From Rheinheimera sp. A13L (lineage in GTDB: Bacteria; Pseudomonadota; Gammaproteobacteria; Enterobacterales; Alteromonadaceae), in NCBI RefSeq assembly GCF_000217935.1, contig NZ_AFHI01000014.1:1-64000 (forward strand): 64,000 nucleotides of DNA, given 5' to 3'. Positions 1 to 64,000 of the stretch are shown in pieces. Each line of letters begins with the position of its first letter. Position 1 is the first letter of the stretch. The notes under the pieces were generated by a model. That model searched no databases, was not told where the DNA came from, and was given only the letters and a program-made list of their open reading frames with translations. The position numbers were made by a program, and so were the translations under genes.

Positions 1-57
1 CGAGATCGTTCGCTCAGAAAAAAAGCAAAGCGTGCAAAAAAGAGACTTTTTCTTCCC

Positions 58-342
58 CTAAACAGGAATACGCAGACTATTGTCGACCTTTTCAGGGCCT
101 CCAATCATTTCATCGTACGCAGATTGATGTTGTAACCAGGATTTTTTGATAGTTGCATCAGCCAAAGATTGTTTCACCTGCTCCACACTCAAAAAACGTT
201 GAGGTCTGTTCTCAGCGTCAACCAAAAAGGCAACTCTGTCATCATAGTCTACCTGAGCCAAATAGATGCCCATTTCAACTGAATAGATCACAAGCTCGTT
301 AATCACCACATCCTGACGGTTAAGGTGCTCCAGTCTGTGCAT
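58..342 (-). CDS. DUF6482-like small protein
   Basis: A 94-residue soluble protein with no signal peptide or membrane segment. The C-terminal half carries a HQSAYDEMIG segment that I associate with the DUF6482 family of short gammaproteobacterial proteins. Family function is unknown, so none is assigned. It stands alone: the next gene is the porin, 110 bases downstream in plus coordinates and on the same strand, separated by a strong hairpin. The start at the ATG near 342 is the only good in-frame start. The family assignment is from memory; that the ORF is a real gene is more certain. Confidence 0.6.
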   Translation of the reverse strand: MHRLEHLNRQDVVINELVIYSVEMGIYLAQVDYDDRVAFLVDAENRPQRFLSVEQVKQSLADATIKKSWLQHQSAYDEMIGGPEKVDNSLRIPV

Positions 343-412
343 AATACAATCCTCATTAAAGTAACTTTATTACTCTACGAGGCAGGATTCAGTCTGGATT
401 TATTTAGAAGTA

Positions 413-438
413 GAAAGGACGACTAAAGTCGTCCTTTC
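413..438 (-). terminator. Hairpin terminator of the porin gene
   Basis: GAAAGGACGACT (413-424) and AGTCGTCCTTTC (427-438) are perfectly complementary around a two-base centre. The hairpin lies just past the stop codon of the minus-strand porin gene. No long U run follows, so its strength as an intrinsic terminator is uncertain. Confidence 0.6.
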
Positions 439-451
439 TGTGGAGGGGTAA

Positions 452-1609
452 TCAGAAATCGTATTTAGCACTAAACTGCACGCGATTTAGATCACCTTCG
501 TCTCCTGACAGGATTTCGCGGGTAGCGTGACGCAGCTCTACACCGAACATCAACTTACTGGCTGCTTGATAGATAAGGTTGACTGCATAACTGCTGGTAT
601 TGTCTGTTACAGCTAAACCAGTTAATTGTGCGTCATTATCAATATGCTGAGCTGAATAAATCAGGCTTGAACGCCATTTATCGGCCCAGGCATGTTTATA
701 AGCCAACGCATAACCCGTGACTTTAATCGCATCCAGTTTGCCTGCAGCGTCAAGCACTGCATCGTTGCTGGTGTTTAACCCTATATAACGCCCTAAACCT
801 TCGCCACTATTAATAGTGAAACGAATATCGTCTGTGGCTGAGATATTGTATTTGCCTGACAAAGACACTGCATAACCATTAGTGCTGTCATCCAGACCAG
901 CAGACTCAATAGACAGCTGGCGAGCCATCACAGCCAGCGCCACAGAACCCCAACTTGCTGCATGATGATATTTAACGACCACATCTGGCACTGAGTTATC
1001 GTCAGTTACTATACGGGCACCACCACCATTTGGAGTCACAGTTGTTTCAGGATTTTCCAACGCCACTTGCCAGCCGCCATTGGTATAACGGATCTGTGCT
1101 TGACGGTTGAAGATGGCACCATCCGTATTACCTACGAAATCCAGACTATCGGGTAAAGAAGCGACATCCATAAAGGTTGACCAGGTTTGTCCCATCAGCC
1201 AGTTCTCATAACTTAAAAAGGCATGGCGAATTTCCGGGGCATAACCATTACTAATACGTTCATCGCCAATAGGAGTCGACATCATGTCAAACTCGATCAT
1301 GCCCGTCACCTTTTTACCATTATCTAAGGTTGTGGCCGTCTTAAAGAAGAAACGTGATTGGCGGGCATGAGTGTCGAATGTAGCGGACTCACCCTCTCCA
1401 CCGACTGGCGTGAGGCTTGGAACATAAAAGTCACGGCCTATGCCTGTGGCAATTTGACCATCGGACGTATCTGTCCACATAGTGTCGAGTTTAATGTAAC
1501 CACCATAAGTAAGTTCTGTGTCACCAAATGTCACTGCGGCCTGAGCCTGAGAGCAGAGCCCGGCTAAAGCTAAAGCGACTAAGCTGGCAAGAGTTTTTTT
1601 CGTCAGCAT
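452..1609 (-). CDS. DcaP-like outer-membrane porin
   Basis: A predicted outer-membrane beta-barrel of about 385 residues. The N-terminus is a classic signal peptide ending in SQAQA, followed by VTFGDTELTYGGYIKLD, and the protein ends in KYDF with a terminal aromatic residue, as porins do. The pattern (GGYIKLDTMWT, RQSRFFFKT, EIRHAFLSYENWLMGQTWSTF) matches DcaP-family trimeric porins. The ATG at 1609 is chosen because AGGAG lies about eight bases upstream; an in-frame TTG further upstream would place that Shine-Dalgarno inside the coding region. It is transcribed divergently from acs, so it may serve uptake of small organic acids. That role is inference from position. Confidence 0.8.
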   Translation of the reverse strand: MLTKKTLASLVALALAGLCSQAQAAVTFGDTELTYGGYIKLDTMWTDTSDGQIATGIGRDFYVPSLTPVGGEGESATFDTHARQSRFFFKTATTLDNGKKVTGMIEFDMMSTPIGDERISNGYAPEIRHAFLSYENWLMGQTWSTFMDVASLPDSLDFVGNTDGAIFNRQAQIRYTNGGWQVALENPETTVTPNGGGARIVTDDNSVPDVVVKYHHAASWGSVALAVMARQLSIESAGLDDSTNGYAVSLSGKYNISATDDIRFTINSGEGLGRYIGLNTSNDAVLDAAGKLDAIKVTGYALAYKHAWADKWRSSLIYSAQHIDNDAQLTGLAVTDNTSSYAVNLIYQAASKLMFGVELRHATREILSGDEGDLNRVQFSAKYDF

Positions 1610-1735
1610 TGTTTTCTCCTGGTCCAAGTTAAAATGTTGTTATTGTCTGTACCACCGCTCAACTTTGGTTTGCTTTTGCCAAAGCGACAATTAGCCTTTA
1701 GTCGCAGATTGTTTTTTATTCAGTTGCAGCAAAGA

Positions 1736-1768
1736 CGTCTGAGGTTGACTTGGCTAGACTAAGGTCTA
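1736..1768 (+). promoter_or_regulatory. Candidate acs upstream operator (CrbR-type?)
   Basis: CGTCTGAGGTT (1736-1746), followed at once by GACT, also occurs upstream of the DUF4212/symporter operon (9578-9588). Just downstream, TAGAC-TAAG-GTCTA (1755-1768) is an inverted repeat. Both sit 100-135 bases before the acs start. A shared motif before two acetate-related transcription units suggests a common regulator, plausibly the nearby LuxR-type regulator. The link to that regulator is inference. Confidence 0.4.
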
Positions 1769-1870
1769 ATGTTGTTAGCAGCTTAAAAAAGGTAGAACAA
1801 GCACAGCCATAACAGGTGGTTGTCGCTATTGGACTAAGCCACCGAGCCTACAAGACAGGGGAATATTAAA

Positions 1871-3820
1871 ATGAGTCACGCCCAGCTTTATCCGGTACCA
1901 GAGCACACCAAAGCAAAGACTTTGGTGACTAACGAACAGTATCTGGCGATGTACGAAGAGTCGGTGAATCAACCGGACCAATTTTGGGCTACACATGGCA
2001 AACGGATCAGTTGGTTTACTCCTTTTACCAAGGTAAAAGACACCAGCTTTGATTTAGGCAATGTGCATGTCAACTGGTTTAGCGATGGCAGCCTGAATGC
2101 GAGTTATAACTGTCTGGATCGCCATCTGCCAGAGAAAGCCAATCAGGTTGCGTATTATTGGGAAGGGGACGAGCCCGGCGTGCAAAAAGCCGTGACTTAT
2201 CAGGAGCTATACGACGAGGTGTGTCAGCTTGCCAATGCAATGCGCACTTTAGGTGTGGGCAAAGGCGATCGGGTTACTATTTACTTGCCGATGATCCCGG
2301 CTGCAGTTGCCTCATTGTTGGCTTGCGCCCGTATTGGTGCTATTCACTCTGTCGTTTTTGCCGGATTTTCACCTGACGCTTTAGGCAGTCGTATTCAGGA
2401 CTGTGATTCAAAATTAGTCATCACGTCCGATCAGGCCGCCCGTGGCAGCCGTCTAACTTATTTAAAAGACAATACAGATCAGGCATTAGCGCACTTGGGT
2501 GACGCTAACCCGGCTAAGCATGTGATAGTAGTTAAACATGTGGGTGAAAATATCGATTTTCATCAGGGCCGCGACTTGTGGTATCACGAAATTCTGGCAA
2601 AAGAGCCGAAGCACTCTGAACCTGAAGTCATGAACGCTGAAGATCCACTCTTTATTCTTTATACCTCAGGCTCAACCGGCAAACCTAAAGGTGTTCTGCA
2701 CACGACAGGTGGTTATATGGTCTGGGCTTCGATGACACATCAGTATGTGTTCGACTATAAAGAAGGTGATATTTACTGGTGTGCCGCTGATATTGGCTGG
2801 GTCACAGGACACACTTATATAGTCTATGGCCCTCTGGCCAATGGCGCGACCAGTGTTTTATTTGAAGGCGTCCCCACTTACCCTAGTGTGAAACGTATTG
2901 CTCAGGTGGTTGATAAATACAAAGTAAATATCCTTTATACAGCGCCTACCGCTATTCGCGCTTTAATGGCGCACGGTACAGTGGCTGTAGACGGCGCTGA
3001 TTTATCTTCACTCTCTATCTTAGGCAGTGTGGGTGAACCTATTAATCCGGAAGCCTGGAGCTGGTATCACGCCAGTTATGGCAAAAGCAACTGCCCTATT
3101 GTCGACACCTGGTGGCAAACAGAAACGGGCGGCATTTTAATTACCCCTCTGCCAGGAGCAACAGATTTAAAGCCTGGTTCTGCGACACGACCATTTTTTG
3201 GTGTCAAACCTGCGATTGTAACCAACGAAGGTGAATTGGTTGAAGGCGTGGCTGAAGGCAACCTGGTGATCCTGGACAGCTGGCCTGGTCAAATGCGTAC
3301 TGTGTTTGGTGATCATGAACGTTTTGAACAGACGTACTTCAGCACCTATAAAGGTATGTATTTTACCGGCGATGGCGCTAAACGTGATGAAGACGGTTAT
3401 TACTGGCTGACAGGCCGTGTCGATGACGTACTGAATATTTCAGGTCACCGTTTAGGCACAGCTGAAATAGAAAGTTGCCTGGTGGCTCATGATGCAATTG
3501 CAGAAGCCGCTGTAGTGGGTTATCCACATGACATCAAAGGCCAGGGTATTTATGTTTTTGTCGCCCCTCGTGTGGGAGTAGAGCCCAGTGACGAGCTGAC
3601 TAAAGCAGTACGCGATTGGGTACGTCGTGAGATCTCCCCTATTGCTGCACCTGATATTATTCAATGGACCCCGAGCTTGCCAAAAACCCGTTCTGGTAAA
3701 ATTATGCGCCGGATTCTGCGTAAAATTGCGGCCAACGAATACGATCAGTTAGGCGATATCTCGACTTTAGCCGATCCATCAGTTGTGGAACATTTGATCC
3801 AAAACAGATTAAACCGCTAA
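1871..3820 (+). CDS. acs: Acetyl-CoA synthetase Acs
   Basis: AMP-forming acetate:CoA ligase (EC 6.2.1.1), 649 residues, the usual length. It converts acetate, ATP and CoA to acetyl-CoA through acetyl-AMP in the cytoplasm. The ATP-binding P-loop-like motif [11 protein letters not shown] starts at residue 264. The A10-region motif [10 protein letters not shown] contains the catalytic lysine at residue 610, the position that is acetylated by Pat-type enzymes and deacetylated by sirtuins in relatives. GGGG lies about ten bases before the ATG. It is flanked by a porin and a LuxR-type response regulator, and a transporter-fused sensor kinase and a symporter operon lie within 8 kb. This is the arrangement expected of the acetate switch. 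Confidence 0.97.
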
Positions 3821-3834
3821 TCTGTTGACAATAA

Positions 3835-3860
3835 GTTGCTAATGTTTAATTAATAGCAAC
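3835..3860 (+). terminator. Hairpin after acs
   Basis: GTTGCTA (3835-3841) and TAGCAAC (3854-3860) form a seven-pair stem with an AT-rich loop just after the acs stop. There is no U run, so it is a weak or structural terminator at best. Confidence 0.35.
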
Positions 3861-3873
3861 AACACTTTAGCTG

Positions 3874-3907
3874 AACCCAGCCTATGCTTTTTAGCACAGG
3901 CTGGGTT
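3874..3907 (+). promoter_or_regulatory. Stable hairpin abutting crbR ribosome-binding site
   Basis: AACCCAGCCTATGC (3874-3887) pairs with GCACAGGCTGGGTT (3894-3907) in 13 of 14 positions around the loop TTTTTA. The Shine-Dalgarno TAGGAG of the regulator starts at the last base of the stem, and the ATG is at 3919. It could end acs readthrough, stabilise the regulator mRNA, or modulate its translation. The sequence does not decide between these. Confidence 0.55.
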
Positions 3908-3918
3908 AGGAGTTTTAT

Positions 3919-4590
3919 ATGGCAAAGTTAATTGTCGCAGATGACCATCCACTGTTTCGAAATGCACTGATCCATGCGATCAGTAATACCTTTGTGACCA
4001 AAGCTACTATAGAAACGGATAGCTTTGAGGCCACCTGTGAAGCCCTGCAGCAGCATCCGGATGCCGATCTGTTACTGCTGGATTTACATATGCCTGGTAA
4101 CTGTGGTTTTTTGGGGCTGATCCAACTTCGTAAACAATACCCTACCCTGCCTATAGTCGTGATTTCAGCCAGTGACGATGTAGATGTGATCAAGCGCGTG
4201 ATGGCTTTTGGTGCTTCCGCTTTTATCCCAAAATCGTCCCATCCTGCAGAAATTGGCAAAGCCTTAAGTGCGGTGATTGACGGAGAGCTCTGGGTTCCAC
4301 CGGCCATTCGTAGTCAGGTGATGAACCAGCAACAACATCAGCCCGATTTAGATCTGGCCGCTAAGGTGGCGGAGCTCACCCCCCAACAATATAAAGTATT
4401 GTTTTATTTAACCGAAGGCTGGCTGAACAAACAGATTGCTTATGATCTACATATTTCTGAAGCGACTGTAAAAGCCCATATCACTGCTATATTCCGTAAG
4501 CTTGGCGTCACCAACAGAACACAAGTGGTGATCCAGGCCCAGCGTCTGCAACTGGAAGCCCCTGCTGACAAGACGCTGGTCGCTCAATAG
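3919..4590 (+). CDS. crbR: LuxR/NarL-type response regulator, CrbR-like
   Basis: A 223-residue two-domain regulator. The receiver domain (about 1-120) has the acidic pair D8-D9, phosphoacceptor D55 in LLLLDLHMPG, and the lysine of FIPKSS. A LuxR-type helix-turn-helix occupies about 150-215 (LTPQQYKVLFYLTEGWLNKQ, then SEATVKAHITAIFRKLGV). In Vibrio and Pseudomonas relatives a regulator of this type (CrbR/ErdR) pairs with the transporter-fused kinase CrbS to activate acs. Here acs is immediately upstream and a CrbS-like kinase is 1.4 kb downstream, which supports the same job. The name rests on context and domain order, not on a search. Confidence 0.8.
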   Translation: MAKLIVADDHPLFRNALIHAISNTFVTKATIETDSFEATCEALQQHPDADLLLLDLHMPGNCGFLGLIQLRKQYPTLPIVVISASDDVDVIKRVMAFGASAFIPKSSHPAEIGKALSAVIDGELWVPPAIRSQVMNQQQHQPDLDLAAKVAELTPQQYKVLFYLTEGWLNKQIAYDLHISEATVKAHITAIFRKLGVTNRTQVVIQAQRLQLEAPADKTLVAQ

Positions 4591-4602
4591 TTTTTGAGCG
4601 AC
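4579..4602 (+). terminator. Terminator hairpin overlapping crbR stop codon
   Basis: GTCGCTCAA (4579-4587) and TTGAGCGAC (4594-4602) form a perfect nine-pair stem; the crbR stop codon is in its loop. It separates crbR from the convergent permease gene. Confidence 0.5.
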
Positions 4603-4643
4603 ACCGGGTTCAACAGAAAGAACTCAAAACGCAACAGGCCTGA

Positions 4644-5708
4644 TTATTCAGGAGTGTTGCTGTGGTGAGGTTGTTGGAACTCATCGATAAAAATCTGCCA
4701 GAACACTAAAAACAGCGCTGCCACCATAGGTCCTAACACAAAGCCGTTAATACCCATCAGGGTAATACCGCCTAACGTGGAAAACAGCACTAAATAGTCA
4801 GGCAGTTTAGTATCACGTCCAACCAGAATAGGTCGTAATATATTGTCAGCCAGACCAATGACTAAAGCTCCATAGGCCACCAGAATAGTAGCAATCACCC
4901 AATCACCTGTGGCATACCAATACAAAGAAACCGGCAACCAGACCAAAGCAGCACCTACCGCTGGCAATAACGACAAACATGCCATCACCACGCCCCACAA
5001 AATAGGTGCAGGCAAACCTAATAACCAAAAAATGAAGCCACCTAAAGCGCCCTGTACTATGGCTACCACCAGGTTGCCTTTGACTGTGGCACGGGTCACT
5101 TCAGCAAACTTAGCAAAAAGTATGCGTTCGCGCTCATCACCTAAAGGCAAAGCCTTGACCATTAACTCGACTAAACGAGGACCTTCACGCAGTAAGAAAA
5201 AACTCAGGTACAACATCAGACATAAGCTCAGGATAAAACCAAAAGTGTTTTGCCCAATGGCCAATGCCTCTTTTGCCAACAAGCGACTGGCCTCCACTGC
5301 ACCTGAGGACATTTTTTCACGCAAGCCATCGGTTTGAATACCAAAGCGACTCAAAAACTCAGTGACTACCGGAAAAGCCTGACGTATAGCTTCAATAAAA
5401 CCGTCCGGATTAATTTCACCACTTTCAATTTTTCCATAAAAGGCCACGCCTTCCTGAATAAAAGCGGCACCAATAGCAAGCACAGGCAGGATCACAACCA
5501 ACATACAAAGCAGCAGAGTTAACAGAGCCGCTCTGTTGGGTTTATCTCCCATCAAACGTAAAATTTTGGTATGAACCGGATAAAAAATGACGGTCATGGC
5601 ACAGGCCCAAAAAATACTGCCCCAAAAAGGTTCAAGCACCAAACCAAAAATCAGGGTCACAATGACCAACATCACTAAAAAAACCCGTTCTTCTAACTTA
5701 GCCAGCAT
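4644..5708 (-). CDS. AI-2E transporter family (PerM/YdiK-like) permease
   Basis: A polytopic inner-membrane protein of about 354 residues with roughly seven to eight hydrophobic segments. It has the hallmark C-terminal region of the family: LPAPILWGVVMACLSLLPAVG, then NILRPILVGR and GGITLMGINGFVLGPM. Members are annotated as AI-2E exporters or YdiK-like permeases, but substrates are mostly unproven and some act in sodium/proton exchange. The ATG at 5708 has GGAG seven bases upstream; an ATG four codons earlier lacks a ribosome-binding site. The gene is convergent with crbR and probably unrelated to acetate control. Confidence 0.85.
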   Translation of the reverse strand: MLAKLEERVFLVMLVIVTLIFGLVLEPFWGSIFWACAMTVIFYPVHTKILRLMGDKPNRAALLTLLLCMLVVILPVLAIGAAFIQEGVAFYGKIESGEINPDGFIEAIRQAFPVVTEFLSRFGIQTDGLREKMSSGAVEASRLLAKEALAIGQNTFGFILSLCLMLYLSFFLLREGPRLVELMVKALPLGDERERILFAKFAEVTRATVKGNLVVAIVQGALGGFIFWLLGLPAPILWGVVMACLSLLPAVGAALVWLPVSLYWYATGDWVIATILVAYGALVIGLADNILRPILVGRDTKLPDYLVLFSTLGGITLMGINGFVLGPMVAALFLVFWQIFIDEFQQPHHSNTPE

Positions 5709-5770
5709 AAAGCGCTCCATTGCTGTTTTTATTCTCTTTGGCTCATTTAATCACAAAGACGGCAAAGCAC

Positions 5771-5967
5771 CTAGGGCGTGTTGACGTTTCGAGATTAAAT
5801 TTTGTTCGTTCTGGCGCCGCCTTGAGCGCGAAAGGAGGAGCGAAGTTTAGTTATTCTAAATGAGCGACGAGTGACAAAGCTCAAGGCGCCGCCAGACGAA
5901 CCCGAAGGGCAGCGCCTGGCCGGCCTTTCTGCTGCAAAAATAACCCTGAAACGTCAACACGCCCTAG
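5771..5967. mobile_element. MITE-like non-coding element
   Basis: A 197-base stretch between the permease and sensor-kinase genes is bounded by a perfect 20-bp terminal inverted repeat: CTAGGGCGTGTTGACGTTTC at 5771-5790 and its complement at 5948-5967. The interior has a second, imperfect inverted repeat (TTCGTTCTGGCGCCGCCTTG against CAAGGCGCCGCCAGACGAAC). No ORF is credible inside. The self-complementary outer CTAG may be the target-site duplication. This is the form of a miniature inverted-repeat transposable element moved by a transposase encoded elsewhere. Confidence 0.7.
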
Positions 5968-5975
5968 AGACTGTA

Positions 5976-8900
5976 TTACGAACGTTGATTTTTTAAATGA
6001 TTAATACCAGCCCGCAGTGCCGCAGGTTTGATAGGTTTGGCTAAAAACAATAAACCCGCAGCTTTAGCCCGTAAGGCTAAATCAGGTTCTGGCGCTGCTG
6101 AGACTAAAATGCCAGGCACTTTGCCCCAGTACTGCTGCAGCTGTTGATACAATTCCAGACCATTTAGTCCCTGCCCCAATTGGAAGTCCAGAATCAATAA
6201 GTCTGGTTTAGCTAAGGCAGGAGCTTGCTCTAACAACTGCTCTGCACGGACATAACTCTTCACCTCCCCAAGCTGCCACTGCTCCAGTAATACCCGAAGT
6301 GCCGCCAGATTCGAGCTGTCATCGTCCACACAAAATACCTGCCATTGCGGTAAAACAGAGCTTTGAGTCTCTGCCACACTCTGCTCTGCTGCTATTGCCT
6401 GATCAGATGCCAGAGGCAAATACAAACTAAAAACGGTGCCTTTACCCACCACAGACCGAACCTCCAGTTTGTGGCCCAACAATTTGGTCATTCGTTGTAC
6501 GACCGCAAGACCAAGGCCAACGCCCTGCTGCCCTCTGGCCGTGCTGTCGACTCGGTAAAAATCATCAAAAATACGTTTTAGTTCATGCTCTGCCACACCA
6601 GGGCCTGTATCCCATATTTGCAACAACAGCAGTGTCCCTCTTTTACGACAAGACACCAGAACCTGGCCAGATGGTGTGTATTTAATCGCATTACTTAAAA
6701 TATTCTGCAGAATACGCCGCAGATAGGTCGCATCACTTTGCACTTGCCATTCGCCAAAATGAGTCCGAAGTTTCAGTTGCTTCTGATCAGCCAGCCAACT
6801 GAATTCATCTGCCAGCGGTTGCAAAATGCTGTTTAGCGCCACCACCTGAGTTTTTGGCTGTAAACGCCCGTCATCCAGCCGGGCTATATCCAGCAAAGTA
6901 GCAATAAGCTCCTCAGTGGCTTTCAGCGAATTATCTAACTGATGAATAATTTTTTGCTGACTTGTTTCTGCACTCTGATCCTGCAAAGCCGCAGTAAAAA
7001 GACGGGCAGCATTAAGCGGCTGTAAAATATCGTGGCTGGCTAAAGCCAGAAAACGGGTTTTTGATACATTGGCCGCTTCTGCCTCTGCCTTGGCTTGCAA
7101 TAACTGCAACTCAGTCGCGCTGCGGCGTGTCACCTCTTCCACCAGTTCCTGATTCATTTCACTGATGCGCTGAGTCCGTTCCTGTACCCGCTGCTCCAGA
7201 TGTTGTTTAGCCTCAGCCAATTGCTGCACAGCCCGCACATGTTCGGTAATGTCGGTAAAGCTGGTAACAAAACCCCCACCAGGTATTGGATTGCCACGCA
7301 TTTCTATCACAGAGCCATCAGGCCTGACCCGCTGAAACACATGAGAAGTACCATTTTGCATATGAGCAATACGTTTGGCCACATGCTCTTCAGGTGCGCC
7401 TTCGCCAAAAAGTCCCCGCTCGGCGTTAAAGCGCACTATATCCGCCACAGGACGGCCAATACGGATCATGCCATCCGGGTAATCAAACATTTGCAGATAA
7501 GCTTTGTTCCAGGCCACCAGTTTCAAATCCCGGTCTACCACACTGACGCCCTGGCTTAAATGCTCCAGAGTTGAAAACAAAATTTTGCGGGAGAACTGGA
7601 TCGCCTGAGTTGTATCATCAAACAGAGTAACAACATCTTCCAGCTCCAGTTGCCTGCCTTCTGTAGCAGCGCTCACCACGGCCAGCGCTGAAGCAGCACC
7701 TATCACCCCTGCCAGCTCCCGCTCAACAAAAGCAATAAGTTCAGGCCCTGCAATACTGTCTGTTAAGTCAAGGTCAGGAAAACGACGTTGGAATTCTGCC
7801 ATAGCTTCGTTGCATCGTTGAGCCCCGATAAAACGTTCCAGCAGCATGGTAATATCGGCCCTGCGAACCCTTGCTCGCCTGACTGGTGTTTCTTTGTGTT
7901 CAAGTGGCAAGGTAGGTTTAACAAAAGCAGCAGCCTGCAGACGGTCTTTTAAATTCACGTTAACCAGCATGGAAAACAGCAGATAACAGGCCAGATTTAA
8001 TCCTAAAGACCAGATCACGCCATGACTTAAGGTATCCAATTGCATACCAAACAGAGAGGTTGGTTTTAAAGCCTCAATACCAAATAAACCTTGTTGCAAC
8101 ACCGTCTGTTCAAGCACTCCTACAGCAGCCAATTGTGGCACCATCAGACAGAAAAACCACAAAGCAAAACCAACAGCCACTCCGGCGTAAACACCAAAGG
8201 CATTGCCGTGACGCCAATACAAACCACCGACAACGGCTGGAGCCAGCTGAATAGCCAAAGCAAAGGCTAATAATCCTGTTTCTGCCAATTCATAATTACG
8301 GGCAAATAAAGCGTAGTAGCCATACGCCAGTACCATCACCACAATAATCATGGTGCGGCGTACCAACAAAATCAGACCGCTGTAGTCTTTAATACGCTGA
8401 CCATGGCCTGGACGACGTAAAATGGCGGGCATCACCACGTCATTACTGATCATGGTACTCAATGCCAGTGTAGAGATAATAATCATTGAAGTTGCTGCGG
8501 AAAAACCGCCAATAAACACCAGTACACTTAAAGTATGCCAACCGGATTTTTCCGGGATCAGCAATACAAAACTATCAGCCAGATGCTCCTGCCCTGGAAA
8601 TAAATGCATGCCAGCCAAAGCAATGGGGATCACCACCAGTGTGACTAACAATAAGTAGCTGCTGTACCAGCGTTTGGCATGGCGTAAATGCCGGTGATCG
8701 ACATTTTCGACAAAAGCGACATGAAACTGACGGGGAAGTAGAAAAATAGCCGTCATCGCCAGTAGTGTTTTAATAGCAAAAGAAAACCAGCTGTTATGTT
8801 GTGTGCTGTGTTGCAGGTGGCTGGCATGATCAACAAAGTCGCGGACTCCGACCTGATCAGGCAGTAGCAACCAATAGGCCATCAACGCCAGACAGAGCAG

Positions 8901-9512
8901 AGCAAATAACTTCACCACAGATTCGAAGGCAATAGCCACCATCACACCACGGTTTTGCTCCGTCAGTTGTACTTTGCGGGTGCCAAATAAAATAGCAAAG
9001 ACAGTCATAGCCATAGCACTAAACCAGGCGGTGTCCTGCCACCAGGGCAGAGACTGATCAGATAAATCATGCCCCAGCAGCACCTGATAGGAACTGGCGA
9101 CGGCTTTTAATTGCAAGGCAATATAGGGGATCACCACCACCAGACATAACAAGGCAGTGACTAAAGCAATGTTTTTACGTTTACCATAACGGGCACTGAT
9201 AAAGTCAGTAATAGAAGCCACGTTTTGTTTTTTCGCCACATACAACAGCTTAAACAAAAACGGCTGAGCAAACAGAAACACCAGTACAGGTCCGAGATAA
9301 ATCGGAATATAGTCCCAGCCCTGAGTCACAGCTGTACCTACAGCGCCGTAGTAGGTCCAGGAGGTGCAATACACAGCCAAAGCCAGGCTATACAGCAGCC
9401 CCCCATACTTTCGTAGTAGTTGATCGCCGGCATGGCGTTCGCCCCAGTTTGCGATAAAAAACAGTAAACCTACATACAACAAGGCCAATAAGGCGACTAT
9501 CCAGGCTGACAA
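5976..9512 (-). CDS. crbS: Transporter-fused hybrid sensor kinase, CrbS-like
   Basis: An inner-membrane sensor of about 1178 residues. The first ~500 residues form a sodium/solute symporter (SLC5-type) domain with many membrane helices. Then come a linker, a PAS domain (about 645-755), a coiled coil, and a histidine kinase with its phospho-histidine in LASHDILQPLN (about 827). The ATPase has SNAIKYTPSG and GVGLGLAVV, and a C-terminal receiver has its aspartate near 1108 (LLILDFQL). This is the CbrA/CrbS architecture. An ATG 19 codons upstream exists, but AGAGGGGAG lies six bases before the TTG at 9512, so TTG is the likely start. With the CrbR-like regulator it should control acs and the adjacent symporter operon. 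Confidence 0.88.
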   Translation of the reverse strand: MSAWIVALLALLYVGLLFFIANWGERHAGDQLLRKYGGLLYSLALAVYCTSWTYYGAVGTAVTQGWDYIPIYLGPVLVFLFAQPFLFKLLYVAKKQNVASITDFISARYGKRKNIALVTALLCLVVVIPYIALQLKAVASSYQVLLGHDLSDQSLPWWQDTAWFSAMAMTVFAILFGTRKVQLTEQNRGVMVAIAFESVVKLFALLCLALMAYWLLLPDQVGVRDFVDHASHLQHSTQHNSWFSFAIKTLLAMTAIFLLPRQFHVAFVENVDHRHLRHAKRWYSSYLLLVTLVVIPIALAGMHLFPGQEHLADSFVLLIPEKSGWHTLSVLVFIGGFSAATSMIIISTLALSTMISNDVVMPAILRRPGHGQRIKDYSGLILLVRRTMIIVVMVLAYGYYALFARNYELAETGLLAFALAIQLAPAVVGGLYWRHGNAFGVYAGVAVGFALWFFCLMVPQLAAVGVLEQTVLQQGLFGIEALKPTSLFGMQLDTLSHGVIWSLGLNLACYLLFSMLVNVNLKDRLQAAAFVKPTLPLEHKETPVRRARVRRADITMLLERFIGAQRCNEAMAEFQRRFPDLDLTDSIAGPELIAFVERELAGVIGAASALAVVSAATEGRQLELEDVVTLFDDTTQAIQFSRKILFSTLEHLSQGVSVVDRDLKLVAWNKAYLQMFDYPDGMIRIGRPVADIVRFNAERGLFGEGAPEEHVAKRIAHMQNGTSHVFQRVRPDGSVIEMRGNPIPGGGFVTSFTDITEHVRAVQQLAEAKQHLEQRVQERTQRISEMNQELVEEVTRRSATELQLLQAKAEAEAANVSKTRFLALASHDILQPLNAARLFTAALQDQSAETSQQKIIHQLDNSLKATEELIATLLDIARLDDGRLQPKTQVVALNSILQPLADEFSWLADQKQLKLRTHFGEWQVQSDATYLRRILQNILSNAIKYTPSGQVLVSCRKRGTLLLLQIWDTGPGVAEHELKRIFDDFYRVDSTARGQQGVGLGLAVVQRMTKLLGHKLEVRSVVGKGTVFSLYLPLASDQAIAAEQSVAETQSSVLPQWQVFCVDDDSSNLAALRVLLEQWQLGEVKSYVRAEQLLEQAPALAKPDLLILDFQLGQGLNGLELYQQLQQYWGKVPGILVSAAPEPDLALRAKAAGLLFLAKPIKPAALRAGINHLKNQRS

Positions 9513-9577
9513 AGCGCACTCCCCTCTGATTTCTGAGGTTACTTTTGGCATAAAGCTGCAGAAAGTCAATGATCTGG

Positions 9578-9600
9578 CGTCTGAGGTTCGACTAAAGTCG
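9578..9600 (+). promoter_or_regulatory. Candidate operator upstream of DUF4212-symporter operon
   Basis: CGTCTGAGGTT (9578-9588) repeats the motif seen before acs. It is followed at once by CGACT-AA-AGTCG (9589-9600), an inverted repeat. The motif sits about 110 bases before the DUF4212 start and also in front of the divergent kinase gene, a natural place for a shared operator. Confidence 0.4.
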
Positions 9601-9696
9601 GGCTATCGCTTCCCACACCTGCTGCTAGATTAAGCATGCTAGTCAACAGAATTTCTATAACAACCACAAAAAACAAACAACAAGAGGAAGACAACG

Positions 9697-9963
9697 ATGG
9701 CATTTCAAAGCAATGAATTAGCCAAAGCCTATTGGCGGGAGAACGTCTCGCTGATGCTCAAACTGCTGGCGGTCTGGTTTACAGTATCCTTCGCTGCCGG
9801 GATTTTATTTGTAGACCAACTGAATATGGTGCAGTTTTTTGGCTTTAAGCTCGGATTTTGGTTCGCGCAGCAAGGCTCTATCTACACCTTCGTTCTGCTG
9901 ATCTTTATTTACGTCATCAAGATGAATGCGCTTGATCGTAAATACGATGTCCACGAAGACTAA
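9697..9963 (+). CDS. DUF4212 small membrane subunit of symporter
   Basis: An 88-residue protein with two membrane helices (about 20-42 and 58-78) and a short charged tail. It matches the DUF4212 family, small proteins encoded directly before a large sodium:solute symporter and thought to be its accessory subunit. AGAGGAAG precedes the ATG. The symporter starts eight bases after this stop, so the two are co-translated. Its function is inferred from conserved pairing. Confidence 0.88.
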   Translation: MAFQSNELAKAYWRENVSLMLKLLAVWFTVSFAAGILFVDQLNMVQFFGFKLGFWFAQQGSIYTFVLLIFIYVIKMNALDRKYDVHED

Positions 9964-9970
9964 GGGGTAG

Positions 9971-11689
9971 ATGATGGACTTACAGACTTTAACTTATTTA
10001 GTGGTCGGGGTGACTTTTGCCATCTATATTGGCATCGCCATCTGGGCTCGCGCAGGTTCAACACAGGAGTTCTACGTGGCTGGCGGCGGTGTATCGCCTT
10101 TAGCGAACGGTATGGCAACTGCTGCTGACTGGATGTCTGCCGCGTCATTTATCTCTATGGCCGGTTTAATTTCTTTTATGGGCTACGACGGTTCAGTGTA
10201 TCTGATGGGCTGGACAGGTGGTTATGTGCTGCTGGCTTTATGTTTGGCCCCCTACCTGCGTAAGTTTGGTAAATTTACAGTACCTGACTTTATAGGTGAC
10301 CGTTATTACTCTCAGACAGCTCGTACAGTGGCTGTTATTTGCGCCATCTTAATTTCCTTCACTTATGTGGCGGGTCAGATGCGTGGTGTAGGTGTAGTGT
10401 TCTCCCGTTTCCTTGAAGTAGATATCACTACTGGCGTTATCATCGGTATGGCCGTGGTATTTTTCTACGCTGTATTAGGTGGTATGAAAGGCATTACTTA
10501 CACTCAGGTTGCTCAGTATTGTGTGCTGATTTTTGCTTACATGGTGCCGGCCATTTTCATTTCCATCATGATCACAGGTCATGTGTTCCCACAAACAGGT
10601 TTAGGTGCCACCTTGCTGGACGGCTCAGGTATGCACTTGCTTCAACGGCTGGACGGGCTTTCGGCTGAACTGGGTTTTGCTGCTTACACCGAAGGGACTA
10701 AATCCACAGCAGATATCTTTGCTATTACTGCTGCCTTAATGGTAGGTACAGCAGGTTTACCTCACGTTATCGTGCGTTTCTTCACAGTACCACGGGTAAA
10801 AGACGCCCGTATCTCTGCCGGCTGGGCCTTGATTTTCATCAGTATTTTGTACACAACTGCTCCAGCTATAGGTGCATTTGCCCGCTACAACATGATTGAT
10901 ACCATTAATGGTCCTGATGCTCAGGGTACTTTAATAGCAGAAGCTCCAACCTGGATCAAAAACTGGGAAAAAACCGGTCTGATTAAACATGAAGATAAAA
11001 ACGGTGATGGTCGTATGTTCTACTCAGGTGATGAGCGCAACGAAATGACTATTGACCGTGACATCATGGTGTTAGCAAACCCGGAAATTGCTCAGTTACC
11101 CGATTGGGTGATTGCGCTGGTCGCCGCTGGTGGTATTGCAGCAGCATTATCTACAGCAGCAGGTTTGTTACTGGTGATCTCAACATCGATTTCGCACGAT
11201 TTACTCAAACGAAATCTGATGCCCAATATCACGGATAAGCAGGAACTGTTAGCAGCACGCGGTGCAGCCGCTGTGGCTATAGTGATTGCAGGTTACCTGG
11301 GCATTAACCCGCCAGGTTTTGTCGCGGAGGTGGTGGCTTTTGCCTTCGGCTTAGCTGCGGCGAGTTTCTTCCCTGCTATTATTCTTGGTATTTTCTACAA
11401 GAAAATGAATAAGGAAGGAGCTATCGCCGGTATGTTGGCAGGTATCATTTTCACTGTGGGTTATATCCTGTACTTCAAGGGTATTTTCATCACCCCATTT
11501 GCTGAAAACAAACCTGAAAACTGGCTGTTTGGTATCTCTCCGGAAGGCATAGGTACAGTGGGTATGTTGGTGAACTTTGTGGTGGCCTATGCTGTCAGCA
11601 AATTCACTAAAGAAGTACCGCAGGATGTACAGGATATTGTTGAACAAATCCGTTTTCCAAAAGGTGCTGGTGAAGCTCAGTCTCACTAA
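9971..11689 (+). CDS. Sodium:solute symporter, acetate/monocarboxylate type (ActP-like)
   Basis: An SLC5/SSS-family transporter of 572 residues with about 13 membrane helices. The N-terminal signature ([34 protein letters not shown]) is typical of the ActP/VC_2705 group that takes up acetate or similar monocarboxylates with sodium. A hydrophilic loop (about 320-365) carries a KNGDGR stretch. GGGG lies upstream of two adjacent ATG codons; the first is used here, but the second is as likely. It forms an operon with DUF4212, ends at a strong terminator, and lies opposite the CrbS-like kinase. The substrate is inferred from this context. Confidence 0.88.
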
Positions 11690-11713
11690 GCTAACCTGGA
11701 AAAACAGACCCTG

Positions 11714-11742
11714 ACAAGGCGTGGCAACACGCCTTGTTTTTT
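11714..11742 (+). terminator. Intrinsic terminator after symporter operon
   Basis: ACAAGGCGTG (11714-11723), loop GCAA, CACGCCTTGT (11728-11737), then a T run to 11742. A textbook ten-pair Rho-independent terminator reading rightwards. Confidence 0.92.
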
Positions 11743-11761
11743 GACAAAGCAGGAAGGTTGT

Positions 11762-13582
11762 ATGCAGGTTCAGGAAGTTGTGTCTTTTCTAAAGCAAACT
11801 CCCCCTTTTGACGATTTAGCCCCTCATGTGCTGGAGAGCGTTTGCAGGGATCTGAGTGTGGTGTACATTGCCTCTGGCGAACACTTGCTACCAGAACCTC
11901 AGTTGCTTCTGATCCGCTCCGGCTTATTTGCATTAAATACTGAACAACAACGTCTGACTCATTTACAAAGTGGCGATTTTTATGGCTACCAGTTACTGCT
12001 GACAGGCCTCGCTGACCCCGATACTATCCTTTGTGAAGAAGACGGACTGGTGTATTTTTTGCCCCAGCAGAGTTTTGATAAATTACGCCATCAATACAAA
12101 AACTTTGATTTGTTTTTCCAGCGCTTATTTAGCCGTCGTTTGCATTTGTATCAAAGCAATAAACAACAAAGTACCTCCACATTAAAAGTTGCAGACTTAG
12201 TGACCCGACGTAAAGTGTCGATTGCCAGCAGCAATACAGTGCAACAAGCCGCACTTCTGATGACAGAGCAACGGGTGTCTTGCCTGTTAATTGAGCAGGA
12301 CGAACAGCTGGTAGGTATTCTGACCGACCGAGACTTACGTAGCAGAGTGGTGGCCAAAAGTTTACCAGCCTCTACGACTGTCAGCGAGGTCATGACCAAA
12401 ACGCCACAAAGTATCGAAACAGACCGTTTTGCCTTCGAAGCCATTCAGCAAATGAGTCAATACAATATTCACCATTTACCAGTGGAACAGGATGGTAAAG
12501 CCATAGGGGTGTTAACCACCACAGATTTAATTCGCAGTCAGCAGGAACACCCTGTTTATCTGATCAGTCATATCCATCGTCAGCATCACTCTGAAGGTTT
12601 GAATGCCATTACACCTCAAGTGCAGCAACTGGCCATGCAGCTGGCAGAGCAACAAATTCCCTCCTATGAAGTCAGCAGTGTGCTCACCAGCATTATGGAT
12701 GCTTTAGCACAAAGCTGGCTGCAGATCGCAGAACAACAACTGGGCCCTGCCCCTTGTGTCTACAGCTGGTTAGGCTTTGGCTCTCAGGCCAGACGGGATA
12801 TGTTACCCAGCGCCGATCAGGACAATGCTCTGCTGCTGGAAAAAGAGCCTCTAGGTGCTGTAGCCGACTACTTTTCCGCTGTTGCAGAGATTGTCTGCAA
12901 CGGCCTCGCCTCTTCAGGTCAGGCGCTTTGTGACGGCCATATTATGGCGTCCAACCCAGAATTACGATTAAGCCTTAAGGGCTGGTCGAATCGTTTTGCC
13001 AAATGGCTCAATACACCGGACCCGCAAGCGCTTTTAAGCAGCAGTATATTTTTTGATATGCGGCTTATTCATGGCAGTAAAGCCTTGTTTAATGTGCTGC
13101 AGCAGGACGTATTGGCGCGCTGTAAAAATAACGAATTGTTTTTATATCATCTGGCAAAAAATGCCACACAACGTCAGCCTCCTCTGGGCTTTTTTAAACA
13201 CTTTTTATTAGAGCAGGATGGCAGGCAACGTAAAGGTCTGGATTTAAAAAAACGCGGTATCAGCCTGATCACAGATTTGGTTCGGGTGTATGCCTTATCT
13301 GCGGGTATCCATGCGGTCAATACCAGAGAGCGTTTAGCTTTATTGCAGCAACAGGCAGTACTGACTCAGCGCCAGCAACAAAATTTGCAGGGCGCTTTTG
13401 ATGTACTGGCTCATTTACGCTGGCAGTTACAGGCAGAGGATCTGAAACGCGGCCGGCATTTATCTAATTTGCTGGATCCGTCCCAGTTAAACCTGCTGCA
13501 GCGCCATCAATTAAAAGACGCTTTTGCCGTGATCATTGACGAGCAGCAAGTGCTCAGACAACGTTTTTGCCGGGAAATTTAA
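11762..13582 (+). CDS. DUF294 nucleotidyltransferase with cNMP-binding and CBS domains
   Basis: A cytoplasmic protein of 606 residues. The order is a cyclic-nucleotide-binding-like domain (about 1-130), a pair of CBS domains (about 145-265; VSCLLIEQDEQLVGILTDRDLRSR and HHLPVEQDGKAIGVLTTTDL), then a DUF294 nucleotidyltransferase region with GSQARRDMLPSADQDNALL, whose GS and DxD-like residues resemble the GlnD-type fold. The ATG at 11762 follows AGGAAGG; an upstream TTG has no such site. It is followed directly by the exonuclease gene. This pair often accompanies the CrbS/symporter locus, suggesting a linked signalling role, but the reaction is not known. Confidence 0.85.
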   Translation: MQVQEVVSFLKQTPPFDDLAPHVLESVCRDLSVVYIASGEHLLPEPQLLLIRSGLFALNTEQQRLTHLQSGDFYGYQLLLTGLADPDTILCEEDGLVYFLPQQSFDKLRHQYKNFDLFFQRLFSRRLHLYQSNKQQSTSTLKVADLVTRRKVSIASSNTVQQAALLMTEQRVSCLLIEQDEQLVGILTDRDLRSRVVAKSLPASTTVSEVMTKTPQSIETDRFAFEAIQQMSQYNIHHLPVEQDGKAIGVLTTTDLIRSQQEHPVYLISHIHRQHHSEGLNAITPQVQQLAMQLAEQQIPSYEVSSVLTSIMDALAQSWLQIAEQQLGPAPCVYSWLGFGSQARRDMLPSADQDNALLLEKEPLGAVADYFSAVAEIVCNGLASSGQALCDGHIMASNPELRLSLKGWSNRFAKWLNTPDPQALLSSSIFFDMRLIHGSKALFNVLQQDVLARCKNNELFLYHLAKNATQRQPPLGFFKHFLLEQDGRQRKGLDLKKRGISLITDLVRVYALSAGIHAVNTRERLALLQQQAVLTQRQQQNLQGAFDVLAHLRWQLQAEDLKRGRHLSNLLDPSQLNLLQRHQLKDAFAVIIDEQQVLRQRFCREI

Positions 13583-14242
13583 ATGTGGAACTGGCTGAGA
13601 AAACCAGTCGCTGTGCATCAGCGGGTATTGGATTATGAAAACGAGCACAGTATCGATAAACAATGCCTGGCCAGTAAAGCCAGTTATCTGGTGTTGGATT
13701 TTGAAACCACAGGCCTGGATGCAAAAAAACATCATATCGTCAGCGCTGGCTGGGTCAGGATTTCAGACTGCAGAATTCAGTTAAATTCGGCTGTGTATCA
13801 ACTGGTGAAAAGCCCGGCTTCTGTCGGACAAAGTGCTGTGATCCATGGTCTTCATAACAGTCAGCTGCAACAAGGAATAGAGCTGGAGGAGTTATTAAGC
13901 CTTCTGCTACAGGAACTCAAAGGGTCAGTACTGGTGTCCCATCACAGCGCTTTAGAGCTGAACTTTTTAAAGCACAGCTGCCAGAACAGCTTTGGTCGCT
14001 CCCCGGCTTTTAAAGCAGTCGACACCTTAAAACTGGAGCTGTATAAAATGCAGCTCAAAGGTGGGCCTGTAGCACAAAATTCATTGAGTTTATCTGCCTG
14101 TCTGGCCCGCTATCATTTGCCTGAAGTGACAGAACATCACGCCTTATCCGACGCCTTTGGCTGTGCCCAATTATTACTGGCGCAGCTAAAAACCAGAGGA
14201 GCGTCCTGTACACTGGCGGAGCTTTTTCAACAAAGTCGTTAA
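13583..14242 (+). CDS. DnaQ-family 3'-5' exonuclease
   Basis: A 219-residue DEDD-type exonuclease. Exo I is VLDFETTGLD (about 38-47), Exo II lies in VSHHSALELNFL, and Exo III is HHALSDAFG, giving the DEDDh set D, E, D and H-D. It resembles the epsilon subunit of DNA polymerase III but is shorter and is a stand-alone paralogue. The ATG starts at the base after the upstream stop codon, so it is translationally coupled to the CBS/DUF294 gene. The substrate is unknown; a role in nucleic-acid turnover is inferred from the fold. Confidence 0.88.
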   Translation: MWNWLRKPVAVHQRVLDYENEHSIDKQCLASKASYLVLDFETTGLDAKKHHIVSAGWVRISDCRIQLNSAVYQLVKSPASVGQSAVIHGLHNSQLQQGIELEELLSLLLQELKGSVLVSHHSALELNFLKHSCQNSFGRSPAFKAVDTLKLELYKMQLKGGPVAQNSLSLSACLARYHLPEVTEHHALSDAFGCAQLLLAQLKTRGASCTLAELFQQSR

Positions 14243-14297
14243 CTCGCGTAGAAGCACCCAAAAGCAGAAAAAAGGACGGGTGATTAGAATTTCAGGA

Positions 14298-14325
14298 ACC
14301 AGAGCAGGCTGCACTCTGCTCTGGT
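14298..14325. terminator. Hairpin between convergent exonuclease and TonB receptor genes
   Basis: ACCAGAGCAG (14298-14307) and CTGCTCTGGT (14316-14325) form a perfect ten-pair stem in the gap between two convergent genes. No U run on either strand, so a weak or factor-aided terminator. Confidence 0.45.
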
Positions 14326-14391
14326 GGGATTAAAAACTAATCACCCGGTTACACTCGTTGAACCTGAAGTTGCAGCTGCATTAACTGGTTG

Positions 14392-17067
14392 TTAATAGCT
14401 TACATTCAAGCGCGCACCATACATACGTGGGGGGTTAAAAGAGTTAAAGGTATAACCACCAGTTGCTCCCTGCCCCATCCAGTTTTTCACTATATTGTCA
14501 CTTAAATTAGTGCCATAAAGCTCGACGTACCAGCTGCTGTCTGTTGGCGCAAATTTCACCGAAGCATTCACATTGGTATAGGCATCCTGGTAGTCGCCTA
14601 TCACTTTGTTATCCAGATTACGTGGGGTGAAATACTGCTTGTCTTTCCAGCTTAACCCCAACCATGGTGTAACCACATAACCATCCATCTCAAAGTCATG
14701 GGACAGATTAACACCAACCGAATATTTAGGGGTGCGTGGCAAGCTGTGGCCCGTTACATCATAGATAGCCCGGCCTTTGATCTCCGGATCATCCCCCAGA
14801 TACACAGGGGCACAAGCTTCAGCACCAAATTCAGCTCTGTAACCACAAAACCAGTTGTCGTTATAGGTTTTATAGGAGGTGATTTCACTGTCCAGCCAGG
14901 CCGCAAAACCTGAGAGACGGCCACCAGACCATGGGATAACTGTAAATTCCAGTTCCAGACCCTGAATATCAGCTTCACCAATATTTTCTGTTTTCCAGGC
15001 ATTAACTATTTCACAGGCAGGGTTCCAGTCCGGACAAGCCTGGGCCGGAATATTCATACCCACAGCATGCATATCAGTGAAATGCATATCAGTGTATTTG
15101 GTCAGAAAGTACACAGCGCTGAAATTTAACCTCTGATCAAAATGATTGCCTTTGTAACCGACCTCAAAGTTTTTGGTGCGCTCTGGTTTGTAATCCAGGT
15201 AGCTGAAACGTTCTTCTGAATTTGTTAACTCAGGATCAGCACAAGGACGGCCACCACAGGTATCAAAGCGATCACCAAAACCACCAGGGCGGTAACCTGT
15301 AGCTACTGAGGTAAACAGCATCCGACGTTCATCAATGTCATACTGCAAACCTAAACGCCATGTACTGGCTGACCAGTCATTTTTGTAGGTATTGACTGTC
15401 ATGCCTTCGTAGGCATCTTTACCTGCAAATGGACCCATATCAAAAGTCAGATCAGTACCGTTATGAGGGGCTGTCACACCTAAAGCACCCGGAGTGTAAG
15501 CGCCATTGTAATACCAGGTGCCCGCTGTCCAGCCGCCATAAGTAGCACCTGCATTGTCAGAGCGTTCATCCTGACTGTAACGATAACCTGCTGTTGCTGT
15601 TAGTTTGTCGGTCAGTAAAAAGTTAGCCTGAGTAAAAATAGCTTTAGAGTCAATCTGACGATCCGGCTGTTCATAAAACTGACCTACAGGTAAACCAAAC
15701 TCTGCGCCGACCAGGTTATCCTGAGCAAAAGTAATGGCATTTTTTTCTTTTAACCAAAACAGGCCCGCTACGTAATTAAAACGGTCATAGCGTTGTTTTA
15801 GTTGTAACTCGTTGACATAAGAACGAAATTTGGAATCCAGCGTATAAGTGGCTCTGTCAACCACATGCTGCATACCCCAGTTACCCCACGGCTGCATAAT
15901 ACCCACGTCTTCTTCCAATGGATGCAAACCACCATCGTCGTCGTGATTCTGCGCCCTTTGCTGCACGGCATAGCCTAAGCGGTATTCCAGATTGGTGTGG
16001 TCATTCACCTGCCAGCCATATTTCAGCCGTACAGTGTCAATGCTCATATCAATCATGCCGGGCACGTTCACCAGAGCATACCACTGGCCTTTATCGCCAC
16101 AGGAAAAACGTGTGCCCTCTACGGCTTCACAATCTTTCATACCCACTTCACCGGCACTACTATTCTGGTAATGCTCATAACCCAAGGTCAGGCTGTGATT
16201 GTCGGCAATAGCCCATAAACCGGTCAGACGCATGCCCCATTGATCCGAGTTGGTGTAATAGTCTTCCGGACCTATTTCTTTATTTAAACGCTGGTCGACA
16301 TCAGGTAAACCGTCCGGAGTAAAGGAGCCGTCGCTTGTTTTGATGCCACGGTCTGTTAAATCTCGTTCCTGATCAATGTAACCGTCTCTTTTGTCGACCA
16401 TCAAGGCCGCACGAAAGGCAAAAGTATCACTGACGCCAAAGTTATAGACACTGCGTAATTGTTTCGCGCTGTAGTTCCCCAACTGCACATTCGACCAGCC
16501 ATAGTTTTCACCAAACTCAGGTTTAGCCGGGATCACGTTGACCACACCAGCCGTAGAGTTACGGCCAAATAAAGTGCCCTGAGCACCACGCAAGACTTCC
16601 ACTTGTTCTAAGTCGAACATCAAGGCCAAAGACCCCTGAGGACGGGGTGAATAGATGCCATCAATATGCACACCTACAGCAGGATCACCAATTTCAGTGA
16701 AGTTGGTGGAAGTCACACCCCTAATACCTATTTGCACTCCCGAGTCTGCTGCCGATAAACCAAATTCAATATTGGGCATCATGCCGGTTAAATCGGATAA
16801 CGACTTGACGTTTTCTCTGACCAGAGTCTCAGGATCCAGTGCTGTCACAGCCAAAGGTGTTTTCATTAAATTAGTGACATCGCGGGTTGCGGTCACATTA
16901 ATCACTTCTAAAGTTTCTCTTTCTACCTCTTTTTCCTCGATGACACCGCTGTCATTTTGTGCCAAAACAAATAATGGGCTGGCTCCCAAAAGTGCGGCCG
17001 AAATGGCCAGACTCAGTTGTGCCCTTTTGATCCTGCTCTTGTTGCAACCGCTAAGTAATCCAGACAT
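14392..17067 (-). CDS. TonB-dependent receptor
   Basis: An outer-membrane receptor of about 891 residues. A signal peptide ends near SPLFVLAQ, a TonB-box-like stretch (LEVINVTATRD) follows, then the plug domain with GIRGVTSTNF and EVLRGAQGTLFGRNSTAGVVNV, and a 22-strand barrel ending in RLNVSY. The many GYR, YDRFNY and NEL patterns suit the class common in Alteromonadales. The ATG at 17067 is chosen for the preceding AGAAGAGA; an upstream TTG lacks a site. It is divergent from the GH20 hexosaminidase and shares that promoter region's GTTAC palindromes, so it probably imports an amino-sugar oligosaccharide or related compound. The substrate is inferred. Confidence 0.9.
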   Translation of the reverse strand: MSGLLSGCNKSRIKRAQLSLAISAALLGASPLFVLAQNDSGVIEEKEVERETLEVINVTATRDVTNLMKTPLAVTALDPETLVRENVKSLSDLTGMMPNIEFGLSAADSGVQIGIRGVTSTNFTEIGDPAVGVHIDGIYSPRPQGSLALMFDLEQVEVLRGAQGTLFGRNSTAGVVNVIPAKPEFGENYGWSNVQLGNYSAKQLRSVYNFGVSDTFAFRAALMVDKRDGYIDQERDLTDRGIKTSDGSFTPDGLPDVDQRLNKEIGPEDYYTNSDQWGMRLTGLWAIADNHSLTLGYEHYQNSSAGEVGMKDCEAVEGTRFSCGDKGQWYALVNVPGMIDMSIDTVRLKYGWQVNDHTNLEYRLGYAVQQRAQNHDDDGGLHPLEEDVGIMQPWGNWGMQHVVDRATYTLDSKFRSYVNELQLKQRYDRFNYVAGLFWLKEKNAITFAQDNLVGAEFGLPVGQFYEQPDRQIDSKAIFTQANFLLTDKLTATAGYRYSQDERSDNAGATYGGWTAGTWYYNGAYTPGALGVTAPHNGTDLTFDMGPFAGKDAYEGMTVNTYKNDWSASTWRLGLQYDIDERRMLFTSVATGYRPGGFGDRFDTCGGRPCADPELTNSEERFSYLDYKPERTKNFEVGYKGNHFDQRLNFSAVYFLTKYTDMHFTDMHAVGMNIPAQACPDWNPACEIVNAWKTENIGEADIQGLELEFTVIPWSGGRLSGFAAWLDSEITSYKTYNDNWFCGYRAEFGAEACAPVYLGDDPEIKGRAIYDVTGHSLPRTPKYSVGVNLSHDFEMDGYVVTPWLGLSWKDKQYFTPRNLDNKVIGDYQDAYTNVNASVKFAPTDSSWYVELYGTNLSDNIVKNWMGQGATGGYTFNSFNPPRMYGARLNVSY

Positions 17068-17203
17068 GGTTTTAGTCTCTTCTATTTTTGTATGTATGCC
17101 TTTGGTCAATGGTGACAGATACTGCAGACTGTCTTTTCACACCAAAGCTGTTCTTTTTGTCCCTGCGAAGTCGAAATCACTATCACAAATTCCGAACTCG
17201 AAT

Positions 17204-17216
17204 GTTACTTTGTACC
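17204..17216. promoter_or_regulatory. Imperfect GTTAC palindrome, TonB receptor/hexosaminidase gap
   Basis: GTTAC-TTT-GTACC, one mismatch from GTTAC-N3-GTAAC. The same 14-base string GTTACTTTGTACCA recurs at 24052 beside the RpiR gene, with AGTAAA about 10-15 bases downstream in both places. Candidate RpiR-family operator. Confidence 0.55.
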
Positions 17217-17308
17217 ATCAAGTTTAAAAAGTAAACATTATTTGATGAAAAAACAGTTCGATATAGTATCTAATTCTAGACAAGCATCTCTTTATTGCTT
17301 ATTAATAT

Positions 17309-17321
17309 GTTACCAAGTAAC
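17309..17321. promoter_or_regulatory. GTTAC-CAA-GTAAC palindrome before hexosaminidase
   Basis: A perfect 5-3-5 inverted repeat 18 bases upstream of the GH20 start, well placed to block its promoter or translation-initiation region. It matches the palindrome upstream of rpiR at 24006. Confidence 0.6.
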
Positions 17322-17338
17322 AAGAACCCTTTGCACTT

Positions 17339-19690
17339 ATGCGTACTTTGTATTGCCTCTGCCTTTCGTTTTTACTGCTCCAGCCTGTCTGGGCACAGCC
17401 ATTGGCTTTATTACCTTATCCAAAACAGCTGAAACTGCACCAGGGTGAGTTTGTGTTTACTAATCAATTCAAGGTGCAACTCCCCGCTGGGCAACCGGAA
17501 TTAAAAACCGCGGTGAAGCGATTTATTCAGCAAAGCGCTATTACTACCCACCTGGATTTCACAGCTCACAGCGAAGCGCAGCTGTTGATCCGGCTGGATT
17601 TGGCGAAAACAACTACGGCAAAGCAAACGGAAGCCTACCAACTGAAGATAAGCAGCAAGCAAATCCAGCTCAGTGCCCGTCATGCCACAGGCATAAAACA
17701 TGGCCTGCACAGTCTGCAGCAGCTTATTCGACGTCAATCGGACAAGACTGTGCTGCCCGCCCTGCACATTGAAGATGAACCCCGGTTTAGCTGGCGGGGT
17801 TTATTGCTCGACCCCGCCAGACGTTTTTTACCTCTGACTGATATCAAACGTCAGTTGGATCTGATGGCGGCGGTAAAACTTAATGTGCTGCATTTGCACT
17901 TAACAGATGATCAGGGCTGGCGCTTTGAATCCAAAGTATTCCCAAAGCTGCAGCAAGTGGGCGGCAAAGACGGTTATTACACTCAGGATGAATTACGTGA
18001 ACTGGTGTTGTATGCCAAAGAACGTGGCATACGAGTGGTGCCTGAAATAGATGTACCGGGCCATACCACGGCTTTGGGTCTGGCCTATCCGGAGTTAATG
18101 ACAGCTCCGGCTCCCACTGCTGCTGAAATTCACTGGGGTGTGCATCCGGCGGTGTTAGATCCATCCAATGACCAAGTCTATGTTTTCTTACAACAACTTC
18201 TCTCTGAAGTAGCAGAGGTATTTCCGGACCCTTACCTGCATATAGGGGGCGATGAAGTGCTGCCGGATCGCTGGCAACAAAACCCAGAGGTTCAGGCCTT
18301 TATGCAACAGCAAAAGCTGACTGATGTGGGCGCTTTGCAGGCCTATTTTAATCGTCGTGTTGAGCTCATAGTAAAGAGCCTGGGCAAGACTATGATTGGC
18401 TGGGACGAAGTACTGGATGATGAGCTGCCTGACTCTGTGGTGGTGCAATCCTGGCGTGGTACTGAGTCTTTATTTCAAGCCGCCGAAAAAGGTCATGCCG
18501 CCATTTTATCAACAGGCTTTTATCTGGATCAGCCACAAAGCGCAGCTTTCCATTATCGCAATGACCCCTTGCCTGATGCTGTTTTAGCACCAGAGCCTAA
18601 GCAGATAAAAAGCTGGTCTGGCTGGAATTTCCAGTTTGAACGTAAAAGAGGCTCGCCAGTCACAGGTACTTTGTATCTGCTGCAGTTCATATCTGGCTCA
18701 GAGCGTGCTTTTATTCAGTTTCCAGACAAAATGCTGATTGAAGCCCAAGCTGTGAAAGTAAACTCGGGCCAAACAAACTTTCAGTTTGATAGCTGGATGG
18801 GACCAGTCAAAGCCCAGCTGCAGCTGACTAACACTGTTCAGGGTAAATTTGTTGTAGGCAATGCGCCTTATCAGCTAACAGGCAAAGCTTTAGCAAAATC
18901 AGAGCAGCGATCTTTACCATTCAACTTTGGCAGAACACTGAGTACCCAGGCGCAACAACAGATTTTAGGTGGCGAAATCGCTTTATGGGGCGAATTGATC
19001 ACGCCAGAACTTATAGATATTCGCTTATGGCCTAACGGTTTTGCTGTCGCTGAGCGGCTGTGGTCAGCAAAAAGCCGCGACGATGAGCAGGATTTTTACC
19101 AGCGTATGGAACTGGTGCAACTATGGGCCCAGGACTTTATCGGTTTAAAAAGCCGGCAACAACAAATTCAGGGCTTTAAGCAACTGGTACCCTCATCCCA
19201 TCTGGCCGATTTGCTGACGCTGGCTGAAACTCTGGAGCCTGCCCATTATTACCACCGTTTGCATGAAAAATCTGTGGCAGGGCTTTACCATCAGCAGGCT
19301 CCGCTTAATCAACTGGTGGATTTTTTGCCGGCAGAGCACAAAACCATGCGCCAGTTTGAGCAGGATCTTGTGTTGTGGCTGCAGCAGAAAAAGCCTGAAC
19401 AACTCAGGCAGCTGCACGATAAGCTTCGCCACTGGCAACTGGCCGCGCAACGTCTTGTAAAAGCACCAGAGATAACAGCAAGCCCCTTATTTCAGCAGAT
19501 CGAAGACTTATGTCAGGCGGGTTTGGACTTATCGACCAGTATTGACGCTCAGCAACCACTTTCTTTGGCAAAGCTGCAAAAGATCGAACTACAACTGGAT
19601 AAAGCAGAAGCTATACAGCAGGAGATGATAATAGCGCTGCACAGAGCCATCACGACTTTGCTTCAGGCAACGGCAGCAGTGCACTACTAA
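17339..19690 (+). CDS. GH20 beta-N-acetylhexosaminidase
   Basis: An exported glycoside hydrolase of 783 residues. A signal peptide ends at PVWAQP (about 20), followed by a GH20b N-terminal domain and a catalytic barrel with HLHLTDDQGWR and the catalytic pair D305-E306 in HIGGDEV, then GWDEVL. An inserted stretch of about 110 residues (about 410-530) interrupts the barrel before it resumes at IALWGELI and WPNGFAVAERLWS. The C-terminal ~150 residues are a helical, glutamine-rich region. It should release terminal GlcNAc or GalNAc from oligosaccharides in the periplasm or outside the cell. The ribosome-binding site is weak. The 3' end overlaps the convergent MlrC gene by four bases. Confidence 0.93.
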   Translation: MRTLYCLCLSFLLLQPVWAQPLALLPYPKQLKLHQGEFVFTNQFKVQLPAGQPELKTAVKRFIQQSAITTHLDFTAHSEAQLLIRLDLAKTTTAKQTEAYQLKISSKQIQLSARHATGIKHGLHSLQQLIRRQSDKTVLPALHIEDEPRFSWRGLLLDPARRFLPLTDIKRQLDLMAAVKLNVLHLHLTDDQGWRFESKVFPKLQQVGGKDGYYTQDELRELVLYAKERGIRVVPEIDVPGHTTALGLAYPELMTAPAPTAAEIHWGVHPAVLDPSNDQVYVFLQQLLSEVAEVFPDPYLHIGGDEVLPDRWQQNPEVQAFMQQQKLTDVGALQAYFNRRVELIVKSLGKTMIGWDEVLDDELPDSVVVQSWRGTESLFQAAEKGHAAILSTGFYLDQPQSAAFHYRNDPLPDAVLAPEPKQIKSWSGWNFQFERKRGSPVTGTLYLLQFISGSERAFIQFPDKMLIEAQAVKVNSGQTNFQFDSWMGPVKAQLQLTNTVQGKFVVGNAPYQLTGKALAKSEQRSLPFNFGRTLSTQAQQQILGGEIALWGELITPELIDIRLWPNGFAVAERLWSAKSRDDEQDFYQRMELVQLWAQDFIGLKSRQQQIQGFKQLVPSSHLADLLTLAETLEPAHYYHRLHEKSVAGLYHQQAPLNQLVDFLPAEHKTMRQFEQDLVLWLQQKKPEQLRQLHDKLRHWQLAAQRLVKAPEITASPLFQQIEDLCQAGLDLSTSIDAQQPLSLAKLQKIELQLDKAEAIQQEMIIALHRAITTLLQATAAVHY

Positions 19691-21141
19691 TCAAAAGGTG
19701 AAGCAACAATAGGCCATATAGGGCGGCTTAGTTTTTTATAAGCATTACGTGTCGGATCGCTGGGGTAAGGTGCTCCGGCATCCACATAAATAATATGCGA
19801 CGCCAAAGGGGCAAAACCCTGATAAAAATGGTTGGTTGATTTGATCAGCAACACTTTGTAATGGCTGGGTTCAATGCCTAAAGCCCGGAATAAACTGGGA
19901 TCAAAAGACTGGCATCTGTTGCTGTTGAGGATCACCTCAATACCATCAAAGCTTATCAAGGCGCAATCGCCCATAGGCACCAGACTGTCAGCAAAGTCTT
20001 GTTGTGCATCGGCTTTTAATCGCAGCACTTTGACCCTTTTATCTATTGGATCTCCTGCTGTGGCACAACTTTTACCACCAAAACGCAGGTCGATGTCAGA
20101 TCCTTCACCAGCAGCAAAACAGAGTTTGACTGCCATCGGATCCCAGATAGTCCCCACAGCCACTTGCTGCATCTGACGTCTGATCACCTGATGCAAAATT
20201 AAAGTGCCGTCCCCCGCCACACCACCACCAGGGTTATCCCAAACATCGGCCAGCACCAAAGTACCCTGCAGTTGTCCGGCTTGATCCAAAGCTGTAGCTA
20301 TATCATAAAATTGCGGTAAGGTTTGACCGCGATAGGAAAACAGCTCTAACCCTAACTGCCGTGCCAAAGCCTCGCCCTGTTGTGCGTCGTTATTTGTGAT
20401 CACCAGCAGTTTAGAGCCCATATCCGGCACATCACCGGCCATAAAACCGTGGATCACCGAAATAGACAAGGCCTGTTGGTCTTGTTCCAACTGGCAAATT
20501 TTTTCAATAAAAGACTTCATAGGTTCATGACTGGTGGGCAATACATCAATCATGCGGCAATCAAAACAGCTCATTACAGGTTTAATATCGCCCCGGGCTG
20601 CGGCTACAGCTAAGTAAACCAGCTCTCGGGCTCTGGCCATAAAATCCAGATGAGGAAATTCTTTAAAGGCAATCAGCAAGTCGGCCGAGGCTAAACGTAA
20701 GTCAGTCAGATGACTATGGGGGTCCAGTGTTGCACCAACAATGGCGTCCGGCCCCACTATTGAGCGCACTCTGCTTAACAAGTCGCCTTCACAATCATCA
20801 TAGCCCTGAGCCACCATAGCACCATGCAGACCCAATATAACCAATTGCACTGGCATAGCGGCTTCGAGCTGGGACAAAATTTCATCGCGTAAGTGCTCGT
20901 ATGACAAACGGTTTAACAAACCGCCAGGTTCAGCCCAGGCGCAGCTTCCTTCAATCACCTCCACAGCCGAATGCTGCTGCGCATATTCGCGACACGCAAC
21001 CAAAGGTGCGCTGCATAAGGTGGGTGTTGCAGGATGCTGGCCGGGCGCAGCATAAAAACTTTGGTAAAAACTCACTAAGTCGGTGTACATAGGAGAGAAA
21101 GTATTGGTTTCTGTCGCCAGCGACGCCGTAAAAATACGCAT
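19687..21141 (-). CDS. M81 family metallopeptidase (MlrC-like)
   Basis: A protein of 484 residues in the MlrC/M81 family, named after the enzyme that cleaves the linearised microcystin chain. The family start RIFTASLATETNTFSP, LGLHGAMVAQGYDDCEGDLL and DVWDNPGGGVAGDGT are all present; the conserved acidic and histidine residues in the latter two are thought to bind zinc. Most members sit in catabolic operons and are unlikely to act on microcystin. It is the last gene of the rpiR-ridA-symporter-mlrC unit, 24 bases after the symporter. A role in opening an amide or peptide-like bond of the imported compound is inference. Confidence 0.88.
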   Translation of the reverse strand: MRIFTASLATETNTFSPMYTDLVSFYQSFYAAPGQHPATPTLCSAPLVACREYAQQHSAVEVIEGSCAWAEPGGLLNRLSYEHLRDEILSQLEAAMPVQLVILGLHGAMVAQGYDDCEGDLLSRVRSIVGPDAIVGATLDPHSHLTDLRLASADLLIAFKEFPHLDFMARARELVYLAVAAARGDIKPVMSCFDCRMIDVLPTSHEPMKSFIEKICQLEQDQQALSISVIHGFMAGDVPDMGSKLLVITNNDAQQGEALARQLGLELFSYRGQTLPQFYDIATALDQAGQLQGTLVLADVWDNPGGGVAGDGTLILHQVIRRQMQQVAVGTIWDPMAVKLCFAAGEGSDIDLRFGGKSCATAGDPIDKRVKVLRLKADAQQDFADSLVPMGDCALISFDGIEVILNSNRCQSFDPSLFRALGIEPSHYKVLLIKSTNHFYQGFAPLASHIIYVDAGAPYPSDPTRNAYKKLSRPIWPIVASPFD

Positions 21142-21165
21142 AAAGCCTCTGTTACTTAAGGTGAC

Positions 21166-22668
21166 TTAAGATTGCCGGGAAAATGGAGAAGAACTGCTTT
21201 TTTCCACAAATTCAGAGCCTGAAAGCTCAGGCAGTCCTTCCCGCTGTCTGGTGATCCTGTCCAAGCCTTGTTGCCTGCTCACTGCTGATGGCTTGCTGAG
21301 CAGACTGACAATACAAGCCAGGCTTAAAGACACGGCCATTGCTGGTAAACAAGGATTGCCCCAAAACGCCAACCAGTAAGGGTGATTTAAAATCACAATT
21401 GAAGTAAACACAGCACCACACAAAGCGGCTAAAGCGCCTTGCCAGCTCAATCGCAACCAGAAGCGCCCCAGCACCGCAATAACAAAGATGCCAGACATTA
21501 AAGTCGCAATCATGCCAGTGATATAACGTATTAAATCATTCGACATCAGCGCCAGCAGCAAGGCCAATACAGACACCATCATCACAGCGATGCGGGAATA
21601 TAAAATCGCGGACTCCGCTTTTGGCATACGCCCTGTGACCGTCTGATATAAATCACGGATCAATACAGAGACTGCGGCAATAGAGTCAGAGCTGGCCGAG
21701 GATAAAGTGGCAGATAAGCCAGCCAGCAGCACCAGCATGGCAAAGACTGCAGGCAAGGTCATCACAGCTACAGTGGTAAAAGCAAACTGATGATTGGTTA
21801 AGTCAGGGGCCAGAATTCGGGCTGAAATACCAATCAAAGCTGGCAAAGCAGCAAACAGCAGATATAAAACTCCGGCAAACACAAATGAGCGCCGCACACT
21901 TTGTACACTGCGTCCTGAATAAATACGCTGTCGGAATGAAGGTGTGGCCAGCACACCAACGGCCACTACGGCAGCTAACGAAATGGCAGGTAACAGTTCC
22001 ATTTGTTTCATCTGCCCTTTTTGCTGAGCCGTAATCACACTTTGCCAAACCTGGTTCAGGCCACCAACGGCTTCCAGGGCAAAATAACTCATCAGTAAAA
22101 AACCGCTGAACAGCACTATCGCCATCAGGCTGTCAGTCCAGACTACGGCTTTATAGCCACCTATCATTACATAGAAGGTAAAAGCTAAAGCAATTAATAA
22201 TTTGGCATAGAACATATCAATGCCAGTGGCCCAGGATAAATACAAAGCACCACCAATAATATGAGCGCCCAACCAGCCTAAAGACGCGAGGAAAATCAGT
22301 ACTGCGCTGCCATTTTTCACCCAGGTATTAGCGCCGACGTAATAACTCAGCTCTTCGCTCATGGTCATAAAACGCATTTGCCGCAACGGCGCAAACCACC
22401 AGGCGGTTAATAAAATACCAACAGCACCACCTATGCCATACAGCATGCCACTCCAGCCATGGGTATAAGCAAAACCCACAGCGCCCATACTGGTGCCTGT
22501 GCCAATCATGGTAGCCACTGTGGTCCCAAAGGTCAGGCCACCTGATACTTTGCGCCCTGCCAGTAAAAAATCTTCGCTGCTCTGTTGGCGACGGGAGACC
22601 AGATAACTGATGCCAATCATGATCAGCAGATATAACGCAAATCCCGCTAAGAAATATCTGCTGTCCAT
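21166..22668 (-). CDS. Sodium:solute symporter family transporter
   Basis: An SSS/SLC5-type transporter of 500 residues with about 13 helices. The signature SSEDFLLAGRKVSGGLTFGTTVATMIGTGTSMG lies near the N-terminus, and the sodium-site region LAGLSATLSSASSDSIAAVSVLI near 320-345. The start lies one base after the ridA stop, so it is co-translated. It is likely the inner-membrane step for the compound handled by the RpiR island. It is not close to the ActP-like symporter at 9971. The substrate is unknown. Confidence 0.9.
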   Translation of the reverse strand: MDSRYFLAGFALYLLIMIGISYLVSRRQQSSEDFLLAGRKVSGGLTFGTTVATMIGTGTSMGAVGFAYTHGWSGMLYGIGGAVGILLTAWWFAPLRQMRFMTMSEELSYYVGANTWVKNGSAVLIFLASLGWLGAHIIGGALYLSWATGIDMFYAKLLIALAFTFYVMIGGYKAVVWTDSLMAIVLFSGFLLMSYFALEAVGGLNQVWQSVITAQQKGQMKQMELLPAISLAAVVAVGVLATPSFRQRIYSGRSVQSVRRSFVFAGVLYLLFAALPALIGISARILAPDLTNHQFAFTTVAVMTLPAVFAMLVLLAGLSATLSSASSDSIAAVSVLIRDLYQTVTGRMPKAESAILYSRIAVMMVSVLALLLALMSNDLIRYITGMIATLMSGIFVIAVLGRFWLRLSWQGALAALCGAVFTSIVILNHPYWLAFWGNPCLPAMAVSLSLACIVSLLSKPSAVSRQQGLDRITRQREGLPELSGSEFVEKSSSSPFSRQS

Positions 22669-22669
22669 C

Positions 22670-23062
22670 TTAGCTCCGGTCTTTGCGATAGCAGGTTAAA
22701 TCCACTTCCACTTTGCAATCGACCACTAAGTCGGTTACTGCACACACCCTGGCTGGTGGCGCGTCAGCAAACACCTGACGGAACACCTGATTAAAGCTGC
22801 TGAAATAACGTGCGTCGGTCAGATAGACTTTGACATGCACCACATCAGCCAGCTCATAACCTGCACTGTGCATAATGTCGATGCAGTTTTGGATAGCAAG
22901 TTTTGATTGCTCCACTATGCCACCTTCCACCACTTCACCATCACGCATAGGGGTCTGGCCTGACACATACAACCAGCCACCCGCTTCAACCGCTTTGGCA
23001 AAAGGTAAGCGCTGGCCTCCTGTGCCTGTGCTTTCGTCAATACCGTATCGCTTAATCGTCAT
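22670..23062 (-). CDS. RidA family protein
   Basis: A 130-residue YjgF/RidA-type protein. The family motifs are GGWLYVSGQTP, then IMHSAGYELADVVHVKVYLTD, and PPARVCAVTDLVVDCKVEVDLTC, which includes the conserved arginine that binds the carboxylate of imine substrates. RidA enzymes hydrolyse reactive enamine/imine intermediates made by PLP enzymes. Its presence beside a PLP-dependent D-threonine-aldolase-like gene fits that job. It lies 30 bases after rpiR. Confidence 0.9.
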   Translation of the reverse strand: MTIKRYGIDESTGTGGQRLPFAKAVEAGGWLYVSGQTPMRDGEVVEGGIVEQSKLAIQNCIDIMHSAGYELADVVHVKVYLTDARYFSSFNQVFRQVFADAPPARVCAVTDLVVDCKVEVDLTCYRKDRS

Positions 23063-23092
23063 ATTTTGTTACTTCCGCTGTTCATCACACTG

Positions 23093-23956
23093 TTAATCAC
23101 CCAGAGGCTGACGTTCATCGCCACCACGGCTACTGTCGAGCGACAATTTCACCCGGCGTAATTTATCCCGTGATTTGCGTTTATTCAGCTTGGCCACTTC
23201 AGTGGCCAGCACATCAATAATGGCCAGCATGGCGTAACGTGAGGCTGAGGGTTTGTAGATAAAATCGGTTTCAGGAGCCTGCAAGCCCAGTACTATGTCG
23301 GCGTTGTTAGCCAAAGCAGAACCCGGTTTGGTAATAGCTATCACCTTGGCGCCGTACTGGCGGGCAATAGCTGCTGAATCAATAATTTCACCTGTGTTGC
23401 CTGTCAGTGAAATAGCCACCATCACATCCTGTGGCTCGACCGCAGCTGCCACCATGCGGGTTAATAAACCATCCTGATAACTGCAGACCGGCATACCAAA
23501 ACGGAATAAACGGTATTGCAACTCTTGTGAACCAATGGACGAGCCACCACCCATACCTATACAAAAAATCATTCTGGCATTTTGTAAATAACTGACCGCC
23601 AGTTTAATGTCTGCTTCAACCAGCAATTTACGGCTTAAATCCAGGGTGTTTTTAATAGCTTCGTACACGCCCTGAATACCATCCAGATCCGGAGTCTCTT
23701 CGACAAAACGTTGCCCTACAGCTAAAGACTGCGCCAGCTTCACTTTGAGTTGCCGCACATCTTTACAATCCACAGTGCGGGCAAAACGGGTGACTGTGGC
23801 CTGGCTGACACCAGCCTGCTCAGATAATTTTGCAATACTCATTTCGGTGGCAGCTTTTACATTGTCGAGGATCAACTGTGCCACCCGCTGCTCCGACTCA
23901 CTCATCTCAACAAAACGTTCAGAGATCCGCGATAACACATCAATTTCATAACTCAT
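23093..23956 (-). CDS. RpiR/MurR-family transcriptional regulator
   Basis: A 287-residue regulator with an N-terminal HTH_6 domain (about 1-77; MSIAKLSEQAGVSQATVTRFARTVDC) and a C-terminal SIS sugar-phosphate isomerase-like domain (about 115-250; GMGGGSSIGSQELQYRL, ISLTGNTGEIIDSA). Such regulators sense phosphorylated or N-acetylated sugars. It is the first gene of the minus-strand operon and faces the D-threonine-aldolase-like gene across a gap with two GTTAC-type palindromes. It is the likely repressor of both halves of the island. The effector is unknown; an amino-sugar derivative fits the GH20 neighbour. Confidence 0.92.
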   Translation of the reverse strand: MSYEIDVLSRISERFVEMSESEQRVAQLILDNVKAATEMSIAKLSEQAGVSQATVTRFARTVDCKDVRQLKVKLAQSLAVGQRFVEETPDLDGIQGVYEAIKNTLDLSRKLLVEADIKLAVSYLQNARMIFCIGMGGGSSIGSQELQYRLFRFGMPVCSYQDGLLTRMVAAAVEPQDVMVAISLTGNTGEIIDSAAIARQYGAKVIAITKPGSALANNADIVLGLQAPETDFIYKPSASRYAMLAIIDVLATEVAKLNKRKSRDKLRRVKLSLDSSRGGDERQPLGD

Positions 23957-24005
23957 ATTTTTATCCCGACCACTTTAATTCAGAGGCTTTTGTTCTGGCG
24001 AAACA

Positions 24006-24018
24006 GTTACTATGTAAC
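24006..24018. promoter_or_regulatory. GTTAC-TAT-GTAAC palindrome upstream of rpiR
   Basis: A perfect 5-3-5 inverted repeat 50 bases upstream of the rpiR start, in the gap shared with the D-threonine-aldolase-like gene. Same arms as the site at 17309. Confidence 0.6.
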
Positions 24019-24051
24019 GCCACAAAAAGTAACAAAATACCGAACAATGAA

Positions 24052-24064
24052 GTTACTTTGTACC
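24052..24064. promoter_or_regulatory. Second GTTAC-type site in rpiR/aldolase gap
   Basis: GTTAC-TTT-GTACC, identical over 14 bases to the site at 17204. Its position between two divergent genes and about 100 bases from each start suits a dual operator. Confidence 0.55.
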
Positions 24065-24159
24065 AAATTAAAATGAAAGTAAATATCAATATGGCGCTAT
24101 TACAGTAATTTACCCGCAATGCTATAGTGAAAAAATTACATAACTTACAGGTGAATGTT

Positions 24160-25383
24160 ATGAAGTACCAAAGTATCAAGCATAAATCAGCCAGTCCCTT
24201 GCCTCAATCAAACGGGCTAAATCTATTGCAACAAGATATATGTCTGCCTGCTGCAGTGCTGAAACAGCAAGCCATCCAACACAACCTGAACTGGATGCAA
24301 AGCTTTGCTAATCAAAGCCAAGTGCTGCTGGCGCCTCATGGTAAAACCAGCATGACGCCCTGGTTATTTCAGCAACAACTTGCAGCAGGTGCATGGGGCT
24401 TAACAGTAGCGACAGCCTATCAGGCGCAAATTGCTGCCGATGCAGGAGCCAGTCATATTATTCTTGCCAATCAATTGGTGGGTAAAGCCAATATGGCGGT
24501 AGTAGCAAAGCTGCTGCAGCAAGGGACTGAGCTCTTTGTCTGTGTCGACCATCCGGCTCAGGTACAAGCGCTGTCGGATTTTTTCCAGCCGCTGCAGTTG
24601 GATTTAGCACTGCTGATCGAGCTTGGTGTACAAGGTGGCCGTTGTGGTTGCCGCACAGAAAAAGACGTGATGGCTTTGGCGCATCAGATCAACACCTTAC
24701 CTGCAGTTCAACTGGCAGGAATTGAGTTTTATGAAGGCGTCATTAAAGGGCCTGAACCTGAACAGGCGGTCCGGCACTTGGTCAGACAAGCAGCACAGCT
24801 GATGCACCACTTTATAAAACACCAGTTGCTGCAACATGCCACGCAACTCGTCAGCGGCGCAGGTTCAGTCTGGTATGACGTAGTGGCCGAAGAGCTAAAA
24901 GCAGCAGCTTTGCCGGAGCAGGTCAAACTGGTGTTAAGGCCAGGTTGTTACATCAGTCACGACCAGGGGATTTATCAGCAAGCGCAAAAGCAGGTACTGG
25001 CACGCAGCAGTCTTGCTTGTTCGCTTGGAGAGGATTTACACAATGCGCTGGAACTGGCGGTTTATGTAAAGTCTCTGCCAGAACCTGGCCTTGCAGTCCT
25101 GGGTTTTGGCAAAAGAGACGCGGCTTTTGATGCGGGTTTGCCTCAAGCCGTAGCTTTGTATCGGGACGGAGCTTTAATTACAACATCATTGCAAAACTGC
25201 GAAACTATCAAAGTGATGGACCAACATGCGTTCTGGCGCTATGACGAAACAGTTCAACCACAGATTGGCGATATAGTGCTTCTGAGCACGTCACATCCTT
25301 GCTTAACTTTTGATAAGTGGCGAACTTTGTGGTTGGTCGACGAGAACTATAACTTGCTGGAAGAGGTGGATACGTTTTTTTAA
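24160..25383 (+). CDS. D-threonine aldolase/D-serine dehydratase-like PLP enzyme
   Basis: A cytoplasmic PLP enzyme of about 407 residues with an alanine-racemase-type N-terminal barrel. The lysine in LLAPHGKTSMTPW is the expected Schiff-base residue. The C-terminal D-ser_dehydrat-like domain has the putative metal-binding histidine and cysteine in LLSTSHPCLTFDKW. Family members cleave beta-hydroxy-D-amino acids or dehydrate D-serine. The ATG at 24160 follows AGGTGA; an upstream GTG start, 11 codons earlier, is weaker. It faces rpiR and shares its operators, so the island probably handles a D-amino acid or an amino-sugar-derived hydroxy-amino acid. The exact substrate is unknown. Confidence 0.85.
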   Translation: MKYQSIKHKSASPLPQSNGLNLLQQDICLPAAVLKQQAIQHNLNWMQSFANQSQVLLAPHGKTSMTPWLFQQQLAAGAWGLTVATAYQAQIAADAGASHIILANQLVGKANMAVVAKLLQQGTELFVCVDHPAQVQALSDFFQPLQLDLALLIELGVQGGRCGCRTEKDVMALAHQINTLPAVQLAGIEFYEGVIKGPEPEQAVRHLVRQAAQLMHHFIKHQLLQHATQLVSGAGSVWYDVVAEELKAAALPEQVKLVLRPGCYISHDQGIYQQAQKQVLARSSLACSLGEDLHNALELAVYVKSLPEPGLAVLGFGKRDAAFDAGLPQAVALYRDGALITTSLQNCETIKVMDQHAFWRYDETVQPQIGDIVLLSTSHPCLTFDKWRTLWLVDENYNLLEEVDTFF

Positions 25384-25386
25384 TAC

Positions 25387-25417
25387 AAAAAAGCCAGTCA
25401 TTTACGACTGGCTTTTT
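25387..25417. terminator. Bidirectional intrinsic terminator
   Basis: AAAAGCCAGTC (25389-25399), loop ATTTAC, GACTGGCTTTT (25406-25416). A/T tails on both sides make it work for the convergent aldolase and fadE genes. Confidence 0.93.
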
Positions 25418-25432
25418 ATCTAAAGCTACAGC

Positions 25433-27730
25433 TTATAAAGAGTGTTTGGACAACACACCTGGCTTGAAGCTGTCGACACTGATAGAACTGAAACGTAATT
25501 CGTTCATGCGAACCAGTTGCTTAGCTTCATCTGCAGTAATCACATTGATCTCCAAGGCTTTAGCAATCAGCTGCTCCATTGGAATTTTACGTGGTACTGT
25601 GCCTTGTTTTTGTGCGGCGTAAATCTTCTTCATGACTGGCTGAGCCTGATGCACAGCAATAAAGGCAGATTCCATTAAACCTGTTGGGTCGTCATCGCCT
25701 TCACCAATAAAACACAAGTGAGTTAAACGGTCACGAATAACACCAGGTTTTAACAGCGCATCAGAAATGTCCTGAGTCACCGCATCGGCTGGCATTTTGT
25801 AACCAATACCAAAAGGGAATACCAGAGTTTTTAATAAACGGGCAACCACAGCACTTGGGAAGTTCTGGAAGAAACCTGAAAAAGCTTTGCCAATTTCAAA
25901 CAGGTTACGTTCGATGGAGTAACGTACAAAAGGTAAGTCTGCCACCTGACGGCCATTGTCTTCATAAAACTTAAGTACAGCAGAGGCGATATACAAGTGG
26001 CTTAACACGTCGCCTAAACGGGCCGACAGCATTTCTTTACGTTTTAAATCACCACCTAACATCAGCATGGAAAAATCAGCACTTAAGGCCAAAGCACGGC
26101 TCATACGGCTTAACTGTTTGTAATATTTAGCTGTTTCGCCAGAGACAGGGCTGGAGTTAAAGCAACCCAGCGTTACACCCTGCCACAAGGCACCAAAAGT
26201 ATTACCTAAGGCAAAACCAATATGCTTGATCAGCAGGCTGTCGAATTGCTGTAAACCTTCTTCCGCATTTGGATTCGCTGCAGCTTCTAACTCCTGCAAT
26301 ACATAGGGGTGACAACGGGTTGCACCCTGACCAAAAATCATCAGGTTACGGGTTAAGATATTGGCACCTTCTACAGTGATAGAAATAGGAATACCCATAT
26401 AACCGTGCGCCAGATAGTTTTTTGGACCGACCTGAATAGCGCGGCCTGAGTGAATATCAAAAGCGTCGTTTAACAAAGTACGGGACATTTCCGTCATATG
26501 GTACTTAGCAATAGCCGTCACTACTGAAGGACTCAGGTTTAAGTCGATAGCACCGGCAGTCATCACCCGCATCGCTTCTAAGCTGTAGGTATAAGCACCA
26601 ATACGGCCTAAACTTTCCTGCACACCTTCAAACTTGCCAATGGCCATACCAAACTGCTGACGCACATAAGAATAAGCACCTGTCATACGGGTGGCTAAAT
26701 GGCCTGTGGCTGTCGCCAGAGCAGGCAGGGAAATACCACGGCCTGCTGACAAACATTCCACCAGCATACGCCAGCCGCGGCCTGCGTAATCCGGGCCACC
26801 TATGATCCAGTCGATAGGAATAAATACGTCTTTACCGTAAGTCGTACCATTCATAAAGGCCATATTCATTGGAAAATGACGGTCACCAATTTCAACACCT
26901 TCATGGCTGGTTGGGATCAAAGCACAAGTGATACCCAATTCAGTTTTTGCGCCTAACAGGTTTTCAGGGTCATACAGCTTAAAGGCGAGACCTAATACAG
27001 TCGCCACTGGTGCCAGCGTGATATAACGCTTATCCCAGTTCAGGCGGATACCTAATACTTCCTGACCTTCAAACTGGCCTTTACAAATCACGCCTGTATC
27101 CGGAATACCACCTGCATCAGAACCAGCTTCCGGGCCTGTTAAAGCAAAACAAGGCACTTCTTTACCAGCAGCTAAGCCTGGCAACCAACGGTCTTTTTGC
27201 TCTTGGGTACCGTAGTGCATTAAAAGCTCACCCGGCCCTAAAGAGTTGGGCACCATCACGGTCACTGCAGCAGTTAAGCTGCGGGTGGCAATGCGGGACA
27301 CAATAGTTGAGTTAGCAATAGCTGAGAACTCGCGGCCACCGTAGCTTTTTGGAATAATCATCGCAAAAAAGCCGTTGTCCTTGATGTATTGCCATACTTC
27401 AGGCGGTAAATCACGTTGTTCCTGCACAATTTTGTAGTCATCCAGCATCTTCAGCAAGGTGTCTACTTCATTGTCCATAAAGGCTTGCTCTTCTGCAGAC
27501 AATTGTGCTTTTGGAATAGCGTGCAGCTTTTTCCAGTCTGGTTTACCCTGGAATAAGTCACCATCCCACCATACATCGCCCGCTTCCATCGCTTCGCGTT
27601 CAGTGTCAGACAGTGGCGGTAAAATTTTCTTAAAAATACCAAACACAGGTTTGGTAATAAGGTTACGTCGAATGTCAGCTACACCGAGCACAACAATCAA
27701 CACCACCAGCAGCAGGATCAAAATTGACAT
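25433..27730 (-). CDS. fadE: Acyl-CoA dehydrogenase FadE
   Basis: A 765-residue acyl-CoA dehydrogenase of the FadE type, slightly shorter than the E. coli enzyme (about 814). An N-terminal membrane helix (about 2-20) is followed by a helical domain, the central FAD domain with CFALTGPEAGSDAGG, and the C-terminal helical domain with FGMAIGKFEGVQESLGRIGAYTY and IQVGPKNYLAHGYMG. An extra C-terminal region (about 530-765) is typical of FadE. It does the first oxidation of fatty acyl-CoA in beta-oxidation. A PsrA-like TetR gene lies 22 bases upstream on the same strand. Confidence 0.95.
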   Translation of the reverse strand: MSILILLLVVLIVVLGVADIRRNLITKPVFGIFKKILPPLSDTEREAMEAGDVWWDGDLFQGKPDWKKLHAIPKAQLSAEEQAFMDNEVDTLLKMLDDYKIVQEQRDLPPEVWQYIKDNGFFAMIIPKSYGGREFSAIANSTIVSRIATRSLTAAVTVMVPNSLGPGELLMHYGTQEQKDRWLPGLAAGKEVPCFALTGPEAGSDAGGIPDTGVICKGQFEGQEVLGIRLNWDKRYITLAPVATVLGLAFKLYDPENLLGAKTELGITCALIPTSHEGVEIGDRHFPMNMAFMNGTTYGKDVFIPIDWIIGGPDYAGRGWRMLVECLSAGRGISLPALATATGHLATRMTGAYSYVRQQFGMAIGKFEGVQESLGRIGAYTYSLEAMRVMTAGAIDLNLSPSVVTAIAKYHMTEMSRTLLNDAFDIHSGRAIQVGPKNYLAHGYMGIPISITVEGANILTRNLMIFGQGATRCHPYVLQELEAAANPNAEEGLQQFDSLLIKHIGFALGNTFGALWQGVTLGCFNSSPVSGETAKYYKQLSRMSRALALSADFSMLMLGGDLKRKEMLSARLGDVLSHLYIASAVLKFYEDNGRQVADLPFVRYSIERNLFEIGKAFSGFFQNFPSAVVARLLKTLVFPFGIGYKMPADAVTQDISDALLKPGVIRDRLTHLCFIGEGDDDPTGLMESAFIAVHQAQPVMKKIYAAQKQGTVPRKIPMEQLIAKALEINVITADEAKQLVRMNELRFSSISVDSFKPGVLSKHSL

Positions 27731-27752
27731 ATAAAGGTCCTTTCCAAAAAGA

Positions 27753-28406
27753 TTAGTGAGTTTGACCGGATAAAGTTAAAGGTGACGCAATACCAGCGGC
27801 TAAATAAGGGATCAGCCTGTGGATCACGCCTTCTATTTCTACATTTTCATTAAAATCTGCCGCTGCAATCTCCTGTAAAGCCTGATTGGATGCCATGGTA
27901 AACACCACAGTGCCGAGGGAAAAATGCAAACGCCAGAAGATTTCACTGGCTGGTAAATCAGGGCAAGCCTGCTGCACCAGCAACACAAATTTATCCAGAG
28001 TACGGCCATAATGATGATTAAAAAACCAGCGCAAGTGGCCCTGTACATCGGTATAACCCCGGCCTAGCAATTGCAGAAACATGCGGGTGCCGTGATGCTG
28101 AACTTTATTTAATTCCAGCAAAGGTTTGATAAACACCGACAGCACTGCTGTTAAATCATTTTGTTTCTGACAGGCCAGTAACTGGCTGAACTCCTGATCC
28201 AATCGTGGCATTAACACCGATAAATAGCGTTGCAATACCGACTGGATCAGCTCTTTCTTTGAACCAAAATGATAGTTTACAGCCGCCAGATTCACTTGTG
28301 CCATACCGGTAATTTGCCGAAGTGAGGTATCAGCAAAACCGGTAGAAGCAAAAAGCTGCTCAGCGGCATCCAGAATTTTGTCCTGAGTTGTTGTTTTATT
28401 AACCAT
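27753..28406 (-). CDS. psrA: TetR-family regulator, PsrA-like
   Basis: A 217-residue TetR-type repressor. The N-terminal HTH is TSLRQITGMAQVNLAAVNYHFGSKKELIQSV, close to the pattern in PsrA, the fatty-acid-responsive repressor of fad genes in Pseudomonas and Shewanella. It lies immediately upstream of fadE in the same orientation, which supports that identity. The ATG at 28406 is used because the TetR helix begins a few residues later and CAGGG precedes it; an in-frame start 21 codons upstream adds a non-family tail. The effector is probably a long-chain fatty acid or acyl-CoA. Confidence 0.8.
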   Translation of the reverse strand: MVNKTTTQDKILDAAEQLFASTGFADTSLRQITGMAQVNLAAVNYHFGSKKELIQSVLQRYLSVLMPRLDQEFSQLLACQKQNDLTAVLSVFIKPLLELNKVQHHGTRMFLQLLGRGYTDVQGHLRWFFNHHYGRTLDKFVLLVQQACPDLPASEIFWRLHFSLGTVVFTMASNQALQEIAAADFNENVEIEGVIHRLIPYLAAGIASPLTLSGQTH

Positions 28407-28422
28407 AGCCCTGACTAAATTA

Positions 28423-28434
28423 AAACACTTGTTT
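28423..28434. promoter_or_regulatory. Candidate PsrA autoregulatory operator
   Basis: AAACA-CT-TGTTT is a perfect inverted repeat 16 bases before the psrA start, close to the AAAC/GTTT-armed operators described for PsrA. Placement suggests self-repression and control of the downstream fadE. Confidence 0.5.
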
Positions 28435-28607
28435 GAAATGTACGTTTGAAAAAAAACACTGTCAAGCAAGCAAGAGATAAAAAGGCCAATCTGGTCAGAT
28501 GAGCGGCAAAGATCACCTAAAATTTACAAGAGTCCAACATATTAACCGCAAATTTAGCCCCTTAAAGGTGCAAAAACTGTTGCTTACAGATTGGTTAAAA
28601 AAAGCGC

Positions 28608-28634
28608 TTGACATCAATGACGGGATCAGACAAT
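28608..28634 (+). promoter_or_regulatory. Candidate promoter upstream of the 24-codon ORF
   Basis: A perfect -35 hexamer TTGACA (28608-28613) followed after 15 bases by GACAAT (28629-28634, four of six matches to the -10). The spacing is short. It is the best promoter-like signal in the 565-base gap between psrA and the TonB receptor. Confidence 0.4.
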
Positions 28635-28675
28635 TTTGAGGCATCCAAAAGCCACTCAATCAATAGGAGAGTAAA

Positions 28676-28750
28676 ATGCAACGTTGTGCTGCTAACCCAA
28701 ACAGCTACTACTGCTCTACCTATTACCTTTCCGAGTGGTTCAATAATTAG
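28676..28750 (+). CDS. 24-residue small ORF (possible leader peptide)
   Basis: A short ORF with a strong AGGAGAG Shine-Dalgarno five bases before its ATG. It begins MQRCAANPNS, continues YYCSTYYLSE and ends WFNN before a TAG stop. It has two cysteines, four tyrosines and no hydrophobic signal. A TTGACA box lies 63 bases upstream and a seven-pair hairpin five bases downstream (28755-28775). It lies 222 bases before the TonB receptor start. It could be a leader peptide or a small protein of its own. I do not recognise it; the evidence is the ribosome-binding site and layout only. Confidence 0.45.
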   Translation: MQRCAANPNSYYCSTYYLSEWFNN

Positions 28751-28754
28751 AACA

Positions 28755-28775
28755 ACTTCTGCCATAGCCAGAAGT
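28755..28775 (+). other. Hairpin after the 24-codon ORF
   Basis: ACTTCTG (28755-28761) and CAGAAGT (28769-28775) form a seven-pair stem without a U run. Possibly a pause or attenuation element in the leader of the downstream receptor gene. Confidence 0.4.
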
Positions 28776-28971
28776 GTGTTCGTTTGGCCCCTGTTTTACA
28801 GCCATCACTAACACCCTACTTACTTGCATGCTGACAGTATTTTTCAGGCCTTGATCCGTCTGTTTTTTGCTGTCGCTGCCTTATTTGCTGCGCTTCTTGC
28901 TCTGGCACGCCCTTTTTTTATTCGAAAAAAACAGATTGCCAAAAGGCAACATCAACACCAGAGGAAGCAAA

Positions 28972-31569
28972 ATGTCACAACATAAAAAAATGAAGCTCAG
29001 TAAAATTGGATTAGCAACCTTGTGTGCGCTGTTTGGCGTATCACAAGGCTATGCACAACAGGCTGAAGCAACAGAGCAAAATAACGAAGCAAACATAGAA
29101 AAAATTGAAGTTACAGGTTCACGTCTTAAAGGTGTGGACATGGAAGGCGCCAACCCGCTGCAAATATTCAGCCGGGATGATTTAGCAAGAAAAGGCTATG
29201 ATAGTGTCAGCGCCTTTTTACGGGATTTACCTCAAGCCTCAAGCGCTGGTACCTTCACTGAAAACGGTGGTGTTGCAGGCAATGACGGCACACCGGCAGG
29301 CGCAGCAGGTGTCAGTTTACGGGGTTTAGGTTCAAGCTCCACTCTGGTTCTGGTGAACGGCCGTCGTGTCGCAGTAGATTCATTCACCAATGGTTTTGAC
29401 TCTTTTGTCAACGTCAATGCCATTCCAATGTCAGCACTGGAGCGGGTTGAAATTCTGACTGACGGCGCTTCATCCGTCTATGGCTCAGACGCTATAGCTG
29501 GTGTGATTAACTTTATTCTGCGTAAAGACTACGAAGGTCAGGAACTTACTGCCTCTTACGGTGATGACACGGCAAGCAGCGATTTCCGTAAATACAACCT
29601 GACCTATACAGGTGGTTTCAGCACCGCCAACAGCAATACCACAGTGGTGATCGACTACTTTGATAAGGACGCACTGTTTAACTCAGACCGCCCTATCGAC
29701 GTCACTTTTAAGTCCAATACCCGCGTCACCATAGACGGCAACGATTACGCCGAGCCTTGGTGTGGCACTGCGACCAGCAACGGCGGTACGCGTTGTTCGT
29801 ACGACTATGTCAACGAGCGCGCTATCCAGCCGGACAGTAAAACAATAGGTGCAACGCTGAATCATATCTATCGCCTTAGCAATGACCGCGAGTTTTTTGC
29901 TGAAGCTATGCTGCAACAAAATACAGGTTCAGCCTACGATTCAGCCGCAGCTTTTGATGTGCGTGTAGCAGGAAACTCAGCTTTTGTACCTCAATGGGCC
30001 GCAGATCTTGATGCAGAAGATGGCGAAATCAATCAAATCCGGATTCGTTCGCGTTTTCCAGAGCGCCGTATTCAGGACTATGACAGCCAAAGCTACAGAT
30101 TATTGGCAGGCTTACGTGGTGAACTGGGCGACTGGTCATGGGAAACGGCAGCAAGCTACGGCAAAACAGACAATGAAATTACGCATGTCCAGGGTTATAT
30201 GGGCAGAGACAAAGTTGCTGACGCCCTGGCTAACGGTAGCTTCAACCCTTTTAACCTCGGCCGAGACAACTCAGCCTCTGTGATTGCAGGATTACGTGAA
30301 ATTGCACCACGTATCGGTGAGTCAGATGTTTATTCCGTAGACTTCAACTTCTCGGGCATGTTGTTTGACGATATCAGCGCAGTATTTGGTGGTGAATTCC
30401 GTGGTGAAGAAATTTCCGACAACCCGGCTGAAGTGGCGCAAAGCGGTGGCATTTTTGCGTTAGGTGCCAGTGATGCAGCAGCAGATCGCACTCAATATGC
30501 ACTTTACAGCGAGTTTAATATCCCGCTGACTGAGAAACTGGATGCTATTGCAGCTTTACGTTACGACCATTACAGCGATTTTGGTGGTGCCGTCAATCCG
30601 AAGCTGTCATTACGTTACCGTGCTACTGAAGATTTAATCTTACGCAGCTCCTGGAGTACAGGCTTCCGTGCACCTTCTTTGTCACAATTAGGCGCTGGTA
30701 CTTCGTTAACAGCCAACTATATCGACTGTGGTTCTGGTCAGCCATTTGATGCACTCTGCGGTGATTTTGGTACTACCACAGGTGAACTGGAATTTGATCA
30801 GGAAACCTTAGGTAATAAAAATCTGGATGCAGAAAGTTCAGAAGCCATCAATATTGGCGCTTCCTGGAACCTGACCGATGACTTGCAGTTCACTATCGAT
30901 TACTGGCATTACAGCCATGAAGATATTGTTGATGTAGACGCTAACACGACGTTACGCGCCTGTATCGCAGGTTCTGCACCTGTGGTTGATGACGAGGCCG
31001 ATCTGAACGGTGAATTTGGTTGTGTGATTGATGCAGGTAACGACTTAACCTTCTTACGCACAGGCTTCTTTAACGTAGGCAGCCAGGAAACGGACGGGGT
31101 CGACTTTAAACTGAACTACAAATTGGCCACCAGCAATGCAGGTGATTTTAAGTTCACTGTCGCTGGTACCCGCACTTTATCTTATGAGCGTCAAATCACT
31201 GCAGATAGTCCGGCTGAAGATTTGTTAGGCAAACTCAGTGGTGCAGCTGAAATCGCCCGCCCTGAATTTGTCGCAGATGCCGGCACTGAATGGCGCTTAG
31301 AGAACTGGAATGCCAGCATTGGCGCGCATTACATCAGTTCCTTAGGTGATGGTGACTTTAAGTTTGACAATGAAACTGTCGACTCATGGCTGACTTATAA
31401 CGCCAGTCTGGGCTATGACATTACAGATAATCAGAGCGTTTTACTGAGTATCCGTAACCTGACAGACAAAGAGCCACCTTATGCCTCATCGCCCACTAAT
31501 GGTTACGCCAGCTCAGTACACGACTGGTTAGGCCGTCACTGGACTTTGCGTTATTCAGTGAAATTCTAA
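28972..31569 (+). CDS. TonB-dependent receptor
   Basis: An outer-membrane receptor of 865 residues. The signal peptide ends at SQGYAQQ, a TonB-box-like IEKIEVTGSRLKG follows, then the plug with VSLRGLGSSSTLVLVNGRRVA and VEILTDGASSVYGSDAIAGVINFI, and a barrel ending in LRYSVKF. The ATG at 28972 follows GAGGAAGC; the in-frame start 35 codons upstream has no site and would disrupt the signal peptide. It differs from the receptor at 14392. The GSR-type N-terminus is common in Alteromonadales receptors for peptides, sugars or siderophores. The substrate is not evident. Confidence 0.9.
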   Translation: MSQHKKMKLSKIGLATLCALFGVSQGYAQQAEATEQNNEANIEKIEVTGSRLKGVDMEGANPLQIFSRDDLARKGYDSVSAFLRDLPQASSAGTFTENGGVAGNDGTPAGAAGVSLRGLGSSSTLVLVNGRRVAVDSFTNGFDSFVNVNAIPMSALERVEILTDGASSVYGSDAIAGVINFILRKDYEGQELTASYGDDTASSDFRKYNLTYTGGFSTANSNTTVVIDYFDKDALFNSDRPIDVTFKSNTRVTIDGNDYAEPWCGTATSNGGTRCSYDYVNERAIQPDSKTIGATLNHIYRLSNDREFFAEAMLQQNTGSAYDSAAAFDVRVAGNSAFVPQWAADLDAEDGEINQIRIRSRFPERRIQDYDSQSYRLLAGLRGELGDWSWETAASYGKTDNEITHVQGYMGRDKVADALANGSFNPFNLGRDNSASVIAGLREIAPRIGESDVYSVDFNFSGMLFDDISAVFGGEFRGEEISDNPAEVAQSGGIFALGASDAAADRTQYALYSEFNIPLTEKLDAIAALRYDHYSDFGGAVNPKLSLRYRATEDLILRSSWSTGFRAPSLSQLGAGTSLTANYIDCGSGQPFDALCGDFGTTTGELEFDQETLGNKNLDAESSEAINIGASWNLTDDLQFTIDYWHYSHEDIVDVDANTTLRACIAGSAPVVDDEADLNGEFGCVIDAGNDLTFLRTGFFNVGSQETDGVDFKLNYKLATSNAGDFKFTVAGTRTLSYERQITADSPAEDLLGKLSGAAEIARPEFVADAGTEWRLENWNASIGAHYISSLGDGDFKFDNETVDSWLTYNASLGYDITDNQSVLLSIRNLTDKEPPYASSPTNGYASSVHDWLGRHWTLRYSVKF

Positions 31570-31595
31570 GTTTTCTTCTACCTGGATGGAGTTAA

Positions 31596-31627
31596 GGGCC
31601 TGCGCTTATGCAGTGCCCTGTTTTTTT
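31596..31627 (+). terminator. Intrinsic terminator after TonB receptor
   Basis: GGGC-CTGC (31596-31603) pairs with GCAG-t-GCCC (31610-31618) with one bulge, followed by a run of seven T from 31621. Confidence 0.85.
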
Positions 31628-31641
31628 CCGGTTATTTCTGA

Positions 31642-31661
31642 CAGCAAGCTTCGGCTTGCTG
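31642..31661. other. UUCG-capped hairpin
   Basis: CAGCAAGC-TTCG-GCTTGCTG, a perfect eight-pair stem with an exceptionally stable UUCG tetraloop, 23 bases after the receptor terminator. It may be a 3' stabiliser or a second terminator. Confidence 0.6.
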
Positions 31662-31723
31662 CTTCCTGCCGCAAACTTTGCACTGTATAACGGAAGATCC
31701 TGTGCCACTCTATCCACCAGCAT

Positions 31724-31742
31724 TATAATGAGAACTATTCTT
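31724..31742. promoter_or_regulatory. Fur-like box before FTR1 gene
   Basis: TATAATGAGAACTATTCTT matches 13 of 19 positions of the Fur consensus GATAATGATAATCATTATC and lies 22 bases before the iron-permease start. Confidence 0.6.
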
Positions 31743-31764
31743 GTTAAATGATTTAAGTAGATAA

Positions 31765-33615
31765 ATGATGGGCTTTCGTGTTGTTGTTTCTTTGGTCAGC
31801 CTGCTGGCCTTGCCTGCTGTTGCTTCAGATAAATTAATCCAATACATCGAATATATAGGGGCTGATTACAGTGCTGCTGTAGTGGATGGCACTATTGTAA
31901 GCGCCGCTGAATATGCCGAAATGCAGGAGTTTTCGTCGCTGATTGCCGAAGAAGTCACCACAGCACCCACAGCCTTACAACAGCAATCCGCTCAGTTAAA
32001 ACAGCTGATTGCTGACAAAGCAGACGAGCAGGATATTCAGGCCTTAACTGCAGCTATGCGACAAAATGTCATTTCAGCTATGCCTTCCATTCCAGTGCCC
32101 AAACAAAGTCCGGATCTCAAACGAGGTGAAGCTTTATTTGCTGCCAATTGCGCGGCTTGTCATGGCGCTACAGCTAAAGGTGATGGCCCGGCTGGCGCAC
32201 AACTGGACCCAGCCCCCACCAATTTCCATGAAGTGGAACGTTATCAGGCCCGTAGTGTTTATGGTTTATTTAATACTATCAGCTTAGGTGTGGCGGATAC
32301 GGGCATGGCTTCTTTTGCTTTTTTAGATGAACAAAGCCGCTGGGATCTGGCGTTTTATGTCGGTCATATTGCCAGTAAAGAGCTGAATACCAGCACAGTG
32401 CCGGATGCACTGATTGAAAGCTCAGCGGTAAAAGACTTATTAACCGCGACACCTAAAGATGTGATTCAGCTTTACCCTGACTTTGGTGAAGCCCTGATGA
32501 GTGAGTTTCGCAGTCACCCGGAGCGTTTTTTCCAGGCCAAAAGTAAAAATCCACTAGTGATAGCGCAGCAAAAATTACAACTCTCGGCTGATTTATTCAG
32601 CCAAAACCCACAAGCTGCTTACGATCAGGCCGTATCAGCTTATCTGGATGGTTTTGAACTGGTAGAAAACCCTTTAGGCACAATCAACGCCCCACTTCGC
32701 GACCAAATTGAACACAGCATGATGGGGCTACGTCAGTTACTGAAAGACCCGAAACAAAAAGCTGCGGTTGCACCTCGTATCGCTGAAATCCAAATACTAT
32801 TAAAGCAAGCTCAGGCTGAACTGTCAGACACTCAATTAAGTGGCATGAATGTGTTTTTAGCCGCACTATTAATTTTATTACGTGAAGGTTTAGAGGCCTT
32901 ATTAGTCGTGGCCGCTATTTATAGCGTTGCGGTAAAAACCGACAAAGCAGCGCTGCGTCAGACTGTACATATTGGCTGGATCAGCGCTTTGGTTTTAGGG
33001 GCTGCCACCTGGTTTATTGCAAGCTATGTCATTGATATATCGGGTGCGTCCCGTGAACTGACTGAAGGCTACACAGCACTGATTGCAGCCGTTATTCTGT
33101 TTTATATGGGCTTTTGGATGCACAGTAAAACCAGCGCCAAAGAGTGGAGCCACTTTATTCAGAGCACAGTACAAAACGCAGTGTCAGGCGGTGCTTATTT
33201 TGGTTTAGGTCTGGTGGTGTTTTTAGCGGTATACCGTGAAGCCTTTGAAACTATCCTGTTTTATCAGGCCTTATGGTTACAGGGCGGCGAACAGGCAGAG
33301 CAAAGTTTTATCGCTGGTATAGCTTCGGCTCTGGTGTTGTTAGCTATTGTAGCTGTGGCTATGTTTAAATTCGCACTGAAGTTGCCTCTGAAAACCTTCT
33401 TTGGCAGCACAGCGCTGCTGATGCTGGTTCTGGCTATAGTGATGGCGGGCAAAGGCATAGCAGCACTTCAGGAAGCTGGTACTTTAGCTGTGAGCCAGTT
33501 GAACCTGCCTACCATCAGTTGGTTAGGCTTTTACCCTAATACTCAGGGTGTGTTGGTACAAACGGCCCTGCTGCTGATCGCTTTGGTGTATCTGGTTCGC
33601 AGTCGTAAAGGTTAA
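31765..33615 (+). CDS. FTR1-family iron permease with cytochrome c domain
   Basis: A 616-residue protein with a signal peptide (about 1-20) and a periplasmic part holding a c-type haem motif C129-A-A-C132-H133. Then come a helical linker and an FTR1 domain (about 365-610) with two REXXE-type iron motifs, REGLE and REAFE, in membrane helices. FTR1 permeases import ferric iron after oxidation of ferrous iron. The fused cytochrome c may supply or take the electron, in the way partner proteins do in other FTR1 systems. A Fur-like box just upstream supports iron control. It is a single-gene unit between two terminators. Confidence 0.9.
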   Translation: MMGFRVVVSLVSLLALPAVASDKLIQYIEYIGADYSAAVVDGTIVSAAEYAEMQEFSSLIAEEVTTAPTALQQQSAQLKQLIADKADEQDIQALTAAMRQNVISAMPSIPVPKQSPDLKRGEALFAANCAACHGATAKGDGPAGAQLDPAPTNFHEVERYQARSVYGLFNTISLGVADTGMASFAFLDEQSRWDLAFYVGHIASKELNTSTVPDALIESSAVKDLLTATPKDVIQLYPDFGEALMSEFRSHPERFFQAKSKNPLVIAQQKLQLSADLFSQNPQAAYDQAVSAYLDGFELVENPLGTINAPLRDQIEHSMMGLRQLLKDPKQKAAVAPRIAEIQILLKQAQAELSDTQLSGMNVFLAALLILLREGLEALLVVAAIYSVAVKTDKAALRQTVHIGWISALVLGAATWFIASYVIDISGASRELTEGYTALIAAVILFYMGFWMHSKTSAKEWSHFIQSTVQNAVSGGAYFGLGLVVFLAVYREAFETILFYQALWLQGGEQAEQSFIAGIASALVLLAIVAVAMFKFALKLPLKTFFGSTALLMLVLAIVMAGKGIAALQEAGTLAVSQLNLPTISWLGFYPNTQGVLVQTALLLIALVYLVRSRKG

Positions 33616-33634
33616 GTTTGATCACTGAATGTAA

Positions 33635-33660
33635 AAAAGCCGCTTCATGAAGCGGCTTTT
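33635..33660. terminator. Bidirectional terminator
   Basis: A 26-base perfect palindrome centred on CATG: AAAAGCCGCTTCA followed by its exact reverse complement. It serves the convergent FTR1 and amidohydrolase genes. Confidence 0.93.
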
Positions 33661-33670
33661 CTGATGAATC

Positions 33671-35320
33671 TTACAAAGAATACTGCGCCATACATTCCAC
33701 TTCCACTTTAGCACCCAGCGCCAGACCGCTGGAGGCAAAAGCGCTTCTGGCTGGCAAAGGAGTTTTCATATACTGAAGATAGACAGTGTTGGCCGCTGGC
33801 CAGTCTTTAATATCTGCCAGCATTAAAGTGCATTTAAACACCGCATCAAAACCGAGTTTATGCTCTTGTAACACAGAACCAATATTCTGCATTGTTTGTT
33901 GCATCTGGCTTTCGATACTGGTTCCATTGAGCACCATAGTGCCGGGGAAATTGCCCAACTGCCCGGACAGATACAAAACGCCGTTCACGGCGCGCGCATT
34001 GCTGAACGGCAAGCGACTATCATCGCCTCTGTATACAAAACGGCCATTTTTAATCACATGAGCTATCTGACGACTATTGCTGATGGCATCCGCAGGGTTC
34101 GCCGACAGGATCATTAAGTTCGCTTTTTTCCCTGGTTCGATGCTGCCCACCTGCTCCGCTATACCTATGGCTTCTGCACCATGTAAAGTCGCAGCCTGAA
34201 TAGCTTGCAGTGGCGTTAGTCCGGCTTGTTCAACCAATAACTGCATTTCCTGGTGCACCATAGGGTAATCCAGCCCTGCTTTATCACTTAGAAAATCTGT
34301 GCCTGCAACAATTTTAATACCATGCTGATGCGCTAACTTTGTGAATAATAGTCCATGCTGGTAGATGGTGGCAGCGTTAAGATTGCGTTGTTGCAGTTGA
34401 TGAAAAATAGTTAAAGTGGCATCCAGCATGGTGCCCTGTTGCTTCATTTGTGTCAGTAAGCTTTGATAACTGGCAGGCTCAAAAGACGCCTTTTTAACCT
34501 CTGCGGACACAGGTAAGTCTTTGCGCCGCCAGTTTTCGTAAGAGGAAATAACAGTAGCGGCTAAATCAGGCGCATGAGAAATCACTTCTACCCCGGCTTG
34601 CACTGCATCATCAGGTTTAGCAGGCCCAACATAAGCATGAGCCCATACTTTTACGCCATGTTTTTTCGCCGCAGCCGAAAGTTTTGGCATCAGATCCGCA
34701 GGTACTTTGGCATAAATTTTAATACCTGTTGCGCCAGTCCCTAAGGTACGTAACATCAAGGCATCAAAGTCTGTCTGAGCATTCACCGAACGCATCCAGT
34801 CGGTATCCCCAGGGGTTTTGCCCCTGGCAGAAGCTACAGTTCTGGGATCGCTGAAAAATTCTTGCCCACCAATAATGACCGAATAATAAATATCAGGCGA
34901 CTGAATTAAATCCAGCTCAGCCTGACGCTTTAAGCCTGTCAGCACCCGTACATCACCGCCCATATCCCGAACTGAAGTCACGCCACCTCTTAACAAGGCA
35001 CTCAAGCGTTTTTGTGTGGCCGAAGCGTTATCGCCGCCTTCTGGTTCAGTGGCATGATGCACATGAGCATCGATCAGTCCTGGCAACAGATACAAACCTT
35101 TCATATCCAGCACTGTACCGTCAGCCGGACGTTTTTTACTGCCGGTTGCATACACAGCGCTGATGCTGTCTCCATCCAGTACCACAGTCTGACCCGGCTT
35201 GAGCTGTAAATTTTTTACATCCACCAGTGTGATATTTTCTAACAACACAGGCTGCGCACAGACAACAAAACTAAACAGGCTAAACAGCAGTGCAACAGGA
35301 CGGGAACATGGAGTGCGCAT
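33671..35320 (-). CDS. Amidohydrolase-RidA fusion protein
   Basis: An exported protein of 549 residues. A signal peptide (about 1-22; SFVVCAQP) precedes an imidazolonepropionase-like amidohydrolase (about 25-430). Metal-binding motifs are visible as LIDAHVHHA, WAHAYVG, ISHAPD and AGTDFLS. The last ~115 residues form a complete RidA/YjgF domain (NGVLYLSGQLGNFPGT to PLPARSAFASSGLALG) with its conserved arginine in PARSA. Amidohydrolases of this class hydrolyse cyclic or peptide amides; RidA domains act on imines or enamines. The fusion suggests a hydrolysis product that must be detoxified at once. The substrate is unknown. Confidence 0.88.
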   Translation of the reverse strand: MRTPCSRPVALLFSLFSFVVCAQPVLLENITLVDVKNLQLKPGQTVVLDGDSISAVYATGSKKRPADGTVLDMKGLYLLPGLIDAHVHHATEPEGGDNASATQKRLSALLRGGVTSVRDMGGDVRVLTGLKRQAELDLIQSPDIYYSVIIGGQEFFSDPRTVASARGKTPGDTDWMRSVNAQTDFDALMLRTLGTGATGIKIYAKVPADLMPKLSAAAKKHGVKVWAHAYVGPAKPDDAVQAGVEVISHAPDLAATVISSYENWRRKDLPVSAEVKKASFEPASYQSLLTQMKQQGTMLDATLTIFHQLQQRNLNAATIYQHGLLFTKLAHQHGIKIVAGTDFLSDKAGLDYPMVHQEMQLLVEQAGLTPLQAIQAATLHGAEAIGIAEQVGSIEPGKKANLMILSANPADAISNSRQIAHVIKNGRFVYRGDDSRLPFSNARAVNGVLYLSGQLGNFPGTMVLNGTSIESQMQQTMQNIGSVLQEHKLGFDAVFKCTLMLADIKDWPAANTVYLQYMKTPLPARSAFASSGLALGAKVEVECMAQYSL

Positions 35321-35518
35321 ATTTTTCTCTTTATTGTTATTTTTATGATGTGCTTAACTCTGGTTATACCTAAACTGCCCCAAAGCAACCAGTCACAGCA
35401 GTAAAACCTGACGCTAAAATTCCGCCTTTGAACGCATTTGTTACGGAATGCACTCTGGAGAAAGCCCAGAGGCAAATAAAAAGGCTGCTAAGAAGGCAGC
35501 CTTGATGCAAAAACTGAT

Positions 35519-36520
35519 TTATCTCTCCAGCACTATACGGTAACGGGCTTTGCCACTTTCCAAATGCGCTATGGCCTCGTTGATTTGATCAAACTTAAAA
35601 GTCTCAACAACTGGCTTAATGTCATGTTGCACGGCAAAATCCAGCATTTTCTTAATGGTTGCAGGGCTGCCAACAGGTGAACCTGAGACAGAACGCTGCG
35701 CCATAATCAGACTAAATACGTTCAGATCCAAGGGTTCCAAAGTGGCTCCAACAAAATGCAGACGGCCTTTAGGCTTAAGAGTGGACAGGTACAAATTCCA
35801 GTCCAGTTTTACATTGACCGTCGTTAAAATAAAATCAAAACGCCCGGCAGCTGCAGCTATGTCATCGGCATCTCTGGAATTAATGCAGTGATGTGCGCCT
35901 AATTCTTTGGCTTCGGCGGTTTTGCTTTCGCTGGAGGTAAAAGCTGTGACTTCACAACCAAAAGCCCGTAAAAACTGCAACGCTATATGGCCTAAACCAC
36001 CTATGCCTATCACAGCCACTTTGTCGGTCGCTTTGACATCAAACTGCAGCATAGGGTTAAACACCGTAATACCACCACAAAACAAAGGGCCAGCAGTTTT
36101 TGCATCCATACCTTCAGGCAAAGCCACCACACTGGCTGCATTAGCCCGTACTTTGTCAGCAAAACCACCGTGGCGACCGACAATAGTGCCTTGGGCCGAA
36201 GCACATAAATTATGATCGCCGCTGCCACAACTGCTGCACACCTGACAATACCCCGAATGCCAGCCCAGCCCTACCACCTGCCCGGCTTTTAAATGACTGA
36301 CATCGGCACCTACAGCGGCAATACGGCCAACAACTTCGTGGCCAGCCACTAAGGGATAAGACGACATGCCCCATTCGTTATTGATCATGGATAAATCAGA
36401 GTGGCAAATACCACAATAATCCACATCAATTTCAACATCCTGTCGCCCTAAAGAGCCCGGATCGAACTCAATCACAGATAAAGGCGAGTGAGGTTTTAAT
36501 GCTGCATAAGCTTTGATCAT
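35519..36520 (-). CDS. Zinc-dependent NAD(P) alcohol dehydrogenase
   Basis: A 333-residue medium-chain dehydrogenase of the CAD/YahK type. The catalytic zinc ligands lie in DYCGICHSDL and AGHEVVG. The structural zinc is held by four cysteines in CQVCSSCGSGDHNLC, and the Rossmann motif is GIGGLGHIALQF. It likely reduces aldehydes to alcohols with NADPH. The ATG at 36520 is preceded by AGGAATTCCT; the open frame runs 59 codons further upstream without family similarity. It is divergent from rimO, with no evident link to its neighbours. Confidence 0.9.
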   Translation of the reverse strand: MIKAYAALKPHSPLSVIEFDPGSLGRQDVEIDVDYCGICHSDLSMINNEWGMSSYPLVAGHEVVGRIAAVGADVSHLKAGQVVGLGWHSGYCQVCSSCGSGDHNLCASAQGTIVGRHGGFADKVRANAASVVALPEGMDAKTAGPLFCGGITVFNPMLQFDVKATDKVAVIGIGGLGHIALQFLRAFGCEVTAFTSSESKTAEAKELGAHHCINSRDADDIAAAAGRFDFILTTVNVKLDWNLYLSTLKPKGRLHFVGATLEPLDLNVFSLIMAQRSVSGSPVGSPATIKKMLDFAVQHDIKPVVETFKFDQINEAIAHLESGKARYRIVLER

Positions 36521-36723
36521 AGGAATTCCTGTAAAAAAGAAAGATGAAGTGAAACAGCTACGCCAAGAGTATTGGTCAGGATCAACAAAGTTACAGTGCA
36601 GTTGACCGCATAAGGCCATCTGTTTAATCACTTTCTGCAGATCCTGTTGCTTTAGCCGAAGATAACGCCCTCTTGTTGAGTGTTTTTTATACAGCAAGCA
36701 CTGTTTCTTCCGGTCGATTCAGG

Positions 36724-36729
36724 TATAAT
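36724..36729 (+). promoter_or_regulatory. -10 box of rimO
   Basis: A perfect TATAAT 43 bases before the rimO ATG. The -35 region 17 bases upstream is poor, so only the -10 is confident. Confidence 0.5.
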
Positions 36730-36771
36730 CCGCGCACTTTTTTTCCGGCCCTTTTACTTTGCAGGATTTAC

Positions 36772-38172
36772 ATGACAGTCGAAACCTTTGACCCATCACA
36801 AACCACCACACTGGAAACTCCAGTGAAAAGTCTGACAGCACAGGCGCAAGCCAATGGCTCAGGCGCAAAAATCGGGTTTGTAAGTTTAGGTTGCCCAAAA
36901 AACCTGGTGGACTCAGAGCGTATTCTGACTCAGTTAAAAACTGAAGGTTATCAAATAGTTCCAAGCTATGACGATGCAGCTTTAGTGATAGTCAATACCT
37001 GTGGTTTTATCGACAGCGCGGTGCAGGAATCTTTAGACACCATAGGCGAAGCTTTGGCTGAAAACGGCAAAGTGATAGTCACAGGCTGTTTAGGTGCCCG
37101 TGAAGATGAAATCCGTGAAGTACACCCTAATGTATTAGGTATCACAGGCCCTCATGCCTATGAAAACGTACTAAAGCAGGTGCATGAGTTTGTGCCTAAG
37201 CCAAAATACGACCCGTTTTTGCAATTGGTGCCGGATCACGGCATTAAATTAACACCTAAACATTACGCCTACTTAAAAATTTCTGAAGGCTGTAACCACC
37301 GCTGTACTTTCTGCATTATCCCGTCGATGCGTGGCGACTTAGTCAGCCGTCCAATTGGCGAAGTGCTGGATGAAGCTGGCCGTTTACAAAAAGCCGGCGT
37401 CAAAGAGCTGTTGATTATTTCTCAGGACACCAGCGCTTATGGTGTGGATGTAAAACACCGCACTGGTTTCTGGAATGGTCAGCCGGTCAAAACCTCTATG
37501 TTGTCTTTATGTGAAGCCTTAGCCGATTTAGGCATTTGGGTTCGCTTGCATTATGTGTATCCGTACCCGCATGTGGATGATGTAATTCCTTTGATGGCGC
37601 AAGGTAAGTTATTGCCTTATCTGGATATTCCATTCCAGCATGCCAGCCCGCGTATTCTAAAGCTGATGAAACGCCCTGGTCAGTCTGACCGTGTATTAGA
37701 GCGTATCAAAAAATGGCGTGAAATCTGCCCTGAACTGACGATACGTTCTACCTTTATCGTTGGCTTCCCTGGCGAGACAGAAGAAGAGTTCCAGGAATTA
37801 TTAAACTGGCTGGAAGAAGCTCAGTTAGACCGCGTAGGCTGCTTTAAATACAGCCCGGTCGAAGGCGCTAAAGCCAACGATTTGCCAGATCAAATTGCGG
37901 AAGAAGTCAAAGATGAACGGTACCACCGCTTTATGGAAACTCAGCAACGCATCAGCGCCGCTCGTTTACAAGCCAAAATTGGTCGCACTATTAAAGTGCT
38001 CATTGACGAAGTAGACGACGAAGGCGCCATTGGCCGCAGCTTCGCTGATGCTCCTGAAATTGACGGTGCTGTGTATTTAAACGGCGAAACGTCATTAAAA
38101 CCAGGCGATTTGGTGGATGTAGTGATTGAAGAAGCGGACGAATACGACTTATGGGGCAGCTTAGTCGAATAA
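36772..38172 (+). CDS. rimO: Ribosomal protein S12 methylthiotransferase RimO
   Basis: A radical-SAM enzyme of 466 residues that adds a methylthio group to an aspartate of ribosomal protein S12. The UPF0004 domain (about 35-150) has its three cluster cysteines in LGCPKN, NTCGF and GCLG. The radical-SAM domain has CNHRCTFC (residues around 180), and a C-terminal TRAM domain follows (about 400-466). The ATG at 36772 follows GCAGGA; earlier in-frame starts lie upstream of the promoter. The terminator just downstream appears to have been split by a mobile element. Confidence 0.97.
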
Positions 38173-38207
38173 GTGAGCTGAGTAAGTTGCAGCTATTGTT
38201 TCAGTAG

Positions 38208-38222
38208 ATAAAAAAAACGGCC
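38208..38222 (+). other. Left half of interrupted rimO terminator
   Basis: ATAAAAAAAACGGCC, 36 bases after the rimO stop. Its complement GGCCGTTTTTTTAT is found 7.3 kb away at 45527-45540. Together they would form a perfect GC-tipped, A/T-tailed bidirectional terminator; alone neither folds. Confidence 0.6.
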
Positions 38223-38230
38223 TTCAGTTA

Positions 38231-38343
38231 TATACAGTAACCTAAAGTGTGTATAACGTGTACAAAGGCAGAGAAATCTGCCTTTTTCTTGTCAAATATT
38301 TATCTCAGATATACAGTGGTTTCAATGTATGACATGTACAAAG
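38231..38343. repeat. Paired imperfect direct repeats at GMT left end
   Basis: Two copies of a ~35-base unit, each starting ATACAGT and ending TGTACAAAG (38231-38267 and 38310-38343), spaced 79 bases apart. This is the arrangement of arm-type recombinase-binding sites. Confidence 0.55.
38264..38287 (+). terminator. Intrinsic terminator at GMT left end
   Basis: AAAGGCAGA (38264-38272), loop GAAA, TCTGCCTTT (38277-38285), then T residues. It blocks transcription entering from rimO and lies between the two direct repeats. Confidence 0.88.
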
Positions 38344-38353
38344 AAAGCATAAC

Positions 38354-39811
38354 TTGGCGTCAGTAAAAGTCAGAGCAACGATCGTAGAAGACAACACAGG
38401 CATCAAAAGCCAGCTCCCTATTTTGCTCACAGAGCAAGGAGAGTTGAGTGTAGTAACTGATTACTTGCTTATATTAGAGGCTGACGGTGTGAGTAACTCT
38501 GTCATGAATGGTTTTCTTCAAGCTGTTTCCTTGTTGTTGGATTATATGGAAGCAAATAGAGGACTGTTTGAAGATCCGAAGTTGCTCTTTCAGACCTTTT
38601 CTAAGCGTTTATATACAGGAACGATTGGCGAGGATGGGATTGACCCTTCTGGTTTGTATTGGGTTCCAAGTTCAACCAGTAACGTCAATAAGCATATTCA
38701 TCGACTGACGGCATTCACCGATTGGCTGGCAGACAAGCAAGGCACTGCGCCGATGAATCCATTGCGTGATGCTACCCCGCATGAGAAACGATTAAATTAC
38801 GCCGCATGGTTTCGGAAAAACCAGAATGATTTTCTGGGTCATATCGCAGATAAAACCATCAACAAAACAATCCGTAAGGCGCGAACCATCAAAGGCCGCA
38901 CGCCGCTCACTAAAACCGAAGATGACGCTATCGCTTTTCCTGAAAAACATTGGGAAGATTTTTATCTGAATGGCATTGGTGGTGCGAAAGATCCGCGAGT
39001 GGCACTCAGGGATAAGCTAATACTGCTACTCATGCACGGTGGTGGGTTACGTGAAAGTGAGGCATTAACGCTTTGGGTGACAGATGTATTTGAAGATCCC
39101 TATACTGCAGACAACGCTGTTGTTCGAATTTACAACGAAATCAATGGCAAAGCCCCTAATGGTTGGCGCGGCCGTTCTGGTCCCTCCAACAGAGAGGCAT
39201 ATTTAAAAGAGCAGTATGCTCGCATACCACGCCAACGTATGAAAGGCACTGCTTATCTTGGTTGGAAGAACCGAGTAGTTGATCATAAAGATAACTACAT
39301 ACAAGTTCAGTGGTTTCCAACCGACTATAGCAAAGTGTTTATGTCGCTTTGGAAAAATTATCAAAAGTACCGCGCCAGTATCGACTGTCACCATCCTTAT
39401 GCGTTTATTTCTTTTCATCACAGCGCCATAGGTAAGCCTTACACGATATCCGCTTTCCATGACAACTACGCCAATGGCTTAAAGCGCATAGGCTTAGAGC
39501 CGCAAAAAGCGGAAGGTCTAGATCCTCACGGGCATCGACATAATTACGGCAGACGATTAGAGCGTTCAGGGCTGAATCCTTTAGTCATCCGCCGTTGTAT
39601 GCACCACAAATCACTAGAGTCTCAAGTTCCCTATACGGGCAAAGGACAACAAGAAATCTCTGATGAACTGACCAAAGCCACACTGCAATTGGCAAACCCT
39701 GAATCGAAAGCCAAAGCCCTTGACTGGAAAACGCTTGTAGAAGATGGCTTTGATGATATCGACCCACAAGGTTACTTCACTGGCAAGCATCCAAAATTGA
39801 GAGGCAAATAA
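38354..39811 (+). CDS. gmtY: GMT tyrosine recombinase GmtY
   Basis: A 485-residue tyrosine recombinase, first gene of the trio. The catalytic set is visible: arginine in GGGLRESEALTLW, HxxR-like GHRHNYGRRLERSG, histidine in RRCMHHKSLE and the likely nucleophile tyrosine in VPYTGKG. The start is a TTG with only a weak AGAAAG site; no better start is seen. Its stop overlaps the next ATG by one base (TAATG). With GmtZ it should catalyse integration and excision of the element. Confidence 0.85.
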   Translation: MASVKVRATIVEDNTGIKSQLPILLTEQGELSVVTDYLLILEADGVSNSVMNGFLQAVSLLLDYMEANRGLFEDPKLLFQTFSKRLYTGTIGEDGIDPSGLYWVPSSTSNVNKHIHRLTAFTDWLADKQGTAPMNPLRDATPHEKRLNYAAWFRKNQNDFLGHIADKTINKTIRKARTIKGRTPLTKTEDDAIAFPEKHWEDFYLNGIGGAKDPRVALRDKLILLLMHGGGLRESEALTLWVTDVFEDPYTADNAVVRIYNEINGKAPNGWRGRSGPSNREAYLKEQYARIPRQRMKGTAYLGWKNRVVDHKDNYIQVQWFPTDYSKVFMSLWKNYQKYRASIDCHHPYAFISFHHSAIGKPYTISAFHDNYANGLKRIGLEPQKAEGLDPHGHRHNYGRRLERSGLNPLVIRRCMHHKSLESQVPYTGKGQQEISDELTKATLQLANPESKAKALDWKTLVEDGFDDIDPQGYFTGKHPKLRGK

Positions 39812-42462
39812 TGGCAAAAAAACAAGATGGACGTTCATCAGATTTAACTTTCTCTTGGATGCTCACCACACTTGGAGTCGAGTGGCAGCAATGGCAGGAA
39901 CTAGCAGCAGAGTGGATGGCGATACAAACTAACGGTATTGATGAAAAACAGCAGGCTTTATCACGTTTTTTTGAATCATATCTTTTTGAATACGCATCTT
40001 ACGCAGTCGATTTACCGCTATTTTTTAAAGGTTACAAAGGGCATCTTTGCTCTAGCAAAGAGTTAGAGAAAGTTACTCGGATAAAAGTCAATAGCTCCAA
40101 AAAAATTCAAAAATGCGTCAATTACTCGACTAGTTTAATTGATTTTGTTATTAAAAAGGCCTTCTCCGAAGAAGATGATCACGACAACCTTGTCCCGCTA
40201 GTTCAAAACCCACTAAGTAAAATATCACTACAAGATGGCTTAACCGAGACCGTCCGTATTCCCTTGCCATATCGCTACATTCAGGGCTTGCGCCAAATCT
40301 TATGCCCGCTTCCTGATAAAATCGAACTCAACGTCATAGGAAAAGAACTCAAGCAAGGTGAAGCCTTGCTTCCTGCTTATCACTACCGTCATTTTAAACA
40401 CTGGATGTGGGCTCAGCGGCAGCCAGGGGGCGACTGGTTTTACGTTGAGCCAGAGCTGATTGATAAATCTGACCCTGACTGCGTGTGGCGCACCAAACAA
40501 GTGAACCGCAACGTTGACGGCGAAGGGATGAAGAAAATTACCCTTCATCAAATCTGGTCTCCTACGAAAGCGATGGTGATTTTCATGAAACTTCATCTGC
40601 CACTTCGCACTTATCAGGTGCGTATGTTGGACTGTGGTGAAGCAGATACATGGCGCTACGAGCAAGGACAGTGGAAGTTTAACGACAAGCATGATTTTGT
40701 GCTTGGAAGTGAAAAGCGCCCGTTCAGAAAGGGGGTCTTTCGCCGCATCCACGACACCATGACAGGGCTGTCTTCAACAGGTCTTTACATCAACACTAAC
40801 AAGACCGCCGACCAAAACAAAGATGAACTAGAGCAGGGATATGTCATTCCTTGGCAGAACGAGGAAGTGCTTTACTGGCTAGAAAAGCTGCGTAACTGGC
40901 AAGAAAAGTACAATCCGATTACAAAACCCACCGACTGCACCACACTGCTTGTAAAGCACATTGGTAAGCAAAAATCCAACAAACAGCTAGAAAACATGGG
41001 CGAAATTGCCTTTCTGTTTCGTGATGCTTCAGCAAAAGGCGAAGACAGATATAAGCCAATTTCAGGCAATTCAAACTTAGCGCTTTTCTGGTATCAACTG
41101 TTACTTGAATTGGAAAACCAGCTGGCAGAACGAGGTGACACACTGGAGAACGGCGATCGTTTGAAACTGGTTACAGATTATCCAGAAGGTGCAGGACAAA
41201 GTGTTAAGGTTGCCACGCTCTTTCCATTACATAGCTTGCGTGTATCGCTGATTACAGCGTACACGATGGATACACAATTGCCACTGCCTGTCATATCTAA
41301 ACTATTGGCTGGTCATACGCGCCTGTTGATGACGATTTACTACAACAAAATAACACCTTCGGTCATGGCAGAAAAGATGGGCGAAGCACATGATGCGCTA
41401 GATGCAAAATCGAAACAATCGGTGCGTAACTTCCTCAAAGATGCCTCGATGGAGCAAATACAATGCAAGATGGTGTATCACAACCAAGACAGCATCGAGT
41501 CGGTACTGGTCAATCGCAATCCCATTGGTTGGGAGGAGCGTTCATATGGCTTGTGCTTGGTCGGTGGCAACACAGTGAAATCTGATGAGGTCAGTACCCT
41601 TGGTGGGTGCTGGAATGGTGGTGAGTTGATTAGAGACGGAAATGTGGCCCATAATCGCATCTACGACAGCGTGCCACATGGCCCCGAAAACTGCATTCGT
41701 TGCCGTTGGTTTATCACCGAAGCTCGCTACCTACCTGCACTCAATGCCCAGTTCAATCAACTGAGCTACAAAGCGCATCAAGCCGCCAATCTATCAGTTG
41801 AAATTGAAGGTGAACTGGAAGCCCTGAAAGACGAACAGTTCTTCTGTGAAGAACAAGACGGGCCGTTTATCAAGCAAAATGAATTGCAGGCACTACAGCG
41901 CCGTTATGAAAAGCAACAAGTTGAAGCCGATGAATACGCCAAAGACTGGGTAGCCTGCTTTGAACTTATTAACAAAATCATTCGTGTCGAGGAAACAAGG
42001 GGTGAAAGCGACACCAAAGATAAGCTGATTGCGGTTGGCTCCGAGAAAGATGTCATTCATGCCTTGAAGTTTGTCGAGACCGATTCGGAATTGCTGCATC
42101 TATCCCTTCTTTGTGAAGATGCAGAATTTTATCCCGACTTACAGGACGAATTGCGTAAAACTCCTGCCATTCAAAAACGATCCATACAACTTAGTCGCGT
42201 ACTAATAAAAAAAGGCTTTGAGCCGATTTTCATGGAGATGGACGATAAGCAACAGCTTATTGCGGCAAACGCCATGATGCGTCAAATGGCAAAAATCGCT
42301 GACCCAGATGATAAATTGGAAGGATATCGAAAAGTTGCCAACTACATTGAGGCGGGTGCATACCTTGAAGATAACAACCTGCTTCGTGCTGGCATGACAG
42401 CAATCACAGACAAGGCGCTATACCTCGGAAACCTTATTCAACCAGCGCTATTGGAGGACTAA
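39811..42462 (+). CDS. gmtZ: GMT integrase GmtZ
   Basis: An 883-residue protein, second gene of the trio. The C-terminal half has tyrosine-recombinase features: HSLRVSLITAYTM (HxxR box) and LLAGHTRLLMTIYYNK, where a histidine and paired tyrosines sit at the usual spacing. The N-terminal part and the last 250 residues, which contain a CxxCRW pair in GPENCIRCRW, are specific to this family. Both ends show TAATG one-base overlaps, so the three genes are translationally coupled. Confidence 0.85.
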   Translation: MAKKQDGRSSDLTFSWMLTTLGVEWQQWQELAAEWMAIQTNGIDEKQQALSRFFESYLFEYASYAVDLPLFFKGYKGHLCSSKELEKVTRIKVNSSKKIQKCVNYSTSLIDFVIKKAFSEEDDHDNLVPLVQNPLSKISLQDGLTETVRIPLPYRYIQGLRQILCPLPDKIELNVIGKELKQGEALLPAYHYRHFKHWMWAQRQPGGDWFYVEPELIDKSDPDCVWRTKQVNRNVDGEGMKKITLHQIWSPTKAMVIFMKLHLPLRTYQVRMLDCGEADTWRYEQGQWKFNDKHDFVLGSEKRPFRKGVFRRIHDTMTGLSSTGLYINTNKTADQNKDELEQGYVIPWQNEEVLYWLEKLRNWQEKYNPITKPTDCTTLLVKHIGKQKSNKQLENMGEIAFLFRDASAKGEDRYKPISGNSNLALFWYQLLLELENQLAERGDTLENGDRLKLVTDYPEGAGQSVKVATLFPLHSLRVSLITAYTMDTQLPLPVISKLLAGHTRLLMTIYYNKITPSVMAEKMGEAHDALDAKSKQSVRNFLKDASMEQIQCKMVYHNQDSIESVLVNRNPIGWEERSYGLCLVGGNTVKSDEVSTLGGCWNGGELIRDGNVAHNRIYDSVPHGPENCIRCRWFITEARYLPALNAQFNQLSYKAHQAANLSVEIEGELEALKDEQFFCEEQDGPFIKQNELQALQRRYEKQQVEADEYAKDWVACFELINKIIRVEETRGESDTKDKLIAVGSEKDVIHALKFVETDSELLHLSLLCEDAEFYPDLQDELRKTPAIQKRSIQLSRVLIKKGFEPIFMEMDDKQQLIAANAMMRQMAKIADPDDKLEGYRKVANYIEAGAYLEDNNLLRAGMTAITDKALYLGNLIQPALLED

Positions 42463-43139
42463 TGGATATCAATATCGACGTCATACTGGCTGATTTAAAA
42501 GACGGCAAAGTGCCTAGAACTCAGCAAAATCTAGATAAACTCAACGATATCCTAAAAACCTATGCTGAATCAGGTCAGCGCGATTTCTCCATCACGCAAA
42601 TGGGGCGTGTATCGGCAGCAGAAGGTGGCCCTGGCTATGAAGCGTTACGGGCAACAAGAAACGGCCACTATCGAACCCTAATTGAAGCGTGGGCACAAAA
42701 GTGTAAAACCAACACAAAAAAGCCGTTATCGCCAACCTCTCGCTCTAAGTCTGTCCCGCAGGATTACAAGCTCCTGGAGCGTATTCCAGACCCTGCGGTA
42801 CGCGCTTTGTTTGGTCAAATAATTGCTGAGCGCAATCGTTACCGTAATGAGGTCAACCTACTCAAACAACATGCGAACATCACCATCGATAAGCGTCCTG
42901 TACGTCAGTTTGACGCGAGCGCAGAGCCAAGCATTGAATTTTTGCCCTCGTTATCCGGCATATTGACGGAATCCGAGAAGAAAGCATTAGCCTACGCCAT
43001 TTCTGATGAGTGCATGGAAAAGAATGATTGGCAAACCACACAGGCAGGACAAGTCAAAGATATGGAATATAACGCAGAAGTCTTTCCACGAGGCTTTGTC
43101 ACAGGACTTCGTAAGGTATTAGGTGAGGTAGACAGCTAA
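42462..43139 (+). CDS. gmtX: GMT accessory protein GmtX
   Basis: A 225-residue cytoplasmic protein, third gene of the trio. It has a TQMGRVSAAEGGPGYEALRATRNGHYRTLIEAW stretch that looks like a helix-turn-helix-type DNA-binding region, then a coiled-coil segment (IIAERNRYRNEVNLLKQ). Identity comes from size, order and coupling after gmtY and gmtZ. Its exact role in transposition is not established. Confidence 0.8.
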   Translation: MDINIDVILADLKDGKVPRTQQNLDKLNDILKTYAESGQRDFSITQMGRVSAAEGGPGYEALRATRNGHYRTLIEAWAQKCKTNTKKPLSPTSRSKSVPQDYKLLERIPDPAVRALFGQIIAERNRYRNEVNLLKQHANITIDKRPVRQFDASAEPSIEFLPSLSGILTESEKKALAYAISDECMEKNDWQTTQAGQVKDMEYNAEVFPRGFVTGLRKVLGEVDS

Positions 43140-43225
43140 TGGCAAGCTGTCAAAAAGAGGCGCAACAAAAGCTCGAAGCATTTGAAGTATGGCAAGCAAC
43201 CCAGTCTGACGATGACTTTAAGTAA
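43139..43225 (+). CDS. 28-codon ORF coupled to gmtX
   Basis: Its ATG overlaps the gmtX stop by one base (TAATG), exactly as in the other two junctions of the trio. It begins MASCQKEAQQKLEAFEVWQ and ends SDDDFK, mostly charged and helical. It may be a small fourth protein of the element or the remnant of a longer gene. Only the coupling argues for it. Confidence 0.35.
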   Translation: MASCQKEAQQKLEAFEVWQATQSDDDFK

Positions 43226-43360
43226 ATTATATTTAGAGGCCAGCTAAATCGCATGGAAGTGATAAAAGGTATTAGCTGCGGCAAGTCTGCAATTAACCAC
43301 AACTCTGCTTTCAGAAAGGCGATCACTACACAACATCATGCAGGGAAAGATATTTACATA

Positions 43361-44593
43361 TTATATAATATTGTAAGCCCTTAACTTGATAGTAGTATCA
43401 ACAAGGATTACACCTTGTACTTTGTGGTTCTTGTGCTTGTGTTTAACATACGCATTATTAGTGTATTTAGCTTCGAGTTTCGTATTCTCAAGTAAGGTTT
43501 GTACGTACTCCTCGTAGCTATTTATTTTCCTGGCTGTGGAGTTTTCAGCACTAAAATAGTTCAATAGTTTCGTTGTATATTCTTCATTAACTTCGTAAAG
43601 GCTATTGTTTCGAGTAAGAACAAGATACACTCTGAACGTAGACGAGAGCTCATTAAATACTGATTCTGAGACCTGCAGAACAATTGCTTTGTTTAGCTTA
43701 TTATCTAATTTAAACTTGTCCATATAGCAGTTCAAAGCTAAGGGATTGTGCGTAAAAGAAATGATTTTGAGAAAGTCATCATCAGATATACCTAAGTCTC
43801 GGTAAATCAGATAGGTAACCAACATTCTTAACTTCCAGTATAATTCACTTACGTAATCTGTAGTGAGTTTCTCTATTTCACCATGAGCAGCCCTATCTCT
43901 GACTTCCTTAATTGGATGTAGGTCACTATTTGACAGAAATACCTCTGTAACATGCTTACCTATGTGATTTAGGTACTTCTTAACTTTTTGAATAAAGGTC
44001 GCATTAGAATTATTAGGGAAGACTTTTCTAAGCACGTCAACGTCTCTTAGATTAGCCAGAATTCCTTTCGAAAAAGTTTTGACCAGATCTTCATCGGCAG
44101 CTATCAAGGCTGAGATTTTATGTGTTAGCTCGGTATACTCACCTTGAGCAAGCTTGGTATCAAGGTCCAGTTCCTCTACTTTGTGGCTGCAATACTTGTC
44201 GAGAATCGCGGCATAGAGCATGGTTTCATACTCTAAAACGCCATTGAAATTGTATAACGGTATTGTTCGTGACCAGATATTCTCAAATTCAAACGTGTTT
44301 CTTTCAAAGTATGACTCACAAATTTTTACGAAGTGTTCTCTCAAGTGTTTGACCAGCATGAAGCTGTTCGGATGTGATAGGTCATGTACAGAAGTGTCTT
44401 TTACTGTTGGAATGTATAACGTCCCTCTATTTTCACCATCTGACACTTCGATTTTTGACACTTTAATTGGAAAACCGGTAATCCAAGTGAAAAGGTTTTG
44501 CGATTTATAAAGGTAATTTTCTATTTCGTTGAATGTTAGGGCTTTTTCAAATTCAAAAAACCAGAGCAATGGAGCTTGTGAACGTAAAACCAT
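43361..44593 (-). CDS. ApeA-like HEPN protein, C-terminal part
   Basis: 410 codons encoding the HEPN half of what looks like one ApeA-type antiphage protein. The RNase motif R-x4-H is present as RDRAAH (43883-43900), in the context PIKEVRDRAAHGE that is typical of Apea-like HEPN domains. The first residues (WFFEFEKALTFNEIENYLYK) resemble the middle of the family rather than a true N-terminus, and no good ribosome-binding site precedes the ATG. The upstream ORF overlaps it by 41 bases in another frame. If intact, it would act as an abortive-infection RNase. Family assignment from pattern, moderately sure. Confidence 0.6.
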   Translation of the reverse strand: MVLRSQAPLLWFFEFEKALTFNEIENYLYKSQNLFTWITGFPIKVSKIEVSDGENRGTLYIPTVKDTSVHDLSHPNSFMLVKHLREHFVKICESYFERNTFEFENIWSRTIPLYNFNGVLEYETMLYAAILDKYCSHKVEELDLDTKLAQGEYTELTHKISALIAADEDLVKTFSKGILANLRDVDVLRKVFPNNSNATFIQKVKKYLNHIGKHVTEVFLSNSDLHPIKEVRDRAAHGEIEKLTTDYVSELYWKLRMLVTYLIYRDLGISDDDFLKIISFTHNPLALNCYMDKFKLDNKLNKAIVLQVSESVFNELSSTFRVYLVLTRNNSLYEVNEEYTTKLLNYFSAENSTARKINSYEEYVQTLLENTKLEAKYTNNAYVKHKHKNHKVQGVILVDTTIKLRAYNII

Positions 44594-45095
44594 CTTTGGC
44601 TGGAGTGTTAGCTAATCGATAGCATTGATGCAATCCAATTTTGATGACTTGGTCTTCTTTCAATACAGTAGCTTCCAATGGTTCTATAGTAACATTTCCA
44701 GTCAGGTCGCCATTTTGTTCTAGGCTTCTAGAAATTTCATTGTTGAAATACGCCGCTAGTTCAGGGAACGTGAAATATACTTTTTTTAGCTTGGTTATTT
44801 CTGCTTTCCCGGAATATACATATCGAAACAACCTTGATGATTGAGTTTCAGAATTAATAGCACCAGATAAAAGATACTTTGGGGTTAGCTGTTCTGCAAA
44901 ATCCTCTACCTGAATAGCATCATCATTATGTCCATAAAAATAAAAATGCTTACTGACATGAGATAACAAAGGAATCTGACCGTACTTAATATTAAGTTTA
45001 CAGTACTCACCTTCTGTAATTCGAACATTTAATTCTAAGTCTTCAGCTAGTAGTAGCTCCAAAATTTCACCAGATATCCAGCCATACACAGGCAT
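44553..45095 (-). CDS. ApeA-like protein, N-terminal part
   Basis: 180 codons with the look of an ApeA N-terminal sensor domain: an opening GWISG, FRYVYSGKAEITKLKKVYFTFPELAAYFN, and beta-rich segments. It ends prematurely at a TGA just after a T6 run (plus-strand A6 at 44555-44560). Removing one T gives an open frame through both parts of about 577 residues reading SIALVFEFEKALTFNE. This part lies upstream in transcription and carries the true start. It is the only cargo visible in the element. Confidence 0.55.
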   Translation of the reverse strand: MPVYGWISGEILELLLAEDLELNVRITEGEYCKLNIKYGQIPLLSHVSKHFYFYGHNDDAIQVEDFAEQLTPKYLLSGAINSETQSSRLFRYVYSGKAEITKLKKVYFTFPELAAYFNNEISRSLEQNGDLTGNVTIEPLEATVLKEDQVIKIGLHQCYRLANTPAKDGFTFTSSIALVF

Positions 45096-45571
45096 ATATT
45101 ACCGAACTTAGTGTCTTTAGCCATCCATTTCCGAGAGTAACTTTAGTGGGCAACGATTTTTGGGTATCACATTGTAAGTTGGAATACGTATTGTTATCTG
45201 TACTTGTCTAATTTAGAAAAAGTAGGTCAGCGCAGCCGTCCGCTATGACTTATATAACTGGATGATTCCTGATGCTGGTGGGTCAATGAAAGTACAACGG
45301 GTGGTAAGAAGCAATTAATCGTAGTGGTAAATTAGGACGACGATTTGCACTCTAGTTTTTTGACCAAAATCAGCAAGTAACATGATTAGTCATTTAGTAA
45401 TAAAAAAACGTACACACCAATATACATAGTGTGTACGTTTAAACATAAAACCCTAGAGTATGAAAACCTTGGCCATCCACTCACTCACTCGCAAATAGAC
45501 ATGATTTTTACTCTATACTCCAATTTGGCCGTTTTTTTATTTTTTGCTTGGCTTTGGGTTCGCGAAAGCCA
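45096..45571. other. GMT right end, no gene seen
   Basis: 476 bases without a credible ORF: the promoter region of the HEPN gene, then AT-rich sequence with a 12-bp inverted repeat (45406-45440), the inferred right boundary and the right half of the split terminator (45527-45540). Confidence 0.6.
45406..45440. repeat. 12-bp inverted repeat near GMT right end
   Basis: AAACGTACACAC (45406-45417) and GTGTGTACGTTT (45429-45440), perfect, with an 11-base centre. It shares GTGTGTA and TGTAC strings with the left-end repeats, so it is a candidate recombinase site; a terminator is the alternative. Confidence 0.55.
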
Positions 45572-46711
45572 TTAAGTACCATCAGCACCAAATACAATTC
45601 GGTTTCGTCCATCCGCTTTGGCCTGATACATAGCATCATCAGCGTCTTTCAGCAATTCGGTCAAATCACGCAGCGCATCCACACAACTGGTGCCACCCAC
45701 ACTAACCGTCAGTTTCACAGGTCGGGCTTCTATTTCCCAGGCATGATGAGCAATACGATCACATAAACGCTGACCAATAAAAGCTGCTTGTTCGACACTG
45801 GTATTGGGCATCAGTACCGCAAATTCTTCACCGCCCAGCCGCCCTATTAAATCAGAGGTACGTAACCCTACTTTGAGTAAATCTGCTACTTTTTTCAGCG
45901 CAAGATCGCCAATCGCATGACCCCATCTGTCGTTGATTAACTTGAAATGGTCCAGATCTATCATCAGCACCACCACACTATGCTGCTGGCGTCTGCTGTT
46001 TAACAAGGTCTGATTGGCTCTTTTCAAAAATTCACGACGGTTCAGTAACTGAGTTAAATCATCCAGTTCGGTCAGCCGCAAAAGCTGATTTTCGGTAAGA
46101 GAAAATGACAAAAGTGGCAACATAAAACCAGTACCAGTGGTTAACAATACATGACCAAGCAATACCCATTGCAGGCTGGGTAAAACGAAAGCTTTGTAAT
46201 CTTCACCAATTAAAGGCATCACCAGCAGAAACTGCAGTAGCATTAACGCAGAGTGCAACGCAAAAAATAGTTGCAGCACATACACAGGAAAAACCGGGGT
46301 TAAACGGGCTTTTTTTAACAGCACCACCGCATAAATAAATACCACGGCGATACTTAAAGAGGTTAACGCAGTTGAGGCATTATTAACCTGATACAACATG
46401 CTTAACAGCAGCAGGTACAAAGTAAGCAATAAAGCCGCTTGTTGTCTGGAACGGGCGCTCAGTTGCCCCCTTAAAAACAACACTAAACCAGTCACCACTA
46501 ATGCCGGTGACAATAAGAATAACAAGTCAGCCAGCAGGTAAGTCAGCAAGGGCTGGTCGATATAAGCTCTGGCACCCGCAGCACAACCGCCGGCCACAAA
46601 CACAAAACAAGCGATGGACCAGACTAAAAAACTTTTATCATGGCGGCGCAACAGATACACCATAGCCAGATAAAGGCCAATCATCAGATTAACCAGCAGG
46701 GTTAACAGCAT
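45572..46711 (-). CDS. Membrane-bound diguanylate cyclase (GGDEF)
   Basis: A 379-residue inner-membrane protein with six or seven helices in the first ~200 residues and a C-terminal GGDEF domain. The active-site motif is GGEEF, preceded by RTSD five residues upstream, an RxxD inhibitory I-site. It should make cyclic di-GMP and be subject to product inhibition. The membrane domain may be an uncharacterised sensor. It is convergent with rimO, the gene's original neighbour before the GMT insertion. The start is uncertain because the ribosome-binding site is weak. Confidence 0.93.
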   Translation of the reverse strand: MLLTLLVNLMIGLYLAMVYLLRRHDKSFLVWSIACFVFVAGGCAAGARAYIDQPLLTYLLADLLFLLSPALVVTGLVLFLRGQLSARSRQQAALLLTLYLLLLSMLYQVNNASTALTSLSIAVVFIYAVVLLKKARLTPVFPVYVLQLFFALHSALMLLQFLLVMPLIGEDYKAFVLPSLQWVLLGHVLLTTGTGFMLPLLSFSLTENQLLRLTELDDLTQLLNRREFLKRANQTLLNSRRQQHSVVVLMIDLDHFKLINDRWGHAIGDLALKKVADLLKVGLRTSDLIGRLGGEEFAVLMPNTSVEQAAFIGQRLCDRIAHHAWEIEARPVKLTVSVGGTSCVDALRDLTELLKDADDAMYQAKADGRNRIVFGADGT

Positions 46712-46839
46712 CAGTGTGGGTAAATGCAGTTCAAATCCATGAAAATTAATAACTAATTACTCCATAGTTCCATTCTTGTTGCAGTATAGCCCTTGTAGTT
46801 CCCATCACACAAACAGCTTAAACCGGCGTTTTATACCGT

Positions 46840-47346
46840 CTAACTCTCATTGTTTAATTGGATCTCTTCATCAATAGAGGGTAATCGTGGCACAGGCAAT
46901 ACCCCGTCCAGTTCAATCAGGCGTTCACTTAATTGCGCCACTCTTTGGGTTAAACCAAAAATAATTTTGTCTTTAATGGCTGAGCGAACTCTGTCAGGTA
47001 AACGCTGGAAACTATCGCTGTCTATTTTCATCAGCACCATATCGGTTTCAGCTATGACTGTTGCACTGCGCGGTTCATTGCAAATAAAACCCACTTCCCC
47101 AACAAACTGGCTGGGCAAAAGCTGCCCTATCTGATGCTGGCGATGATAAACCAGAGCTTGTCCCGATAAAATAATATAAAAAAACGGCTCGTAGCCCCCT
47201 TCTTTAATCAACGCCTTGCCCTGATTACAGACTTCAAAAGCTTTTGGCATTTGCAACACCAATTCTCTGTCAGCAGGTTGCAGATCTTTAAACAGCGGCA
47301 GCCTGGCCAAAATTTCCATCAATCTTAATTTATTGCTATAGCTCAT
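46840..47346 (-). CDS. Cyclic nucleotide-binding domain protein
   Basis: A 168-residue protein made of one Crp-like cyclic-nucleotide-binding fold (about 15-130; VGEVGFICNEPRSATVIAETDMVLMKI) plus a short helical tail, with no DNA-binding domain. The start lies three bases after the potassium antiporter stop, so it is in its operon and could gate or regulate that transporter. That link is inference. Confidence 0.85.
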   Translation of the reverse strand: MSYSNKLRLMEILARLPLFKDLQPADRELVLQMPKAFEVCNQGKALIKEGGYEPFFYIILSGQALVYHRQHQIGQLLPSQFVGEVGFICNEPRSATVIAETDMVLMKIDSDSFQRLPDRVRSAIKDKIIFGLTQRVAQLSERLIELDGVLPVPRLPSIDEEIQLNNES

Positions 47347-47349
47347 GCT

Positions 47350-49173
47350 TTACTCCTTGTTCTTTTCCATTGAACCCACGCTGGCGGACAAGCCCTGATA
47401 ACGTTGTGGCGCATCGCGGCTTTCCCGCTCCAACTGACGTTGCAGCTCTTCCCTGCTTTGTTTTAGCAGTTGAATGTAGCTCTTTTCATCCTGCTGTTCA
47501 CGCACCAACTGCATTTTATCAAGCAGTTGATAGTTGGCCGCTCTGAACCTGTCTGCGAGTTCTTTGGCTTCATATTGCCCCATTCCCAATACAGACAACA
47601 CATCCCTGCCCTGGCGCAAAGAGGCTTCAAAGAGTTCACGCTCTATATGCTGCACTCCCATCTGGCGCAGCTGATACATATGCGCCACATCTTTGGCTCT
47701 GGCCATCAGGGTTAAATGAGGGAAATGCTGTTTTGCGCTAGCGACTATGGCATTGATAGCCTGCGCATCGTCCACTGCAATCACTAATACTTTAGCCCCT
47801 GCAGCACCAGCCGCTTCCAATACGTCCATGCGACTTGCGTCGCCGTAGTACACCTTGAAACCAAATTTGGTCATGGTTTGAATTGTGTCTGAATCGTGGT
47901 CCAGCACTGTAGGCACTATGCCATTGGATAACAACAAACGGCCTAAAATCTGACCATAACGGCCAAAACCAGCAATAATCACTGGGCTTTCGCTGTTCTC
48001 AACGTCACTGTCCTGCTGCTGTACCTGATTGTGTTGACGGGCAGCCCAGGCATCCTGCAGTTTCATCAGCAAAGGTGATACCGCAATAGATAAAGCAATC
48101 ACTAAATTCAGCATTGCACCTTCAGTGCCGGTTAACAGCGCTCCTGCTGTAGCCAAAGCCGCCAACACAAAAGCAAATTCACTGCCTTGCCCCAGCAATA
48201 CTGCGTAAATGAAACGCTCAGGCCCGGCAATTTTCAACACAGTAGCCACGCCATACAACAGCAGCAACTTTAAACCAACAAACAGCAGCAATAACAGACT
48301 GATCAGCTGCCATTGTGAGCTTAGCAACTGCATATTGATGCTGGCGCCAATAGTGATAAAAAACAAGCCTAAAAACAGGCCTTTAAAAGGTTCTAAGTCG
48401 GCTTCTAACTGATGACGAAACTCTGAGCTTGCCAGCAGTACTCCGGCAATAAAAGCACCTAAACCAGCCGACACACCAACAGCCGTCATCAGCTCCATCA
48501 CACCAATGACCAGCAATAAAGCCAGGCCTACAAATAACTCACGGGAGCCATAATGGGCAACCCAGTGCAGCAAGTAACCTATCAGATAACGACCGGTTAA
48601 AATAACAGCCACTACAGCAGCCAATGCAGGCAGAGCTTTAAATTCAGCAGTGCCTTCTGAAGGCGCTATTAAGCTCACCCCAATCAGTAATGGAATAGCC
48701 ACCATGTCCTGCAATAACAAAGCACCAAATACCGACTGCCCTGTGTGCGTGCCCATCAAATTGCGATCTTTCATCAGTTGCACCGCCACAGCGGTAGAAG
48801 ATAAAGCCAAAGCTAAACCTATAAAAACCGACAACGCATAGGACAAGCCTAAAAAGGTGGTCGCTATGGCGATCCCTGAAGCACAGACCACAAACTGCAA
48901 GGTGCCGAATAAAAATACTCTGTGCCGCATAGCCCAGAGCTTTTTCGCATCCAATTCCAGCCCTATGCTAAATAACATCAACACTACGCCCAGCTCTGCC
49001 AGCAGTTTAATATCATCGGTGTTACTGGCTACCGCCAAACCTGAAGGGCCTAAAGCAATGCCTGCCAACAAATAGCCAAGGACCACACCTAAACCAAAAC
49101 GTTTGGCTAAAGGCACCACCAGCACCATAGCGGCCAGGTAAATCATCAGATAAGTAAGCACATTAAGATGCAT
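47350..49173 (-). CDS. Kef-type potassium:proton antiporter (CPA2)
   Basis: A 607-residue KefB/KefC-type system. A 12-13-helix CPA2 antiporter domain (about 1-375) carries GSEFAFVLAALATAGAL, and a RCK/TrkA-N domain (about 395-520) carries IIAGFGRYGQILGRLLL. A basic, glutamine-rich tail ends the protein. Kef systems release potassium in response to glutathione adducts of electrophiles and so acidify the cytoplasm. The upstream gene overlaps it by 11 bases and encodes the flavodoxin-like ancillary subunit, as expected for KefB-KefG or KefC-KefF. Confidence 0.92.
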   Translation of the reverse strand: MHLNVLTYLMIYLAAMVLVVPLAKRFGLGVVLGYLLAGIALGPSGLAVASNTDDIKLLAELGVVLMLFSIGLELDAKKLWAMRHRVFLFGTLQFVVCASGIAIATTFLGLSYALSVFIGLALALSSTAVAVQLMKDRNLMGTHTGQSVFGALLLQDMVAIPLLIGVSLIAPSEGTAEFKALPALAAVVAVILTGRYLIGYLLHWVAHYGSRELFVGLALLLVIGVMELMTAVGVSAGLGAFIAGVLLASSEFRHQLEADLEPFKGLFLGLFFITIGASINMQLLSSQWQLISLLLLLFVGLKLLLLYGVATVLKIAGPERFIYAVLLGQGSEFAFVLAALATAGALLTGTEGAMLNLVIALSIAVSPLLMKLQDAWAARQHNQVQQQDSDVENSESPVIIAGFGRYGQILGRLLLSNGIVPTVLDHDSDTIQTMTKFGFKVYYGDASRMDVLEAAGAAGAKVLVIAVDDAQAINAIVASAKQHFPHLTLMARAKDVAHMYQLRQMGVQHIERELFEASLRQGRDVLSVLGMGQYEAKELADRFRAANYQLLDKMQLVREQQDEKSYIQLLKQSREELQRQLERESRDAPQRYQGLSASVGSMEKNKE

Positions 49174-49714
49174 GAGGAGTCCTGTGGTTCTCGTTCGCTA
49201 AAGCCAGTTGCTCCAGGCCCTGGCGAAATAACTCAGCGGCTTGAGTTGCGACTGCGGCGTCTGTTAATTCAGGCAACATTAACGGCTGTTGCCACCTCAT
49301 ACCACAAGACAAGGCCAACTGGCGCAAAGGGGTAAACATGCTTTGCAGATAACAAGGGTCCAATTCATGATGACTGGCTACAGCATGAGTAACCAGCCAA
49401 AAGCTTTTCCCCTGCAGAGACATTACAGCTTCGCCCGTATCGTTTTTGCCATAAGCCCAGCCATACTGAAACACTTTATGCAGGTACTGCACTAACAAAG
49501 CGGGCGGTAAGCCGCACTGCATAGGGTAATGCAGAACAATGGCACTGCTGCTTTGCAGCATTTTTCTTTCCAGGGCTACATCAATGTAAAAATCCGGATA
49601 CAACTGATACAACTCGCGCAGCTCCAGACCGGGCCAATGCTGCACAGCATTCAGTATTATTTGTTCCAGTCGTGCATGGTGAGCATAAGGATGCGCATAT
49701 AACAAGCTGATCAT
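49163..49714 (-). CDS. Kef ancillary NAD(P)H oxidoreductase (KefG/KefF-like)
   Basis: A 183-residue flavodoxin-fold quinone oxidoreductase. It starts ISLLYAHPYAHHARLEQ, where the FMN-phosphate loop lies, followed by ELYQLYPDFYIDV and LHYPMQCGLPPALLVQYLHKVFQYGWAY, the pattern of the Kef ancillary subunits. Those proteins bind the cytoplasmic domain of the antiporter and are needed for full activity. It overlaps the antiporter gene by 11 bases. Confidence 0.9.
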   Translation of the reverse strand: MISLLYAHPYAHHARLEQIILNAVQHWPGLELRELYQLYPDFYIDVALERKMLQSSSAIVLHYPMQCGLPPALLVQYLHKVFQYGWAYGKNDTGEAVMSLQGKSFWLVTHAVASHHELDPCYLQSMFTPLRQLALSCGMRWQQPLMLPELTDAAVATQAAELFRQGLEQLALANENHRTPHAS

Positions 49715-49930
49715 AACTGGCTGATTGTCCTTTAAAAGCAGTGATTACAGTGTTTATGAGTGCAGCTGATGTAGCAAGTTGAATCCATGACTTAGGTATA
49801 TTTTTTTTATGGAGTGACTAAAGCCAACCCGACCTTGTTCCTATAACATTTACTGTTTACAAAAAATAAACATGGCGTTACCTTATTAAGGTCCAATCAG
49901 GACTATTCAATTCAAATAAGGAAAATTGAG

Positions 49931-50329
49931 ATGAAAACGATCTTCGCTATTCTTGCGCTGCTGGCGTTAACTGTCAGTCACAATCTTTACGCTGCTCATG
50001 TGGAATGTGTGATCAGTGGTACACCTACTCAACAAACTTATACTGCACACTTCTGCTCCAGCCAAATCAATTCACAGCCAGGTGTTTACTTCCGTTTAGT
50101 GGCAGATAAACCAGTAGCAGAAGTGACATGGAATTACGGCGCACAACCTCAAGGCAACTGGAGTTGTGGCAGCAAGAACCAATGCAGCGTAACTTATCCG
50201 GGCGGCCCAGAAAACCACGGTTTCTCAGAAGCCACAGCCTGCGTCACCCGAGTGCTGTATACAGACAACACCTGGGAAAATGTCAGCCTCTGCGCCACAG
50301 GCACCTTCTACGGCCAGGCTGTGTTTTAA
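49931..50329 (+). CDS. Secreted cysteine-rich small protein
   Basis: A 132-residue protein with a clear signal peptide (about 1-21; ALLALTVSHNLYAA) and no membrane segment after it. The mature part has six cysteines at roughly regular spacing, enough for three disulfides, and is rich in Thr, Gly and aromatic residues, suggesting a small beta-rich extracellular domain. AAGGAAAATTGAG precedes the ATG. I do not recognise a family. It lies alone next to the old end of the CRISPR array. Confidence 0.7.
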   Translation: MKTIFAILALLALTVSHNLYAAHVECVISGTPTQQTYTAHFCSSQINSQPGVYFRLVADKPVAEVTWNYGAQPQGNWSCGSKNQCSVTYPGGPENHGFSEATACVTRVLYTDNTWENVSLCATGTFYGQAVF

Positions 50330-50341
50330 GCCGTCAGGCAC

Positions 50342-50377
50342 TGATCATCGCCGTATCATGGCGTCCGGCGATGATCA
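50342..50377. other. 12-pair hairpin after the secreted protein
   Basis: TGATCATCGCCG (50342-50353) and CGGCGATGATCA (50366-50377) are perfectly complementary with a 12-base loop. No U run on either strand. Probably the gene's 3' structure. Confidence 0.5.
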
Positions 50378-50421
50378 AAAGTTTCACAACTAAATAGCCC
50401 GCTGTAAGCAACAATGCAAAA

Positions 50422-50455
50422 CTGATCCACTCCAACAATTGAAATCTGATCCACT
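50422..50455. repeat. CTGATCCACT direct repeat (IS21-type end?)
   Basis: CTGATCCACT occurs at 50422-50431 and 50446-50455. Multiple short repeats of a TGATCCAC type are seen at ends of some IS21-family elements. No transposase is present, so at most a remnant. Confidence 0.3.
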
Positions 50456-50497
50456 TGTTTTCTCAATAATACCTAATAGATCATCTTCCTTTACATT

Positions 50498-50530
50498 GTT
50501 TCAATCCACGCGCCCTGTGCGGGACGCGAC
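50498..50530. repeat. Solitary type I-C-like CRISPR repeat
   Basis: A 33-base segment beginning GTTTCAATCCACGCGCCC and ending GGGACGCGAC. The opening GTTTCAATCCACGC and the terminal GCGAC, with the GCG-CCC/GGG-CGC stem between, are those of type I-C repeats. Only one copy is present and no I-C cas gene is in the window. It directly adjoins the distal end of the I-F array. Confidence 0.6.
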
Positions 50531-50586
50531 GCGAGTGCTGGTGCGGCGGTCAACCAAGAGCTAACAACGGAGCTTCATGCTCTGTA

Positions 50587-53500
50587 TTTCTAAGTTGTCT
50601 GGTCGGCGGTGAACTAGTCAACAATACGGTTTTGGCCGCTGTAGTATTTCTAAGTTGCCTGTTCGGCAGTGAACCAGGGAACTGTTCCGAAACTTCCGGA
50701 TTAACTTTTCTAAGCTGCCTGTTCGGCAGTGAACGCAATATGGCGAGTCGGCCACTGAGTTTGTGCTTTCTAAGCTGCCTGTTCGGCAGTGAACAACGTC
50801 GCCCCGCAGAATGAACGACCCGCTTTTTTCTAAGCTGCCTGTTCGGCAGTGAACGGTGTCTGCTCAGCGATACGACGGTCTATTGTTTTCTAAGCTGCCT
50901 GTTCGGCAGTGAACTCAGGAATTGTGCCTGATAAAGATTCGGCTATTTTCTAAGCTGCCTGTTCGGCAGTGAACGCATGAAACCAACTTAATAGGCGCCA
51001 GAAACATTTCTAAGCTGCCTGTTCGGCAGTGAACGGCTAGTCGTTCCAATCGTGGCGACAATACCATTTCTAAGCTGCCTGTTCGGCAGTGAACTGAAAG
51101 ACCTGATGACCAGTGCCGCTGATTTTTTTCTAAGCTGCCTGTTCGGCAGTGAACGAAGTGATACACGGAAACGCCCTTACGCTTCATTTCTAAGCTGCCT
51201 GTTCGGCAGTGAACTTGTGCTGATTCGACACATACATCAGCTTCAATTTCTAAGCTGCCTGTTCGGCAGTGAACAACTTACCCGCCAGATAGTCTTTCCC
51301 CTTAGGTTTCTAAGCTGCCTGTTCGGCAGTGAACAAGCCGATTACTGTTGTTCACCCTGGCGAAGATTTCTAAGCTGCCTGTTCGGCAGTGAACTTATCG
51401 GCATCATCGGTATATCAGCTGCTTATTTTCTAAGCTGCCTGTTCGGCAGTGAACGAGGTACGGTTAGATCCGGCAATTGTGATTCGTTTCTAAGCTGCCT
51501 GTTCGGCAGTGAACGATTCCGGCACAGGCTTGCCGCACCAGTTGCATTTCTAAGCTGCCTGTTCGGCAGTGAACCGTATAAAAAGCAATTATGTTAGTCA
51601 GTGCCTTTTCTAAGCTGCCTGTTCGGCAGTGAACATGGCCTTGATATTCAGCGCGCTTGCTTTCAATTTCTAAGCTGCCTGTTCGGCAGTGAACTTAAAG
51701 CGTCTCGTAAACCGTCAACGTCAACATTTCTAAGCTGCCTGTTCGGCAGTGAACTTGTCTCAATTGAAAGGCCCGTCACTGATGACTTTCTAAGCTGCCT
51801 GTTCGGCAGTGAACACGGAGTTATTTTCTGTGCTTATGGTCCTACTTTTCTAAGCTGCCTGTTCGGCAGTGAACATATGCCTAACGACTGGTATCGCGCT
51901 CAGGAATTTCTAAGCTGCCTGTTCGGCAGTGAACCAAGTGTTCGGTGCAGAAGTGTTTAAAGTCTTTTTCTAAGCTGCCTGTTCGGCAGTGAACCAATGG
52001 CACTTTCAACAGCCCTGCGCCACTCATTTCTAAGCTGCCTGTTCGGCAGTGAACCCTGACAGCTAAGCGCCCAATTACTTGGGTTTTTTCTAAGCTGCCT
52101 GTTCGGCAGTGAACTTCTAACCAGCCCATCAGCGCCTATGGTTTTTTTCTAAGCTGCCTGTTCGGCAGTGAACGCGGTGTTGTTTCGGGCAGCATGGCAG
52201 CGATATTTCTAAGCTGCCTGTTCGGCAGTGAACGCTGTATGGCTGAGGCCATTAAGGCCAGTGGTTTTCTAAGCTGCCTGTTCGGCAGTGAACGGCTTAT
52301 ATCCTGGGAACGGATTGACGCTGCATTTCTAAGCTGCCTGTTCGGCAGTGAACCCGGAAGCCAGCAAAGACTTTACGAATGTCCGTTTCTAAGCTGCCTG
52401 TTCGGCAGTGAACTAAGCGTGAATTCCGTTAAATGTGTGGCCGTTTTTCTAAGCTGCCTGTTCGGCAGTGAACTTTGAAATTCCACTATCTATTGAAGAT
52501 AGTTTTTTCTAAGCTGCCTGTTCGGCAGTGAACTGAATACTGGCAGCGGCTTTTTCGTCGTTGCTTTTCTAAGCTGCCTGTTCGGCAGTGAACTTAACCA
52601 AACTCTATTGAATGGCACATTCTCTTTTCTAAGCTGCCTGTTCGGCAGTGAACGGCGATATCTTCTATGACCAGGTTAGGTTCGCTTTCTAAGCTGCCTG
52701 TTCGGCAGTGAACATGAAGCTGCCCCAGCTCATTGTTGCTGCACTCTTTCTAAGCTGCCTGTTCGGCAGTGAACATTGTGGCGACTGCAGCCCCTTTTCA
52801 GGTCAATTTCTAAGCTGCCTGTTCGGCAGTGAACTAGTTACTCAAGTTGCCAGCTTTACACCTTCCTTTCTAAGCTGCCTGTTCGGCAGTGAACTTGAAA
52901 AATGAATCTTCGGTATTTGTGATTCTTTTCTAAGCTGCCTGTTCGGCAGTGAACAAATATGGCCCTGTTTTACCGTCTGGCGTGGATTTCTAAGCTGCCT
53001 GTTCGGCAGTGAACAATGGAAAAATGGCAAAGATTGACCAACACCATTTCTAAGCTGCCTGTTCGGCAGTGAACAGTTAAAAAGCCCATGTCGGTTTCAT
53101 CAGCCTTTTCTAAGCTGCCTGTTCGGCAGTGAACTAAAACCGCAGTGAGTTGTCACGGAATAATGATTTCTAAGCTGCCTGTTCGGCAGTGAACAAATGC
53201 AGCAACACAATGACGGCAAAAACACATTTCTAAGCTGCCTGTTCGGCAGTGAACAAAATGAGTTGTTAGCTGTTTAGGAAACCAAAGTTTCTAAGCTGCC
53301 TGTTCGGCAGTGAACGCAAAATCAAAGCCTGTTACAGCATTTAACCTTTTCTAAGCTGCCTGTTCGGCAGTGAACACCTGTTAAACCAGTAGCAATTACA
53401 TTGGTCTTTTCTAAGCTGCCTGTTCGGCAGTGAACGTGGTGAAAGGGGCGCGCCTGGCGGTGACTCATTTCTAAGCTGCCTGTTCGGCAGTGAACTGTAA

Positions 53501-56500
53501 CTAAAAATACGTCATAACCTTTGTGGCTTTCTAAGCTGCCTGTTCGGCAGTGAACTACCATCAAGAGCTCTTACATCGTCAATACTTTTTCTAAGCTGCC
53601 TGTTCGGCAGTGAACCAGATCAACCAAATCACCTGCAGCGCTTTTGTTTTCTAAGCTGCCTGTTCGGCAGTGAACAGGCCCGTGTGGGCTACACACTGGC
53701 AATATTTTTTCTAAGCTGCCTGTTCGGCAGTGAACTTCTGAGGCATCAACTCGTTCACCATGGCGCTTTTCTAAGCTGCCTGTTCGGCAGTGAACTAGTA
53801 AAACGTGACATTGGTTTTTTCCTTCTGTTTCTAAGCTGCCTGTTCGGCAGTGAACTCATGCTCAGCGCATTCGCTTGAATGGTGGGTTTTCTAAGCTGCC
53901 TGTTCGGCAGTGAACATTTTTTATCTCAACCAGCTGACCTTCGAGCCTTTCTAAGCTGCCTGTTCGGCAGTGAACGCCAATGGCTTCGCGTATGCCCGTT
54001 CTGTCCATTTCTAAGCTGCCTGTTCGGCAGTGAACTATTTTCAGTTTATTGGTTTGGTGTTTGTTATTTTCTAAGCTGCCTGTTCGGCAGTGAACAGGGA
54101 CATTAGAGTAAACTCCTGAATAGATAGTTTCTAAGCTGCCTGTTCGGCAGTGAACAACGGCGCTATAACTTCGTTTAAATCCTGTATTTTCTAAGCTGCC
54201 TGTTCGGCAGTGAACACCAGAAATTAAGCACAGAGCCTATCCGATACTTTCTAAGCTGCCTGTTCGGCAGTGAACACTATTCGGTTAGAGATGAGTTCCC
54301 TAATCTATTTCTAAGCTGCCTGTTCGGCAGTGAACTCTGTGCTAGCAAACGTGCCGTCACCGTTGTATTTCTAAGCTGCCTGTTCGGCAGTGAACGATAC
54401 GTTATTTGATCGCATGGGCGGTAAATTTTTCTAAGCTGCCTGTTCGGCAGTGAACCGCAATAAAAGCGGATTTCGTAAACATACTATTTTCTAAGCTGCC
54501 TGTTCGGCAGTGAACAATACAGCGCCGTAATCTTCAAAGCGGCGACATTTCTAAGCTGCCTGTTCGGCAGTGAACCAATACCGACTACATGCAGTTGTGC
54601 GCTGGCTTTTCTAAGCTGCCTGTTCGGCAGTGAACTTTGAGTTGCCACCAGCGGCGTGGTAGCTTCTCTTTCTAAGCTGCCTGTTCGGCAGTGAACTGTT
54701 TGTGTGACAGCGGTCAGCACCGGTATTGTTTCTAAGCTGCCTGTTCGGCAGTGAACAGCGAAGATAATTAATTTAGGAGTTTGAGTATTTTCTAAGCTGC
54801 CTGTTCGGCAGTGAACTAAATGCTTGAGCCATAATTATTTCTCCAACGTTTCTAAGCTGCCTGTTCGGCAGTGAACCAATTCATATGTGCGATAAAGATT
54901 TTGTCTATTTTCTAAGCTGCCTGTTCGGCAGTGAACATCCTACCACTGTCAGCTTTGTATCTGGCGTATTTCTAAGCTGCCTGTTCGGCAGTGAACGCTA
55001 TCGAGCCGAGCCACAAGATTGTCCGCACTTTCTAAGCTGCCTGTTCGGCAGTGAACAGACTCGGCCAACGTGAACCAAATCACCAGTATTTCTAAGCTGC
55101 CTGTTCGGCAGTGAACATTTTGCGAACCAAGAGATGGTGTTCAGGTTCTTTCTAAGCTGCCTGTTCGGCAGTGAACTGCTGGCATCAACATTCCTGCAAG
55201 CCTGACTTTTTCTAAGCTGCCTGTTCGGCAGTGAACGTGGACTGCACAAACGATCAGCAATACAGCGGTTTCTAAGCTGCCTGTTCGGCAGTGAACTAGA
55301 TGTTATTGAGCTTTCATCAATGGGCGAATTTCTAAGCTGCCTGTTCGGCAGTGAACTGTACCTGATGCTAAACGCTATAGCATCAGGCTTTCTAAGCTGC
55401 CTGTTCGGCAGTGAACGGTATTTGATTTTTTAATTCGTAGATCTAGGTTTTCTAAGCTGCCTGTTCGGCAGTGAACAAGGATTGCTTGGTTGATTCATGT
55501 GGTTCTCCTTTCTAAGCTGCCTGTTCGGCAGTGAACTTTCAGGCTTAGTTAGCTGCATAGCGTCAGAATTTCTAAGCTGCCTGTTCGGCAGTGAACTTGT
55601 CAGATATGGACGCATTAGGATTGTCACTTTTCTAAGCTGCCTGTTCGGCAGTGAACCTATTCAGGCTAAGTAAAATCTTATTCGTGGATTTCTAAGCTGC
55701 CTGTTCGGCAGTGAACGCCTATTGTGGCGCTTATTCTTTGGATATGGTTTTCTAAGCTGCCTGTTCGGCAGTGAACTGATTGTCGGGCCTTCTGGTATCG
55801 TCTGCTTATTTCTAAGCTGCCTGTTCGGCAGTGAACTTCCGCCCGGCAGTACAGTTGCAGGAACTGGTTTTCTAAGCTGCCTGTTCGGCAGTGAACTGCT
55901 GGCATCAACATTCCTGCAAGCCTGACTTTTTCTAAGCTGCCTGTTCGGCAGTGAACTTTCAGGCTTAGTTAGCTGCATAGCGTCAGAATTTCTAAGCTGC
56001 CTGTTCGGCAGTGAACATTAAAGCCGAGGGTAAAGTTTGGCAGCGCATTTTCTAAGCTGCCTGTTCGGCAGTGAACAAATAGCGGCGAATGCTTCACCAA
56101 CGCTCATTTTTTCTAAGCTGCCTGTTCGGCAGTGAACTATGGGATTTGGTATGGCAGTTGGTCGATTGCTTTCTAAGCTGCCTGTTCGGCAGTGAACTTC
56201 GCTTGCTCCTAGCTTTGCGGCTCTGTATTTTTCTAAGCTGCCTGTTCGGCAGTGAACTTAAGCGTAAATTACTGGGTGTTGGTTCCCCTTTTCTAAGCTG
56301 CCTGTTCGGCAGTGAACAAGATGCTGAAGAAATAAAGTCGTTAATGTCTTTTCTAAGCTGCCTGTTCGGCAGTGAACTATTGCACCAGTTCGGCATATTC
56401 AGGAAAGCTTTTCTAAGCTGCCTGTTCGGCAGTGAACTCGCTGTTGGTTTTCTGGTGGCAGTTGCTGCATTTCTAAGCTGCCTGTTCGGCAGTGAACAGA

Positions 56501-59500
56501 AACAGCAATGAAGCTTTGCGTTCTGTTTGTTTCTAAGCTGCCTGTTCGGCAGTGAACCGCATGAGTGCGCCAGAGTTTACCGCAGCCGGTTTCTAAGCTG
56601 CCTGTTCGGCAGTGAACGTCACGTAGGCGTTAAAGTCTATTTACTTGGTTTTCTAAGCTGCCTGTTCGGCAGTGAACGGGTGACGCTGATCACGCAGTTC
56701 GCCTATCCCTTTCTAAGCTGCCTGTTCGGCAGTGAACGTTACTGTGATAGTGCGGACTTCCACTGGCTTTTTCTAAGCTGCCTGTTCGGCAGTGAACATG
56801 ACCAAGCCGGAGATAGACCGAAAGTTGGCTTTCTAAGCTGCCTGTTCGGCAGTGAACGGTGACGTTTTCGCACGCCCACCAGTCCAGTTTTTCTAAGCTG
56901 CCTGTTCGGCAGTGAACTACAGTTCAGACGCTGGCCACCAAATGAGCCATTTCTAAGCTGCCTGTTCGGCAGTGAACCTGCAGTGCATTCTCAGACTGGT
57001 GCTGTTATTTTTCTAAGCTGCCTGTTCGGCAGTGAACCGGTAAATACGCCGGCAGATTTCTTCCATCTTTTTCTAAGCTGCCTGTTCGGCAGTGAACGTG
57101 ACGCTAGAAACCTTGTGCAAAACGTTGGATTTCTAAGCTGCCTGTTCGGCAGTGAACCAGGTGCATCCGGAGTTTATAAACATCGGTCATTTCTAAGCTG
57201 CCTGTTCGGCAGTGAACGGTCTAATTCATCACTGTAGTACATCAAACTATTTCTAAGCTGCCTGTTCGGCAGTGAACCAGGGCTAACCTCTGCACTAGGC
57301 CCACAATCGTTTCTAAGCTGCCTGTTCGGCAGTGAACTGTCAGTTGATGGTGATGCTGTTGCGCTGACTTTTCTAAGCTGCCTGTTCGGCAGTGAACTGT
57401 GCATTCATCAAGAAGGTCTTGAGCAGACATTTCTAAGCTGCCTGTTCGGCAGTGAACAGGCGCTGCAACAAAGTTACGCCAATGATTGATTTCTAAGCTG
57501 CCTGTTCGGCAGTGAACATCGATTCTAAACGAGTGGCGTCTAAGTCATATTTCTAAGCTGCCTGTTCGGCAGTGAACGCTATTCTGCTTTATTCTTTCGC
57601 GTAAGGGATTTTCTAAGCTGCCTGTTCGGCAGTGAACGATCCAACAAAGCTAGGCGGTGTTCGCCATCATTTCTAAGCTGCCTGTTCGGCAGTGAACGAT
57701 ACGTTATTTGATCGCATGGGCGGTAAATTTTTCTAAGCTGCCTGTTCGGCAGTGAACCGTCCAAGCACGTTGGCAAGCACAGTGATGTTTTTCTAAGCTG
57801 CCTGTTCGGCAGTGAACGGTGGGTGGCGCACTAAGCTCATTTGCTGACTTTTCTAAGCTGCCTGTTCGGCAGTGAACGGACTCATCAACAAAGGGCTGGA
57901 CTTCTACATTTTCTAAGCTGCCTGTTCGGCAGTGAACAAACCAAGACACCATAATCAACGGCATTCAGTTTTCTAAGCTGCCTGTTCGGCAGTGAACTCT
58001 TTTTCTGGATCTTCGCCTTCTTCGTCCGTTTTCTAAGCTGCCTGTTCGGCAGTGAACAGATAGTGTCGCTCAGTCGTTATTATCCCGTTTTTCTAAGCTG
58101 CCTGTTCGGCAGTGAACCCAAAGAACACAGGGAGGGCCAGAAGGAGCTTTTTCTAAGCTGCCTGTTCGGCAGTGAACCCATCCTCCAAATAAGACACGGG
58201 CGCTTGTGCTTTCTAAGCTGCCTGTTCGGCAGTGAACTCTGGAATAAGCACAAGGCCGTTCAAGATATGTTTCTAAGCTGCCTGTTCGGCAGTGAACCGG
58301 TGCGTCTATGGTTGACTGGTTTGGTCGCTTTTCTAAGCTGCCTGTTCGGCAGTGAACTACTTGTCGGCACTCAGACAGGCGTTAAGGCTTTTCTAAGCTG
58401 CCTGTTCGGCAGTGAACGAAGGCTCAACGCGCCGCCGAATCACCGAAGCTTTCTAAGCTGCCTGTTCGGCAGTGAACTAACGGCCGTAGACTTTGCCTTT
58501 TCTTGCTCTTTTCTAAGCTGCCTGTTCGGCAGTGAACGCGTGGATAACACAAGGGGATATACGTTGCTGTTTCTAAGCTGCCTGTTCGGCAGTGAACCTA
58601 AAAACGAAGCTGTAGCAGCTATGGAGCGTTTTCTAAGCTGCCTGTTCGGCAGTGAACCTGTATTCCCTGACGTTATCCCGCTTTGGTTTTTCTAAGCTGC
58701 CTGTTCGGCAGTGAACACCACAATAACGAATATGACATTAAATGCGTTTTTCTAAGCTGCCTGTTCGGCAGTGAACTAACAACAAGGCGCACGTTTATTG
58801 CAAGGACATTTCTAAGCTGCCTGTTCGGCAGTGAACTTGTCAAACGGCAAAACCGCATAAGGCATAGATTTCTAAGCTGCCTGTTCGGCAGTGAACGTTT
58901 AGTGACTCATTGGTCACGCAGTTGCCGTTTTCTAAGCTGCCTGTTCGGCAGTGAACATAAAAGGCCGAGAAGAAGCTAACAGTATCACTTTCTAAGCTGC
59001 CTGTTCGGCAGTGAACTAAAGCGTTTTGATTGCCTACACCTGTTTCTTTTTCTAAGCTGCCTGTTCGGCAGTGAACTACTGCTTTGGCAGCAAATCGGCC
59101 AACTCTCTTTTCTAAGCTGCCTGTTCGGCAGTGAACTTGCAAAGACAGGTGCAGGACTCGACGATGTATTTCTAAGCTGCCTGTTCGGCAGTGAACACGT
59201 TGAAAGCGGCAAGCGCGAGCTTTCCCTATTTCTAAGCTGCCTGTTCGGCAGTGAACCTGGTGTTGAGGTTTTTTATTTTGTTGATGATTTTCTAAGCTGC
59301 CTGTTCGGCAGTGAACGTTTTGGAGCAGAGTATAAAATTTACAGCACATTTCTAAGCTGCCTGTTCGGCAGTGAACTTTAGGCGCTGCAAGTTCAATTTG
59401 CTTTGCTTTTTCTAAGCTGCCTGTTCGGCAGTGAACACGGTTCTGGTTGGCAAAGTCGCGGGCCGTCTTTTCTAAGCTGCCTGTTCGGCAGTGAACCAGG

Positions 59501-60456
59501 CCGCGATTGATTACCGCAATGCGGTTAATTTCTAAGCTGCCTGTTCGGCAGTGAACAGGGCGGAGCACAAGCAATCAAGAATGCCAGCTTTCTAAGCTGC
59601 CTGTTCGGCAGTGAACACCCGTTTGCGTTTGATGTGGTGTCAGCTGTTTTTCTAAGCTGCCTGTTCGGCAGTGAACACTACCGCATATGCCTCAACTGAT
59701 GAAGTTGTTTTCTAAGCTGCCTGTTCGGCAGTGAACACAACCTGAACGGCGCTCAGCTCATGTTCACTTTTCTAAGCTGCCTGTTCGGCAGTGAACCTGA
59801 TGAAGTTGTGGTTCGTTTGTTATCTTCTTTTCTAAGCTGCCTGTTCGGCAGTGAACGGTATTTCACTTTCTGGCGTTTCAGTGATTAATTTCTAAGCTGC
59901 CTGTTCGGCAGTGAACTCAAATCAGGTATACGACTATGCGCTAATCATTTTCTAAGCTGCCTGTTCGGCAGTGAACACAAGCAACCAGCATAAACGCTGC
60001 AAAATCACTTTCTAAGCTGCCTGTTCGGCAGTGAACGAGCAATGGTAGATACTGCCATACCAGTTAATTTTCTAAGCTGCCTGTTCGGCAGTGAACGCAA
60101 TGACAGTCGTGTGCATCAAGTTGATTTATTTCTAAGCTGCCTGTTCGGCAGTGAACGCGGAGATATGAACGCCACGGTAAACGCTAAATTTCTAAGCTGC
60201 CTGTTCGGCAGTGAACTTTCAGGCTTAGTTAGTTGCATAGGGTCAGAATTTCTAAGCTGCCTGTTCGGCAGTGAACGTCATTTCCCGTCTTTCATCACAA
60301 TATTTGCATTTCTAAGCTGCCTGTTCGGCAGTGAACGATAGCACACAAAGAAAATCCAGCGTTATGCTTTTCTAAGCTGCCTGTTCGGCAGTGAACGTTA
60401 ATTACTGGATCAGATATGGTTGCGTTTGTTTCTAAGCTGCCTGTTCGGCAGTGAAC
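50587..60456 (-). CRISPR. Type I-F CRISPR array, 165 repeats, 164 spacers
   Basis: A 28-base repeat recurs every 60 bases from 50587 to 60456. In crRNA orientation (minus strand) it begins GTTCACTGCCG, has the stem CTGCC-GAACA-GGCAG, and ends CTTAGAAA, a canonical I-F/Csy4 repeat. Spacers are 32 bases except six: 31 at 52115 and 58658, and 33 at 52714, 53255, 54636 and 56077. Repeats read as identical except the two most distal (50587, four changes; 50647, one change); a further degenerate copy may lie at 50527. Distal decay places the leader at the right, next to cas6f. Two spacers occur twice as a set (55177/55897 and 55537/55957), another at 54396/57698. Confidence 0.98.
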
Positions 60457-60534
60457 TAGTGCATTTAAGCACTAAGAACCTGATTGTTAAAGAGCTATAG
60501 TCGTTATTTGCTAATTAACCCTTTTTACTATACG
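60457..60534 (-). promoter_or_regulatory. CRISPR leader
   Basis: AT-rich sequence between the youngest repeat and the cas operon terminator, expected to hold the array promoter and integration signals. Directly beside the first repeat is TAGTGC-ATTTAA-GCACTA (60457-60474), an inverted repeat. TAAGAACCTGATT (60473-60485; minus strand AATCAGGTTCTTA) fits the IHF consensus WATCAANNNNTTR with one mismatch. IHF guides spacer integration in I-F and I-E systems. Confidence 0.65.
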
Positions 60535-60564
60535 AAAAAGCAGCCCTTAGATTACAAAGGCTGC
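60535..60564 (-). terminator. Intrinsic terminator of the cas operon
   Basis: On the minus strand GCAGCC, a 13-base loop region, GGCTGC, then TTTTT (plus-strand A run 60535-60539), 22 bases after the cas6f stop. It implies the array is transcribed from its own leader promoter. Confidence 0.8.
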
Positions 60565-60585
60565 AGCTAGTCGTAAGAAAAAGGG

Positions 60586-61155
60586 TTAGAACCAGGGTAC
60601 CGTTACTTTTTCAGATAACCGGCTTAAACCATAGGAGTTAAAACCGCCCTTTGTGGGATGATCAACTATCGGTCCTTGCTCGATGAACACTTTCATTTGC
60701 TGTTTATTGCCACGGCTGGTCAATTGTATGAATGGCAACTTCAGCAATCTTGACGACTGCTCACTAATTTGTACTACGGCTTCTTCTTGCGTTAACCAAC
60801 CTTTGCTCACCGATCGCTGTTGTTTGTTATACGCACTTTTCAACTGCCGCCTGGCAAAATAGCGCTGCTTAGCATCCGTTGGTACAGGAAGTACTGCGCT
60901 GCATTGGCTGTAATCTCTGAGTCCTTTCAGCCAATTTTCAGCCATCAACTTTTCCAGCATAATTGCGCTACCATGAATTCGTAATTTAGTACCAAGGTTT
61001 TTGCCAGCCTGAGCATATCCTGGAAAACTAACCCCTACTTTGCCCATGGTTACCTGCCCCAACACCGCATGCAATTTCGAGCACAGGTTATTCATCAAAA
61101 AGCTGGCATCGGCTTCTAAGTCTGGCAATACCGTTATTTCGATATACCTATCCAT
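60586..61155 (-). CDS. cas6f: Cas6f (Csy4) crRNA endoribonuclease
   Basis: A 189-residue type I-F repeat-processing nuclease. It cuts the pre-crRNA on the 3' side of each repeat hairpin and stays bound to the product. Catalytic H29 is present (LCSKLHAVLG), at the same number as in Pseudomonas Csy4, with S147 in QLTSRG and Y175 in GFNSYGLS as likely partners. The arginine-rich helix that grips the hairpin is visible as YFARRQLKSAY and KQQRSVSKGW. It is the last gene of the cas operon, 12 bases after csy3, and is followed by a terminator and the array leader. Confidence 0.97.
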   Translation of the reverse strand: MDRYIEITVLPDLEADASFLMNNLCSKLHAVLGQVTMGKVGVSFPGYAQAGKNLGTKLRIHGSAIMLEKLMAENWLKGLRDYSQCSAVLPVPTDAKQRYFARRQLKSAYNKQQRSVSKGWLTQEEAVVQISEQSSRLLKLPFIQLTSRGNKQQMKVFIEQGPIVDHPTKGGFNSYGLSRLSEKVTVPWF

Positions 61156-61167
61156 AATCAGCTCCTC

Positions 61168-62172
61168 TTAACCGGCTTCGCCAAACACGCCACCACGAAT
61201 AAACATGGCCATAATGTAGTGCTGTTGCTCCAACGCTGGTGTTTTACCTTTCAAAACCCAGCCATCCAGTAGTTTATAAAAATCCATACTGTCTTTTGGC
61301 TGGCGATAAGCCTTACCACGGTTGGTTACTGAGCCGTAGGGTTCTACTGCTATAGCACCTACCTCGGCGGTTTCAGGGTGCCATGTGTCGATAGTTCGCA
61401 GCGCATTGCCAATCTTTTGCGAGTGCATGGCTGCAACACCATCTAACTGGTATAAAAACTTACTTTTGTCACCTTTACCGCCGCCCATGACCAACTCCTG
61501 AGACGGATAAACCGCCTGGCCAGCCCCGAGTTTCACAAAGGCATGTACCTTAATCAGCGCGAAGCTCTCTCCTGTCAGCCCCAGTTTAATCACTTGAGCT
61601 AATTTTGCGACATCGCCAGTCGGTTCAGCAAAACGGTGTAAATCAAACTGCTGACTATCAAATATCCAGAGCTCTTTACCGTGCGTTACCTGAACCTCTA
61701 CTGCTTCAGCTCCCACCCGGTTACGCCACAAGAAGCGGCCGTTGGCAATATTGGCAGCATAGCGATTAGCTAACTCAGTAAATTGGGTTTGCTCGGCATA
61801 GCCATTGATAATAGTGGCCAGTGCCTGCTGGTATTCAGGATCATTACAGGTGGAAGGTGTTGCTAAATCACCAATGATTCTTAAAGTAAAGCTAACTCTA
61901 AGGGTATCGTGCTCAAAAGGCAGCGCTGCATTATCAACAGTCTGTAAATTTGCCTTTTGCACCTCGGCATCAACCTTTGCAGGATCGCTTGCCAAAGCCG
62001 ACTTCAACCTGTTGGAAATAGTGCCGCGCACCGCTTTTTCTTTAACAGTCACTGGCAAAAAGCTTTTTGCATTACCACGTTCGTCCCAGTTACCACTGGC
62101 CATAATAGCGTCTGAATTTGCCAGTTTGGCTTCAAAAGCCAGTACCGATGCAGTTTTTAAAGTAGTAGTCAT
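61168..62172 (-). CDS. csy3: Cas7f (Csy3) Cascade backbone
   Basis: A 334-residue Cas7-type protein, six copies of which form the crRNA-binding spine of the type I-F Cascade. It opens [20 protein letters not shown] and carries [45 protein letters not shown] and [18 protein letters not shown], all typical Csy3 segments. It lies 14 bases after csy2. Confidence 0.97.
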
Positions 62173-62186
62173 AGCTAAGTTCCTTT

Positions 62187-63176
62187 TCAGAAGTAAGTAA
62201 GTTCGGTTTCTGTGATTTCAGCTAAAGCGGCGTCCTGCTCCGGATGCAGCTTTAATGTGTTTTGTGTAGTGTTCGTTGTACATAGATACCATGGCCCCTG
62301 CTGCCGATAACGCCAGATAACATCACGTACATCGGGGACTCGGTGCGGGCTTAACCACTGGCCAACACCATAAGCTGATTCGACAAAGCAAAAGGGATAC
62401 TGCGGATCTCGGCTATTAGCGACAGCGCCTGCATCATGCAGTGCCGAAATCGCTTTATAGCCTGTAGTTATAGGCACTAAGTATCCTTTATCCGGTTTAG
62501 GTACTCTTTCCCACATCGCCGGGCAAGGCTCTGTTGCAGTATCAACATTATCGTCTACAACAGCGCGATAACTTAACGCAGAAAAATCCAGCCAGGCATC
62601 CAGCATAGTGGCATTTGGCTGAGCTGCGGTTAACTGCTGATAATGCCGCTTTAACAGTTCTGAGCGATCAGTTAATACAAAACCCGGCAGCACTTTGCGC
62701 AGTAACTTACGGCTTAACGCCTGCTCGTCATCATCGCTGTAAAGACTAACGCCTTTCAGATTAATAACCTGGCCACCTGCCAGCTTTTGTCGCTGAGCTA
62801 ACAAAGTAAGTGTTTCAATAATTTGCTGTTGCTGATTGCTACTAAATGCTTTATTGGATTCCAGAATCAGTGAAACGGTAAGGTGCATCCGTCCCTCTTC
62901 AACAATAGGTGCCGTATTACCCTCTTTGGTTAATGGGTTACGAGTTAAGGCAAAAACATAATCGCCCCAACCACCGGGCTGATAAGCCTGCACCTGATGT
63001 TGATGACACACCACGGCACAGCCGGTTAGTTCAACACCAAACTCTTGCTGTAACTTACGCGAAAGCGCGTGGGTATAGCCAAGGAAATGGGTAATGGCCG
63101 GAAAACCATAAGTAAAACCGGCAATGCAATTGGCATTTTGGACTTTGATATGTTCTAGCAAAATATAATTGCTCAT
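62187..63176 (-). CDS. csy2: Cas5f (Csy2)
   Basis: A 329-residue type I-F Cas5-like protein that caps the 5' end of the crRNA with Csy1 and contributes to PAM recognition. The start [31 protein letters not shown] is characteristic. Its ATG overlaps the csy1 stop by four bases (ATGA). Confidence 0.96.
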
Positions 63177-64000
63177 ACTGCAGCCTCCGCTTGTGCCTTA
63201 CCTGCAGAAAATACTATTGTGCCAAGCTCATAATCACGTAGTCGGGGCGACAACAACTTTGCCCAATGCTGGTGTTGCACAGTACCAAACACTAACCCAT
63301 CGTTTTTCAATGCATTATTAAGTTTATTATTTAACCAACCAGCAAAGGCCAGACAAATATCTTGCTGCCAGTTGCTGTTTGCCCTTTTTTGCTGAAACTG
63401 CAGATCCTCGCACCAGGTGTCCAGCCATAATTGTTCAGCCAGTTTTAGCTTGCAATTCTGCGAGCTCCAACCAGCGTGCTCGCTTAAGCCCTGCACTTCA
63501 GCCGCATAATTCAGCAATCCATCAATAAGATCATTTACATAAGCGGCTATATTACGGCGGATCTCTAACGTGCTGTCGCGCCCTTTTATGCTTAGTAAAT
63601 AACGCTGCAACTCTTGTAAATCACGCCATACCCGGCGGTTAAACTCACGGCCAAAAAATATCGATTGTTCATTGAACGGTGGTTTTAACGTCGATTGCCA
63701 GGATGGCGGTGCACAGTTGAGTAAGTAGGTTTTACCGCCCCGCTGACTATTCAATTGAGAAATATTTTGTGGCTTAGAGCCACCAAAGCTTTTCATTGCA
63801 GTATCTATAAAACGAATATCTGGCTTGTCATGGAATTTACCAGCCTTACGCGCCTCTCGAATGGCTTTTGGGTCATCACCAAACCGTACGGCAGTTATTT
63901 TGCCGTTGAACTGGTGAGCAAAAGATGAAGCAAAAACAGGGCTAAGCAGGTGATACTGACCATCGACTACAGGAAAATACAGTTGTTTGGCTAAGGTATG
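63173..64000 (-). CDS. csy1: Cas8f (Csy1), C-terminal part
   Basis: The 3' 276 codons of the large subunit of the type I-F surveillance complex; the gene runs off the right edge. In frame, the sequence from the edge reads FPVVDGQYHLLSPVFASSFAHQ, then MKSFGGSKPQNISQLNSQRGG, a hallmark of Csy1. The ATG at 63796 is internal and not a start. Csy1 with Csy2 reads the CC PAM. cas1 and cas2-3 should lie further upstream, outside the window. Confidence 0.95.
   Translation of the reverse strand, partial: HTLAKQLYFPVVDGQYHLLSPVFASSFAHQFNGKITAVRFGDDPKAIREARKAGKFHDKPDIRFIDTAMKSFGGSKPQNISQLNSQRGGKTYLLNCAPPSWQSTLKPPFNEQSIFFGREFNRRVWRDLQELQRYLLSIKGRDSTLEIRRNIAAYVNDLIDGLLNYAAEVQGLSEHAGWSSQNCKLKLAEQLWLDTWCEDLQFQQKRANSNWQQDICLAFAGWLNNKLNNALKNDGLVFGTVQHQHWAKLLSPRLRDYELGTIVFSAGKAQAEAAV

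Follow-up and report, generated by a model that had tools for sequence, protein, structure and literature searches.

Why does an apparent ApeA-like defence gene of Rheinheimera sp. A13L occupy two reading frames? We examined this question in a 64,000-nucleotide stretch of the genome (the window). The reading that we favour, with a probability of about 0.72, is that an ApeA-family defence gene, the cargo of a gamma-mobile-trio element, was recently inactivated by a frameshift inside its ApeA_NTD1 domain.

The split gene

The locus consists of two overlapping open reading frames (ORFs) on the minus strand. The upstream piece (44553..45095; 180 aa) holds most of the ApeA_NTD1 region, and the downstream piece (43361..44593; 410 aa) continues with the last part of that region, the HEPN domain and a C-terminal extension. 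They share 41 bases and lie one base apart in frame at a T6 tract (A6 on the plus strand; 44555..44560), where the two frames meet. The upstream frame is closed by TGA within the tract region, its end reading TTT TGA. Neither piece has a further stop or frame shift besides the lesion at the tract. The HEPN motif RDRAAH (R-x4-H) is present on the minus strand at 43883..43900. A preliminary description of the window had reported both ORFs, their one-base offset at this tract and an intact HEPN motif, and all of these are confirmed.

In neither length nor frequency does the tract stand out. Within the split gene there are two A/T runs of at least six bases, against a mean of 2.66 in 500 triplet shuffles, and the window overall contains 32 A6 and 43 T6 tracts. 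No Shine-Dalgarno-like motif was found within 25 bases of the ATG at 44593, at the ATG at 45095 or before the tract. Since the ATG at 45095 also goes without one, the absence at 44593 carries little weight. A promoter scan returned fewer sites than in shuffled sequence and none preceding 45095.

Comparison with an uninterrupted relative

Our searches found one close relative. In Marinomonas alcarazii (locus L002, 7479-9197) the corresponding protein is encoded by one ORF of 572 aa and is about 70% identical to the window pieces, so that what is a single uninterrupted frame there is two frames in the window. Both pieces align to it without gaps: upstream residues 9-179 pair with L002 residues 4-174 (72.5% identity), and downstream residues 14-410 with L002 residues 176-572 (69.0% identity). 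Both window frames can supply residue 175 of L002, which falls on the joint. When the L002 protein is aligned to the window by tblastn, query residues 18-175 and 175-572 fall on two frames that meet at 44556-44557. One query is placed across both frames, and the two pieces are, beyond chance, parts of one gene. The preliminary description had proposed that they join into a single reading of about 577 residues, which the ungapped end-to-end alignment bears out. It had also named homologues in the form of two separate genes as evidence that would count against this proposal; the one close relative checked carries one continuous ORF, and an origin as two genes was rejected on this ground. At the position of the joint, L002 has no A/T run and its frame is uninterrupted.

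The dN/dS ratio against L002 is 0.17 for the upstream piece (171 codons) and 0.24 for the downstream piece (397 codons), each an average over two sequences that cannot date the break. Differences from L002 are commonest at third codon positions in both pieces, and both have been under past purifying constraint. The L002 ORF has TTG as its first usable codon, and an ATG shortly before it is in another frame (L002 7440-7500). The start of the Marinomonas protein is therefore uncertain, and its gene may also be damaged at the 5' end.

Family assignment

Family membership was assessed with the Pfam models ApeA_NTD1 (PF18862, cut-off 25.5 bits) and HEPN_Apea (PF18739, cut-off 24.4 bits). With the two window frames read across, that is, joined with an X at the joint, ApeA_NTD1 scores 33.9 bits over residues 93-236. 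This match spans the joint, and the break falls inside the domain. HEPN_Apea scores 17.5 bits on the same reading, below its cut-off. The downstream piece alone falls below both cut-offs (ApeA_NTD1 18.0 bits, HEPN_Apea 18.1 bits), and no Pfam family matches the upstream piece on its own. The L002 protein passes both, with 32.0 bits for ApeA_NTD1 and, narrowly, 25.1 bits for HEPN_Apea.

We also built a custom ApeA profile from 12 sequences representing 11 different genes (L024 and L061 are the same gene of genome G235), omitting the three of 15 family proteins that have at most 380 aa (L054, L059 and L060). It scores 58.6 bits on the L002 protein, 41.2 bits on the downstream piece and -1.7 bits, no match, on the upstream piece. 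The profile aligns RDRAAH with the family's RNkiaH, in agreement with the catalytic motif R-x4-6-H. PADLOC returned no ApeA-named match for the window pieces or L002, and its library may hold no ApeA model. A sequence comparison of L002 with PDB chains, at E up to 1, gave no match. These comparisons support the view that the window gene is a divergent, long ApeA, its HEPN score lying under the cut-off. The ApeA-like label of the preliminary description is supported, with the reservation that the HEPN_Apea model does not reach its cut-off on the window protein.

Mobile element and insertion site

Three adjacent plus-strand genes mark the mobile element, each scoring above its NCBIfam cut-off: gmtY, the tyrosine recombinase (38354..39811; NF040693, 555.5 bits, cut-off 340), gmtZ, the integrase (39811..42462; NF047926, 1020.5 bits, cut-off 600) and gmtX, the gamma-mobile-trio protein (42462..43139; NF040692, 254.9 bits, cut-off 40). 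The element as inserted spans about 7.3 kb (38227..45526, ends good to about 10 bases), as judged from empty sites in relatives of the same genus. Its ORFs of at least 80 aa, besides the gmt genes, are the two ApeA-like pieces and one ORF antisense to them.

The element occupies the loop of a terminator common to rimO and a GGDEF gene and parts the arms of the hairpin (site 38218-45538), which in the window stand at about 38218 and 45527. The flanking GGDEF gene occurs in 10 other genomes of the genus, with the rimO side nearby in all 10. In each of the nine relatives whose junction was read (L027-L035), the terminator hairpin is present and the element absent; in one of them, L029, the distance to the next gene is greater by about 0.6 kb. 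Because relatives show an empty junction and the arms in the window are about 7.3 kb apart, the ApeA-like gene is cargo of the gamma-mobile-trio element.

Four of the 22 genomes of the genus, that of A13L included, have a gmtY above the cut-off. A contig of G198 with another gmtY (L046) begins with sequence resembling the left end of the element. Other copies adjoin what we take to be a greB-like gene (L048, L049), and one further copy (L047) adjoins a tRNA-like sequence, judged by eye. A strong terminator-like hairpin of 14 pairs lies on the minus strand near the right end of the element (45406-45440). No RNA family reached its gathering score between 38000 and 46000.

The window also contains a large type I-F CRISPR array (50647-60456) with 164 repeats (at most three mismatches) and 163 spacers, 160 of them distinct. 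It is adjoined by cas genes (60586-64000) for Cas6/Csy4, Csy3, Csy2 and Csy1, of which Csy1 is truncated at the window end. Compared with the window and the fetched loci, the spacers matched in stretches of 16-21 bases only, which we took as chance.

Distribution and other broken copies

Relatives of the gene are few in the collections searched. The downstream piece found one relative, L002, among genome contigs, in a search that detects close relatives only. Among plasmids it found one distant record (23% identity), which the L002 protein also retrieves, and among phages none. In the genome samples, which overlap, it matched two of 196 genomes of the family and three of 394 of the order, own genome included in each count, and its own genome alone among 369 of the class. 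The L002 protein had no match among viral contigs, again in a search that detects close relatives only. Among the 22 genomes of the genus it matched that of A13L and none of the other 21, as expected for mobile cargo.

An ApeA_NTD1 search of 295 genomes of the order gave a match in 13 and missed the window's own gene. Two of these 13 genomes have an ApeA gene that looks broken. In G240 (L054, minus strand) there is an in-frame TGA inside ApeA_NTD1. In G464 (L059 1423-2957) the first half of the gene is in one frame and the second in another, and an in-frame TAA comes later. The change of frame falls somewhere in L059 2055-2118, close to where ApeA_NTD1 ends, and there is an A6 run (2053-2058) at the edge of this stretch. 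The locus of G413 (L060) includes only part of the gene, which we judged neither broken nor whole. With a broken copy in two of 13 other matching genomes, loss of ApeA genes is not rare and is nothing special.

Origin of the frame break

What the break does can be proposed from the domain layout. The intact product would have about 577 residues, comprising an ApeA_NTD1 sensor region, the HEPN ribonuclease domain and the C-terminal extension, and would presumably be an infection-triggered RNase whose N-terminal domain would detect infection and in response release the HEPN RNase. In the frame as it stands, translation would end after 180 residues and yield an N-terminal domain without an attached HEPN. 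The HEPN half, which has its own ATG, no Shine-Dalgarno-like site and little of the N-terminal domain, is probably either unmade or unregulated. The system in this copy is most likely off, because the chain would stop inside the N-terminal domain. Since dN/dS is low in both pieces and there is no other lesion, the break looks like a recent loss; the ratios suggest little room for long decay. Most likely, then, the locus is a cargo gene of a known kind that was broken in an ordinary way.

Alternatively, the strain itself could carry an unbroken gene, and the frame break could be a homopolymer artefact of sequencing or assembly. This is possible but doubtful. The assembly is a draft of 71 contigs, and there is a single lesion, exactly at a six-base tract, in an otherwise constrained gene. 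Against it stands a control in which 1019 ORFs, taken from 1.32 Mb of a single-contig genome of the genus (G208), were searched for in 588,681 bases of the A13L assembly; matches of at most 65% identity and those covering less than half of the query without a neighbouring piece were left out. This gave 86 orthologous ORFs, whose aligned spans hold 154 tracts of at least six bases. None of these ORFs was split, and tblastn of the same kind does reveal the split in the ApeA-like gene. In-frame stops appeared in two of the 86, located before likely start codons. A first control pass over one contig had likewise found none of 29 ORFs split, with two flagged stops that precede the window's ORF starts. 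Because no control ORF was split, the error rate at such tracts in this assembly is low; with thousands of them in a genome of this size, a single error may still have occurred.

It is very unlikely that the gene is split and working, with the two ORFs made as cooperating proteins and the second translated by re-initiation at 44593. The 41-base overlap and the ATG of the second ORF would suit such an arrangement, but the break falls inside one domain, the relative L002 has one gene, and the ATG at 44593 is without a Shine-Dalgarno-like motif, a weak point given that 45095 has none either.

We give hardly any credence to a switch, in which slippage at the tract (phase variation) or programmed +1 frameshifting sets the RNase on or off. 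The upstream frame does end in TTT TGA, the kind of site that is able to slip and that can be likened to prfB, and the gene of G464 also shifts frame close to where ApeA_NTD1 ends, in a stretch with an A6 run at its edge. A second break near the same part of the protein gives the switch weak support; the later TAA of that copy is as expected in decay. Phase variation was rejected on a tract of only six bases, of a kind so numerous in the window. Programmed frameshifting was rejected on three counts: no Shine-Dalgarno-like stimulator precedes the tract, the tract is not conserved in the one relative, and the 81 nt after it form no stem-loop, 183 of 200 shuffled versions folding at least as stably. 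A switch is unlikely because the tract is not above chance, is absent in L002 and has neither stimulator nor stem-loop. Equally slight are the prospects of a long ApeA subfamily, in this case on a gamma-mobile-trio element, whose HEPN half is toggled by short-tract slippage, so that a costly RNase would be silent in most cells and active in a few. Such a switch, if true, would matter more than a broken gene, but the evidence points against it.

The preliminary description had left four options for the break. Decay by recent mutation fits best and sequencing error is disfavoured; the phase-variable switch and the programmed frameshift find no support in the tract statistics, in L002, in the Shine-Dalgarno scan or in the folding.

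Comparison with known systems

Gamma-Mobile-Trio elements are defined by GmtX, GmtY and GmtZ (Mahata et al. 2024, as cited in PMC11888443 and PMC12715929). The window element resembles them in having all three hallmark proteins and a defence-type cargo. It differs in being small (7.3 kb), in carrying one cargo gene, which is broken, and in its site within a terminator loop.

The closest known system for the cargo is ApeA, a single-gene HEPN anti-phage system. A 2013 census includes the ApeA HEPN together with ApeA-NTD1, a mostly beta domain that is fused to it (PMC3710099). ApeA is placed among the HEPN RNases of immune pathways (PMC13405049), and it is named as one of the anti-phage systems from Gao et al. 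2020 (PMC7699616). The title of a 2026 preprint cited in PMC13405049 states that ApeA is activated by deoxydinucleotides. The window gene, as a joined reading, shares with ApeA the order of ApeA_NTD1 and then an R-x4-H HEPN domain in one gene. The window gene and L002, at 572-577 residues, are longer than most members compared; nine of the ten ORFs above 380 aa among L050-L062 have 448-505 residues, and the tenth, L061, has 605. The tail after R-x4-H has 173 residues in the window gene and L002, against 45-70 in eight shorter members (L050, L052, L053, L055-L058 and L062). A long tail after the motif is also seen in two relatives of 605 aa, L003 and L024. The window copy further differs from ApeA in being broken and in its HEPN score under the cut-off. 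With this locus, the known systems gain a long-form ApeA on a mobile element whose boundaries are defined, and a further case in which the defence gene is lost and the carrier element is complete.
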